From positions 787,001-851,000 of the forward strand of contig JAPYXD010000695.1 in assembly GCA_030998225.1 (NCBI GenBank): a stretch of DNA of 64,000 nt, read 5' to 3'. The translations under genes and the position numbers were made by a program. Of this stretch, positions 1 to 64,000 are shown one piece after another (the first letter of the stretch is position 1; every line of letters begins with the position of its first letter). The notes beneath the pieces were generated by a model, which worked only from the letters and a program-made list of their open reading frames with translations, had not been told where the DNA came from and ran no database searches. Source of the DNA: Diplolepis rosae. Taxonomy: Eukaryota; Arthropoda; Insecta; Hymenoptera; Diplolepididae.

Positions 1-651
1 TTATTAGTCTGGTCTTGTTCTGATAATTATACATACTTCAGAAGACTGTCTCCAAGTTTTGAATGTTTTCACTCTGTCAAGTTCATTATCTAATTTTGGA
101 TTCCAAACACATCAATCTTTTGACTGCAATAAACTTGATTCCTTTTTGGAATAGTTTTGGAAAGTATTTCAGTTTGAAGCCAAAGGGAAATTTAAAAAAA
201 AACTGTATAAGTAAATCTCTTTGAAAATATTTTTAATTTACTGAACTTAAATACCTGCTAAAAACTCCATATTTAAACTAAACGCAAGAAAAAGATATTC
301 AATTGAATTAAAAGCTAAATATATGGAAATTTCAACGTTCAGACCAAAAATAATTTAGCTCAAATACATCATTTACTCCAATTAAAATTTTTTTGCAAGC
401 ATGTAAAATTACACTCAAATTCTTAAATTAGCGAAAAAATACACTTTTAATTAGTATGTAATATTTGCGAAAGCACTTCAACTTGCTAGGTTTATGATTT
501 CTTAAAAAGTTTGTATTTAACATATGTAGATATGTTTTTCATTTGTACTTTTAACTGATTCAGAAAACTTAACAAACAATTTTTACTGCATCGTAGAGAA
601 TTGCATTTATGAAAAATATCGTTATCGTTTCTTTCAGTGCGCTATTGTTAT
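1..651. other. AT-rich intergenic sequence, nothing recognised
   Basis: No reading frame with coding character, no terminal inverted repeat and no RNA gene was seen. It is ordinary AT-rich flank of the first MITE. Confidence 0.6.
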
Positions 652-1109
652 TTAAGGGAGTATGGTGGATAAGACTATTAAAAATGAGAATTACTTGTAA
701 TTTTGACAGAACGAGTATTATAGCTTACTTGAACTATGGTTCAAATTTGGTGACCCTTCAGAACCTCAAACCCGAGAAATTAATTATTGAAAATAACATG
801 TAATCTTATGGGAAAATACTGTTTTTTTAAGGATTATTTAAAAATGGGAAAATTATGAAAAAACTCTGAAATACGTGGGATTTTTTTATAATTTTCCCAT
901 TTTTAAATAATTTTTAAATATCTTTATAATCTACAAAAACAGCATTTTCCCATAAGATCACATGTTATTTTCAATAATTAATTTCTCGGGTTTGAGGTTC
1001 CGAAGGGTCATGAAATTTGAACCATAGTTCAAGTAAGGTATAATACGCATTCTGTCAAAATTACAAGTAATTCTCATTTTTAATAGTCTTGTCCACCATA
1101 CTCCCTTAA
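652..1109. mobile_element. TTAA-flanked palindromic MITE
   Basis: The element is a near-perfect inverted repeat. The arms are about 656-862 and 885-1105, around a short central loop. It is bounded by TTAA at 652-655 and 1106-1109, and both arms start GGGAGTATGGTGGA. The short frames at 609-803 (+) and 958-1164 (-) translate almost identically because they are the two arms read outward-in, so they are not genes. A TTAA target duplication is typical of piggyBac-type transposition, but no transposase is present. Assignment to that superfamily is inference from the target site alone. Confidence 0.85.
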
Positions 1110-4100
1110 GCGCTCGGTAAACTTTCGTTTCCCTCGACACGCATCTGATTTTGTAAATTATCATGTTTTTCCCTAAGCTAACTATGTATTCCTGTGCATG
1201 TGCAAATACGTGTATACAAGACAGCTTAGGGTGGGGGAACTTTCTAAGTACTCAGAATCATGATCCCTTACAGCATCATCAGGCGTACATTTAACAGGAA
1301 TATACTGCACCTCAAAAGTAAGTATTTTTAATTCTATTCAATGTAATTGAATACATTTTAAAATGTATGTAAATGTAGCAAAATCTAACAACACAAATTA
1401 GGATTCCATTAGTTTCTGTACAAGAAATCTTATCTTTTTAACAACACTGTGAACTCTGAGTCAATTTTTGTAACTATGTTCTTTACTACTCTTTTTAAAA
1501 TTCTTTTACACAAGTATGAAGTGAATAATACAAGAACAATGTGTACAAAGTGCAACGATTCGAAAAGAACATGTTTTTTCATGATAATAAAGAAGGAAAA
1601 CACGTTTCGTTGAGCCTCTTCGGAGTTTATCGCAACAAGGACTAAACCCAAAACTAAAATACCGCTCGTGGAAAAATGGTCTATTTTTCAGCGTGAGTTT
1701 CACACGCAGGGAAGTCGTATATTTTTCGCCGAAGGTTTCGGAACCACCCTGAAAAGAAGCTTAACGGTGAATTTTGCAGGGTTTACGTTCGGGCAGTGAA
1801 AACAAAAAAAGGGTCACCGTATATAGACCGTGAACGAGAGTAGTTTTCTAGATGTTCGAACACCTTTTGTAGGGATTGCAATTGCTGGCCATTGGCGTGC
1901 TCGTACAGTAGGACTGTCTGCAGCGTCGAGATAAAGTTTAAATCTATCTAATAGTCGTCGATCAGTCGCAAACTCGACCAATGGCCGATTTGAAATGGGG
2001 TAAGGTCACTGGTGGTTTTATCGTTTTGCTACGAGTAGAAGATAGAAAGGGCCGGCTGTTGGACGGCTAGTGGAAGGCTAACGACCATCGATCTTAAGCG
2101 AATAGTCCCTGCAGCTCTCTACGCCTGCCTCGACGACAAAGTAGCAAATTAAATTAAACCGGCTTACAGTGGAAAACAATCGATAGATTTTCATTTGGCA
2201 GCAGTACTCGTCGCTCCAAAGGGGTGGATTGAAAAAAAGGACAAAGAAATGTGGTAAAGTGAAAATATTGCCTCGACTCTCGCGGTCTGAGCTTTTCTCC
2301 TCTTTTTACTTTGTTTATTTTCTTTTTAATCTTTGTTTCTCTATCCGACGACAATCAGCGTAGTTTATTACCAAGGAAGCTTAATTTTTCAAAAACCTTC
2401 AAAATTTTTCAATTATCATTGTTCATTTATAGTCATAAGACTATGGTTTTCTTTTTTGAAAGTAGTACGTCAAATCTAGTTTTTTTTATACTTTTGGGAC
2501 AAAACGACTTTAAGATTTCGATTGTGAAATATTCCAAAATTACCCAGTTTTTTTAAATTAATCGAATTTTTAAAAATCCGAACCATTATGAAATCTTACC
2601 AAGTGTGTTAATATCCAACGCAGTTATGTTAAAAGTTTATCGTATCATTAATATTATTTGGATCAAGTTAATTCTTTTAAATAAGTGCCAGAAAATATTT
2701 TTAAAATTTCCAAACATTTCCATGTATCACACATAATTTCCCTTAATTTACTCAAAATTGTGTAAAATTTTTGAAGATACTTGAAAATTCTTAAGAGCCT
2801 TTAAGTATTTTTAAAATTGTTTGGAATATCTTAAAACCTCATTCTAAATATTGTTTTGTTGAAAAACTATTAATTTTTACTCTATTATTTCTCAGTTTCC
2901 TGTTTTCTTGTGGATTTTATTGTGGAATGTGCAACCCATGCAAGATCTGCAAATATCATTCTAATTTTCACGATCTATCTATATTGATTCCTCACTTAAA
3001 TTTTTTTTCAGGTGAATTGATTATTTGAAAACCCATTTGCAGCTTTATTCTGTTCACCATCCACATACTTTTCCATCTCTCATATTTTGGTAATCACAAA
3101 CTTTATACATGCGGTAAAAAGTGGCGAAAAAAAGATGAATCCAGATGATAAAAATATAGGTACATGATGGAAGTGACAAGCAAAAGCTTGCAATCGATTT
3201 GAGTTTTGCTGGTAAACGTGCTGAGACGCTTTTGTTTCTGTTTTGCTCCTTCATTTGTCGACATCAAAAAGCAATTGTGAATTTGGAACTTATTTTAAAA
3301 TTTTTGCTATTTTTTTTATATAATACGTTATAATCTATTAATATGAAGATTTTAATAAAGTAATTAAAAAAGGATCCATATCTATATATGATTATAAAGA
3401 AATCAATATTAAATGTAATTTAATACTGAAACTGAAAAGTTGACACAATCATTCTTTCCCCTCATTTAATATATTTCTTTCCTAACACAATATTATATAT
3501 TAAATAGCAAAATGGCATTTGGGATTTAATGTTGAACATCATATAAATCAAGGATTTTGCATCGGCAAATAATCTCCGCTTAACTTATTATATAATATCA
3601 TTGGTAAGTAGATTTGTAAAGTTCAGATCTTTTTTCTGCTTTGGGTGACTCAGTTTGGCCAAGTCACACGTCTGGAATCTCTAGTACGAGTTATAAAGTC
3701 AAATTGGACCTTCGTCCGACATTTGAAAAAATTTTTTGTCGTTTCGAATTCAATGGAATTCTATTTTCGAGTTTTGCATCAGTCGACAGTCGCAGGAGAG
3801 AAAATATGAAAATTTTTCATAACAAAATACCCCGGCAAGGGCATTGCAAGAACTTCTTTTGAATTCTTTACTACATTAAGTTTACAATTTTCTATTCAAT
3901 CTTTCACTCAAGAAAAAAATCTGTTGAGCAAGAGACTTGAGGTCTTTTCTAATGCTATAGAAATGAAAATCCATTTATAGATATATGTAATATTATATTT
4001 TTGAAATCCTTTGAAAATTTCAGGAAAATTTCATCACATTTTTTTATTTCCTCAATTTTTTACTATCTTTGAAATTGAGTTCATAGTTTTCGAAATTTCG

Positions 4101-4423
4101 ATAAAACAAATAAACATTTTTGCCATCAGCTTTACTATTTTTTGCGATTCCTTTCTACTTTAGATTAAAATATCATAGTATTTCCTAGTCGTGTGGAAAT
4201 ATTTTGGTTTGTCGCTACCACAGGTCAGGTACCAGTCAGGATCTGACCGGGAACTGGGTAGTTTTTTTTTGTTTTTTCAGAGCTAAAAAACTAACCAGCT
4301 TCTGAATTGATTTAATAGTGATACCCTAACCGGATCCCGGTTTCTTCTAACCGGGAACTGGATAGAACCCTGAATTAATTTCCACTCGGGGAGATGTGGC
4401 TGAATATAAATTACTTTCCCTCC
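1110..4423. other. Intergenic, partly GC-richer, no gene recognised
   Basis: Positions 1680-2160 are clearly richer in G+C than the surroundings and include an ATG at 1981 followed by GTAAGG, which could be a first exon with a splice donor. Nothing downstream supports it. Frames at 2154-2354, 2311-2556, 3054-3254 and 3641-3862 have low-complexity or phenylalanine-rich translations and no family resemblance. At 4200-4375 a short pair of CCGG-rich repeats (ACCGGGAACTGG) occurs. I see no gene. Confidence 0.45.
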
Positions 4424-4830
4424 TTAAGGTTGTTCTGCAAAAAATCTAGTCTCTGAAAAAAAAGTTTTTCTTTGATTTTTAGACGTGAAAAATAATACAT
4501 TTGATAATGTTTTTTGTCACAAATATTTTCCTTATTATCGCCTCTTACCAATTTTTTGAAAAATCATTGTAGTTTCATAAATCATAGTTTATTTTTTCGG
4601 AGAAAATATTCTCTACAACTCTACTGATCCCATTTTTGGAAGTAAAGTTTTCAGTGACTTAAATCATAACAAACAACATTATTAAAGGTATTATTTTCCA
4701 TAGGTTTAAAATTTTATAATAGAAAATAATGTTTTTTATTTATAAGACGTAAATAATAACATTATTTTAAGACTTGAAATTATAGAAAAACTTTTTTTCA
4801 GAGAGCTGATTTTTAACATAACTACCTTAA
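4424..4830. mobile_element. TTAA-flanked fold-back element
   Basis: The inverted termini read TTAAGGTTGTTCTGC on the left and TTAAGGTAGTTATG on the right (complement). Both are followed by a shared tract with CTCTGAAAAAAA and GTTTTTCT. The ends are TTAA at 4424-4427 and 4827-4830. The centre (4568-4620) contains a GAAAATATTCTCTACAA tract that recurs in the palindrome at 31.5 kb, and that palindrome also has TTAAGGTAGTT junctions. The two are therefore probably one family. No coding capacity. Confidence 0.7.
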
Positions 4831-5297
4831 TTTTATTCAACCAACATTTTTATCTATTATAATGGATAACATAAACCATAATTATTGAACAGCTAAAGCT
4901 ATATCAAAGGAAAAAAAAGAACCATGAGTTAAAAATGTGAATTATATGTACTTTAGGGTGAGTTGTAAAGCAAAAATTTTTATAACGCAAAGAGCAATAG
5001 TAATAAATAGTATATTACATAACAAGGGCAGAAAGTTGAGATTTCTGCACTGCGCGCCATAATGCCCTTGAAAGAACTTCTTTAAGGGAGTTACTCACCT
5101 ATCCGCCTAGTCAAAACAGGGTTAAACACGCAGGTTGACTACAGTAGTGCTTGATATGACAACGCCGCATCTTGTTTGTTCGTGTGCGCACGGGTGTACA
5201 GTCGCACATATGGTCACGTCAGCACCTAAGAAATGTTTCTCGGACATAAAATTATACAATGAATTAAAAAGCTGCACATCCGTCCAAATGAGGAAAA

Positions 5298-5465
5298 ATG
5301 ATTGCCTCTGACATCACGGTAGCTATGGTTATCGATGCATACAAAGAACATGGTTTTGACGGATTATCTCGTTTGTTTGGTGCTGATAAAAATGGGAAAA
5401 TTCGTGTTACAAATAATAGGAAAGTTAAAAATAAAATCTGTGATTATCTGGAAACAAAATACTAA
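5298..5465 (+). CDS. 55-aa hypothetical protein inside the TTAA element
   Basis: An open frame from ATG at 5298 to TAA at 5463-5465 encodes 55 residues starting MIASDITVAM and ending DYLETKY. Composition is protein-like (mixed charged and hydrophobic, K/N-rich C-terminal half), unlike the low-complexity frames elsewhere. There is no signal peptide or membrane segment and I do not recognise the family. It sits in the left half of the TTAA-bounded element, so it is probably a piece of an element-encoded protein, either a last exon or a truncated frame. It could also be chance; 55 codons is short for an AT-rich region. Confidence 0.35.
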   Translation: MIASDITVAMVIDAYKEHGFDGLSRLFGADKNGKIRVTNNRKVKNKICDYLETKY

Positions 5466-5759
5466 TTTACTTTAGTTTAGTTGGTATATATTTATTGTAT
5501 ACGTATCAAATATTCTAAATAATAATTAATGATCGAATGTGATGATGATAGATATGTATTGAAAAATTGTTATATCGTTCCAACACTGTGAAAATAAGAC
5601 AAATTTAGCTTGTCATTGAGAAAGAATTTACGTATCACGTTTTATTATATGTATGTAATTAAAATTATTTGTATGTACTTAATTCGTTTATTTATCATAC
5701 GAATAATTAATATGTTATATTTCATTTATTAAAAACATGATTTTCATAACAAATTTTAA

Positions 5760-5975
5760 TCACCAGTTGGTACGAGCTGCTGAACAGATATAACGCATAC
5801 ATTTCAAATTTCGCGCACATAACCTACGAATGCGACGTTGCCACATACCTAACCAAAGACCAAAGTCACAGCAATTTCCAATCTTCATCGTATTTGTTAT
5901 TACTTTCAGAACCCACCTTTGAATGTTATTAAAGTTGATAACTATTCCTGAACATCTTATCTTTCTACTGTTCAA
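5760..5975 (-). CDS. 71-aa basic, Cys/Arg-rich frame inside the TTAA element
   Basis: The minus-strand frame has a C-terminal part rich in R, C and W (WQRRIRRLCARNLKCMRYIC) and ends near a TGA about 0.46 kb inside the right terminus. It converges with the + frame at 5298-5465. Upstream on the minus strand another short frame is broken by a stop, so this may be the tail of a decayed longer protein. Four cysteines near the end could suggest metal binding, but no known zinc motif is complete. Function unknown. Confidence 0.25.
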   Translation of the reverse strand: MNSRKIRCSGIVINFNNIQRWVLKVITNTMKIGNCCDFGLWLGMWQRRIRRLCARNLKCMRYICSAARTNW

Positions 5976-6223
5976 ATCCCGTTATGATCTTTTCGTCAGT
6001 TGAAAAGATATCAATGATAATACACGATAAACTCCGCGATTTCTCATAAGAGCTCATGTTGAATCATCTAGAGAGGCGCAAAATAGAAATACGAATATCT
6101 CACTAAAAAACCCACCTCAGACCTTGAAATTTCGTACGGATAATTTTTTAATTACATTCTAACGCTCTGCAAAGTTTAAGATTTTTCTGTTCGTTACTTC
6201 TTCATCCTGAGTAACTCCCTTAA

Positions 6224-7368
6224 AGTTTTATCCGAATCGGAAAATTTTTAGGTTTGACGCATTGACTTTGAAATTAATAAAAATAGTTTTTGTGCATTTA
6301 TTCAAATCCTACGAATCGCATTGAAAATATGTTGTGACAAATTTTGTAAAAGTTAACAAAACACATATTTAAACACATTATTTAATATAGATTAATCCGA
6401 TTTTATCGAAAATCATTAGTTCTTTCGTAAAATTGCGTATGAGAAAAAAGATTTGTTTTGTTGTTCACAATAAAAAATGCAGGAGAATTTAGCAATCTAA
6501 CCCATAGAATTTGAATAAATGTGGTAGCCTTGGAATTTTTCGAGTTGAAAAAAGTCAAAGGCATTCTGTTGAGGGATAATAACAATTTTTAGGGATTAAG
6601 TACTATAATAATAAAACAATACAATAATATAACTAATAAGAAGTATAAAAATATAAAAAATGCTCTCATAATTTTGATTAACCCATTTGAAATTGTATAA
6701 AAATTTGTTATCAAGCTAGAAAATAAGGTAATGAAATTTTCGAACGTTTCGGAAGTCAACCAAATTTAAATAAATAACAGATAAGCTGTGACAAAATTTT
6801 TTAGCAGCATTCAGTGAAGGTTCCTGGAAAATTTCAGGCAGTTCTGTGTAAGAATTCAAGCGTAGCAATTAAATAAACACCTTGAGGCAGATAGTAAGAT
6901 AATAATATACATATATTATATTGTTGAATTCTTTGATTGCTCGAACAGATTTTAGAGATTCTAATTTCTCTTAAAATAAATAATCATAATATTATCTCAA
7001 AAATCAACGGAATCAAATAATTTTTTCATGGAACTAAAAATGAGCAGGAACAAATTTCCTATTGGTATATGTAATTAAGTGTATTACAATTCGGGATGGA
7101 AAAAACCTTCTAGAGTTCAATTGAAACAACGTCGTTTAGGACGTAGGGTAGACCGGCGCTAACTTGTCGGATTAACATTCATGGATCTCCAAATAGTTAA
7201 TAGAACGTATTACTGATGCATTATTTCCTCATTCCAAGTCCCAAATTATTATGTACAATTATTATTCTAATCAGACAACTAATTGATAACTCAATTATTC
7301 CAATCAGTTGCACGCAGACAACTTTGTCCCAATTACCGAGGTAAAGTTGTTCGCCAGTATTATTTTTA
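6224..7368. other. AT-rich intergenic sequence, nothing recognised
   Basis: No element ends or credible coding frame seen. The minus frame at 6403-6585 has no family resemblance. Confidence 0.5.
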
Positions 7369-7823
7369 CATTCTCATCATATGAGAAGGTATTGGTTTTA
7401 TGTGAAAAATGACTTTCGAAATTTTCATCAAATCTTTACGTTTTGAGACCCCCTGATTCAGAAAAAACGGTTTTTACGAGAGTGTCTGTCTGTAGTAGGT
7501 CGTGTGCAGCATAACTCTCGATAGAATTATCAGATTGAATTGAGCTTTGGCACACTTTATCGGAGCCGAAAAATTAAGGACAAGTTCGTTAACCAGCCAC
7601 ATCCAATCAAAATTGAGGGATTGAGCACTACTTTTGTGTTCTTGAAAATAACTTTTTGAAAAAATCAACAATTTCAATACTGATTTTTGATAGTGCTCAT
7701 AAATCTCTACAAATTATCCTGATAACATTTTTGATTAAATCAAAATTAGAAATGTTACAGCATATTAAAACTTGAAAAAAGTCAATATCAAAATTCCATT
7801 TTCCAGTTAAATTATACGAGATA

Positions 7824-8580
7824 TACCACCGGTCAAAATTGTGGGACCATCACCTACAAAAATTGTATTAAAAACATTCGGAGAGTATTTATTCTTTTTT
7901 TAATCTCTTGTCACTCAAATACATTTTAATTGTTTGCAAAGTTTCCAAAATTAATAATAATTTTGTACTGCATTACAAAATTTGAATTTAAACAAATTTT
8001 AAATAAAATATAATATTTGATGAAAAACAAATTTAATTGTTTGAAATTTATCCTCTGATTGTTACAAATTTTTCATTCTTAACACACCAATTATGCTGTT
8101 TTTTTATGTGTAAATTGATAAAAAAAAGTTAATTAATTTAATGTTTTAACTTTATTTTCTGATGATACCTACAATTTTTCGCAGAGGCCTATACAAATAT
8201 ATTATTTCTAAATAAAGAGCTCTTAAATAAAGAAATTTTTTAAATGTTTTTGGGCTCAATTCATAGCTGAGGCTTTAGGCGTTATTTTAGCAAAGTTCCA
8301 AATTTTTCCTATCACTCCCCTAAAGTATGCAGGGAGCTGAAGTTTAAAAGTGAAAATTTGTCAAAATCGAAAATTACGTCGGCCTTTCTCACACGCTATC
8401 TCGGCTTCTATTTAATGAAAATACTTCAAATAGAGCTTATTCGACGTGAAGTTTTATAATCTTCCAAACGCGTTTTTAAAAATATTTCTAATTTAATTTT
8501 TCACGGAGATAGCCGCTTTCAAAACAAGCATGTTTTTAATACAAGTTTTGTAGGTGGTCCCACAATTTTGACCGATAGTG
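7824..8580. mobile_element. Tc1/mariner-type MITE, 757 bp
   Basis: Terminal inverted repeats share CGGTCAAAATTGTGGGACCA, followed on both sides by CACCTACAAAA and a TTGTATTAAAAACAT tract, giving about 50 bp in all. TA duplications flank at 7822-7823 and 8581-8582. No transposase frame is present. It is inserted in the first ~150-bp unit of the surrounding array; joining the flanks restores the GAGATAC motif seen in the other units. Confidence 0.8.
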
Positions 8581-8589
8581 TACGAAAAA

Positions 8590-9110
8590 ACGATATGATA
8601 CAATATTATTTTCTACATAACGACCTAAAAATTTGAATTCATTTTTTCATAAGATGCATATTTTTATTTTCAATTTATAAAAAAACTATTGAATATCCAA
8701 AATTCAATTTTTTAACAATAATGTGTGAAATACGTTAAAAACGTAAGAATACAAAGTTGTTCGTTTCGAAAAGATCTACAAATTTTGTCTCACACAGTTT
8801 CTAAAAAACATATATTTTTCGTTTCAATTCCAAAAAATACGATTAAAATTCAAAAATTCCATTTTTTAGACAAAATATGTGAGATACAAAAAAAACGTTT
8901 AGATGGAAAATTGTTTGCCTAAATGAGGTCTACAAATTCTCATCAAGACATTTCGGGACAGGATGTATATTTTATGTTTATATTTTTAATATTAAAAAAA
9001 TTCAATTTTTTTCACCAAAATATGTGAGATACGGAATAAGCGTTGTTCTGCAAAATCGTTTCCTTAAATAAAGTCTACGATTTTTTTTCTTTTTGAGAGA
9101 TTTGGAAGAA
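8590..9110 (+). repeat. Diverged tandem repeat, ~150-bp period
   Basis: Three consecutive units share AAAATTCAATTTTTT, then TGTGAGATAC, then a GAT/GTCTACAAATT tract. Their anchors are near 8721, 8876 and 9022. The + frame at 8725-8922 lies within the units and is not a gene. Confidence 0.6.
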
Positions 9111-9202
9111 GATAAATTATTTTAACCACGTAATTTATTAAAAAGTGACTGAAATGTATACAGAAAATCGAGCGCGAAGCGCGGGTGTCATGATGAGAAT
9201 GT

Positions 9203-9785
9203 GTTCCTTAAGGCCGATAGAGCCTTAAATAAATTGAATTTCCTGTTTCACTTAAACTGAAAAAGAAATTTAGTGAATTTGAGAAAATGAGTAATTTACA
9301 TCATCTTTAATATTATAAAATTGGTTTGAACTAATTATATGCAATTATTTCAGTTGCCATCCAAAAATTTGTCAAATACTTATTTATGACAATTTTGCCC
9401 CAACGGTGTAGTCTCAGTTATTCTTTAAATTTAAAATAATTACGCAATAGAATAATATTTTTTATCAAAATATCAAAAGTTATTATGGTGTGAATGTATC
9501 GATTCATATCACAAACATAATATGCCAGTTAGCGAATCTTCCATTCTTTTGTCATCACAAATATTTTTCTATACATTTTTTTGTAGAGTTGTAAATTTTC
9601 GAAATATTCATTTTTAATATGATTCTTCTTCTAAAATGAATTCATTCTATTCGAAGAAAAAACCAAAATAATTAAGAAATAGTAATGTCATTTCCAAAAA
9701 CAACATTGACCCGACGGACAAACCTTCCTTTGGTCGAATCTATCCCCTTTTTATTACCGGAGGTTCAATTTTAAAAAACTTCCAT
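9203..9785. other. Intergenic; 3' flank of a candidate minus-strand exon
   Basis: Mostly AT-rich and featureless. A minus-strand AATAAA (TTTATT at 9750-9755 on the + strand) lies about 31 bases past the stop of the candidate exon at 9786-9875. Confidence 0.45.
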
Positions 9786-9875
9786 TTATCGGCCCACTCT
9801 AATGTATATGGCAGTACCATAGATTACTGCGACAAAGGCAACACCAAGAAGGAGTAGAATCAATGATCGTATTTC
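9786..9875 (-). CDS. Candidate terminal exon: single membrane segment, 29 codons
   Basis: On the minus strand an acceptor-like GACAG (AG at 9877-9876) is followed by an open frame from 9875 to a TAA at 9788-9786. It encodes 29 residues: a short charged lead (EIRS), about 20 hydrophobic residues (LILLLLGVAFVAVIYGTAIY) and a basic tail (IRVGR). An AATAAA lies about 31 bases past the stop. Together this resembles the last exon of a type I membrane protein, or a hydrophobic tail signal. The pyrimidine tract before the AG is weak and no upstream exon was identified, so chance remains possible. The surrounding 9.7-10.5 kb is G+C-richer than its neighbours, as expected near a gene. Gene identity unknown. 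Confidence 0.35.
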   Translation of the reverse strand, partial: EIRSLILLLLGVAFVAVIYGTAIYIRVGR

Positions 9876-11074
9876 CTGTCAAATCGACCCCTATAGAAGC
9901 TACCACTTCGGGTCGACGTTACTCTAACGCGGCCTCGTGAGATTCAGACGCGTGCCGAGCAAATAAAGAAAGTGAAGAAAAAAGAACGAGATTTTTCCTG
10001 GAGATTCTGCGTGGTAGATATACTTTCCGCTCGAACGGTGAGGGAAACCATGACGTGGAAAGCCCATGTAAATGTGTAATGCTCGAGGGAATCCGGTGCA
10101 GTTCCGGTGGTTGACGTCATGCGGCATATTCCACCCGAAGAAGTAGTTTCCACCTTAGCTTGGCATCAGAAATGGAGGAAGTGTATGCAGTAGAGTTGTG
10201 AGAAGAAGGAAGAGGGGTGTAAATGGTAAGACCAGCCAGCTAGCTAAGCAGTCAGTTTCAGATACATCCTCCCTTTGCTATAGTTAGAGTGCACTTCGCA
10301 GATAGAACCGCGCTATCGGAGAAGAGAACGGAAAAGAGGAATCCTATCCAGGGTTTAAGACGTGCAGCTTCATATCCGTTAGTTCTTCCGCCCCGTTTAG
10401 TTCAAATTATTATAAACAGCTCTGGGAAGCAAACACACACAACTCTTCTCCTTTACCTCAGCATCAGACTTTATTCAAACTTGATTAATTTATGTACTTA
10501 AAAATTAGTAAAATATAAATTGAAAAAAGAAATAATCGCATGAAAATGTTTTTATTAAGCAGTTTTTGTTGCGCCTTGTTTTGTTAAGCCATCAAAACTT
10601 TTGGAACAAATAGCGCAACCTCGCATGCGCAATAATTTGAGAACGTTTCCCAAAATTTCCAATATGTTGGTATCATTAGCAAGATAAGGTTCCTATTGGG
10701 TCATTTTGCCTGGAATGCGATGCTTATTAAATGGTGTATAGTGTAGTGTTATAGAAAGTAAAGGTCCTTCAACTTCCTCGGCATGAATGGCTCATAAGAC
10801 AAGAAGAAGTATTTTGGAGGAATGGGATCTACTTTATCGACGCAAGTTATAGGAGGGTTTACAGGTCAATAGGATGATAATTAAAAACGAAAGAAGAATT
10901 CAAATGGAATGAATATATTTAGCTATGATAGTAAAGCCAGACAGCAAATAAACTAAATTAATTTTAGAAGAAGGTTAAGATTGAGTTAAAACTCAAGTTC
11001 CTGCTATGTTAATTAATGGATTTAATCATTAGATATGAATCAATACAGACATTTCGCTACTAATAGGTCTCAAC
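9876..11074. other. GC-richer block then AT-rich sequence, no gene assigned
   Basis: 9880-10480 is G+C-richer, with overlapping frames on both strands (9924-10153 minus, 10289-10501 plus). None has a recognised domain. A TCAGT-type initiator context occurs near 10250-10260. It could be the 5' part of a host gene, but exon limits are not visible. 10600-11034 holds nothing recognised. Confidence 0.35.
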
Positions 11075-11300
11075 ATAAAATATGGGTGGTTAATAAATAT
11101 ATATTCGTTCAGTATTGCAAAACTATTCCATCAAAGAGTGGTTCATCAGAGAAGGAAACTCATCTGATATTAAGCTTCAACACCAAATGTGGGTGGTTAA
11201 TAAAAATATTCGGCCACTATTACATTAATATTTAATTAAGGAGAGTGTCTCTTCAGAGAAGGTGGCTCATTCAGCTTTGCAACCCACCATAATTGACGCA
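11075..11300. repeat. Two-unit direct repeat, ~107-bp period
   Basis: GGGTGGTTAATAAA recurs near 11084 and 11191, with related flanks (CAACA.AAAT before it; TCAGAGAAGG and CTCAT after it). The short + frame at 11035-11235 is a by-product of this repeat. Confidence 0.5.
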
Positions 11301-11985
11301 TACTTTAGGCCTCTAAAAAAGGAGGGCCCCATGCTGAAATAATCAATCAACGGCTGAGCTCCACAATGTAACTTATACACGAAGACAGTTTAGTCCAGTT
11401 CTACTATTTTTCACCCGCTAGTTCGGCCACCAGTTCACGAAAAATAGAAGGCAAGTTTAGCCTGAATCATTCAAAGTGACAGAAATACGGTAATTCTAAT
11501 CTTGAATTTGTTGAAGTTAAAATACCAAATCGGATTAACCTATAAACCTTAGAAAAGGATTTATCCTGAATTATCGACATAAGGATTAACTCAGAAAATC
11601 AACAATTTCAATTGACTGGGTACAACTGGAACGAACGGATAAATCAACTAAGGGTAACTGAGTACTAACAAATAATAATTCTATTACTTATTGTTTATTA
11701 TCCATGACATCACTTCTGTTTATAATAAACGTTTCAACATAACCACTTCCTTTTCATTGACTTAATCCGCATCCCTGAGAAAATCTTTCTAACCCTGAGA
11801 TGAAAATTTGAATTTTGAATAAATTATTTCAGAAGAAAATAAATATGAAGAATTATTTCAAATTTTTTTCCTCGTACTTACGTCTACGTGGAGTGAGATA
11901 TCGTGTTAAAACATTCAGAAATTGAAAACGAGGGACACTATTTATATTTTGAGCCTAATAATGAAAAAAAGTAATTTGTCATCAA
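11301..11985. other. Intergenic sequence, nothing recognised
   Basis: No coding frame or element end could be supported. Confidence 0.5.
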
Positions 11986-12600
11986 AAATGGCATTATTGT
12001 TTTTCAAAGTATTCTCCTTTATGATCTATATACTTTTGCATGCGTTCGAACATTTCTTGAGCATTTGTTTGCACCAATTGACTCTTGCATAGTTTTGAGC
12101 TTTTGTCAAACTACGTGGGATCTAACGAGAAAAATGCTTTTTACGGGTACATGTTTATGCAATATTTCATGTATGCTGGTGGAACTAATACCTAAGGTTT
12201 CCTCAATCTCACAGTATGTCACATGATGATCTTGTATTATCAGTTTTTGAACAGCATTAATATTTCCTGGCCCAACAACTGATTTTGGACGACCTTTACG
12301 AAATTCGTCGGCGAGCGAATGGTGGTCACAATTAAACTAGTTATACCAGCGTTTCAATGTGGCATAGGATGGGGGTTCATCGCCAAAAATGGAATTAAGT
12401 TGATCGATACTACATTCTGCAGGTAATGTTGGGTTCATTTTTACATTTTTTATAAAAAATTGTACACAGTTTAAATTTAATTCCATATGCTCAAAAAAAA
12501 AATTGTGATCACAACAAAGTGGTTCTATTGAGCATCCTAAACCAAAATTTTTAAGCCAGCAAAAATTTTTTGATTGAACACCATACAAACTGTGTCAGCC
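11986..12600 (-). pseudogene. Mariner transposase relic, catalytic core deleted
   Basis: Read on the minus strand, the start (12588 downward) includes GDEPPSYATLKRWYN, a typical mariner N-terminal helix-turn-helix segment. Further frames with stops follow, recalling EFRKGRPKSVVGPGN and RSLTKAQNYARVNWCKQMLKK. The sequence then jumps to a typical mariner C-terminus (YIDHKGEYFEKQ) with stop at 11994-11996. All three catalytic aspartates are missing because of this internal deletion, and several stops and frameshifts break the rest. The element ends were not resolved. It would have encoded a DDD transposase; as it stands it is dead. Confidence 0.75.
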
Positions 12601-13989
12601 CTGTAAGAAGATCCAAAAAATTTCGGTTGGCACAATAAAATTTGTTTGTTGCACAAATACCAACAAAATAAATAAGTTGATCATACCAAATCGTTTTCTC
12701 AGTGTACCTGTTTCTATTTATGTTTATTATTATGACTATTTATTACACGTTTGTTGGTATATTCATATGAATGCATTTTTTTCATAAAGAAAAGGAAAGA
12801 GAATTGCAAATACCAAGGGAATATATAGAAGCGCAGCATTCTTATGCCCTTGCAATCAAACTGCTGGAAGTGACGTGGGACGTAAAGCTTCCACGAAAAT
12901 GCAACCTCGTCTTCTCAACCCATCCTGAGAATATGGAGCCTTTTACAGCCGCATCTCGTAAAACGTAAACCACACAGAATGCGCCAGGTCCTCCTTTATC
13001 AGACTTTCAAATTCTTTATTCCCTCTTAGAAGAAAAGTGCCCACACGCAAACGTCCTCTTATTCTTCTTCCTGCTTTGTAGCTCAACATACCGCATTCTA
13101 TTGTTGAAATATAAAAAAGAAATTTGTATACACTAAACTCGTAGTAACTACGTCACACGGTTTTAAATTCATTTTGAAAATTGAAAAAATAACAAATCTA
13201 ATTCCAAAACATCCACTTAATATTTAATTGACCAGTAAATTGAGAAGTATTTTTGGATTTGGATATGTTACTGATATCTTGATGACAATAGAAATAGTTC
13301 TATATTATAATTTCTGATTTATTATATCTTTATTAAAAAAATATTATTATTTTCGGCAGGAAAATGTTCTTTTTTTTCTAAAAGAACTATTAGATGATAT
13401 AGTTTTGTGAATTTTCATATTGAAAATCTCTCATAGTGTATTACATTTATTAGAAATTATTTACTGATTGATAATTTAAAAAATTTCAATGATCATTTTT
13501 TTAGAACTAAATACATTTTATTGAGATGAATAAAAAACGTTTACGAATATTGAAAAAAATAATAGCAATAATAAAATGATAATGGTTTTTTCATTAATAA
13601 TGGAGTCATTTCATAATGAAATTATTATGAAAAATTAGAACACAACGTGCTCCATAAAGTGACATAATTATGTAAATGCAACTCGGGTTTCGAAATAAAG
13701 AAAAATTTAAGCACACGTTTTCGTCAAGTATCTTTCAGGTTATTTGATTTGATGACACTCTGTATGTTATGATTATTGAGTAGGGTTTGTGCATATGCAA
13801 AACGTTAATTGTATAAAAGATTGTAAAATTCTATTTTTAAATATGATGCATTATATTTTACTAAAGCCCACTTTTTCGAGTTCACAATAATTATTTCATA
13901 CGTGTATGTTCACAGGCCTGCTTCAAAATTTATTTATTTCTCAACTTTCGTTAAAGCATTCTTGATGCAAAACTGAAAAAGTATCAAAT
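12601..13989. other. Intergenic sequence with one unassigned small frame
   Basis: The + frame at 12771-12968 (65 codons) has a charged, protein-like composition, but no family is recognised and no splice or promoter evidence supports it. The rest is AT-rich, and 13300-13700 contains only short palindromic AT runs. Confidence 0.4.
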
Positions 13990-15560
13990 TGGCTGGATTC
14001 CCACCACTTCGGTATGCCGATACCTACACCCCTGACACTGTAGAATCACTCGGGATGCCGTCAGAACGGAAGAAATTGGGGCCCAAGTACTTCACGCTTC
14101 TGAAAAATGACTACATTCGCCTTGGAGCGAAACCCTGGTCTCCAGAGTGCTCATATTGAGGGAGGAAGATATCTTACATCCCCTAAGGGCCCTCAACGCT
14201 ACTACAGCCCTGGGGTGATATTTCAGCCTGAACGTGGACTCCCTGTTAGTAAGGATGCGGTAAATGTCTGATCATTTGTACTGTTGTCGTGTGTGTGCCA
14301 GTAGATGCACTCAGTCCAGTAGAGGACGAGAATCTTTCTCATATTGGTCCACGCTACCGAAGATGCTCCTGTTTTTCTCTTCGTTACAGGTAAAACATTT
14401 ATAATGTGCCTGCTATGTTTGATTGGCAAGCCCTATCTTATGTCTGTGATACGCGAAGTTACCGCGGCCAATAAATACTTCTGTTAGGATCTTCACCTCG
14501 GTTCTGCTAAGCCTGCGCATATCTGGAGCTCGTTTGGAGTTTAGATGCTCCCCCATGAGGGTTTTGGTTTGCTTACATGCCGTAGTCTTGTTCTACTCTT
14601 TCTGGTGTTCCTCGACCAGCCACTTGCTAATGTCTTCTGTAACTGACCTGTTTGGAATACCTATTACTGGTTCTAAACCAGTTGGATTTTGCCTTGTCGC
14701 TAGCTTAGCTATTTTATCCACTGTCTCATTACCCGTGATACCCCTGTATCCAGGGATCCAGAGGACTGTAACTTGGTAGTCTTCCGCTAGTTTATTTAAT
14801 ACTTCATAGCATTCCCAGACCAGCATGGAGATAGTCATTAACTTGTCTATTGTCGTGATGGCCGCTCTGCTATCTGAGCAGATGCGGATGTTCCTGCCGC
14901 GGCTATAATCCTGCATTTTGCATGCGCATTGAAGTATGGCCGCGAACTCAGTTTGTAGAAATGTGCAGTGTGGTCCCAACGGAATCATGAAATCTGTGTC
15001 GCTGTTCTTCCTATAGACACCAGCACCCGCGTCTTCCCTGTTCTCGGAGTCGTCTGCAAACCAGTTGTCTCCATCACCTTCGAGATTCGCGCGACCCACC
15101 TTCTAATCTTCCATGCTTAACAAGCTTAACTTGTACTTTCAGTCGATGAGGTACCGCAGAGACGTCCTGTCTTTCGCCATTTTCATGATCGGTCTCTTCG
15201 CGATGTTGGCGGTGGTTCTTAGTTTTTTTGAGATCACTGTACTATTGTTTTCACCAATTCTCCAGGCCGCTTTGCCAGCCTTAGCTGTGACGGTATGGTG
15301 CAGGGGCTCTAACCCCATTAGTGCTTCTAACGCCGTCGTGGGTGAGGACTTCGAAGCACCAGCGATCCCTCTAAGTATCAGCCGTCTAAGCCATTTCAAA
15401 CTCGCCACAGCTATCTTCTGCTTGTCTCTGCTCCATCGGACCACCGATGTATAGGTTAGCCTGGATTGCAGAATCGCCTTGAGGATCCACAGCAGTGTGT
15501 CGGGTTTCAGACCTCAATTGCTCCTAATGGCTCTTCTGTACAGTCATAGGGTTGCTATAA
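13990..15560 (-). pseudogene. 5'-truncated non-LTR retrotransposon with RNase H domain
   Basis: On the minus strand, in order: about 15540-15139 carries a C-terminal reverse transcriptase/thumb-like region (TLLWILKAILQSRLTYTS, then VRWSRDKQKIAVASLKWLRR). 15099-14593 is an RNase H domain with FADDSE, TEFAAI, CSDSRAAI and GNETVDKIAK, matching the D-E-D-D catalytic positions. The downstream part recalls the end of such proteins (RGNFAYHRHKIGLAK). Frames are interrupted by several stops. The catalytic FADD part of the reverse transcriptase is absent, so the copy is 5'-truncated as usual for LINE-type insertion. RNase H points to the I/LOA/R1/Jockey side of non-LTR elements; the clade is not settled. 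The + strand frames at 14534-14779 and 15113-15454 are antisense shadows. Confidence 0.8.
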
Positions 15561-15764
15561 ACTTATTGCACTTTTTTTCAAAGTGAATTAATTTTAGAAC
15601 AGCCTAAAAGAACCTGGATCTTGAGATTTTTTCTATAGCATAGAACAAATTTATAATTCAGAATCGAATATAAATTTATAATCAATTATCAGGTGTACAA
15701 ATAGGTTTCCGCCATTTGACAAAAGTTAGCGTCACCAACAAGTTTTGGTTGAAATTGATAAATG
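15561..15764. other. Short AT-rich spacer
   Basis: Nothing recognised between the retrotransposon fragment and the mariner end at 15767. Confidence 0.5.
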
Positions 15765-15766
15765 TA

Positions 15767-16304
15767 CCACTGTGGGCAAAAACTAAGGTGAATTTTGTTA
15801 TAAAATTAAAAATCTTTATTTATTTATCCAAATCAATTTCAACCCTTTCAAAGTGACCTCCTCCCGATATAATGCACTTATGCCAACGTTTTTTCCAATC
15901 GTCGAAACACTTGTTAAATTCGATTTCCGGAATTGCCTTCAAAGCCTTCTTCGATTCGGCTTGTATATCTTCAATCGTGTCAAAACGGTGTCTTCGGAGT
16001 GGTCTTTTGAGTTTGGGGAATAAGCAGAAGTCACACAGAGCCAAATCAAGTGACTATGGTGGTTTTGGAAAGATATGCATTGAGTTTTTGGCGAAATGGT
16101 CACGAAAAACGAGTGCAGTGTGAGACGGCGCATTATCGTGATGCAAAAACCACGAGTTGTCTGCCCAAATATCTTTTGAAACGGTGTTAAGTGATCCTCT
16201 TGAAATGCCAATAGTGTCAGCAAGGTCTCTAATTGTCAATCGACCATTTTTGTGCACTAATTCTTTGATTTAATTGACGTGATGCTCGTCAGTTGATCGT
16301 GTCA
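15767..16304 (-). pseudogene. Internally deleted mariner, 3' half plus HTH region
   Basis: The terminal repeat CCACTGTGGGCAAAAACTAA starts after TA at 15765-15766 and matches the ends of the mariner at 57861-60041. The minus strand encodes the HTH part (LTIRDLADTIGISRGSLNTV). It then jumps directly to the block with SWFLHHDNAPSHTA, where the D is the second catalytic aspartate, and on to the C-terminus (EFNKCFDDWKKRWHKCIISG). The first catalytic aspartate lies in the missing piece. The copy at 58 kb has the same junction. The N-terminal side is cut off at 16304 by the TIR element that begins there. Confidence 0.8.
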
Positions 16305-17756
16305 CAGTGGTCCCGATCCCGGAAAAGCTGGCCAAAAATCATTCTTCCATTTTAAGGTTTAGTTCAACCTAGTTTCATATAAAATGCCATGGTGCATACT
16401 TCTGCGGAAGAGACTGCACCTTATATGAAGTTTATTTTCTTGTGCATCAGCGCATAGTCACGTTTCGCGGAACAGCTGTCTTTTTGTGTTTCTTTACGGT
16501 AAAATTGTACTCGCTGTCATCGTTACAGAAAAGTTTTCTAGTTGGAAATTAGCATCGTTTGATATGGATAACACCCTCCTAGGTAAGTGTAGCATTTTCA
16601 TTAATACTGCATTGTGAAATTTATGTGTTTATCATGTGCATGATGCAATATTAGCTGCAAGAGGATCAGTTTCGTCAATTCGTAGAGCTACAAATAACGT
16701 ACTAACAGATACCGCTTTACGATTTCAGTATAATTATGTATAATCGAGTCTCCTAAGCGCTTGAAAAAATTCAGCTGCTGGTAGCTGCTGGTTTAGGTTA
16801 TATCGATATTTTCGTGGCGCGCCCCATGGCCGCCACAGGCACCGTGCGTGGGCCACGCGCGCTATTATCTATTTCGCGAACCAACCGGTCCAAGGACTCA
16901 GAGGCATGTTCATTCGAGGTCATTCCCTCTCCCAAAACTTTTTTATGTTTCTATTTAATTCACGTACATTTTTAGGGAATATTGATCTCATTATATGGAC
17001 ATGATATTTAATAGAATAAATCTATACTTAACTGATGTAATTAGTCGTTGGTACTAATACAATTAGAGTAAGTCACCATTCCGGTTATTGATTATTCACT
17101 ATATATTAGTAACTGAGTTTCCGCTTTTTAAATTGGTAAATTTTTACGAACAATTAATGCGCATGATGTACAGTTAAGAAAATATTTCGAAACAGCGAAT
17201 TAATGTTTCCATCACTCGTCTGGAAATTTTCAACATCACCAAGGATGTTCGACAGAATGGATGGAAACTCAAATTCAAATACTAGAGAATCCTTGTTTAC
17301 AATAAAGTCAGCAATTTTGAATCAGATATTATAAATTTATGAATTATTTCTTACACTTTGCAATCAGGAACTTTAAAAAGCATCCAGTCAAACATCTAAA
17401 GCGTATCTTATATTTTTTAAAACTAATTGCCAATTTCAGATCCGCCAATTTCAATGTACAAATTTTTAAGTTAATTTCTATACAAGAATTGAATACAAGA
17501 ATTTTTAAAATAATTTGGTCAATTTATTTATGAGTTTCCCAATAAGAGACATCGAAACCTTCAAAATTAAAAATTTTAAACGATTCCATGGTTATTTTCC
17601 AATAATTCGGACCTTTTGGAAATGTTTAAAAACGAATTTCCAAATTTCATTCTCAAAATCGTGGTCACCGACATCAAAAACCAAAGTATGATGAGTTTCA
17701 GACAAACCCGAACCTTTACCGACTTTTGGCCAGCTTTTTCGGGATCGGGATCACTG
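16305..17756. mobile_element. 1.45-kb TIR element (hAT-like ends)
   Basis: Terminal inverted repeats of about 36 bp with three mismatches start CAGTGGTCCCGATCCCG on the left and CAGTGATCCCGATCCCG on the right (complement). Both continue AAAAGCTGGCCAAAA. CAGTG ends resemble some hAT elements, but no matching 8-bp target duplication is visible, so the class is uncertain. Inside, ATGGATAACACCCTCCTAG at 16564 is followed by GTAAGT, which looks like a first exon with a splice donor. No transposase frame follows and the rest is AT-rich. The right end lies 77 bp before the TATA box of the cysteine-rich peptide gene. Confidence 0.7.
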
Positions 17757-17832
17757 GGCGTTCCAAGATTAACATAAGGAATAAATTGCTGTGGGAGAAG
17801 TTATTCGAACTGCTAAAGGCCTTCGAGTGTAG

Positions 17833-17861
17833 TATAAAAACAGATTTATAATCTGTTCAGT
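17833..17861 (+). promoter_or_regulatory. Core promoter: TATA box and TCAGT initiator
   Basis: TATAAAA at 17833-17839 is followed by TCAGT at 17857-17861, about 26 bases from the T of TATA to the initiator A. This is close to the usual insect arrangement. Transcription from 17859 would leave a 22-base 5' UTR before the ATG at 17881. Confidence 0.6.
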
Positions 17862-17880
17862 ATGTCATTTGAAAACCAAA

Positions 17881-20800
17881 ATGTTTGCTTATATGTGTCG
17901 CGTATCTACCATTTTATTAATCCTCGCTATCGTTGGAGTATTTTGTAAGTACATTAAGACATATTTCTCTAGTTTCATATGAATATGCTGCAGTCAAAAA
18001 GTATTTTTTCGGTTCAACCATACATATTGTTGCAAAAATAAGGTTTTTCTACTAGTGGGTCAAAGCTACTAGCTACTAGCTCTGAAAGCATGGAACTTAG
18101 AACTTTTTTAGCATGAAGGGGTCCCTGCCTAAAATGTATGAATTTTTCACTAGGATAGAAAGAACGAAACCTGCTACAAAAGCATGACCAGTGCTTTTGC
18201 TATTATAGTTAGCTAATTTTTTCCGTCTAGTTGCACAATATACTATTGTATATGCATCAAAATAATTAGAACTTTCCTTTTGTTGCCAAAAAGAGAAAAT
18301 ATTTGATACATCTTTATTGTTTTGTTTTATTAATTTTAAATAAACACATCTACATATGCCTTCGAATGTGATACTAAATTTGATGGGTGCTTGTAACATA
18401 TCTTTTCACTAATAAAAATCAACGTAGTCATTTCTTCCGTTAAACAATAAATCAATAATTACAGAAAAAATACAAATACCGAAAGAATGCAACATTTTGT
18501 GGTAACTTATTCTTATGAAGGGTGTCCCATCACGTGTGGAACAGCCGTTAATGATGAATATAAAACTGAAAAAGAACTTAAAAAGTCCTCTTATAAAAAT
18601 TTGTTGGAACTTATAGTTTTTGAGCTACAGAGATTCGAAGTTAGGTAGAAAGTCTTATTGCAGGAGAGAGATGTAAAACCTTGTCTCTGTCTTACACTGA
18701 AAGAAATGCTTGGGATATATCAGCCATATGAATATAGCTGATTGTTTTTAAGTAATTCAACAAAATATATTTGACAGTTAAACAAAAATATTGCTGCAAT
18801 AGTAATTCATATGTTTGGAATACTCATACAGGCTGAACTAATACAAGCAAACCTTGGTTTTCGGTAAATTTCCAATATAATATGGGTCAAGGAACCACAA
18901 TTATGTCTGTATCGTCGAATATTGTTTTTCAGTGTACAATAAGATTTTCCATTCCACTTCAAATCTTTGTAGCTTAAAGACTATACTAGACTGACGAGAT
19001 TTTTTGGTATTTAGTTTGGTAATTGGATAAAATTATTTCCAAATAAAATATAAAACGTACAGGGACAAAACCTTCAGAACGCTAACATTTTCAAAACATT
19101 CTTTTAAATTATATTTACCGTGAAATTTTAACTTATGTCACTGTATAAAGATTAATTCAAATTCAAATTAGAAGTCGGGAGAAAACAAGTTTTTTCAACA
19201 AAACCTCTAGTGCAAAAATTTCGAATTATTCATTTGAAGATATTATGAGTTTTCAATAACAATGAGACATTTTTTATTTTAATTTAAATTTTAAATAAAC
19301 TATTTTTTTGCATTATTTAACACCTTTTAGCACCATACTATATCAGTTATAAGAAATACTTCTAGCTCTACCCAGGAACAAAAAAGTGAACGTAGCAGTT
19401 GTCTGTTTTCTTTCGGGTGCTTGATTTCGGTGAGTTCCCGCGCCTCTCGCAGTCGGGGTGCTTGTTTTCAGTAAATTCTCACGTCCGTCACCATTGGGAT
19501 GCATTTTTTCATCACAAACAAGCACCCCGATGGTGCGAGGTGAGGGTCTTACCAAAAAAGCAACCCGATCATAAGAGGCGAGGAGGCTAACCAAAAACAA
19601 GCATCCCATAGGGAACAGACAACTGCTACGTCCACCTCGTTGTTCTTGGGTAAAGCTAAAAGTAGTGCTTGACATTGAATGATTACAATTGAATGGCCCT
19701 GCTGGAAACATTCAATACCCTGTTAAAATAGTAATTGGCAGTAATTTTGTCTCTCATGTCACGCAAGAAATCCATTACACGGATAGAAATTTGATAATTG
19801 AAAATACCATTTTCGACGGTAAAACAGAACCATTAGGAATTTCTGCCCGTTAGTCGAAAAAATATGCAACTTAATATAACATGTTTCGGGAAATATCACC
19901 AAGAATGATGGTAAAAACTGAAACTTCATATACCAACTTTTTTTGGACAAGATATACCTTCAAAGATGTGTATGCATATCTTTCGCGTTTAGATTATAAA
20001 AAATCCCATAGGTTGAAATAATACTTTCACGCATTTACGCAATATTATAATCGAAACGTTCGAAAAAGTTCTCATCTGAATTCAAACGTTGGAATCGTAG
20101 ATTGTACTTTTTGTCCTCCTTAAAAACGTTCTAGCAAAGCAGTCTTCTAATACAAATTCTAATCTACAAATTTTAACTGGAAGAATAATCTTAAGTCAAT
20201 TCTTCCAAAAAATATTAAGTATATAGTAAAATAAATAGTTTTATTGTTAATTTTTCAGATTTACAATGTGCCGACGCTAGCACTCCATGTGAAATTTCAT
20301 GTGCTGGTAGAAGAAAGTGCACTTTACAACAAGATTGGTGTAAAACGGTATATAATTACAGTTAGGCTGTTAATTTGAATAATCCAACAGGGAGAAAAAT
20401 AATTGAAATAATTTTACTTGACTCTGTCGGTTAAACTTGGGACATAAGGGCATTTCAACATCTTCTAAATCCTAGTCGAATTAAATGAATTTGATAAATA
20501 CTTAATTCACCCAATGTGAATGATAATGAGCGTTATATAGAAAATGATGAGGGGTTCAGAAAAACGTGGTCGAGGTAAAGGCATCACTATGCTTCAGTAA
20601 TTTAACGTGAAAATATGAGAATATTGATTAGTCATCCGATACACATATAAATAAATACCATATATACATCATATTTTGATTAATAAATATAATAACGTGG
20701 AACATCAGTATCCTGAAAATTCAACACTTTTGTGAAATTAGAAAACTTTTATGTGTGCCCAAGGCGCAGCTTACTTTCATCCGTTCCTGCGTGAACAGGT

Positions 20801-21281
20801 AGGTATTGAAACTAGTCTTGCGACACACGGGTTACTGAACTTCCAGTGAAACCTAGAGTAGAATAAACGGAAGGCTCTAGTATTTTTGAGATTGAATAAA
20901 AGATTGGTTTTTTATAATTATGCTAAGGGTAGTAATATGTACTTCATGAAATCTTCAATGCACGCTTTCATACTTTACTTTATACTTTTGAATTTAACTG
21001 GACTGTGATTCATTCTTGATCATTTGATATAGTACATTAAAAATAATTACAGTGATACTTAATAGTTTCTAGCTTCTCCATATGTCCTAACTTTGATCGA
21101 AAGTTGAGTAAAATCACTCAAATTATTTTTCTCCGTAAAGTTTTAACTGTATACTTGATGATGAAAAGTATTAAAAAGTTGACTTGAGATAAAATCTTAT
21201 TTTTACCACTTTTACTGTTTATTAAAACTAAACTGTTTACATTAATAGGTTTGCGACAAGGAATGTAACAAAGGTGATTAA
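17881..21281 (+). CDS. Secreted six-cysteine peptide precursor (three exons)
   Basis: Exons: 17881-17944, 20259-20347 and 21249-21281, ending in TAA. Splice signals are GTAAGT/TTTTTCAG (phase 1) and GTATAT/AATAG (phase 0). The joined frame is 61 codons. Exon 1 is almost entirely signal peptide: a basic start, then a hydrophobic core STILLILAIVGVF. Cleavage is likely after residue 28 (Ala at -1 and -3), giving a mature peptide of about 33 residues. Its six cysteines are at 32, 36, 42, 49, 53 and 57: C-x3-C-x5-C-x6-C-x3-C-x3-C. The even number and three CxxxC pairs suggest three disulfides and helical CxxxC geometry. It would be exported; a venom, immune or other secreted role is possible but not shown. 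Failure to splice intron 2 would give an early TAG at 20363-20365 and lose the last two cysteines. I recognise no named family. Confidence 0.7.
18695..18934. mobile_element. TA-flanked MITE in intron 1
   Basis: The ends CACTGAAAGAAATG and (complement) CACTGAAAAACAAT are flanked by TA at 18693-18694 and 18935-18936. The CACTGAAAAA terminus is shared with the MITE at 53650-53878. No coding capacity. Confidence 0.6.
19371..19650. mobile_element. Fold-back MITE in intron 1
   Basis: Long imperfect inverted arms begin CCCAGGAACAA and CCCAAGAACAA, flanked by TA at 19369-19370 and 19651-19652. Both arms contain ACGTAGCAGTTGTCTGTT, then repeated GGGTGCTTG/GGGATGC-like words. The overlapping frames at 19343-19711 (-) and 19399-19590 (+) are the arms and not genes. 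Confidence 0.75.
20388..21137. mobile_element. TIR element family A, copy 1 (inside intron 2)
   Basis: Ends read GGAGAAAAATAATTGAAATA and, on the complement, ACGGAGAAAAATAATTTGAG. Both run on into a GGTTAAACTTGGGACATA-like tract. It is internally shorter than the copy at 49538-52111: the left ~250 bp and right ~490 bp match that copy, and the middle is missing. It makes up about 750 of the 901 bases of intron 2 of the peptide gene. No transposase frame. Confidence 0.75.
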
Positions 21282-21308
21282 TCGTCCCCCATTTTTCCGC
21301 CAATTGGT

Positions 21309-21314
21309 AATAAA
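21309..21314 (+). promoter_or_regulatory. Poly(A) signal AATAAA of the peptide gene
   Basis: AATAAA starts 28 bases after the stop codon at 21281. More AATAAA words follow at about 21375-21440. Confidence 0.5.
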
Positions 21315-22042
21315 TGGAAATGGCGCTCGTTTACCATCCTTTCATCACGAAGTCTAGTTTTCACATCGTTTTTGAAATAAATATTAACAAAATAGTTAAA
21401 AGCAGTTTGAAGTCAAGTCTTTTACTGTATATTCGTTTAATAAATACTCCATGAATCTAATGAAATTCTCTTTTGTTCAACCTCCACCCCCTCTGCCGGG
21501 AAAAAATTAAAATTTTAATAAAATGAAGAATGACTGGAACACTCATACACTGAGAAAAAATCCTGGCAATAGTGACGTGCTATATGTAGTTGAAAATGTC
21601 CTTAACTACTTTTTGTGGTTGAATTCAAGCAATGATTGACCCGTCAATGTAGGTAATATTTTTTGAACATCATAAAATCAATAAAATTCCACGCAAATAA
21701 AAAAAAAATTTCAATATATACTGAATGATACTAGTTTTTGGAAAAATATGATTCAGCAAATTTTTATCAACTCATCATATACAGCGTAATGGGGATTGTC
21801 AATTGGCACAGTTTCAAGGATAAGTGATAAGATAAAAAATACATAATTTGGTGCTTTTAACATTTCTTTGCTCAATAGCACTTTCAGAATTTTAAAAAAA
21901 ACATGATGGTTCTAAAAATTACACATTTTTTCAAGGCAAAAGTAATATTACAACTGAAATAGGTTAATCTATGGTGTAATTGTAGTATTTTCTCATCCTA
22001 TTATAAATAAAAATAACAGGCTGCATTAAGATTCTAAATATA
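21315..22042. other. AT-rich intergenic sequence
   Basis: A CACTGAGAAAAAATCC word near 21550 resembles a MITE end, but no partner was found. Nothing else recognised. Confidence 0.4.
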
Positions 22043-22248
22043 CACTCGAGATTCCCTGTAACGAAAAGCTGGAGCATCGGAAACCTCTCTGTAACAAACG
22101 CGAGAGGGATCCCCTCCATATCCTACTTGTTGCTAAGCGCTGTTATGCGCATTATATAATGCGCGCAGTCTGTCTGTCAGTGAGGCTATGTGAATAATAT
22201 ATTTACATAGTTAAAACGGTATAAAAAAGATTTCTGTGAGTATTGAAG

Positions 22249-23504
22249 ATGGAATTAACTTATTTGACGGTATGTACTCGAAATACTAAAAATATAATAA
22301 TATAATAATAAAAATATTTATGCTTATATCAGGTGTATTTTTTAATATTTTCAGAAAAAAAGAAAAGTCTTGCCAATGTATACAAAAATGGAAATTTTGA
22401 CAGATTCAGAAAATGGGAAGAAAAATTGGGAAATTTGCCAGAAATACAACGTCCATAGTAATGAATATAAGAACAATAATATTACCAGAATAAATAAATA
22501 ATGATAAAGTCAAAAACAATAACGAAATCACAATGATAAAATTAAAAACAATAAATAATCAACAATAACAGAATCAAGAATTATAAATAACAATAAAATG
22601 AAAGACAATTACAAAATCTTCTTAATATTTAAAATTACATATAAACAATAAGAAATCAACGATTATTAAATTAAAAACAATAAATAAAAATTAGAATCAA
22701 AAACAACAAGAAGACAATAATCAAATCAATTAACATGAAATAATGATACGTAATATAATTTTCAGGATTCTGTTGTTACTAGATAATGCTCCAACGCATC
22801 CATCTGAGGAGGAATTGAACGAGACTGATCCGAATGGCCGAGTGATGTACCTTCCACCGAACGTCACGAGCTTGGTGCAACCGATGGACCAGGGTATCAT
22901 TTCGGCGCTAAAAGGTCGTTACAAAACGGGATTCTTGTACGAAATGCTATCTCGCAATCACAAAACAAATGCAGAATTTGTCCAATCTGTTAAAAAATGG
23001 TCGATTTTGAACTGCATGTTTGTTTTGAGGGAATCGTGGGGCGCGTTGACACAGAGCACTCTTCGCAACGCTTGGAAGAAGCTTCTACCGAACCATTTGC
23101 CCGATTCTCTTAGTAATTGTCCTTCCAACACCGAATTGACCTCCTTGCTCAATCGCGTTCCTGGCGGAGAAGTTTGTTCAGCAGCTACCGTTATCGAGTG
23201 GCTCGAAGACGAAGGCGAAAAGCCTGCTTATGAAGTCATGACTGACAATCAGCTTTTAAACACCTACGCTGGACTGGACTTGCCAATTGATGGAGATTGT
23301 CTTCAAAGTTCAAACTCCAATAACATGGAAGAAGACGAGGAAGTTGAGACAAGTCCAAATGTGAGCCGAACGAAAAAAAATATCGTGAATATGGCACAAG
23401 GTTTAGTCGATTTGACCAGGGAAATCGACCAATTCACCGATGAAGAGCGACAAGTATTTTTGAAGGCTCGAAATATTGCCCTCAATGCATTTCTTTCTCC
23501 TTAA
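22249..23504 (+). pseudogene. Tigger/Jerky-type transposase, middle part lost
   Basis: Exon 1 at 22249-22269 (7 codons) ends at GTATGT. Exon 2 begins at 22355 after TTTTCAG and reads KKRKVLPMYTKMEILTDSEN, a basic nuclear-localisation-like start followed by the CENP-B-type N-terminal helix-turn-helix. It then decays into an AAT/AAC-rich tract with stops (22500-22740). The C-terminal block is open to 23504: LLLLDNAPTHP holds the second catalytic aspartate and PPNVTSLVQPMDQG the third, 34 residues apart. It ends in an acidic tail (EEDEEVETS) and a helical end. The first aspartate and the DNA-binding CENP-B second domain are missing. DDE transposase by family; inactive as it stands. Confidence 0.85.
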
Positions 23505-23547
23505 TTTATTTTTAATAAACGTGTTCGACATCAAAAAGACTGAACAT

Positions 23548-23951
23548 GTACCTTGGCGAAAGTATCGGATAGGAATTCATTCGGAGCCAATCAGAACCAA
23601 GTTTTTTTTCAATCAGAATTAATCCAAATCATTCCGACCTCGGATTGATTCGGATTAATTCTGATTGAAAATTCGGTTTGGATCAATCCGAGCTCGGATT
23701 TATTGGGATTGACCTTGATTGAAAACTTGGTTTCAGATTGATTCGGATTCATTCGGATAGTTGCCTCGGATTAAATCGGATTAGGTCGGATCGATTTTTA
23801 TACCATATTTCATCAGACGAGTCACAAAACGTTTTTCGGATTGGTTCGGAATGATTCGAATTGGCTCGGCTTGGATACAAATATCGGAGTGAATCGGAAT
23901 AGTTCTGATTAGTTTGGAATGAATTCCTATCCGATACATACGCCAGAGTAC
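23548..23951. repeat. Fold-back block of GGATT/CGGAT words
   Basis: The inverted ends share GTATCGGATAGGAATTCATTC-like sequence (about 21 bp: left from 23562, right to 23937) and weaker outer CTTGGCG/CTCTGGCG. Between them CGGATTGATTCGGATT-type words are repeated many times in both orientations. Inserted in or part of the Tigger 3' region. No gene; the minus frame at 23781-24002 follows from the repeat. Confidence 0.65.
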
Positions 23952-24070
23952 TTTCAATAGTTTCTCAAAAGTAGAAAAATGTACCGTTACATATTTTTTC
24001 ACGGTGTTGGTGGAAAGTATTTTTCTAACACAATTTGATTGTTATTCAAACTTTTAATGTAATAAACAGT

Positions 24071-24340
24071 TGGGTGGCGCGGCTAGTCGGTTTGCCTAGT
24101 GGGAGTGTGGCCGCGGATGTAGGTTCCGAGCGAACGGATGACGGAAGAGTCGTACGCGACTTTAATGGAACCAACCACCCGTGAAGTTTAAAGCCGAAAG
24201 GCGGTTCCGCGGGTGGTGTATTGGTTCGAGAGAGGGGGTTTTTTGGTTTTAACAGGTATGCCTAGACCCGTCCTAGGAGAGTCCTGTACAACGTCTATAA
24301 AAGATTTTGCCATTTTTCCTCCTCACCAAAAAAAAAAAAA
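24071..24340 (+). mobile_element. 5'-truncated R1-like retrotransposon 3' end with TSD
   Basis: About 270 bp almost identical to 47536-47796, the 3' UTR of the large retrotransposon, including GGTGGCGCGGCTAGTCGG and a poly(A) end. It is flanked by a perfect 14-bp target duplication ATGTAATAAACAGT at 24057-24070 and 24341-24354. This is a recent LINE-type insertion into the Tigger element. Confidence 0.9.
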
Positions 24341-24907
24341 ATGTAATAAACAGTACTATAAATGTTAAAATGTTGCTGTTTGTTTTCATTTATAAAAAAT
24401 GCGTTTCGAAACACATGTAGTATTGATCACAATAATAAACTGCGCAGAATTATACATACTGACTAATTGTAATTATATAAATTTTTTATACATATTGTTT
24501 AAAAAGGAACAATTTTAGTTATCTACAGTAATGTGTGAAATATCAAAATTTCAAAAAAAAATTATGCAATTTTAATCTTCGATAACCGAATTTACTTCAA
24601 AATATTGAAAACTCCAGATTGGAAAAATTAAATATAAACTTTTTTATTTCAAATACTGTATAATCACACTATCAAGTAATTTTTCAATAATTGACAAATA
24701 ATGTTCTCATTAATTTGTGATAAAAGCCATCAAACTCATTGATTACTTTTTCAAATTCGAGCGCGCTTCATTCCGTAGTAGTGGGGGAAGAGGGGTCGAT
24801 CGTCTGCTCGTTATAGAGAGGCGTGACGCGCTTGTTGCAGAGAGGTTTCGTTACAGGGAATTTCGTTATAGGGAATCTCGAGTGTAATAAACATTATAGA
24901 GTTAATA

Positions 24908-26211
24908 AAGGGTTTTCTAATAGGGACATAACAATTTCGTATCTTTACATGAACACACCCTTAAACTTTTTTAATGAACTGTCAATGTCAAAACGTTAGT
25001 TAAAGTCAACATTTTAATTATGGTAAAGTTCACGAACCAGCAAAGTTTGGAAATTATTAAAAATTACTACCGAAATTCTGAGTCGGTGGTCGCAACTTTA
25101 AGAGCGCTTACTCCAATTTTCGGCCGTAATAATCGTCTCACCCGACAGGCTGTGCGTGCTATAGTGGATTAATTCGAGACCAAATTTACACTATTGGACG
25201 TTCCGGTGCCAAAAAGACGTCGTATTGCTCGAAGCGAAGAAATAATCGCAGCCGTAAGTGCATCGATTCAAAATGAGTCAAATCAGTCGATTCCACGTCG
25301 TTCTCAAGAATTGGGCATCGCTCAAACGACACTGTTGCGTATTATGCGAAAAGATCTTGGCCTACATGCTTGCAAGATTAAATTGACTCAAGAACTAAAG
25401 CCACTTGATCATTTGAAACGCCGAAACTTCTCTAATTAGGCTCTGGCAAAGTTTGAAGAAAATGAAGAATTTCTTTGAAAAATCATCTTCAGCGATGAAG
25501 CTCATTTCTGGCTCAATGGCTCTGTCAATAAGCAAAAATATGCGTTATTGGTCAGCAACAAACCCAAATGGCCTACTTGAGACACCGTTGCATCCGCAAA
25601 AAGTGACTGTTTGGTGCGGTTTTCATGCCGGAGGTGTGATTGGGCCGTATTTTTTCGTGGATGAAAACAACCGTCATGTTACCGTCAATGGAGAGCGCTA
25701 TCGTAGTGTGTTGGAAGATTATTTGTGGCCAGAATTGGATGAACTTGACATCAACGATATGTGGTTTCAACAAGACGGTGCCACTAGCCATACAGCACGC
25801 ATCACAATCGATTTATTGAAAGGCAAATTCGGTGAACGTGTTATCTCGAGAAATGGTCCGGTCGAATGGCCGCCTCGTTCATGCAATCTAACGCCATTGG
25901 ATTTCTTTTATGGGGCCATATCAAGTCACTGGTCTATGCCAACAAGCCAGCAACTTTAGACGACCTCAAAGACAACATCTAACGCGAAATTGCCACCGTT
26001 TCGGTCGAAATGTGTGCCAGAGTGGTGGAAAATTGGGTCCAAAGAATCGACCGCTGTAAACGGGCTCGCGGTGGTCATATGACCGATATCAAATTTCAAT
26101 CATAAAATTTAATGCTTGCACTACACCCACAATAAATTTGAACTCAATATCTCAAATATTTCTATGTTTTATTCATAGATAAAATTGTTATGTCCCTATT
26201 GGAAAACCCTT
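24908..26211 (+). mobile_element. Near full-length mariner-like element, DD41D-type spacing
   Basis: Ends AAGGGTTTTCTAATAGGGAC and (complement) AAGGGTTTTCCAATAGGGAC are flanked by TA at 24906-24907 and 26212-26213; the length is 1304 bp. It encloses a decayed transposase. The ends resemble those of the two short copies at 38038 and 50647 but differ at several positions, so it belongs to a sister subfamily. Confidence 0.9.
25020..26105 (+). pseudogene. Mariner-like transposase, DD41D-type, few lesions
   Basis: The frame starts at ATG 25020 (MVKFTNQQSLEI) and ends TAA 26103-26105, about 361 codons. It has an N-terminal helix-turn-helix, RRSQELGIAQTTLLRIM as the second DNA-binding helix, IIFSDEAHFWLNG with the first aspartate, MWFQQDGATSHTA with the second and CNLTPLDFF with the third. 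There are 41 residues between the second and third aspartate. Lesions: in-frame stops after IVD (near 25170), after FSN (25437-25439) and after DNI (25979), and frameshifts near 25470-25545 and 25915. All three catalytic aspartates are still encoded. The segments at 25194-25439 and 25453-25959 are pieces of this one protein. Confidence 0.85.
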
Positions 26212-26511
26212 TATAATGATAGGTATGTTCAAAATTGCAAATATTATTATGTCATATTAATTTCTGTAATTCAGAAATTGGGAAAGTACTTCTATAGAAA
26301 TATTTCTAATTTAACGACTGAGCTCTGTGGAAAGATATATAAATCTTGAAAATATAAAAGACTGGAAAAAATAAAATTTAAATAATAAAAGTACTCTTGC
26401 CCTTCAAAAATAAGTTATTGATTTATATTTATGAAAATATTAGATATTTGATTTATTTTGCCAACAAAGATGTGAAGTATTTTTAATTTATTATCAATTT
26501 TGTCAATACTA

Positions 26512-27880
26512 GGGTGTTTGATATTAACGTGATATTTCTATGAGAGGTCGCCCCTAATAACAAACGGCTTTTATTGTTGACAAGTTTTATCCTTAAGAGA
26601 AGGAAACTAGAGACTAGGAAACTCAACTCCCGTGGTGGGGATACACTTTTCGGGGGCCGGTATAGTGTAACTCGAGGCGATTCCCTCTCTACCGCAATCG
26701 TTTGCGCAGTAGACCAAAATCGGCCCTTTGCGTATACTGTGAAGTGCTCAGAGCAGTAAGAAGTAATCACGAGACGAAGAATGTGCGCAGTAGCATCAAA
26801 GTAGCTCACTGCGCAAAGCAACGGAATCAAGAGGGGAGACAAAGTTCCTTCATTATGGCATCCCACTCCCACCACGGAAGTTGAGTCTCCTAGTTTCAAG
26901 TCTCTTTGTTTTTAAATCTCTTCTGTTAAAATTTGAGCCAAATCCATTCATTAGTTTACAAGTTGCAGTGTCTGAAACCAACCAACCTCCGAATTTTTTG
27001 CAAAGATGCAAAAAAGTGAATTTCATGTGCTGATGGAATGGTTGAGAAGTTGTTCACCGAATTTCGTTCTGATCATACGAGCACAGAAATATTCTGCATA
27101 GACATTTGTGCATGAGAAAACTCTATGCAAGATGAGTGCCGCGAATGCTCGCAATCGACTAAAAACGCATTCGTGTGGCCACTTCGGAACAAAATTTTGC
27201 CTATTTTAACCGCAATTCCAAAGAGTTTTTGCGTCGAGTTGTGACGATTGATGAAACACGGATCCACCATTATGCTCCCAAACCACTTGCAGGGTCAAAA
27301 CAGTGGGATAAACCTGGTGAAAGTGCACCAAAGCGTCCAAGAACGCACCAATCGGCTAGAAAAGTTATGGCTAGTGTTGTTGTGATGCACATGGGGTGAC
27401 CTTTATCGACTACCTTGAGAAAGGAAGAACGATTACTGGAGCATATTATGCTGCATTATTGGATTGATTGGTTGAGGAATTCAGGAAGAAAGGGTCATAT
27501 TTGAAGAAGAAAAAATCCTTTTTCATGATGACAATGCACCATTTCACACATCGAACATTGCACAGTCAAAAAAGCATGAATTGGGTTTTGAATCGCTTCC
27601 GTATCCACCGTATTCTCCAGACCTGACCCTCAGCGACTATTATCTGTTCCCATACCTCAAGAGATAGCTGTGTGGTAGGCGTATTGAGCCGAAGGAAGAA
27701 GTTGAATGGGAAACAGAATGGAATTTTGGAGGGTTTGATAAATCGTATTATTTGGAAGGCATAGAAAGTTAAGAGATCGTTGGACTCGTTGTATCGAGCT
27801 AAGAGGAAAGTACATCAAGAAATAAAACCGATAATTGTCAAAAAAATTAATTCGTATACATTTTATCACGTCAAACACCC
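26512..27880 (+). pseudogene. Mariner relic with nested fold-back
   Basis: Ends GGGTGTTTGATATTAACGTG and (complement) GGGTGTTTGACGTGATAAAA are flanked by TA at 26510-26511 and 27881-27882. The N-terminal third is largely gone. From about 27120 the transposase reads in broken frames: FAYFNRNSKEFLRRVVTIDE with the first aspartate (TIDET), SFFMMTM.. or, in the other frame, FHDDNAPFHTSN with the second, and PPYSPDLTLSDYYLF with the third. The end is SYYLEGIES. Several stops and frameshifts make it inactive. Confidence 0.8.
26596..26914. mobile_element. Fold-back MITE nested in the mariner relic
   Basis: Inverted arms at 26596-26645 and about 26862-26914 share GAAACTAG, GACTCAACT and CCGTGGTGGG. 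It lies in the 5' UTR of the mariner. The frames at 26483-26899 (-), 26574-26759 (+) and 26702-26884 (+) are within it and not genes. The interior is G+C-richer than the host. Confidence 0.7.
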
Positions 27881-27882
27881 TA

Positions 27883-28419
27883 ATAAATTTAAAACAAGGT
27901 AGTTAAATCAAAAAACGTTTTATAGTCAAAATTAAGCACGGGTATTGATTTTTATCGCTGAAATGTTCACACCTCTGTATACAAAACGGCAGCGATGTGC
28001 CAGAGTATTTTTTTCACCCGAAAAGTGAAAAATGTTGTGGATTTGTCGATATTATATGAAGATATATCTTTGAAAGGATACCGAAAATTTATAAAAACGT
28101 TAATTATTTTTAGAGTTATTAGTATTTTCCAAATATATTGAAATTTGACGTTTCTTGAAATAAGTTTTAATAAAATTAATATCTTGTCCTCTATTTGGGA
28201 TTATTAGATGCAACATTTTATTAACATTCATGTTATGATCGAAAAAAAAATTGAACTTGTTTTTATAAAAATTCAGATACCTTGACAATGGCTTAAACAT
28301 CAGGTGCCCGGATGATTTTGAGCGGTAGTGTACAGATAGCCATAAAATTTTCCCACACGGGGCATTGAGTTCATTGTAAAAGTAATACGCATAAAAATTC
28401 AGTCATTGCTGATGACATA
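27883..28419. other. AT-rich sequence with an orphan Tc1-like end
   Basis: At about 28303-28331 the complement reads CACTACCGCTCAAAATCATC, a typical Tc1-like terminal repeat. No partner end was found within the window. Nothing else recognised. Confidence 0.4.
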
Positions 28420-28603
28420 CATTGAGAAAAAAATGCTATTGAATCTATAGTATTTACGCCAAAAGCATGTATGTTATTGAATTTAAAAAAATGCTGTAAG
28501 AAACAATAAATATTCTAAAAAATCTATGGCATATTTATTTGAATCAATGATATACATGCTTTGAGCAGAAATGCTTAAGATTCGATAGCATTTTTCCTTA
28601 GTG
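28420..28603. mobile_element. Fold-back MITE, family B copy 1
   Basis: The inverted arms share AAAAATGCTATTGAATCT-type sequence and AAGCATGTAT further in, flanked by TA at 28418-28419 and 28604-28605. A second copy lies at 28936. Confidence 0.65.
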
Positions 28604-28935
28604 TAGTTTAGAACGGGAGATAAAAAATGTTTAGATAGCCTTGTATTTTCTATAAAGTTATTTAATGTATGATCTCCAGTGAAAATTATAATGTCCATAT
28701 TTTTGAACATTGATTTTATTTGAGATTTTAATATACCCTTATCTTAAAATTTTCAACCCTGATAAATTTGCTACATTCATGTTTCTTATTTATTTTAAGT
28801 GTTGTTATATGTTAAAGACTTATTTTCATATTTCCTAGTACATTATGGTGGTTGTCACGCCAAATAAAAGGTCACTGGAAAATAAAGTTTTCCTATGATT
28901 TCAAGACTTCAAATTATGTTATCAGTCGTGTCCTA

Positions 28936-29121
28936 CACTAAAATAAAAATGCTATTGAATCTATAGCATTTTTGCCAATAGCATTTAAGTGATTGATTAA
29001 AAAAAATATGATATAAGAACCAATATATATGTCACCAATTCTATAGCATATCGATTTGAATCAATAATATTCATGCTTTTGGCAGAAATGTTATAGATTC
29101 GATAACATTTTTTTCCTAGTA
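28936..29121. mobile_element. Fold-back MITE, family B copy 2
   Basis: Same layout as the copy at 28420: CACTAAAATAAAAATGCTAT at the left, the complementary end at the right, TA on both sides. About 330 bp separates the two copies. Confidence 0.65.
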
Positions 29122-29249
29122 TATGGAAGGAAAAACATTACTTTTGATATGAAAATTTGAAACTTACAAAAAATAATATTTTTAATAATGTTCTTTGTAA
29201 TAGTTTTTTTTTGCTACCGCTTCTTTCAAGTTTTTTTTCACAAATGATT

Positions 29250-29960
29250 GAATTGCCATGAATCGTGGCTTACTTTTTCGAGGAAAATATTCTTTCCAGC
29301 TTTAGTGTTTCCAATTTCAAAAATAAGTAAAACTCCTTCAAATATAGTAATTAAAAAAAAAAATGTTTCCGAATGTATCCGAAACACGATACATGAGGAG
29401 TAACTTATATACTTATGAGTACCGTTTTCAATTCTCAATTCGAATAAATATGGAAAAATTATTTGAAATCAAAATATTGATTGATGAATAGATATTTTTA
29501 AATTGGAGCTCTTATTACATTAAGGCAAACTAATCAGCGCGAAGCATAATTTCTTGTAATTTGATAATAAAGCTCAAGTCAATTTTATAATATTGTAGAT
29601 GTGAATTACATTTTCACAAAGTTACATACATCTCGTCGAAAAATGTCCTACTGACAAAATTCGTAGACCTCATTCAGGCAAATAATTTTTTTTGAGAATG
29701 AATTGTAGGGAAACCAATAATGCAATCGAGGTGCGGTTTTTTGCATGTAACTTATTTATTTATATACTTTCAACAAAATAGTATTTTTTTTTTAATTAAA
29801 AAGAAAAATATACATCTTATGAAAAAATGTAGCGGTTCGAAGTTGTAGATCTTTATCTAGTAAACAATTTTGTGTCATAACTTTATTTTCGTATTTCGTA
29901 TAATTTAACTAAAAAAATCGAATTTAGATATTGACTTTTTAAGTTCTAACATACTGTTAC
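29250..29960 (-). repeat. Diverged repeats related to 8-9 kb and 31.5 kb
   Basis: 29250-29345 contains an ATCGTGGCTTACTTTTTC tract related to the centres of the fold-backs at 4.6 and 31.5 kb. 29590-29960, read on the minus strand, matches the 7.4-9.2 kb repeat element (TTATACGAAATACG, GATCTACAA, TTTTTTCATAAGATG). No gene. Confidence 0.45.
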
Positions 29961-30859
29961 TTTCCTAAGTTTAGTTTAATCGAAAAAACTGTTCTAATTT
30001 AGTAAAATCTCTTTACGAAATATAATAAAATATGCACAAATATAAGCCGTTTTTCAGGTCGCTTCCTTTATTTTTTTCTTTCTTCATAAAAGCTTCTTAT
30101 TGATAAATAATATTTTATATAATTGGTGAAATGTATTAAATTTTTTTAATAGAGATAAAAACTTGTTTTAAATTCAAAATTTGTTTGACCTTTCAAAAAA
30201 ACAGATTCACAGTCAAATGATACACATATGTCAGCGTATGGTATTAAAGTGTTTCAGAGTTTTACATCTTTTGTTACTGCCTTCTATGGCTGTTAAACCG
30301 CAACCGCTTTTCAGACACGTAATATTTTCAAAATGTATGTACGGTAGATGTATATTCACGTAAATGAGAAACGACGGTGTTGCTCATAAATTCCGGTAAC
30401 TCTGAAACCTTCAGAAAAAAACGATCTTTTTTCTTGGCTAAATGCTCGCCTAACGAATCCACTGCTCGTCCGGCATTTGAAGCGTTAGTTGTTGTTCACC
30501 CAGCACGGACAATTACCCGAGTTCCACCTGAAAAGAGGCTGAAAAAATATGATAAATCACCGCCACGACCCCTTCAGTTTAAAATGTTGAATTGAACAAT
30601 GCCGCAAAATAAAGCCTGTCAAAACCCGAGTTCGCAGTTTCATTCTTTCCAGTGTTTGTTGGAAAGATTCTTGTTTACCCAAAAAATCTAAATTTATCTT
30701 TAAAATATCTTATTAAGCCCATTGTAAAACTTCCGCTTTGAATTAAATATATACATCGTATGAGACTATTCTTATACCATTATAAATTATTTCTGTGTTT
30801 TTGTGTTGAAGAATATCTTCTAGAATGTGAGCTGCAACTGTTGCATTTACAAAGTAACC
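29961..30859. other. Intergenic; one unassigned frame with nearby poly(A) signal
   Basis: The + frame at 30377-30595 (72 codons; basic, proline-containing C-terminus KRLKKYDKSPPRPLQFKMLN) is followed by AATAAA about 10-15 bases past its stop, and the block is G+C-richer than its flanks. It could be a terminal exon, but no acceptor or family was established. The rest is AT-rich. Confidence 0.3.
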
Positions 30860-32010
30860 TTGATTTAAAAAAATAAGTTTCTGTGAAACAAGTTTACTTG
30901 ATATCGAAATATATCTCAATAGCGAAATTCAAATAGGTACGCATCGGCATTTCTGGCTCGTTGCATAAATCAATAAAGTTTATATCGAAGCGCTTTTCTT
31001 ACTAAATAGGATAGACCTGGGCGGAACGGGACACCAAGGTAAGATGGAACGGTAAATTTTCACGTAAATTATCTGGATTTTAAGATTTATTTTTTTAGAA
31101 ATGGGTAGAAAAAATGATTCTCCAATTCTCAAGAAATATGAAAAGTGTATCATATAATAAAAAAAATAATCTCAAAACCCACATAATTTACGTGAAAATT
31201 TACCGCCCCGACTTACCCCGGTGTTCCATTCCACCCCGGTCTACCCTATTTAAGGTAGTTCGTTCACAAAAATTAGACCTCAGGCAAAAATAGATAATTT
31301 TGCTTTCAAGAATAGCAATATTATTATTGAAGAGCTAATTTAAAAGTATAAAGACTATTTTTCATTAAAAAAATTTTAAACACAAAAAAATAATTTTATT
31401 AATAAATTTTATTTTCGCCCAAACTTATTTTCTTATCGCTTCGAGCCAAATTTTCAAAAATGATGCGATTCTAATAAATCACGGTTCATTTTTTTAGGAA
31501 AAATATTCTCTACAATATGACTGTTTCATATGTTGGAAAAATATTTTTTTGTAATTTCAGCCATTAAAGAATTCATTTTCAAAAATTGGAAAGGGTCAAG
31601 TTGTAGAGAATCTTGTTCCTAAAAAAATGAACCGTGATTTATTAGCATCGCATCATGTTTTTAAATTTGTCTCGAAGCAATAAGAAAATAAGTTTGAGCA
31701 AAGATAAAATTTATTAATACAATTATTTTTTTGTGTTTCAAATTTTTTTCATGAAAAATAATCTTTTCTCTTTCAAATTAGCCCTTCAATAATAATATTG
31801 CTATCTTTGAAAGCAAAATTATCTATTTTTAACTGAGGTCTAATTTTTGTGAACAACTACCTTAAGAAGAAAAGCACATCGATATAAAATCTATTGATTT
31901 ACGTAACGAATCAAAAATACCGATACGTACCTATTTTAATTTCGCTATTGAGATATATTTCGATATCAAGTAAACTTGTTTCACAGAAACTTATTATTTA
32001 TAATCAAGGC
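30860..32010. repeat. 1.15-kb palindrome (fold-back) with a nested MITE
   Basis: Left arm 30860-31004 plus 31251 to about 31530; right arm about 31590-32010; centre near 31560. Shared words include GTTTACTTGATATCGAAATA, AATTAGACCTCAG, ATAGATAATTTTGCTTTC and AAATCACGGTTCATTTTTTT. TTAAGGTAGTT occurs in both arms, as in the fold-back at 4424, but here the symmetry extends about 145 bp beyond it on each side. The left arm is interrupted at a TA by the MITE at 31005-31250; the right arm is not. Confidence 0.85.
31005..31250. mobile_element. TA-flanked fold-back MITE inside the palindrome arm
   Basis: Ends AATAGGATAGACCTGGGCGG and (complement) AATAGGGTAGACCGGGGTGG, with arms of about 100 bp each that include GGTAAATTTTCACGTAAATT. 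TA at 31003-31004 and 31251-31252. The opposite palindrome arm shows the intact target. Confidence 0.85.
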
Positions 32011-32051
32011 TTAGAAAATATTTTCAATTTTGCAAACCTAGTCTTATCCTT

Positions 32052-32323
32052 CTCTCTAAATCTGAATCAGTCAAATTTTCACTGATTGAATCAGTGATTT
32101 GCCTTTCCACTGATACATCAGTGAAAAAACATTTTTCACTGTTAAATCAGTTAAATTTCACTGATGAATCAGTGCAAAAAAGATTTTTCACTATCAAATC
32201 AGTCAATTTTCAATGAAATAATCAGTGAAATTTGACTGATTTACAGTAACCTCTTTTTAGCTATTTAAATCAGCAAAATTTCACTGATAATCAGTAGATT
32301 TTGACTGATTCAAATTTAGAGAG
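32052..32323. mobile_element. ATCAGT-rich fold-back MITE
   Basis: The ends CTCTCTAAATCTGAATCAGT and (complement) CTCTCTAAATTTGAATCAGT are followed by more than a dozen copies of ATCAGT or its complement ACTGAT, usually next to AAATTT or GAAAAA. Spacing is irregular. No coding capacity. Confidence 0.75.
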
Positions 32324-32999
32324 TTCTTCCTTGCAATTAGTGCTTGATGGAAACTCTGCGTTTATTTTTACAGAAGTTATACATTTTTAAAAGTCATGGA
32401 ATAAACGTGCCTCACAAGGCACGATAAGGTTAAATTATGACATTAAATTAATTACTTAAATTATTATTTTTAATGAAAGGAGTTATAATATCGATATTAA
32501 ATTGATAAATCGGTGATTCGTAACGATATTTAATTGATAATGATATTTTCGTTTTAATATTGCATCACGGTTTTCGAATCTGATAATGATAGAGCACAAG
32601 GTCTTGAGGCCCCATCATTTTCAACTTTCACAAACACCACAGACCCCCTAAATTGGCTTACCCTCAAGCATCCAGAATATGTCCTTCATAGATGTAAACT
32701 TTAGACCTTTGGGAAACTTATCTTTTAAAATAGCGTCATCAAAACCACAGTAATTGTCATTAACTTCCGCCACCGCAAATTCGCAACTGGATAGTGCAAC
32801 AGTAAGGGGTCACAAATGCAGAGGATGGCTATTTGTCTTCATTCATCCCCTCGTGACACAGGGGGTGATGGTCCCTCATTATCATCTCACAATATTCATC
32901 CTGATTAGTTCTAAACATCCGGTGAACTCGCCAACCAACCAAGGCCATATCTCCTGGCTGTATAGCGAAACGTAATTTAGAGATTACTCAGATTCAATA
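32324..32999. other. Intergenic sequence, nothing recognised
   Basis: 32570-32980 is somewhat G+C-richer and has a + frame at 32754-32975 without recognisable family. No gene supported. Confidence 0.4.
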
Positions 33000-33310
33000 A
33001 TGCGCGAAAGAAAACAAAAGGGGGGGGGGAGTGTAAAGTGAAAAGCCTTTAACTAAAAAAATAAGTAAGAGATCGATATGAAAAAGGGCGCATGCAAAAG
33101 AAAGAGGGTTCATGGAAAAGAAAAAATAGGGGGGGGGGTGGAAAATAAAAAGGGCTGAACGAAGAAAATAAGTAAGAGATCGAAAAGAAAAAGGGGTGAA
33201 TGAAAAGAATAAAAAAAATATCAAAAAGGGGGATGGAAATGAAAAAAAAGGGGGGGGGGTGCAAATTAAAAATTAAGAGATTGAAAAGAAAAACAGTGGA
33301 TGTAAAAAAA
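33000..33310 (+). repeat. Purine-rich imperfect tandem repeat with G8-G10 tracts
   Basis: Units of roughly 110-130 bp carry AATAAGTAAGAGATCGA, GAAAAAGGG and runs of 8 to 10 G near 33019, 33129 and 33249. Nearly every base on this strand is A or G. The minus frames at 32994-33264, phenylalanine- and proline-rich, are translations of this repeat and not genes. Confidence 0.8.
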
Positions 33311-33518
33311 AGGGAAAATTTTAGTTGTCGATACTTTCTTCAATCGTCATCGACTTTCGGATATGACTAATCAATGGGAATTTCGACAACTTTTCTACAC
33401 GTTTCCATTGAAAAGTGTACGGAACTATTGAAACCGTCAACGGATTTTATTCCTTTCTGTAACAGACAAGTAGGGTGTCGGATGAAAGAACGGAAGAAGC
33501 ACTGAATGTAGGTGGAGA

Positions 33519-34096
33519 ATAGTATATTATGTGCCTAGGCGCATAATGAGGGTTATTACGCGACGAGCGACAATGCTCGCAGGAGATCGTAGCCAAGGCG
33601 TAGTCAAGGCGTAGCTGAGGCAAAGCCGAGACGAAGCCGAGGTGCGATTCAGTCCTGCGAGCATTTTAAGCGAGTCTCGTAATTACCCGAATTGTGTGCA
33701 TTGGCACATATTCTATTTTATATGACTTCGGCGCATATACGAGTTTTTATGCGTACACTCGACTCCAATCAAAAAAGGTCGAAATTGCCGTGATTATCGC
33801 CTATCTCACTTGACATTTCGCGAATACTTCCGGCCATTTTGATTTTCTCGATCTTGTGTAGTAGTAGCGTATTGTAATAGACGCATGCGCAGTTCAAATG
33901 TACAAGGCTTTGTCAGTAGGGTGCTAACGCTGTACGAAGAAGAAGAATAAGAAGAAGATTGTGCTCAGCTGTATGGCTATAGGCGCATGCGCAGTTCAAA
34001 TTTTAAATTACATTCCTCTGTATCGTAATACACAACATTACGCTACTCTCAACTGTAGCATAAAAACAAGTTTACACGCCGGAGGCACATAAAATG
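33519..34096. mobile_element. Repeated element family C, copy 1
   Basis: About 580 bp matching 53444-54264. The left tip is itself nearly palindromic (ATTATGTGCCTAGGCGCATAAT, from about 33526); the right tip GGAGGCACATAAAAT is its inverted partner. 33590-33650 is a short tandem array of GGCGTAG(T/C)(C/T)GA-like words. CGCATGCGCAGTTCAAAT occurs twice, about 100 bp apart. No open frame, so non-autonomous. Confidence 0.75.
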
Positions 34097-35509
34097 TGTT
34101 TAATTTACTTTATTAATACAAGGAAGAAAAGATATCTTAAGCTCAATCGCAGGCACGTTGCTTCGAGTTGAGCCAGCAGCGGAACAGGGACTCCCCTTTC
34201 TTATGGTCGTCCGCAGCGCGTGCGTTTACGGCAGAGCGTACAACCGAAAATAAACCCGAAATAGAATATTTTCTTAATGACTTAAGGGCGCAAGCCACTC
34301 TCTTGAGTAACAAAATGTTTACATACCAAGGCAATGATAATATGAACACTATTTACGATAATACCGGCGAGACTCGAAATTCTTAAAATTAACACAAGGT
34401 GAGGTTAAAGTAAGGTCACAACAGCTTACCGGGTAAATAAGTATAACACCAGAATTCAATTAGTAAAATAATAGGCTGAACAAGATTTATTAAACTTTGT
34501 TAGGACTCGATACAAAGAAAAACTAATAATTATAAAAGCCCAAAACATCTACGTGATTATCAATCAGCATAATTAAAATGACAGAATTCTCGGAACATTC
34601 CCGAGCCACGCGACAATGTGGCGAATTACATACATTACCGCGCGTCACCACCAGAGAGAACTAGACTTTACCCACGATTAAATCGAAGTGAGAGAACTTT
34701 AAATATCACGAGGGAAAAAAATAAATCTATTTACAGTAAATAAAGAAAAGGCACAATTACGAAAGAGCGCTCGAAAAATATAAGAGAGAGAAGAGAGACA
34801 AAGTAGTTCCGGTGGATGCGATGGACGCCATAAAGCGTTAATGTCAATTTAATAATGTCCGGTAGTTCCGGACCACTTGCCAAAGAAATTTAAGTAAAAC
34901 CAACTTACGCTACCTGCATAACCTCCTGGAGTTCCGGAATAAATCTCAACACAAATTCTCCTTCCATTCCGGGGAGCTCGAAAATACAATTCTGGTTTCC
35001 TTCGGGAGACAAGACGTGCCACCTGTCACTTATAGTCGCAGGACGAGAGTGATGACGGAAGACGCTGATAAAATTCCCGATCTGTCCCACGAATTGAACG
35101 CGTGACCCAATCGCGGACCCGGAAGAGGGTCACGTGTCATACATCTAGTAGACGACTAGGCAACCCGTGCCTAGTATAGTGATTGCCGTCGGCAAATCAT
35201 TTCTATAAACACGCGGTTCTCTCGATTACAACGAACAGCGCGTGAAGTACATTGGCACTATTGTACTTAGTGTCCATTTACATCATACAACATAAATTTT
35301 GTATCACAAATGTCGAAAATACTAAATATCGAGTCTCGGGGTCTTTGTGCCCCAGGGTACGTCTTCCGGGTCACATGGTGGTATCTGGTCGTCTCGTGCG
35401 TCGCTCTCCGATGATCGATTGCGGCGATGGGCGAAACATCGATATCTTGTGACTCGAGAGTCGATATGGCGGCCAGTTTTTACGTCGACTCGAAAGCCGG
35501 TTCCCAGGC
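34097..35509. other. GC-richer unclassified block
   Basis: From about 34600 on, the block is much G+C-richer than the window average, with overlapping frames on both strands (34143-34349 minus, 34168-34386 plus, 34905-35090 minus, 35252-35577). None has a recognised domain or splice support. Several TTCCGG/CCGGAA words occur at 34805-34990. It could be the body of an unrecognised element or a host regulatory region. Confidence 0.35.
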
Positions 35510-35885
35510 GGAAAAATCGGTGTACTGCCAATCCTTACAACCGGCGCGGTACCGTTCCGGTTGTAACCCGTGAGTAATGCCAGTGCTGCCGATCAGCACT
35601 GTGCCAAGCGTTGGCATACCGCTGGGGCGGCACTGGCTAAACACCGGCGCAGTACTGCTTTTCAGTGCTGGTAAACAACCAACATTTGTGTATTGCCAAG
35701 CATCGGTGCAGCACTGAATCAGTACCGGCGCAGTACCAACATTCAGTGTTGGCAAACAACCAACTTTTGAGTAATGCCAAGCGTCGGTGCAGCACCGGCG
35801 TGGTGCCGCTTTTCAGTATTGACGATCAACAAATATCGCGTAATGTCAAGTATCGGCGCAGCACTGGCGCATACACTTCTTACAC
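35510..35885. repeat. GC-rich minisatellite 1, ~70-92-bp units
   Basis: GCCAAGCRTCGGTGCAGCAC-type anchors fall near 35603, 35695, 35776 and 35845. Each is preceded by a CCGGCGCAGTACC..TTCAGTGTTG block and an AACAACCAAC spacer. The multiple short frames on both strands here arise from the repeat. Confidence 0.7.
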
Positions 35886-36189
35886 GGCCCTGCAGTAGTT
35901 GGAGGTTATAAGCGCTATTTTCTTTCTTGCATTCCAAGCGTGCGCAGCCAAGAGGCTTAGTCGTTAGGTTAGTAATGCGTTAATTGTAAGTAGAGAGGGT
36001 TCGCACCCGCAACGTTAAGAATAATTTTTAATACTACCTATACGAGCGTTTGTGTAGCGTAGAGGGGAATGTGTGTTTGTAGGTAAGTTTGTATATAAAA
36101 ATAGTAAGTTAGAGTCTGCTTGAAAGTAAATAAAGTTTTGAAATGTACTAAGAATATTCATCGATTCAATTATAATTATAATTTTGTAC
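35886..36189. other. Spacer between the two minisatellites
   Basis: No repeat or coding frame seen. It ends in AT-rich sequence with AATAAAG near 36128. Confidence 0.4.
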
Positions 36190-36460
36190 TAGTGCCAGAA
36201 ACGCACCAGCACTGAAGGCCAGCGCTAGCGCAATACCGCTGGTCAGCACTATGCCGTTGTTAACTATCGGAGTTCCGCCAGCACCACGCCAGCACTGAAG
36301 GTCAGCGCTAATGCAGCACTGCTGGTCAGCACTATGCCGGTGTTACCTTTCGAAGCTTTGCCAGCACCGCGACAGACTTCATGAGGATCTACTGCCAGCA
36401 CTATGCCAGCGCTGGAAGTCCGCTGGCAGTGCTGTCGCGGTGCTGCGCCGGTTGTAAATT
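36190..36460. repeat. GC-rich minisatellite 2, ~83-bp units
   Basis: CCAGCACTGAAGG begins near 36206 and 36289, followed in both units by CAGCGCTA and CTGGTCAGCACTATGCC. A partial third unit starts near 36390. Words overlap with minisatellite 1 (CAGCACTG, GTGCTGG), so the two probably share an origin. The minus frame at 36264-36656 is a by-product. Confidence 0.65.
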
Positions 36461-37848
36461 TCCGCCTGGGTTGTGCCTCATCTCCAACGCTGCTGTCCTC
36501 CGGTGCTGCCGTCCTCGCATCGCTCATGTAACAGACGGGACAGGAAGCGTAAGTGCGTGCAGTGCGTGATAGTGTTTTTTGAGTGCTCTCGGGTGGCGAC
36601 GAAGTGCGGTCTCTCGTCACACGACTTTTTTCCCGGGACATAACCCCACCTGTCATACCGGCGAGTTTAACGAATTAAATTTTTTTAATGTGACGGGTAA
36701 ATTTTATCCACGTCACAGTATTCTATAATTTTTAGATAATGAGTGTGATAAATGGCACTTTGACATTTATTATATAAAATCTAAGGATGGAAAGTGAATC
36801 AGGAGACTACTTTCAATAACGATCCGCTCAAATTTCCAGCAAATAATTTTCATATACAATTGTTATCAATACTTTTTCATGTCAAATCCTAAACAAATTA
36901 TTTCATTCAATTATTATTATATTAAAATAAAAAGATTTAATTTTCAAGATGTTGTCTAAAAATGATATATATATTATTTTTTATTCGAGTAACTTTTAAG
37001 TGAAATACTTCTTTAGAAAAGGTGAATGAAAATTTGAATTCACAAAAACAACAAAAGCAACTCACCAAGCAATTTATGTCATTTCTACAAAGAAACTTAC
37101 TTTTAATGCCTTTGGATACAGGAATATTCATCTCAAAGGATTATTAGTATCCTTACTTTATTCCTAGTTTTTCTTTTTAATGAAATAATATGTCTTCAAC
37201 TTCAATTTTAAATAAAAAGATCTTTCAATGTCTTAAACAAAAATAAATTGGAGGATAAAGGAAGTCGTTCGTCAAGTACTTGAAATTATGTCTGAAATGA
37301 GTTTCGACATTTCGATTAAGGCCACTCTTATGTAGCGGATGATAGAATCTCACCAAGAAAATTATAGAGCCTGGAGAACACGACTGCGGGTGGAAACGGT
37401 TTCCACAGAAGATCGTAAATTATGTCTCGCTACGCCAATTGCAATTTTCTGCTTTCCACGTTTTTGGAAAACCCTCTGCTTCGTTCATGTGAAATGTGCT
37501 TTTTAATGCACAGCAAAGAGTAGAGTGCTGCCCAGAACTGTAAGACTACTTAGGTTTCATCAGTTATTGAAATGCAATTTAGAAGATTAAATTTATTCTT
37601 CAATATAACACAAGAGTTATCGAAATACGGCGTGTCATAAACCTGAAATGAAGTCATTTTGCGAATTTCCCAAAAAGAGTTGAGATTTTGTAGTTTATTT
37701 CTTTACGTTTCACCCTTATTTATAAAAGATATTTCATTTATTTCTAAAAACATAGGCCTGCATAGATTTTACGGCCTGAGAAAAAAGAGTGGTTCCCCGT
37801 ATTCTTTTGCACGCTGAATCCGAATCTACAAAAGAAATTTTTTTATCA
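36461..37848. other. Intergenic sequence, nothing recognised
   Basis: GC-richer to about 36660, then AT-rich. 37270-37520 is G+C-richer without coding signal. No gene supported. Confidence 0.4.
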
Positions 37849-38990
37849 CACAGAGGAAAATAGTTGGAGTAATTTAACACGACTCTGTCAGTTAAACTTG
37901 GGACATAAGGACACTTCAACATCTTTTAAATCCTACTCGAGTAAAATGAATTTGATAAAAACTTAATTCATCCAACGTGAATGACAATGACCATTACATA
38001 GGGAATAGTCAGTGGCTTAACGTGAAATGTATAAGTAAAGGGTTTCCCAATAGGGGTGATATGATTTTGAATGTCCCTATCGGGCTCATTTGAACTGAAA
38101 TTTTTGTCGTCTGCTGTCAGTTGTCATCAGTAAGGTTTGCCATTTAATCATGAGTAGTTTCACGCTTCCACAACGTTTGGAAATTGTCCAATTATTTTAT
38201 CAAAATTCGAGAAGTTTTTTCGGTGTTCAAAGAGCATATCGTGCAAAATATGGTCGTCATTCTGCTCCATCCGCGCTCTCAATTCGTCGAATAATCGATA
38301 AGTTGGAGAGTGAATTTACTCTATTGGATACTAAGCCTAAAAATCGTATGCGTACCGCACGTACTACACAGAATATAGCCGCCGTACCGTGAATTGTCCG
38401 TGCCACGCCGATCTCAGGAATTGGGCCTGTCCAGGATGACTACCTGGCGTATTTTGCGATTGGATCTTGGCCTGCATCCCTATAAGATCATTCTGGCCCA
38501 AGAACTGAAGCCTAATGACTATCGTTTGCGTCGGGAGTTCGCGGATTGGGCTCTGGAATCAATTGAAAATGATCCCAATTTTCATCAAAAAATCATCTTT
38601 TCTGATGAGGCGCATTTTTGGCTCAAGTCTCGGGGGACATTTGGCCGATATATTGTTTAAATCATAAATGGCATAGAATATCCAATATAATAAAAAAGAT
38701 TTCGATCAATTCCGAATGAATATTCAGTGTTTTTTTTCAATTTCAAAACATATCACCCTTATTGGGAAACCCTTTATATCACTAACGCTCGGAGAGCTTC
38801 AAACGATAGTTCGATAAAACGAAAATCAGGCGTATTACTTCAACCGGCAGTAATACGGCTCTCTTTGATAAAAAATAATTCTTACCTCGCGCCTGCCATT
38901 AGTCATCTGATACATACATACATAAACAGCAAACAAATTCATACACACCATTCAGTCACAGCCAATCATATTTATCATCGTTCTTCAATT
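37849..38990. mobile_element. TIR element family A, copy 2 (left half) with nested mariner derivative
   Basis: Left part matches 49538-49970 and 20388-20640: AGTTAAACTTGGGACATAAGG, then AATGAATTTGATAAAAAC. After the nested insertion at 38038-38774 the match resumes (ATCACTAACGCTCGGAGAGC) to about 38980. The right terminal half found in the other two copies is not seen after that. Confidence 0.7.
38038..38774 (+). pseudogene. Deleted mariner-like (DD41D-related) element, short copy A
   Basis: Ends AAGGGTTTCCCAATAGGGGT and (complement) AAGGGTTTCCCAATAAGGGT with TA at 38036-38037 and 38775-38776. The frame from 38150 encodes an N-terminal helix-turn-helix (MSSFTLPQRLEIVQLFYQNS), RRSQELGLSRMTTWRI and the first catalytic aspartate (IIFSDEAHFWL), then is cut by a large deletion to a short tail. 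Relative to copy B it has a 20-base deletion near 38388 that shifts the frame and 2 extra bases near 38632. No second or third aspartate remains. Confidence 0.85.
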
Positions 38991-39200
38991 GAAAATTCGG
39001 CTTTCAACCCGCTTCACAGGCATTGGAAGTCGAATTTCGATTATCAATACGATTAAAAATTGTATGCATGGCTCGGGTCGAGGCAAAAATTTCACTCGTG
39101 TAATCTTTGCCTTTCGACCCTTGTCACGCAATATACTATTTTATGACAAATGCACTTAACATGAAACCTCACATATATAAATCTAATATCTACACTTATA

Positions 39201-40478
39201 AGACGTGGATCAATAAGTTCCGGGATTGACACATAGATGGCGTTGCCAACAAAAGTTCTGTATGATTTTTTAATGAGTAGCAACCTTCAAAAGATACCTG
39301 TTAAAATTTCATGACATTCTGATGTTTGATCCACGAGTTACAGTGATTTTAGTGACGCTAGTCTTGATATTCTCAAAACAATGGATTCGAAACAATTTCA
39401 TGTGTTAATTTACCATTGCTTTTTGATGAAAAAAAAACATAGTGCAAGCTCAGCAATGACTTGAAAAGTGCTACGGGGACTCTGCTGCATCAAAAACAAC
39501 CATTTGTCGGTGGTATGCTCAGTTTAAACGTGGTCGTACAGACACTGAAGATGCTGAACGCTCCGGTCGGCTAAATGAGGTAGTTACACCGGAAACCATC
39601 AAAAAAGTCCACCAAATCGTTTTCGAAAACCGTAAATTAAAATTGCGTGAGACAGCTGACACCTTGAAGATATCGCACGGCAGTGTGTACGCTATTTTGC
39701 ACGAACATTTGTCTATGAGGAAGCTGTTGTTAAATTGGGTGCCGCGTTTGCTCACGGTGGATCAAAAACGACAACGTGTCGTTGATTCCGAGCGCTGCTT
39801 GGAGTTGTTTTGTCGAAATAAATTGAATTTTTGGCGTCAGTATGTGACAATGAACGAAACCTGCATCCATCACTACACTCCGGAGTCAAAGCGGTCGTCA
39901 GCCGAGTTGACTGCAGTCGGTGAGAAGCGTCCAAAGCGGCCAAAAACGCAAATGTGGACCGGTAATGTTATGGCCTCAGGATTTTGGGATGCTCATGGAG
40001 TTTTGTTCATCGACTAGCTTGAAAAAGGTAAGACGATCAATAGCGAACGTTACATTGGCCAATTGAGGCGTTTGAAGAACGAAATCGGTGTGAAACGGCT
40101 CCAAATGAAGAAGAAAAAAGTGCTATTTCACCAAGACAATGTGCTGCGTTACAAGTCGCTCGCTACCATTGAGCTTCGAATTGCTTCCACATCCACCATA
40201 TTCACCGGATCTGGCCCCCAGCGACTACTACCTGTTTGTAGACCTCAAAAAAATGCTCCAAGGAAAGAGATTCTACTCCAACGAGGAAGTCATCACCGAA
40301 GCGAACGCTTATTTCGAGGCCAAAAATAAATCGTTCTACAAGAAAGGTATTTAAATGTTAGAGAAGCGCTGGACTGATTGTGTTGCTTTTGAAGGAGACT
40401 ATGTTGATGAATAAAGTCTAGTTTTACCAAAAAAATGTGTTTTTCCTAGTTATTCCCGGGACTTATTGATCCACGTGT
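39201..40478 (+). mobile_element. Full-length mariner, 1278 bp
   Basis: Ends AGACGTGGATCAATAAGTTC and (complement) ACACGTGGATCAATAAGTCC with TA at 39199-39200 and 40479-40480. It carries a complete but broken transposase. Confidence 0.9.
39381..40414 (+). pseudogene. Mariner transposase with first catalytic Asp changed to Asn
   Basis: Starts MDSKQFHVLIYHCFL at 39381. A frameshift and stop occur near 39460, then the main frame 39643-40017 covers the second helix-turn-helix (LRETADTLKISHGSVYAIL) and YVTMNETCIHHYTPE. The normal motif is TMDET; the codon at 39853-39855 is AAC instead of GAC. A stop at 40015-40017 replaces a Tyr codon in FID(Y)LEKG. The second aspartate (FHQDN) lies at about 40130-40140. 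After a frameshift the third follows in SPDLAPSDYYLF (40200-40235). The C-terminus ends near 40414. Mariner-family transposase; inactive several times over. Confidence 0.85.
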
Positions 40479-40660
40479 TATTTCAGGAACCTCACGCGAT
40501 AAATGAATTTTGTTTACAGATTCAGATTCTGCACGAGAAAAACTATGAGAAACCGCTCTTATTTTTCAGCCCATATGGAAAATGTTGAAAGATGCAGGCT
40601 TGTGTAATTTATCACCATACAAATTTTTTTTGTTAATGTTTTGAAACGTTATTTAAAGTA

Positions 40661-41625
40661 ACACATTACTCAATAAGTTTCCGGTCTAACAGCCAGTAGT
40701 CGCTGGGGGCCAGACCAGGAGAATATGGTGGGTGAGGAAGCAATTCGGACCTTAATTCATTCAATTTGATCATCGTTTTCATGAACTTGTGGCACGGTGA
40801 ATTGTTTGGTGAAGCAGCACATTTTTCTTTTGCATGTCAAGCCCTTTTTTCTTGAATTCTGCGCTCAATCGATTCAGTAATGCCATGTAATAGTCGCTGT
40901 TGATGGTTTTACTTTTCCCAAGATAGTCGATAAACAGAATATCATGCACGTTCCAAAATACAGATGCCTTAACCTTGCCAGCCCAGTGTTGAGTTTTTGA
41001 TCGCTTTAGACTGGTTTCAACAGCTGCTGTCCACTCAGCTGACGATCTTTTTGTTTCAGGTGTGTAATGATGGATCTATGTTTCATCCATTGTCACATAC
41101 CGACGCGGCACCCAATTCGAAAACAACTTACGCACCCCCAAAAATTCGGACACCTTCTGATATCCTTAAGGTGTCAGCTATCTCACTCAACTTTAATTAA
41201 CGATCGCTCAAAACTATTTTGTGGGCTTTTGTTAGGTTTTCCGGAACTGCTGATTTTGGGCGACTAGAGCGTTCAGCGTCATCGGTGTTTGTACGACCGC
41301 GTTTAAATTTGGCATACCATTCGATGATTGTTGATTTCCCTGGTGCAGAGTCCCCATAATGCTTATCAAGCCATTGTTTTGCTTCGACAGTATTTTTTCC
41401 CGTTAAAAAGCAATGTTTGATCAACAGTCGGAACTCTTTTATCCATTGTTTTGAAAATGACAAAAGTTGCTTCATCAAAATCTCTGTAACTTATGAACTA
41501 AATGTCAGATTGTCATGAAATTTTAACACTTAACGTTTAAAGTTTGGTACTATCCAGAAATCATATGGATTTGACAATAGTGGTGCCATCTATATGTCAG
41601 ACCGGAAACTTACTGAGTGATGTGT
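40661..41625 (-). pseudogene. Mariner relic, opposite orientation, C-terminus lost
   Basis: Ends ACACATTACTCAATAAGTTT and (complement) ACACATCACTCAGTAAGTTT; TA flanks at 40659-40660 and has decayed to TC on the right. The minus-strand frame starts at 41478 and holds the N-terminal helix-turn-helix (LTGKNTVEAKQWLDKHYGDS, then IIEWYAKFKRGRTNTDDAER). Later parts in broken frames include YVTMDET.IHHYTPETK, FIDYLGKSKTINSDYYM and FSWSGPQRLLA. The third-aspartate region ends at the terminal repeat, so the C-terminal ~50 residues are missing. Confidence 0.8.
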
Positions 41626-43980
41626 TCCGAGGAATCATTGAAATTTACATAATTTTTGCAGTGCTTTCCTAAAAAATATACCAAATGGCTTAACCAGTTA
41701 ATAAAAATGAAATTGGAATTAGAATTGAACAGTGTTTCCAAAGAATCTCACCCAAAATATCGTGGTGTATAATTGGTTAGTGTTCTGTTACTGGGACATT
41801 CTTGCAATTTTACGAGGCAAACTTCTTTAAACATTTTTTTTATCATTTGTTAAATAAACAAGTTTTGTACAATGTGTAGATTCCAATAAAATATTAATAA
41901 CAAGTTCAACGCGTAGAATTGAAAAAGTTGTTCTCATGAATGAAATGCTAAGATTAGTCAGTCAGGTTGAGAAAAAAATAAAATACCAGATAACTATTAA
42001 TAAGCAGATAATTTTGATCGTAGAATTTTTTTTTTAATTTTAAAGAATTATGATTAAAATTGATCTTATTTTTTCCGCTATTTACTTAAAAGTTATGTCA
42101 ATAGGTCGACTCTCCTAAAATCAATTCAAAACTACACACTGTTAGAAATATTCGGAAATTTACAAAAATTTTATGTTAAGAAGGTAACGTAAAATTTAAA
42201 AATATTTATAATATTTTTGAGTAAAAGTATCATAAAATTGCAAAAATTGTACTAACATGTTTCATAATATTATGAAACTCAACTACATTTTTATAATGTG
42301 TATCTTGAAACTACCAAACTGTAGCAGAATTTTTATAAAATTTATCATAAAATTACGAAACTGTAACAAAATTTTCAGTTACATGTAACTGCATAAAATT
42401 CCAGTTACCCAAAACGTCAATGAAATTCTATCTTAATTTTATAAAACTGTAACTGAATGAAACTCCAGTCATGTGTTTCGGAAAATTACGGTAGAAATTT
42501 CTAACAATGCAGATGAATACAATCAAAAAGATGTTCCAATTCAAGTAGTCTATTTTACTAGTATTACACATTACGTTCAAAATTTCTATCTGCAGTTTAC
42601 ATTTATGCTGCCACCGCGTAATGTTTTTTCTCCTTTCTTCTCTTCCGTTCAATTACCGTGCCATCCAATTACGAAAGCCGAGAAGTTTCGAGAAATAGTA
42701 ACGAAGAGGTACGCGTACTTATCCGCACTTGTACTTGCAAACTTACATGCATATAGTATATGTATACTTACAGCGAACATATTTTGCAAGAAACTTCTAA
42801 CAATATCCTTGTTCGCCGCCGAAGAACTTCGCGGTCGAGAAGGACGGAATAAGGAATGGAAGTGGTGGACTGGGGGTTTGAGGATTGGAAACTCAGAAGA
42901 TTGGGGTTTGGGGCAATACGGAACGATGAGGTCGTTGCCAGATAGGGAGAGGGGGATAACGAAAGGAGTGCTTCAAGGGGTGTTTTCCACCCCCAAGTGA
43001 ACTCCCTTTCGCAACTGAGACTGGAAAGGCTGGAGGCGTCTCAAGTTCGGGGACCTTAGTCAAATACGTCGCTTGGCGAAAGGATCTCTATAAATTCCAA
43101 GTTTAACGCGGAAACGTATTGGGAGACCGAGCCATTATGTCTGCTTGGACAAAGAGATGAAGAGTCGAGAGTTCTATCGATTAGAGAGAAATATTCTTTG
43201 CACAACGCACATTTCATCCCTTCTTAAATCTTTCCAGTCTAATGTGTTTTATTAAAGGGGTATTTCAATATAGAATGTTATTTTTGACGCTCTTTCAGTT
43301 TTCTTAATTCTTTTTTTAATATAAAACTTTCTACTTTCATTTTTTCGAGCTTATTTTTTGCCCACCCTTAAAATCTACATAAATTATCAAATAATTGAAA
43401 ATTCGATGGATTATGATGTTGAGTTAAAACAAAATTGAAATTTTAAGAGCTCTAAATTGATATAGCAACTTAAATGAGGTACGATCTGAGGGTTTTTTGG
43501 CAGCTAGTTAAAGTCACTGAACCTAAACGAGCCGACGCCATTAGTAGTTTTTTGCCCCTTGGCGAGAACTAATTTCAGTTCTTGGGTCATCGCTGATTCT
43601 GACGTTTACTACTTGCGAAATGGTGGTCAGTGCGCTGTCTGAGGTTAACGTTGATAGAAAACCGGCTAGCGTTCTATATTTACTGACCCCTGTTCTCTAC
43701 TTCGTCAAGGTGTATTTCGAGAAATATACGAATTTGCTCGTTCTTTCATTGATGAAATGTAAGCGAACTAATTTCATTTCGACGAAAGAGTTTTGGCTTT
43801 AACTTAAAGAAAGAGAATACTTAAGAAAGTGATGAAAATTAAGGAGCAGGTTGAGTATCTTATTTTTAGCTGGTATTTAATTCTTACGGAGGTCCAATTA
43901 AGAGAAAGCACTCACTCGAATTGTAACTCATTGGAATATTAGTTTACTGGAGTCAGACATTTTTCACTTTCTTCAACTTA
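41626..43980. other. Intergenic; unassigned 175-codon frame at 42473-43000
   Basis: 42125-42470 is a degenerate run of AAACTGTAAC/AAAATTTT words. The + frame 42473-43000 (175 codons) is long for this composition, but its first half is AT-driven and its second half purine-rich (RGREGRNKEWKWW). There is no domain or signal and I would not call it a gene. 42600-43270 is G+C-richer. The short frame at 43620-43802 is unsupported. Confidence 0.35.
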
Positions 43981-45089
43981 GGGGAAAAGCGGCGAAATTG
44001 GCGCACCTAATAGAAAGTGCGAGTTTAAAAAAAAAGTATATGACTAAAAATTATGAAAAAATATTTATTTAATAGCTGGGTATCTTTCCTACAACTTCCA
44101 ATGGATAAAGATTGCATTGAAAATTATTAAAGCAGGTTTTTATTCAGATTTCCGAAGGACTGCACCTGCGTCAATTTACCCGCCATGTCGGGTAAATTGA
44201 CGCACTAATATTATAATCTTCTCTTGCCACGTATTAGTTATATTTTCATAGATTTAGAATTACATTTCAGTAGCAAAGGTTGCTGAAAAGAGGTAGATAT
44301 AATTTGAAACTAAATTTGAGATAGTATATCAAGATATGTGAAGTTCTTTTATACCTTTATTCACATAAACCAGCCACAGTTAAAATATATTTTATATTTG
44401 TACAATAAAATACTGAGAACTGTGGATATTTAAGTGAATATTCAAATTGAAATCATTTTTATAGAGAATTATTTGAATTTGTAATTAGAAGTATATACAA
44501 TTATTAACGTTAGAAGACTTATAAATAATAAAAACAACCAATCAAAAATACAAATTTTTTACTTACATTGCTTTCACATCTTAAAATTGAGAAAATACTG
44601 TCAGACTGCAAATTAATTATTAAAAATCGCTTTCAAAATGCCTTAATACCTCAAAATTAAAAGAAAATTTTAACCACTGATTGTTCAAATGAAGATAACC
44701 TTACAAAGTCGTTAATCAGTTTTGCGAACCATACTACCTCCCATGTCACAAAAAAGCGTAAGAAAAAGATTAGCAGAAAAGTCCAGCAATATTCAAATGT
44801 ACATATCTATATATTACTAATTGTGTACTTACTATCTTCTTTATATTTTCAATCATAAACAACCGAGCACTTGACTTCAGTCACCGGTTTCCAGAAACAC
44901 AACACGTGTGCCAACTTCGCCTCTGATTTGAATCTCGTATGCGCCAATTTTGCCGCAAGTGTATCGTTCATTAATTAAATACTTTGTACGTAAAATGCTT
45001 ATTTCTTCATACAAATATTCTATCCTGATCGTGAGATTAAATATCAAAGATTATAAAATTGTTGCATTTATCTAATTCACCTTAAATTC

Positions 45090-45090
45090 C

Positions 45091-45140
<50 letters not shown>
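45090..45140. repeat. (TA)n microsatellite
   Basis: About 45 bases of almost pure TA, ending just at the 5' truncation point of the retrotransposon. Confidence 0.9.
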
Positions 45141-45143
<3 letters not shown>

Positions 45144-47796
45144 ATAATAACCTTGAGTGACCACCGGTGCATCGAATTTACACTAGAACAACGGTGTCAG
45201 GCGGTGGATAAGGGTAGGGGCGGCGAAGGAAGGAGCCCCTCCTGGAACACGAGACGACTCAGCAGGGAAAGACTTCGCGAACACCTCGAAGAAACCAGGC
45301 TCATCGATGAGCTTGGTTGGGTCTACCCTGCTGGGTCGTTTGAAGCTGCTCTGCGCTCGGTGAGGCAGAAGGTGGTCGCGGGTTGCGACTACTCGATGCC
45401 TCGCCGTGAGTGCAGGCAAGCCAAGGATTCGATGTACTGGTGGAACGACCAGTTGGCAGCCCTACGTCGAGAATGCCTCGCAGCGCGGCGAAAATTCACC
45501 CGCTCAAAGGGGGATGCTACGCTGCACGAGGCATGGAAAGGGGCAAAAACAGCTTTGAGGCGAGGCATAAAGAAAAGCCGACTTCAATGCTGGAAAGACT
45601 TGATCGGTGAGGTCGAGAAGGACCCATGGGGTCTCGCCTTCAAAATAGTGGAAGGCTTAAGGCAAATACAGCGCCGGGTATCGACGGGGTGCCGAACGAG
45701 ATCCTCAAAGAGGTGATCGGGGCATACCCGGAGATCCTCCTAGAAGCCTTTAACTCCTGTCTTCGGGAGGGGAGGTTTTTCGCAGATTGGAAGAAGCAGA
45801 GGTTGGTCCTGCTGAGGAAGGGCAACAAACCTCTGGGGGTTGCCTCGTCCTATAGACCAATATGCTTATTGGATACGATGGGGAAGCTTCTTGAGGAGTT
45901 GATTCTACAACGGCTTCAGGCTCTCTTGGTCGGGGAGAACGGGCTCTCGGAAAACCAGTTCGGATTCAGGAAAGGCAGGTCCACTGTGGACGCCATCCAA
46001 GCTGTGGTTAACATCGCCACAAATGCAGGAAAAGGAACTGGTAAGCGTAAGGGATTCTGTGCGTTGATTAGCATTGACATACGCAATGCGTTCAATACCG
46101 CGAGATGGGACATCTGCATCGAGGCGATGATGAGGAAAAAGGTTCCAGACTACCTGTTGCGAATGATAGATGACTATCTGAGCGACAGGTGGGTGATATA
46201 CGAGGGCGACAAATGGTCTCTCAAAGAAGAGATGACATGTGGCGCTCGTCAAGGGTCGCGGGTGGGTCCACTCGTTTGGAACGTCATGTACGATGACTTT
46301 CTGCGCATGGACCTACCTGCTGGAACGAGCATCGTCGGCTTCGCGGATGACACACTTGTCGTGTGCGCCGCTGACGACGTCGGAATCCTAGAGCTGAGGA
46401 TCAATGAAAGTCTGTGGCGAGCAAAACGTTGGTTGGATGGCAGAGGTCTTAAAATGGCCCCTGAGAAAACCGAGGCTTTGCTCGTTACGCACAGGAGATC
46501 CTTCCAATATCCGAGGATCGTTCTCGGAGAGTATGAAGTCGAGTGGAAAACAAGCATTAAGTACCTGGGGGTGCAGCTGGATCGTAGGCTTAGCTTTGGC
46601 GAACACCTAAAGATCGCAGCTGCCAAAGCCATCCAATGTGGAGCGAAATTGGCCCGGCTTATGCCAAACATTGGTGGACCGAGGGAAGCGAAAAGAAGAT
46701 TGGTGGGGAGCGTGGTCCATTCGAAGCTGCTTTATGCAGCTCCGGTCTGGGCCAATGCCTTGCAAAACCATGCTATCCAGAAGAAGCTGTTCTCGGCGCA
46801 GATACTTGTCGCGCTGAGAATAGTTTCGGCATATAGAACAATCTCGACGAGCGCTGTGCTGGTCCTGGCGAGCGTCCCGCCAATAGATTTATTGGCGGAG
46901 GAAAGGCAGGAAACCTTTCAGCTTCGCAAGGAGCTTACCTGCGCCGACCTGCAGGAAATCGCTCGCGTGAAGGAGGCCATCCGCAAGGATGGAAGGCGCA
47001 GACTCGTCGAGAAATGGCAGATGAGATGGCATGGTGAGCAGACAGGGAGATGGACCTACCGCCTGACCCCAGAGCTCGCCATCTGGCTGAACAGAAAGCA
47101 CGGGGAAATCGGCTTTTACTTGGCGCAAGCGCTCTCGGGCCATGGCTGTTTTAACGCGTACCTGAGGCGCTTTAAGAAGGGAGACGAGGAGATGTGTTGC
47201 TACTGCGATTTCCCGGTGGATAACGCAGAGCACGCATTCTTCGTCTGCGCAAAATGGGGTGTGGCTAGGGAGGTCTTCGGTCAGGCGGTGGGTTCCGAAC
47301 TTACTCCTGACACGATGGTCCCTCTCATGCTCCAGTCTGAACGGTTCTGGACGCTCATCGAGTCATTCGTCACACTCGTGATGAAGAAGAGAGAACTTGA
47401 TGGGCATCGAGAGCGAAACAACGGGGAGGGCCAGTAGAAATCGCATCGGGGCCTGCACCCGCGGTCCTGCGTCTCGGGTAGACTTGACTGTCCGCGTCGT
47501 TCGGGGGAGGAATCTGTTTATTTCTCCCCTGGGTGGCGCGGCTAGTCGGTTATCCTAGTGGGCGTGTGGCCGCGGATGGAAGTTCCGAGCGAACGGATGA
47601 CGGAAGAGTCGTACGCGACTTTAATGGAACCAACCACCCGTGAAGTTTTAAGCCGAAAGGCGGTTCCGCGGGTGGTTTATTGGTTCGAGAGAGGGGGTTT
47701 TTTGGTTTTAACAGGTATGCCTAGACCCGTCCTAGGAGAGTCCTGTACAACGTCTATAAAAGATTTTGCCATTTTTCCTCCTCACCAAAAAAAAAA
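45141..47796 (+). mobile_element. R1-like non-LTR retrotransposon, 5'-truncated
   Basis: Starts inside the endonuclease domain and runs through the reverse transcriptase to a 3' UTR (47438-47787) with GGTGGCGCGGCTAGTCGG and a poly(A) tract at 47787-47796. A 270-bp 3' fragment of the same family sits at 24071. Much higher G+C than its surroundings. The + frame at 47558-47833 lies in the 3' UTR and is not a gene. A target duplication could not be resolved because the 5' side is a TA microsatellite. Confidence 0.9.
45144..47437 (+). pseudogene. Endonuclease/reverse transcriptase ORF, internal deletion
   Basis: The first piece (to about 45660) contains LSDHRCIEF, the last catalytic motif of the AP-type endonuclease, then the linker. 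The second piece (from about 45656, to the TAG at 47435-47437) is the reverse transcriptase: NTAPGIDGVPNEILK, SYRPICLLDTMGKLLE, GFRKGRSTVDAI, GARQGSRVGPL and the catalytic FADDTLVV. A thumb and a C-terminal zinc motif follow (C-x2-C-x8-H-x4-C, in MCCYCDFPVDNAEHAFFVC). The two pieces are in different frames. The junction joins VEGL directly to KANTAPG, so the usual stretch between linker and reverse transcriptase seems lost. The zinc motif and order fit the R1 clade. Frames on the opposite strand are shadows. Confidence 0.9.
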
Positions 47797-47981
47797 TGCC
47801 AAAAAACGATTAATCGCAATAAAACTGTATTAAGCAATTAGATGTTTATAATTTTTTCTATCAAATACATATCATACAAGAATGCACAAGATAGAACTAT
47901 TTTTATTTTTTTTATGTTATCATTTTCTGGAAAATAGGGTGCGCCAATTTAGACAACGCGCCAATTTCGCCGCTTCTCCCC

Positions 47982-49537
47982 TATATAAGAAATAATGACT
48001 TGGTTATAGAAATAGAAACATGCCACTAAAAATAAAAATGACAGAATATTGAATCAAAATTGAATTAAAAATAAAATAATAGTAGAAAAATAAGATTATC
48101 TTCCAATAATCATACTATGTCTGGTCCGTACATCTTATCATTAAATGATGTTTCTATTTGATATAATGCAATATTGAATATTTCTAGAAAAATATATATG
48201 TCACTCAAAAACATATTGAAGAATCATTGAGTGTTTTTATAGAAATAAGTATAATCGAAATTACAAAAAAAATTGATTTTAATAAAATTAATTAATATTA
48301 AGACTAACTATCTTAATTTGACAGAGGCAAACATTCGTACGTTCGAAATATGAATTTTCTTTAACACAATTCGCCATTCTCAATTTTTGGAGATTTGACT
48401 GCAGCGTTGTGAATAATAACCCTAAGTAAACAATTTTAAATTTAAGGAAATCAGTCAAATTCCTGCGAATTCGATCTACCTTCTTAAACTCACTATTTTA
48501 TACTTTGAAATGTTTATCTCATATTCTAAACAAGAACCCAGAAATGTAAAACAACTAATTTTGAAGAATCGAAGTAGAAAAGTAATGTCATAGTGAGACA
48601 ACAATTTTAAGTTATCAACAATTTCGGATATTTACAAATTGAAATAAAAGAAGCTCTTCAACATCAAGAAAATTATTATCTTCAAATTCATAGTATTTTT
48701 GTTACAAACAGAAAAGCATTTTTTGGAAAACTCCTGTCATCTCAATTAGATAATTGAAAACCAAAATTTTGAATCTGAAATTTTGAATATTGAAATTATC
48801 TCAAACTATTCAAAATTGAAAAAATGGTTTAAATGATTGATTTGTATCAATTTTTTACAAATACTCAAATTTCAATAAATTACGGCTTATTTTTTCAGGA
48901 AAAAGATTCTCTACGATTTGGCTGTTTCTAATTTTGAAATTGAGTAAATGCTCTAAAAATATGGTTATTTCTTTACAAAAAATGTCTCTGTAAAATATTG
49001 CTTGAATGATTTTAGTTATTGAAAGCGGTACAAGGGGCTGAATTTCAAATCACAGAGGTTCCTTTTTGTTTCAGCTCCACTACACCCCAAACCTCGGTTC
49101 TAATTACCACTCTTGTTTTTTCTATAAAGTATGACGATAATTTTATGACATTATATCAATCTTCCATATAAAATTCGAAGAAAGCAATTATATAAACCTT
49201 TGTGAGTTTATCAGAAGAAAATTAACAATCAATTTACTAAAGTTCAACATTTTTATTCCGATGAAAAGTAATCAAATGACTCATAAATTAAATTGAAAAG
49301 ATTATTCAAATTATGCGATGACTTTTACTTTTAATAATTCAGACAAAAAAAAAGGTAAAAAATTAGGACCTCCAAAAGTGAAGGTTTTTTTTTACTATAG
49401 ACTAAATTTTTTTTTTTTTCGAGGAAAAACTCAATCAAAACTCTATAAAGGCTTAAATAATTGAAAACAATTATATAATCCCTTTCTATTTAGTTTCAAT
49501 CAATAATGTATAAAATAATTTTCAAAAAATTGTTCTA
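47982..49537. other. AT-rich intergenic sequence
   Basis: 48868-48960 contains another diverged copy of the ATTACGGCTTATTTTTTC...ATTCTCTACG tract found in the fold-backs at 4.6 and 31.5 kb. No gene. Confidence 0.45.
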
Positions 49538-49984
49538 CACGGAGAAAAATAGTTGAAGTTATTTTACTCAAGTGTGTCGATTAAACTTGGAACATAAGGA
49601 CATTTGAACATTTATTAAATTCTAGTCGGGTAAAATGAATTTGATAAAAACCTAATTCACCCAAAGTGAATAACACTAAGCGTTACACAGGAAATAGTAA
49701 GGAGTTAAGTAAAACGTTGTCGACGATAGGGCACCAACATGCGCCAGTGGGTTAACATGAAATGTTTAAGTATATCACCGACGCTTGAGGTGCTTCAAAT
49801 CGTAGTTGACTAAAATGAGCATCGAGTGTATTATTTCAACTGCCAATGGTATGGTTCTCTTGATTAAAAAAAAAATTCTTACCTCGAACCTGCCAATAGT
49901 CATCCGGTACATACATAAAGAACATACAAATACATTCGCACCATTCAGTCGTAGCCAATCACATAAATTTCATAATTTTCATAA

Positions 49985-50342
49985 TTAATTTTCATAAAAT
50001 ATTTTAAAAAATTAATATAATTAATCAATTATTATAACTATGATTATTGATATACATAATATAATTATTAAATTATATTCAGTATACATTTTTATTATAA
50101 CTACGTATGAAGTTTAATGAAACAAAATTTTCAAATGTACATTAAAAAATTGCATTAGTATAAATTATTTATAAAATATTTTAAAATATCAATATAATTG
50201 AATTATTATTATAATTATTAATATATAAAATATATTATAACATAATTATTAATTAATATTTAGTATACAATTTTATTATAACTACGTATGAAGTTTAATG
50301 AAACTAAATTTTAAAACGTACATTAAAAAATTGCATTATTAT
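49985..50342. repeat. Tandem duplication, ~178-bp unit
   Basis: Two adjacent units share ATTATAACTACGTATGAAGT, TTTAATGAAAC(A/T)AAATTTT and ACATTAAAAAATTGCATTA. The first ends near 50162. They lie in the middle of the family A copy. Confidence 0.8.
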
Positions 50343-50646
50343 CAAAAAGTATCCTGTGTAAGAATATTTAAGAGAAGGCTCTTTTATTTCCTGTGTTGTA
50401 TATTTCAAAAATATAGATTTTACAATTGCGAATACCAAATTATTATTGTGCCTAAGAAATTTATGTGAAATCTAAATCCTGTGTAGATTTTTCAAATTTT
50501 ATGTAATACACTTATCAAGACTTTTGATGTTTAAATTTTCATGAAATCAATTTAATTTAATAAACTTAAATGAAAAAGAAAAAGGTTATTATAAATGAAT
50601 TAAGAAATAATTATGTATCAAGAATTTATTAAACTTACAGAATCTA

Positions 50647-51401
50647 AAGGGTTTCCCAATAGGGGTGATATGATTCTGAATGTCCCTATCGGGCTCATTT
50701 GAACTGAAATTTTTGACGTCTGCTGTCAGTTGTCATCAGTAAGGTTTGCCATTTAATCATGAGTAGTTTCACGCTTCCACAACGTTTGGAAATTGTCCAA
50801 TTATTTTATCAAAATTCGAGAAGTTTTGTCGGTGTTGAAAGAGCATATCGTGCAAAATATGGTCGTCATTCTGCTCCATCCGCGCTCTCAATTCGTCGAA
50901 TAATCGATAAGTTGGAGAGTGAATTTACTCTATTGGATACTAAGCCTCAAAATCGTATGCGTACCGCACGTTCTACACAGAATATAGCCGCCGTACAGGC
51001 CAGTATCGAGGAAAACCGTGAATTGTCCGTGCCACGCCGATCTCAGGAATTGGGCCTGTCCAGGATGACTACCTGGCGTATTTTCCGATTGGATCTTGGC
51101 CTGCATCCCTATAAGATGATTCTGGCCCAAGAACTGAATCCTAATGACCATCGTTTGCGTCGGGAGTTCGCGGATTGGGCTCTGGAATCAATTGAAAATG
51201 ATCCCAATTTTCATCAAAAAATCATCTTTTCTGATGAGGCGCATTTTTGGCTCAACGGCTTTGACATTTGGCCGATATATTGTTTAAATCATAAATGGCA
51301 TAGAATATCCAATATAATAAAAAAGATTTCGATCAATTCCGAATGAATATTCAGTGTTTTTTTTCAATTTCAAAACGTATCACCCTTATTGGGAAACCCT
51401 T
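50647..51401 (+). pseudogene. Deleted mariner-like (DD41D-related) element, short copy B
   Basis: Ends as in copy A, TA at 50645-50646 and 51402-51403. The frame 50759-51346 (195 codons) is open: N-terminal helix-turn-helix, RRSQELGLSRMTTWRIF, IIFSDEAHFWLNG with the first aspartate, then the deletion junction and a 30-residue AT-rich tail. The second and third aspartates are absent, so an intact product could bind DNA but not catalyse. The open frame may simply be young age; a role as a competing binding protein would be speculation. Confidence 0.85.
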
Positions 51402-52113
51402 TATATAACTAGATTATGTGAAACTTTTAAATAAATTATATAAACTAGTGGATAATCATTAAAAGAAATAGTGGTCAACACTGCGGAGCATGTACGAAAG
51501 CAACCTGACGAACAAAAAAAACACGATCAAAACGACTGCAGTACGATGAATTTTTAAAATCAATTGTTTATAAGTGGAATCCACTATTTTGGATTCAGAG
51601 AGTACTAAAATAAACTGTAAGTGTATTTTGTATGTTTTCAATTGATTTTGATTATTAAATATGATAACGCGGAACATCAGTATGTTGAAAATTCAACACG
51701 TTTCTCAAATTAAAAAATTTTTATTTCTGGCCAAGGCGCAGATTACTTTCATTCGTTCTTGCGTGAATAGATATAGCTGGTGGAATAAATCTTGCGATTT
51801 ACGGTTTACTCTTCTCTCGTTTGAAGCGTAGAGTAAGTAGAATGAAGGGAAAGCTCTACTATTTTTGTGATTCAATAAAAGATTTGTTTTTTATAATTAT
51901 ACTACGAGTAATAATATATATATATTTAGAAACTGTTAATGCACGCTTTCAAACTTCACCCTACAATTCTGAATTTTACTCAACTTTCATTCATTTTTGA
52001 ACATTTAATATATCACAAATAATTACACTGATACTAAATAAGTTCTAACTTATCCTTATGTCCCAAATTCGATCGGAAGTTGAGTAAAATTACTTCAACT
52101 ATTTTTCTTCGTA

Positions 52114-53165
52114 TAATGAATATCTTCCTTACATGTGTACAAAAATGATTAAATAGTCTGAAAAAAAGTTTCCAATTAATTTCAGAGAAAAAAATGTAAC
52201 TTTCATCACATACAAACAAGTTAAAGGTACTATAGAAATTCATATTTAAAAATGATGTACGTCTGAATTTAGCTATTGTAAGAGACTCATAAATGAAATT
52301 GCGTGTGCAAAGGGCTTTGGCGACACTATTTGTTTATCTGAAAGAGCAGGAAATACGGATGGCCACTTGCTTTCCCGTTTCCTCGTTGAAGTATTGTGCA
52401 CGTTTGTCAGAGTGTGCCCTTACATAGGGAGGCTAGTCTCGAAACACTTTCTGAGCCGCCAAGAGGACCCTTCAACAAATTGCACCTCGTAAACAAAGCT
52501 GAGATCTCGAAGGAAAGTGGAAATGGCGGATATTCTCTCCTTTCCACTCTCGAATCTCTACAAGACGATTAGTGTATCTTTGAGTAACCTGAACGGAACT
52601 CCATAAGGAGAAAGACCGATAGAAGGTTTTAAGAAGAAAGTGCCTTAAATATAATCCTCGTTAGTCACTCACGAAAAATACCCCAATCGCATTTATATAA
52701 GGGTATATCTTAGGGACCTTTCAATATCACGTCCCTCAAAGATATCTGGACAATTTTAATGAATATCGTATTAATTTTTGTTTCAAGGTAGGTATTATAG
52801 TGTGGAGTATAATGCACAATTGGTTTTAAATAGATTCATTCTCTATATCGAAAGTGATTAAAGTTTAAATGTTTAAATATGCATTTCATGCTTGAACTCT
52901 ATGTTTGTCAACCGCTATTCTAATGTTTTTAAATACAAATTAAATCCGATTTCTTTCGTATAAGTAAAATTTTTTGATCATTAATAACTATTGTAAGACA
53001 ATAGTTTTCTTCTGTCCAATTTCAGAATACGATATTGTAGTACTTTCAGATAATGTAATGAAACTCTCAGTCTTGTAAAGTTTGTTTGAAGTAAATAAAA
53101 CTTAAATAGTTATTAACAATTAAAGTTAACTGTAAACTTCTTGGCTAAATTCTTACTAAAACAAG
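52114..53165. other. Intergenic; weak promoter/first-exon candidate
   Basis: 52380-52780 is G+C-richer. TATATAAG near 52694 is followed about 65 bases later by ATGAATATCGTATTAATTTT (52760), a short hydrophobic start, and then CAAG with GTAGGT at 52788. This resembles a tiny signal-peptide-like first exon, but no later exon was found. Confidence 0.3.
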
Positions 53166-53402
53166 ACATTCAGAAAAAATTGCTTATTAAACAATATCGT
53201 TTTGTTGAATTCACAAAATATTTTATTCACTCAACTAAAATATTTGGTATGGTCGATTAAATTTTCGGTCCAATCAATCGAATTTAACAAAACAAAGAGT
53301 TTTGTTGATTCAAATAAACATTTTGTTGTTCATATAACAAGAAAATACTATGGATGGACCAACAAAGTTTTGTTGATTCGACCAAATATTTTTTTGAGTG
53401 TA
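53166..53402. repeat. Palindromic AACAAAA/TTTTGTT MITE-like block
   Basis: Words such as TTTTGTTGATTC and CAACAAAGTTTTGTTG alternate in both orientations. The ends ACATTCAGAAAAAA and (complement) ACACTCAAAAAAAT are roughly inverted. The block at 62.8-63.1 kb is of the same kind. Confidence 0.5.
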
Positions 53403-53443
53403 ACTACAATTAAGTCACGTGGTCAGGTTGGTACATAGTCTTA

Positions 53444-54264
53444 ATAGTATATTACGTGCCTAGGCACACAATGAGGGTTATTGCGTGACGAGCGACAATG
53501 CTCGCAGGAGATCGAAGCTAAGGCGTAGTCGAGTCGTAGGTGAGGCATAGTCGAGACGTAGCTGAGGCAAAGCCGAGACGCGATCAGTCCTGCGAGCATT
53601 GTCGCGAGTCTCGCAATTTCCCGAATTGTGTGCATTCGTACGTATTCTACACTGAAAAAAATGGTTAGTAAAACCAACTACTTCGGATTGTAAAATATGC
53701 CTCAGCTATTTTATTAGTTGGCACAACAATTTTTTTTGTTGGTGTTACTATCTCAATTGTTATTACAAGAACTTGGGTAGTAACACCAACAGAAAAAATT
53801 GTTGTGCTAACTAATAAAATAGCTGAGGCATATTTTGCAAACCGAAGTAGTTGGTTTTACTAACCATGTTTTTCAGTGTATTTTATGTGACTTTGGTGCG
53901 GATACGAGTTTTTATGCGTACACTCGAATCTAATCTAGTATTTTAGTTGTTTGTGGCGCTAGTCATTACACTTGATATGTCGCGACTAGTCCCGGCCATT
54001 TTCATTTTCTCGATCTTGTGTAGTAGTAATGGATTCTAATAGACGCATGCGCAGTTCAAATGTACAAGGCTTTGCCAGTAAGGTGCTAACGCTGTACGAA
54101 GAAGAAGTGAGAAGAAGAAGAAGAAGATTCTGCTCCGCTGTAAGACTATATGTGCATGCGCAATTCAATTTTTACATTATATTCCTCTGTAACGGAATAC
54201 ACAACATTCCGTTACTCTCAGCTGTAACGGAAAAACGAGTTTCCGTGCCTGAGGCATATAAAAT
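53444..54264. mobile_element. Repeated element family C, copy 2, with nested MITE
   Basis: Matches 33519-34096 over its whole length apart from the insertion at 53650-53878. Both CGCATGCGCA(A/G)TTCAA words and the GAAGAAGAAG run are kept. The frames at 53441-53677 (-), 53986-54168 (-) and the first half of 54029-54457 (+) lie within it and are not genes. Confidence 0.75.
53650..53878. mobile_element. TA-flanked fold-back MITE, 229 bp
   Basis: Arms of about 105 bp begin CACTGAAAAAAATGGTTAGT and (complement) CACTGAAAAACATGGTTAGT and share AAAACCAACTACTTCGG and CCTCAGCTATTTTATTAGTT. TA at 53648-53649 and 53879-53880. Family C copy 1 has the intact target. Confidence 0.9.
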
Positions 54265-57200
54265 AAATTTACAGTTCATTATAATTAAAATTCGTTATCA
54301 AATACTTAATTCTAAAATTATAATTAAAGCTATTTTCTCTGAAAAAAATATTTCCATGAAGAATATTTTGGTCCGTTTCAGAATTCTGGGCTATAAAATT
54401 TCGCATGTTGCACATAGCAGTAATAAAGTTATATCAGTATGGCTCTTTGTATGGTAAAAGCATGCTGATACACGATCGGCTCCTTTTGATATCGGCAATC
54501 ACCCTTGCACTCTGCATATACTGCTCCTCTTCAATCACTTTCCCACCCACCCTTGATTGCCTATCTGATTGAAAGGTTTCGCAGCATGATTTCCTATACG
54601 AAATTCCAACACGATATACATATGCCAGCCCACTTTCTTTGGTATCTTATAACTTGCGTCAAACTCAACCTTTGTGACTCGCGATTATTGCCAAGAAAAG
54701 ACGATGCTGCGGTCTCAAATGAAATTCTTTCGTTATACCTATATTGAGATTCCTAGAAACTCCGAACTCCGTTGAGAAAAATCAGTAGAAGGGTATTTCC
54801 CCGGATTGAACGTAAGCTTACATTTTCGTTTCAAGAAATATGTATAGAAACGTATTTCACGTAAATATCTTTGTAGAAAAAAGAAGAGAAAGTAAAAAAA
54901 GTAGAAAAAAGCTGAAAATTGTACAAGCGTTAGAATGTAAGTAAAGTAAGAAGAGTATTCAAAGTATTAGAAGGGAGAAAAAACATATAGTAAATCTTTT
55001 AGGGGTATAAGCAAGAACAGTCAGTCGAAGAATGAATAAGGGTCAAACGTTTCTGGAAAGAAGTGTGAACAAGATAACAGTGTTAAACTCTTTAAAAGAT
55101 GATTTACGAATTTTATACTCATATATCTTTCCCATATAAACAAATTTAGAACTTGATATTCAGCTCTAAGGGAGATAGGGAAAGTCCTTCCATTATTTCC
55201 TGTTAGGCTATATTTTATGTCTACTTTATGTCCCTATGGGTTGAGATATCGATACCAGAAACCTAAAATCTTCCTTGAGATTCAAAATTACTACCGACAT
55301 ATATTACATCCTGCTTTATACTTTCTTTCAAATACGTTTATCGTCCTTTCTTCAGAATAAATTCCAAGTTATCAATCTGTGAGATAGAATCTGTTTTCTA
55401 GTCCTTTAAAATTCTCCAAAATTTTTCAGACTTTTTCGCAGAAAGTAAAACATAATAATCTGATACAAAAAGGAAAGAAAGAATAAACTGATTTATCGTT
55501 CGGTATATTTTTTATCAGTTTTATGGTCTTTCTTTTATCAGTTCTTTAATAATATTTGAATATATAGTAACAGATGTAGAAAGTTTTCGTCGAAACGAAA
55601 TTTTTACATTTGACCGTTTCAGCAAAATTCCAACAAAAAAGTATATATAGATTTAAATAAATCTAAACTTACTATAAGTATTAAAAAGTTAAATTATTTT
55701 TAAAGCAGAAAACATTCTTTTAATTCAGAAAATATTTGTAAATTTCCATTATAAAAGAAAAATAAAATAAATAGAATAAAATGCAAACTTTAAGATTCAG
55801 GTAAGCCTGTTTTGAGCCCAATTTAGATTTGGCCTAAAAAATTCGGAAAAATTCCTACAGTATCTACTAACAATAAGAAATCAATTCCACCATAAACGGA
55901 CCACCCTCGTCCCCCCTATTTACTCCAAGCACCCGTTAAAAAATGGAAACTTTACCGCTTCTATGCAGTGTTTTTGGGAAAAAACCCAATAAAAAAAATC
56001 CAGAAAAATACATACATAGGATTTTGGGGTCGCTGATTTCTAATCCGAGGTCCGCTGACCTCCATCATATCAGATTCAAGGTCATTTGAAGGTCAGATTT
56101 TAAAAAACCGGATGATGAAATCCAAAAAAAATACATATATGTAAGTTTTGGGGAATGCTAAATCCGAAGGGGTTTATTTAACAGCTCAATGAAAATATTA
56201 CAATTCCTGAAAGTATAATTAAATACATTTTTCCGTGACCTTATTTTCGGTTACTCTAATGTTTTAAACTGAAACTATTTCTATCAAGAATTTAACACAA
56301 TTTCAATATTTTCTTATACATATGTAATAAAAATATGAGAGAAATAAAAATTGTGGGGAAACGACAAAATGGATGTTTTTTGTATTTTTTGGTGAAGAAC
56401 AATGAACTTCTGAAACTAGATATAGAAGCAAAAATAAAAATAGCGATAGGTAAAGGTATCAGAGTCATTGGAGGACGCACGTCGGTTACGTTTCGTGGCA
56501 TGGTCAATGTATACGATAACGAACGAAGCAAACATGGGCTGGTATGGACGTTGTTCGATAACGCCAAGCTACATTTTACAACGATCGTCTCCGATAACGC
56601 GATTCGTCCCACATTAATGTCCTATCAAGCCCCGAGCGATGTGTATAGTGGCTATCTACCGTGCGCATCCTCGATCTCCCCATTCCCAGTATGACGCATC
56701 ATGAATTTTAATAAACCCACGAATCATCATTGAGTAATCGTTCGATAACAGGCCCTACTAACGAGGTCTATGGGATAACTACTCGCGTTTTTCCAGCTGC
56801 GAACATCAAGCTCCGGAACATGTTTTAAACCAGATGCTTTTCATATACAACATGCAAAACAAAATGTATTGCTAGTGTTCACAGATAAAAAGAATTTCTT
56901 CATGAAACACAAACGACAGAACTTTCATATTTTTCCCATAAAAAAGCTATTGCTATTTCCTACGGACTTTTTAAAAAAAAGTTTAAATTTCTCTCACATT
57001 TTAACTGCTTTCCAGTATCAATGTTGAGTGATGTCAAATGTCAATACTAGTCAACCAATAATATTCGAGTACCAAATATATGAAAATGTCGACAAACATT
57101 AATATTGATGTTTATTCTCACCGTAGAGAATATTCAAAATTCATATCAAGTCAAAGAGTAAAATTTTTAGAATCGTAAATAAAGATTTTTCAGCGCTAAA

Positions 57201-57688
57201 ATGTTTTTTGCGTACTCAACGTAGTTGAAAATTTCATTGGAGGCCTTTTTAGAATATTTATTGGTATAAGAAAGTTTATAAAATGAAGCGATGATGCCCT
57301 TAACAGAACTCAAAAGATGTTCATGTGCTAGAGAAAAGGAGGTTGGAGATGAGGGATAAAGGCAGGGAAGGCTCGAATCCACTTCTACTGTTTCCACTTT
57401 GCTTGAAGAGAGATAAAGGGTAGCAAAATGCTCAAGACACTCTCCGTTAGATTAGGAAAAGGAGAGAAAGTAGCTTGAAGCACAAAAGTCACTCGAGTTA
57501 CAGCGCATTCATATGTTTCCTTTAGCTTCGATTTTGCATTATTTTTTACTATTCTGAAAGAATGGAAATATGTACTATTTCATACATTATATAAATAGCC
57601 TTGCATGAACGAAGAATATGAAATAGAAAAAAATTACCTATAATGACGTTGATATGCGTCAAAAATTTGTGTGCTGAATCAGTAAAAC
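54265..57688. other. Intergenic sequence, no gene assigned
   Basis: 54470-54760 and 56440-56760 are G+C-richer. The + frame 56335-56694 (119 codons) has mixed, protein-like composition, with an antisense frame opposite, but no recognised domain. 54860-55080 is purine-rich. 55900-56160 has two short diverged repeats (ATACATA.A.GATTTTGGGG). 57290-57480 is G+C-richer without coding signal. Confidence 0.35.
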
Positions 57689-58675
57689 AAAGGGCATAGC
57701 CGGGTTTCCATGTTGAATCAGCCTTAAAACCGAGTCAAATTCCGCATCGGCTCTTTTGAATTTTGCCATGAATTAGTTACCTATCCTTAACTAAAACAGA
57801 ATTTTTGCATATTTTTGCAAAGTGTGGACGGGGATAAAAAAAATAAAAACCGTTAAAATACTACTGTGGGCAAGAACTAAGGTGAATTTTTAATTTAAAC
57901 TTCGCGGGTTAACCGATCCCGAGAAACTCTTTTATTTTTATGTTGGTCCTACTGTTACTGACATCTGTTCCAAATTTCATGTCAGTGTCATCAATTGTTA
58001 CATAGTTACGCTTGTGTTTTCTAAACGACTATAAGTGATTTTTTCGATTTTTACGATGTTTGAATTTGTTAAGCAAAGAAGTGACATTAAATTTTGTTTG
58101 CGGAATGAAATTTCAGTAGAGGAAACGTTCAGAATGTTGCAGAAGGCCTTCGGTGATTTGACCATGTCGCAGAAAAATGTTTATAAGTGGTACAAAGACT
58201 TCAAAGAAGGCAGAGAACGTGTTCATGACTTGAAACGCCCAGGACGACCATCAACATCTACTGACGAGCAACACGTCAATCAAATCAAAGAATTAGTGCA
58301 CAAACATCGTCGATTGACAATTAGAGATCTTGCTGACACTATTGGCATTTCAAGAGGATCACTCAACACCGTCTCAAAAGTTATTTTCGGCAGACGACTC
58401 GTGGTTTTTGCATCACGATAATGCGCCGTCTCACACTGCACTCGTTCTTCGTGACCATTTCGCCAAAAACTCAACGCATATCGTTCGACAACCACCATAT
58501 TCGCCTGATTTGGCTCCGTGTGACTTCTGGCTACTCCCCAAACTCAAAAGACCACTCCGAGAACACCGTTTTGACACGATTGAAGAGATACAAGCCGAAT
58601 CGAAGAAGGCTTTAAAGGCAATTCCGGAAATCGAATTTAACAAGTGTTTCGACGATTGGAAAAAACTTTGGCATA

Positions 58676-59934
58676 CCAGGGGTGTTAGTTGAAATTTGCC
58701 GGTTTTACTCATAGATGTCGCTAGAGATATGTATACATTTCTATGATTTGGCATCTATGTCATATTTTTCTATGGAGAATAACCTTCAAAAATACACAAT
58801 TACATTCTGCCAAAATAATAGCATCATAGTTGTTTACCTCAGTGAATATGTCGAGTTTCGTTCCAAGTAAATCGCATTTGCGGCATTCGTTGCTTTTCTT
58901 ATTTCATCAAAAGAAAAAAGCAGTTCAAGCTCATCGATTGCTGGTAGAAACTTATGGTGAACATGCTCCAGTGATTAGAACATGTGAGACATGGTTTCGT
59001 CAATTTAAAAGTGGAGATTTCGATTTAACAGACAATGAACATCCTGGTGCAGCGAAAAAGTTCGAAGACGAGGAATTGCAGGCGTTATTGGATGAAGACC
59101 CAACCCAATCGCAACAATTGGCACAAACACTAAATGTGACCAGAGGAGCAATTTTCCAACGTTCAAAAGCCACGGGAAAAATCCAAAAGTATGGAAAATG
59201 GGTACCACACCAACTGAACGATAGACAAATGGAAAATCGAAAAACCATTTGTGAAATGCTGCATCAACGGTTCGAAAGGAAATCTTTTCTGCATCGAATT
59301 GTCACGGGGGACGAAAAATGGATTTATTTCGAGAACCCGAAGCGGAAAAAATCATGGCTTTCACCTTGTGATGTCGGCCCATCGACTCCAAGGCCAAATC
59401 GCTTTGGCCGTAAGACAATGCTTTGTGTTTGGTGGGACCAGTGTGGTGTGGTGTACTTCGAGTTATTAAAACCTGGTGAGACGGTGAATACGGATCGCTA
59501 CCGACAACAAATTATCAATTTGAATCATGCGTTGATCGAAAAACGGCTGTAATGGGCCCGAAGATATGGCAAAGTTATCCTATCGCTAAAGTGGTGAAGA
59601 ACACATTAAAAGCATTGAATTGGGAAATATTATCGCACCAGCCGTACTCTCCAGACCTCGCCCGGTCCGACTATCACCTTTTCGCATCGATGGGACACTC
59701 ACTCGCAGAGCAGCGCTTCGCCAATTTTGAAGAAGTCGAAAAATGGCTCGTCGAATGGTTTGCCTTGAAAGAGAAAAAGTTTTTTTGGAATGGTATTCAT
59801 GATTTGCCTGAAATATGGGCAAAATGTGTAGAATCCAATGGTCAATACTTTGAATAAAATTTTTTTGAGATTCCCTTGAGAATTAAGTGTTTTCTTTATT
59901 GAAAAAACCGGCAAACTTCAACTAACACTCCTGG
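58676..59934 (+). mobile_element. Nested mariner, 1259 bp
   Basis: Ends CCAGGGGTGTTAGTTGAAAT and (complement) CCAGGAGTGTTAGTTGAAGT with TA at 58674-58675 and 59935-59936. Removing it restores the KKLWH-KCIISGG frame of the outer mariner. Length and protein resemble the Mos1-type (mauritiana) mariners. Confidence 0.95.
58848..59857 (+). pseudogene. Mos1-type mariner transposase, second Asp removed by microdeletion
   Basis: The frame from ATG 58848 (MSSFVPSKSHLRHSLLFLFH) is open to 59552: paired helix-turn-helix (TCETWFRQFKSGDFDLTDNE, then FEDEELQALLDEDPTQSQQL), linker WVPHQLNDRQ and IVTGDEKWIYFENPK with the first aspartate, then WWDQCGVVYFELLKPGETV. A TAA follows LIEKRL. About 25 bases later a small deletion at about 59578-59588 removes the HDNARPH motif with the second aspartate and shifts the frame. 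The next frame (59552-59857) carries NTLKALNWEILSHQPYSPDL, SDYHLF with the third aspartate, and the C-terminus ESNGQYFE. Otherwise little decayed, so a fairly young copy. Confidence 0.9.
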
Positions 59935-61481
59935 TAAGTGCATTATATCGGGAGGGGATTACTTTGAAGGGGATGAAATTTATTTGGATAGATAAATAAA
60001 GATTTTTCATTTTATAACAACTTAGTTTTTGCCCACAGTAGTACCCATTCTTCCAACATCATACTATTAAAGCACATTTTCTAATAACAGTAGGCTAATA
60101 AGAAAAATAATTTTATTTGTTAATCAACCACTAACAGTTTTTATTAGTGAAAATTTTGCAAAATATTTTGCAATTTTTTTTTGTTGCGAAAAATCATAAT
60201 TTTTACATACATTTTGAACAAATGGTTGATCGTGATTATTCGCAAGTCGAAAGAGTATTGCGAAAAATATCTTTTCGTATTCTTGAATATTTTTTAAATA
60301 TACAGGTGAAATTCATTTCTTTATTAAAAATAACATACTTATTTGTCCATGTAAGACATTGAAAATACTCTCAAATCGTCCTCCATTTAGTTTACTTCTT
60401 CGAAATTTTAATGAACACAAATGATAAGAAAAGCTCGTAAATTAAATAACCAATTAACTTGGATTTCCGGATAACAAAAAATGTTTATCAGTTATTTTGC
60501 ATTGAATTACTTACATTTTCGTTATATTTCTTGACGAAGTTTTGTCCGTTAAAAATTTAGTTCGTTGAAGAAATGTCCGTTTTAAATAAAAGTGGTATAC
60601 GAAAAGTCAAATTGGTTTTCCTACATACCTACAGTTATAAACAAAGACAGCGATGATGACTTAATTAAAATTGAAAACAAATTTTATGCTGTGTAAATGT
60701 TTAGCTACTTATGGAGTATGAAGTGCTATGAAAATACAATTAACCGTCTATATCTGTAAAAACTCGGTAATAAAAAGATATATGTTTGTAGGAAAAACAA
60801 TTTTATTTTTTGTATAACACTTTTATTTAAAACAGACATTTTTTGAACGGACTAAATAATCAACGGGCAAAACTTCATAAATAAATTCAACGAAAATGTA
60901 AGTAATACAAATGCAAAATAACTAATAAAAAATTTTTGTTATTTGGAAAGTCAAGTTAATTACTTATTTAATAAATTTACGAGCTTTTCTTGTCATTTGT
61001 GTTCATTAAAATTTCAAGAAGTAAACTAAATGGAGGACGATTTGAGGGTATTTTCGATGTCTTGTGCGAAAAAATGAGTATGTTATTTTTAACAAAGAGA
61101 AATGAATTTCACCTATATATTCGAAAAATATTCAAGAATACAAAAAGATATTCTTGTAAGATGTTGTAAGAATGCGTATTTGACGGTTTTTCTTTTTTTT
61201 TACCCCCATCCACACCTTGCAAAACATCTGCAAAAAATACACAAATGTGTATTCTATTGGAAAAAACAACACTGATTTTCTTTAAAATGTTTCTATGATT
61301 AGTTTATCTAAAAAAAGCGAAGAACGAAATCTATAAAATCCGCCATTACTCATTCAAAATGGCGGATAATTATCTGAAAATTTGGCAAAATCATCTCTTG
61401 CTCAACCCCTTCCATATGGTCGATGCGAAATTTGATTTGGTTTTAAGACCGATTTAACATGGAAACCTGGCTATGCCCTTT

Positions 61482-62779
61482 ATCAATTTTCTTTTATCGG
61501 AATAAACAAATTGAAGTTAATGAATTGATCAAGTCGAAAACTAATCCTGTAATCTTGTCCCATTATGCCCAATTATCCCGCTGTGTCCGTTTTTCTTCTC
61601 TGAACGAATCATAGTTTAAATTGAATCATTGTGAATCTAAAGAAGGTGCTTTATTTCACTCCCATTTATTTATTTTGATACTGATTCGGTTTATTTTTCC
61701 AACTGTGTGATACTTAATAACAACAATATGCATTATTTACGAAATAAACCACTTTTTATATGAAAAATGTGAATTTAATTATTTTTAAAGCTTTTCCACT
61801 ATCCAAGAGGTTAATCTGCACTTCATTTTGATTTTTATAGAAATTCTGAGGCAGCTGAATTGTCCGATGTCTGACTATATCGTTACTTGTACTACTTATT
61901 ATTTATTACTTGATCTAAATATGATGAATACTGATAAAATTAATACATATAATGTATTTAATACCAATCTTGAACCTTCCGAAGATAACGCCTGAATTAA
62001 ATGTGACCGAAAATCGTTGATTTGAGATGATGTTCTGCAATCTGTATTATGTGCCAGATAATGGTATTGCTAACCCGAGTCGAAATTTCAGCGGCAAAAG
62101 ATGAAAAATTGTTTTCAGATTTCGACTCGGGAATAGTTTCCTAGATTGACGCACCAATTTTCCTGAATCACATATAATTTCTAGATGAAAAAGTTTGAAT
62201 TTCAAGTTGATGTGGAGAATCTGGTTCTGTATAGATCTTGTTATTCAGCTCATCCATTATTGTAGTACGTGACAATATGTGTGCAATACTGTGCATGCGT
62301 ATGGCATCGAATTATTTGCGTATGCAAACAGCAATACTCCAAGTGCTCATTAGGCTATATAACGAGAGAAGGAACATGTTCAAAGGGATGACAAATTCCA
62401 TTCTGGATTGAATCAATATAGGAATGGGTCTTTTGCTTTATGAAAGCAAGTTATCAGAGAATCCTCGAATTGCATATTACCTTTGCATTTCCGATGTTTA
62501 GCTTTTCATATATTATCCCTAGTGGCAATTTAGTATTTGAAAAATTCTAAACGTCCCATTCCGCCCTATTGTGAAATCATTTCCCGCGTCAATTCAAGCC
62601 ATTCCAAATATAAGCCGAACTTGAGAAGATCGAGTTGAACTCAGATTCGTTTGGATTGAAATCTAAAGAGAGGCACGGATTAATTCAGATTAGAAGAGCA
62701 TTTCAGATTGCCGTCAGATTCATCCCAATTAACTTCCGAAAGAAATAATTATTCAAGCAGATTGAAAAAGTGTCATGAA
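61482..62779. other. AT-rich intergenic sequence
   Basis: A TATATAACGAGAG context near 62355 is promoter-like but unsupported. Nothing else recognised. Confidence 0.4.
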
Positions 62780-63135
62780 CATAACAGAATATGTGGTTGA
62801 ACCAACAAAATTACTATATCAAGTTTAAAACATTTTATGGTTAGAAAAATTTGTTTGATTGGACTAAAAATTTGGTCAAGTCAATAAAATACTTTATCAA
62901 TTAAACAAAAAGATTTTGTTCAATGAAACAAATTTTTTTTCTGAGTATAAATTTTTAAATCAACAGAATTTTTGTTAGTTTAACCATAGATCGACGATCG
63001 ACAAAATGTTTAGTTGAACCAATTAAATAATTTGTTTCATTCAAGCAACAATGAATTGTTCTGCTACTGTTTGGTTGAATCAACAAACAAAACAAAATGG
63101 TTTGGTTGGATTAATTTGTTCTGGGTGCATTTATT
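62780..63135. repeat. Palindromic AACAAA/TTTGTT block
   Basis: Repeated GTTGAACCAAC, TTTGTTTGATTGG and GGTTGAATCAACAAAC words in both orientations, of the same kind as 53166-53402. Confidence 0.45.
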
Positions 63136-64000
63136 CAATGCCTTAGAAAAATCTTTGAATTCTTTCTAATTAAATATCATATGGTCACGAGGAATAAGAC
63201 AAATTGAATAGATATTTCGGATTGGCATCGAAATCAACCGGATAAAATTTTAAGTAGGTACACAGATTTGAACGAATTGAAGAGGTTTGAATTAAATTGA
63301 ATTTGTGTCAAATTCGTTCAAATTGACTCTCGTGGGAATACATATATTAAATCGGTTTCGAAAAATGCTGCGAATTGGTTTGGATTGATTAAGGAGAGCC
63401 AGTATGAATTGATTTAATTCTAAAAAGTCCCTCTGCTTTATTTAGGACACATTCGCATTGGGATTCCGGTTGGCGCACGAGTTGAAACGGATTGAAAAGC
63501 TACCACAGATTCATACAGAATACAATTTTTAGAGGACGTACAAACTTAGTCATTTGTGACTCGGATTGATTTCGTAACAACCCGCATTGGCATAGAAATA
63601 GATTTCATCTTGGCACAGAATAAAATGGAATGGTGAAATATTTTAAATAGTACTTCCTTATCAGGTTATTCCTCTAAAAAAAATCTTTTCAATGCTGCCC
63701 AAAATGAAAAACGTTCATTATTACAATTAATGCATATATTTAGATATAAATAAACAGACAACACCAAAAAAATGTGACCTATAAAGTTTTTTAGCCTATA
63801 ATATTATTCTTTTTTTTTAAATAAAATGGGGTCTGCTAAAATAGCAACGCATATTTTTTTCGACAAAAGTTTACATTCTTTTGCATATGCTTTGAATACG
63901 AATTCATATAAATGTCATGGAAGGGCTCAGGATAAAAGTAAGTTTTATGGATGAAAGTTATTTCTAGCTAAACCCTACATATGTAACCTAATGAATGGTC
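63136..64000. other. AT-rich sequence with GGATTGATT-like words
   Basis: 63180-63600 carries scattered GGATTGATT/CGGATTG words recalling the block at 23548-23951. No ends or gene recognised. Confidence 0.35.

Follow-up and report, generated by a model that had tools for sequence, protein, structure and literature searches.

Do the promoter-like, splice-like and cysteine-coding words lying between positions 17832 and 21314 of a 64,000-nucleotide stretch of Diplolepis rosae DNA (the window) make up a real gene? The question has a general side: length-based annotation misses small spliced genes for disulfide peptides, which often come without detectable homologues, and venom, immune and symbiosis peptides may therefore be under-counted. 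In an earlier note, this interval had been read as a small gene, complete from promoter to poly(A) signal, whose product is a secreted peptide with six cysteines. We regard a real gene at this locus as likely, and judge the full reading from the sequence, a small three-exon gene for a secreted peptide with six mature cysteines, to stand slightly better than an even chance. Alone, such a gene would not change a field, and secreted disulfide peptides are a common and well-known kind of gene product. If real, it would add a cysteine framework outside the six motifs tested here, possibly an animal counterpart of the six-cysteine alpha-hairpinins.

Anatomy of the candidate gene and the predicted peptide

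Base-by-base checking placed the promoter words, exons, splice sites, intron phases 1 and 0, stop codon and AATAAA at the coordinates given for them in the earlier note (Table 1). Its 22-base 5' UTR, counted from the initiator A to the ATG, and its poly(A) signal shortly past the stop were likewise recovered. The distance from TATA box to initiator is 4-5 nt below the Drosophila value, the TATA box being placed at -31/-30 in the section of PMC4803293 that treats it. Two of the splice signals are weak, namely the intron 2 donor GTATAT and the exon 3 acceptor ACATTAATAG, which is pyrimidine-poor. The 64-kb window was searched for paralogues, and second copies of any exon were not found in it.

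Table 1. Features of the candidate gene and of the elements within its introns, numbered from the first base of the window.
Feature	Position	Strand	Remarks
TATA box GTATAAAAA	17832-17840	+	Read base by base; TATA T at 17833; matches STATAWAAR (PMC4803293)
Initiator word TCAGT	17857-17861	+	A at 17859; 26 nt from TATA T
5' UTR, 22 nt	17859-17880	+	Start predicted from the initiator A
ATG, context CCAAAATG	17881	+	Read base by base
Exon 1, coding part, 64 nt	17881-17944	+	Residues 1-21 plus one base; hydrophobic core of the putative signal peptide; donor GTAAGT, phase 1
Intron 1, phase 1	17945-20258	+	GTAAGT ... TTTTTCAG; houses the fold-back element
Fold-back element in intron 1	19351-19670		117-nt arms 19351-19467 and 19554-19670, 76% complementary
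Exon 2	20259-20347	+	Acceptor TTTTTCAG, donor GTATAT, phase 0; predicted signal peptide end and mature cysteines 32, 36, 42, 49
Intron 2, phase 0, 901 nt	20348-21248	+	GTATAT ... ATTAATAG; in-frame TAG at 20363 on retention
Internally deleted transposon copy, 751 nt	20387-21137	+	Inverted termini; within intron 2
Exon 3, coding part	21249-21281	+	Acceptor ATTAATAG; VCDKECNKGD, stop TAA 21279-21281
Poly(A) signal AATAAA	21309-21314	+	Separated from the stop by 27 bases

The exons are untouched by the transposon copy in intron 2. Two parts of this copy match, at 78% identity, both ends of a longer element (49537-52113) that carries an ORF matching PF16087/DUF4817, and because its parts match both ends it looks like an internally deleted derivative; its target-site duplications are not clear. 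About 750 of the 901 nt of intron 2 belong to the element, leaving a remainder of about 150 nt, as had been proposed. Further copies of the DUF4817-type transposon occupy 37848-38784 and 49537-52113, with 38036-38784 and 50645-51411 being 95% identical. The window also has other transposon ORFs and repeated segments. A 608-codon ORF with an RVT_1 (reverse transcriptase) domain spans 45611-47437; its top-ranked relative is 65% identical over 97%, shorter relatives reach 83%, and the organism-named relatives among the best 120 of 1163 matches come from Trichogramma (3) and aphids (2), an insect context. At 22734-23504 lies a DDE_1 (Tigger/jerky-like) transposase fragment that is 97% identical to an ENA protein; the Tigger-like search gave 48 matches, eight of them organism-named (seven arthropod and one fish).

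Joined as drawn, the exons encode a precursor of 61 residues with eight cysteines (residues 6, 25, 32, 36, 42, 49, 53 and 57). The signal peptide is likely cut after A28, between A-D-A and S, by the -3/-1 rule. Such a cut would leave residues 6 and 25 within the signal peptide and release a mature peptide of 33 residues and about 3.7 kDa, with a charge of +0.4 at pH 7 and six cysteines spaced 3-5-6-3-3 (CX3CX5CX6CX3CX3C). The description of the product as a six-cysteine peptide is therefore right for the mature form, if cut after A28, but not for the whole precursor. Secretion would follow from the signal-like N-terminus, and together with the even number of cysteines it suggests three disulfides.

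The explanation that we prefer runs as follows. An insect gene, single-copy within the window, would be transcribed from the TATA/Inr promoter, its three exons spliced and the resulting pre-peptide cut by signal peptidase to give the near-neutral, three-disulfide product. That product would fold as an antiparallel helical hairpin, with mature C4 and C8 on helix 1 and C21, C25 and C29 on helix 2, held by a nested ladder of cystines (1-6, 2-5, 3-4). Both the pairing and the hairpin are suggested by the i, i+4, i+8 spacing of the cysteines and by the near-constant sums of paired positions (33, 33, 35); given exon 3 as drawn, we consider the hairpin an even bet. Outside the cell, the peptide would be active in defence or venom, where it would serve as a stable ligand or inhibitor and not as a strongly cationic membrane-lytic agent, since its near-neutral charge disfavours classic cationic lytic action. 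The kind of peptide and the gene plan point to such an extracellular role, although for defence or venom the chances appear evenly balanced. The earlier note had offered a venom, immune or developmental role as conjecture, and that standing is unchanged.

Rarity of the ordered parts and the possibility of chance

One challenge to a gene of any form is that splice-like, promoter-like and cysteine-coding words have come together by chance in AT-rich, transposon-rich DNA. Chance was modelled by dinucleotide shuffles of the window, which preserve only part of the properties of real DNA, and the thresholds of the scans were chosen after the gene model was known. A broad scan covered 2640 shuffles, one strand each. 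It found a signal-like first exon in 1387 of them, but in only 12 once a TATA/Inr promoter was demanded; a two-exon cysteine-rich model appeared in 164 shuffles (one with the promoter) and a three-exon model in 17 (0/2640 with the promoter). On the plus strand of the window, the same scan returned one exon 1, that of the earlier note, and it persisted at every level. On the minus strand, it returned one signal exon with a promoter and without a cysteine-rich continuation, which is attributed to a poly-T tract near 24330, where a repeated segment ends. The frame concerned (24389-24327, minus strand) is signal-like, ends in poly-T and has TATA/Inr words upstream; the repeat adjoining it (24071-24337) is 97% identical to 47530-47796.

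A stricter scan covered 4318 shuffles, of which 143 contained a signal exon and none a signal exon with promoter. It reported the gene model only from the second Met (17892), and three alternative exon 3 starts also passed (20560, 20742 and 20816), all of them within the transposon and each yielding an odd mature cysteine count (five). The cysteine count of both scans includes C25, the strict scan having counted from residue 23. Cysteine-rich internal exons resembling exon 2 occurred in 73 of 2127 shuffles; the window holds two on its plus strand and zero on its minus strand. The other plus-strand case, 2896-3011, is a cysteine-rich open stretch between splice-like sites for which the scans gave no signal exon.

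The homology searches can detect only close relatives, and their sensitivity is low for spliced genes that are short and evolve fast. Among protein clusters, no candidate shared three 5-residue words with the peptide. One search of solved structures gave four matches (best E 0.25, with huwentoxin-I at E 2.5) and another gave one (E 2.1), all read as chance. Pfam and NCBIfam held no family scoring above its curated cut-off (the best scores were 7.7 bits against a cut-off of 25 and 15.3 bits against one of 38). Pattern searches of two collections that say little about insects yielded 22 matches in viral contigs and 350 in prokaryote genomes, with 0 confirmed in either. This absence of homologues is weak evidence against a gene, and from its sequence the peptide is probably an orphan secreted disulfide peptide.

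Individual parts of the model are thus not rare, as the counts for signal-like first exons and for cysteine-rich internal exons make plain; their ordered combination is. Chance assembly is further favoured by the lack of homologues in the protein, family, structure, viral and prokaryote collections, by the promoter-bearing signal exon on the minus strand, by the post hoc criteria and by the selection of the locus from the whole window in the earlier note. Against it stand the combined counts: promoter plus three exons in 0/2640 shuffles, promoter plus two exons in 1/2640, and promoter plus signal exon in 0/4318. The first and last of these are among the grounds on which we read the locus as a real gene, and we consider it unlikely to be no gene at all. 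Most of the evidential weight is carried by the promoter, exon 1 and exon 2, with exon 3 weaker. If the gene is real, it also shows that promoter-plus-exon statistics of this type can bring such a gene to notice where homology gives no lead.

Exon 3 and the end of the candidate gene

Of all parts of the model, exon 3 is the one held with least certainty, although, given a real gene, we still hold it to be fairly probable in the form drawn. When exon 3-like ends were sought loosely, they were found in 421 of 2000 shuffles and in 41 of 206 real tracts. A strict definition (AATAAA within 40 nt, at most 20 codons) reduced this to 70 of 2000 shuffles and two of 206 real tracts, both of which contain exon 3 itself.

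These frequencies bear on a two-exon form of the gene, in which intron 2 would remain unspliced, or be spliced only sometimes, and translation would end at the TAG at 20363. The product would then have four mature cysteines (CX3CX5CX6C), and exon 3 would be a chance match. The frame is indeed open to 20363, the donor of intron 2 and the acceptor of exon 3 are both weak, and exon 3-like ends are frequent under the loose definition and present in shuffles under the strict one. Moreover, the account of ant venom genes in the relevant part of PMC10800049 includes one in which intron 2 retention alters the disulfide number, a form judged aberrant there. Set against this, none of the 204 real tracts without exon 3 has a strict exon 3-like end; exon 3 supplies a CX3C that keeps the helical register of exon 2, and it is followed by AATAAA; and neither AATAAA nor ATTAAA occurs in the interval from the alternative stop to the transposon. 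On balance, three exons are favoured over a retained intron 2, clearly if not overwhelmingly, and we find the two-exon form improbable. The earlier description of the gene as complete remains the best reading, but is less secure for its 3' end, where intron 2 retention would give the four-cysteine peptide.

A recent pseudogene or decaying copy, with working family members elsewhere in the genome, would fit the transposon insertion in intron 2 and the tandem families and pseudogenes described for ant venom peptides in that part of PMC10800049, but is very unlikely, as the reading frames, splice words, stop codon and AATAAA are all intact and no paralogue was found within the window.

Comparison with known peptide systems

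Returning to the three-exon gene, its predicted cysteine framework was compared by pattern with six published motifs (alpha-hairpinin 4C and 6C, BCR1-2-4-5, BCR3, BCR8 and insect CS-alpha-beta), none of which fits CX3CX5CX6CX3CX3C. The insect CS-alpha-beta defensins were rejected because the motif CX6-15CX3CX9-10CX4-7CXC (PMC9604261, in the entry of its Table 3) is absent, and the alpha-hairpinin 4C class (CX3CX4-20CX3C, with a cysteine-free loop) because residue 42 places a cysteine in the loop. Aphid BCR1-2-4-5 peptides, as characterised in the motif section of PMC9604261, are also orphan, secreted and six-cysteine, with the start CX3CX3-5CX4-6C; nevertheless, the peptide here lacks their C-terminal CXCX11-13C, and the BCR3 and BCR8 motifs do not fit either. 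Its spacing is also absent from the remipede peptide scaffolds as far as PMC5577568 sets them out in the portion consulted. As regards the inhibitor cystine knot, which combines knottin spacing with 1-4, 2-5, 3-6 pairing, Pfam gave no match and huwentoxin-I came up among solved structures only at the E value of 2.5 noted above.

The nearest of the six motifs is that of the six-cysteine alpha-hairpinins, a plant class defined as CX3CX3CX4-20CX3CX3C in the passage of PMC11591084 on this motif. It was rejected for its first cluster, CX3CX3C as against CX3CX5C here, a difference of two residues in one spacing. The plant peptides and the candidate are alike in being short and, as predicted here, secreted, and in having two CX3C-type clusters joined by a loop, the second cluster (CX3CX3C) being identical; they differ in that the former are a plant family, and no sequence match to them appeared among solved structures. 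Animal peptides with CS-alpha-alpha scaffolds (scorpion kappa-KTx and others), presented in the pertinent part of PMC11722136 as having 2-3 disulfides and as convergent across organisms, would share the cystine-stabilised helix-helix design, although here the fold is suggested by the spacing and the solved structures contain no sequence relative.

The gene plan has parallels within the Hymenoptera. In the Nasonia gene for nasonin-1, the signal peptide is followed by a phase-1 intron (PMC2853521, in its gene description), and this plan of a signal-peptide exon followed by a phase-1 intron recurs here, without being diagnostic alone. Defensin-1 of Camponotus floridanus, according to the gene structure reported in PMC3415428, has a first exon that measures 64 bp, and its codon 22 is split by a phase-1 intron, all as in the present candidate; it differs in having a propeptide, none being seen here. 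By comparison, the genes for disulfide-bonded A1 venom peptides of Tetramorium bicarinatum, in the portion of PMC10800049 devoted to them, have phase-2 first introns and an exon 1 that spans the prepro-sequence together with the first part of the mature peptide, an intron plan unlike that of the gene here. The statement that signal-peptide exons with phase-1 introns are common among insect secreted peptides is thus borne out by two hymenopteran genes, although the arrangement is not universal.

Taken as a whole, the predicted peptide may resemble a helical hairpin in the way it works, while by the patterns compared here it is not a member of the tested families. A bolder proposal, which we regard as rather doubtful, would make it the founder of a family confined to insects and consisting of secreted three-disulfide helical hairpins, convergent with the plant six-cysteine alpha-hairpinins and built on a hymenopteran defensin-type exon plan.
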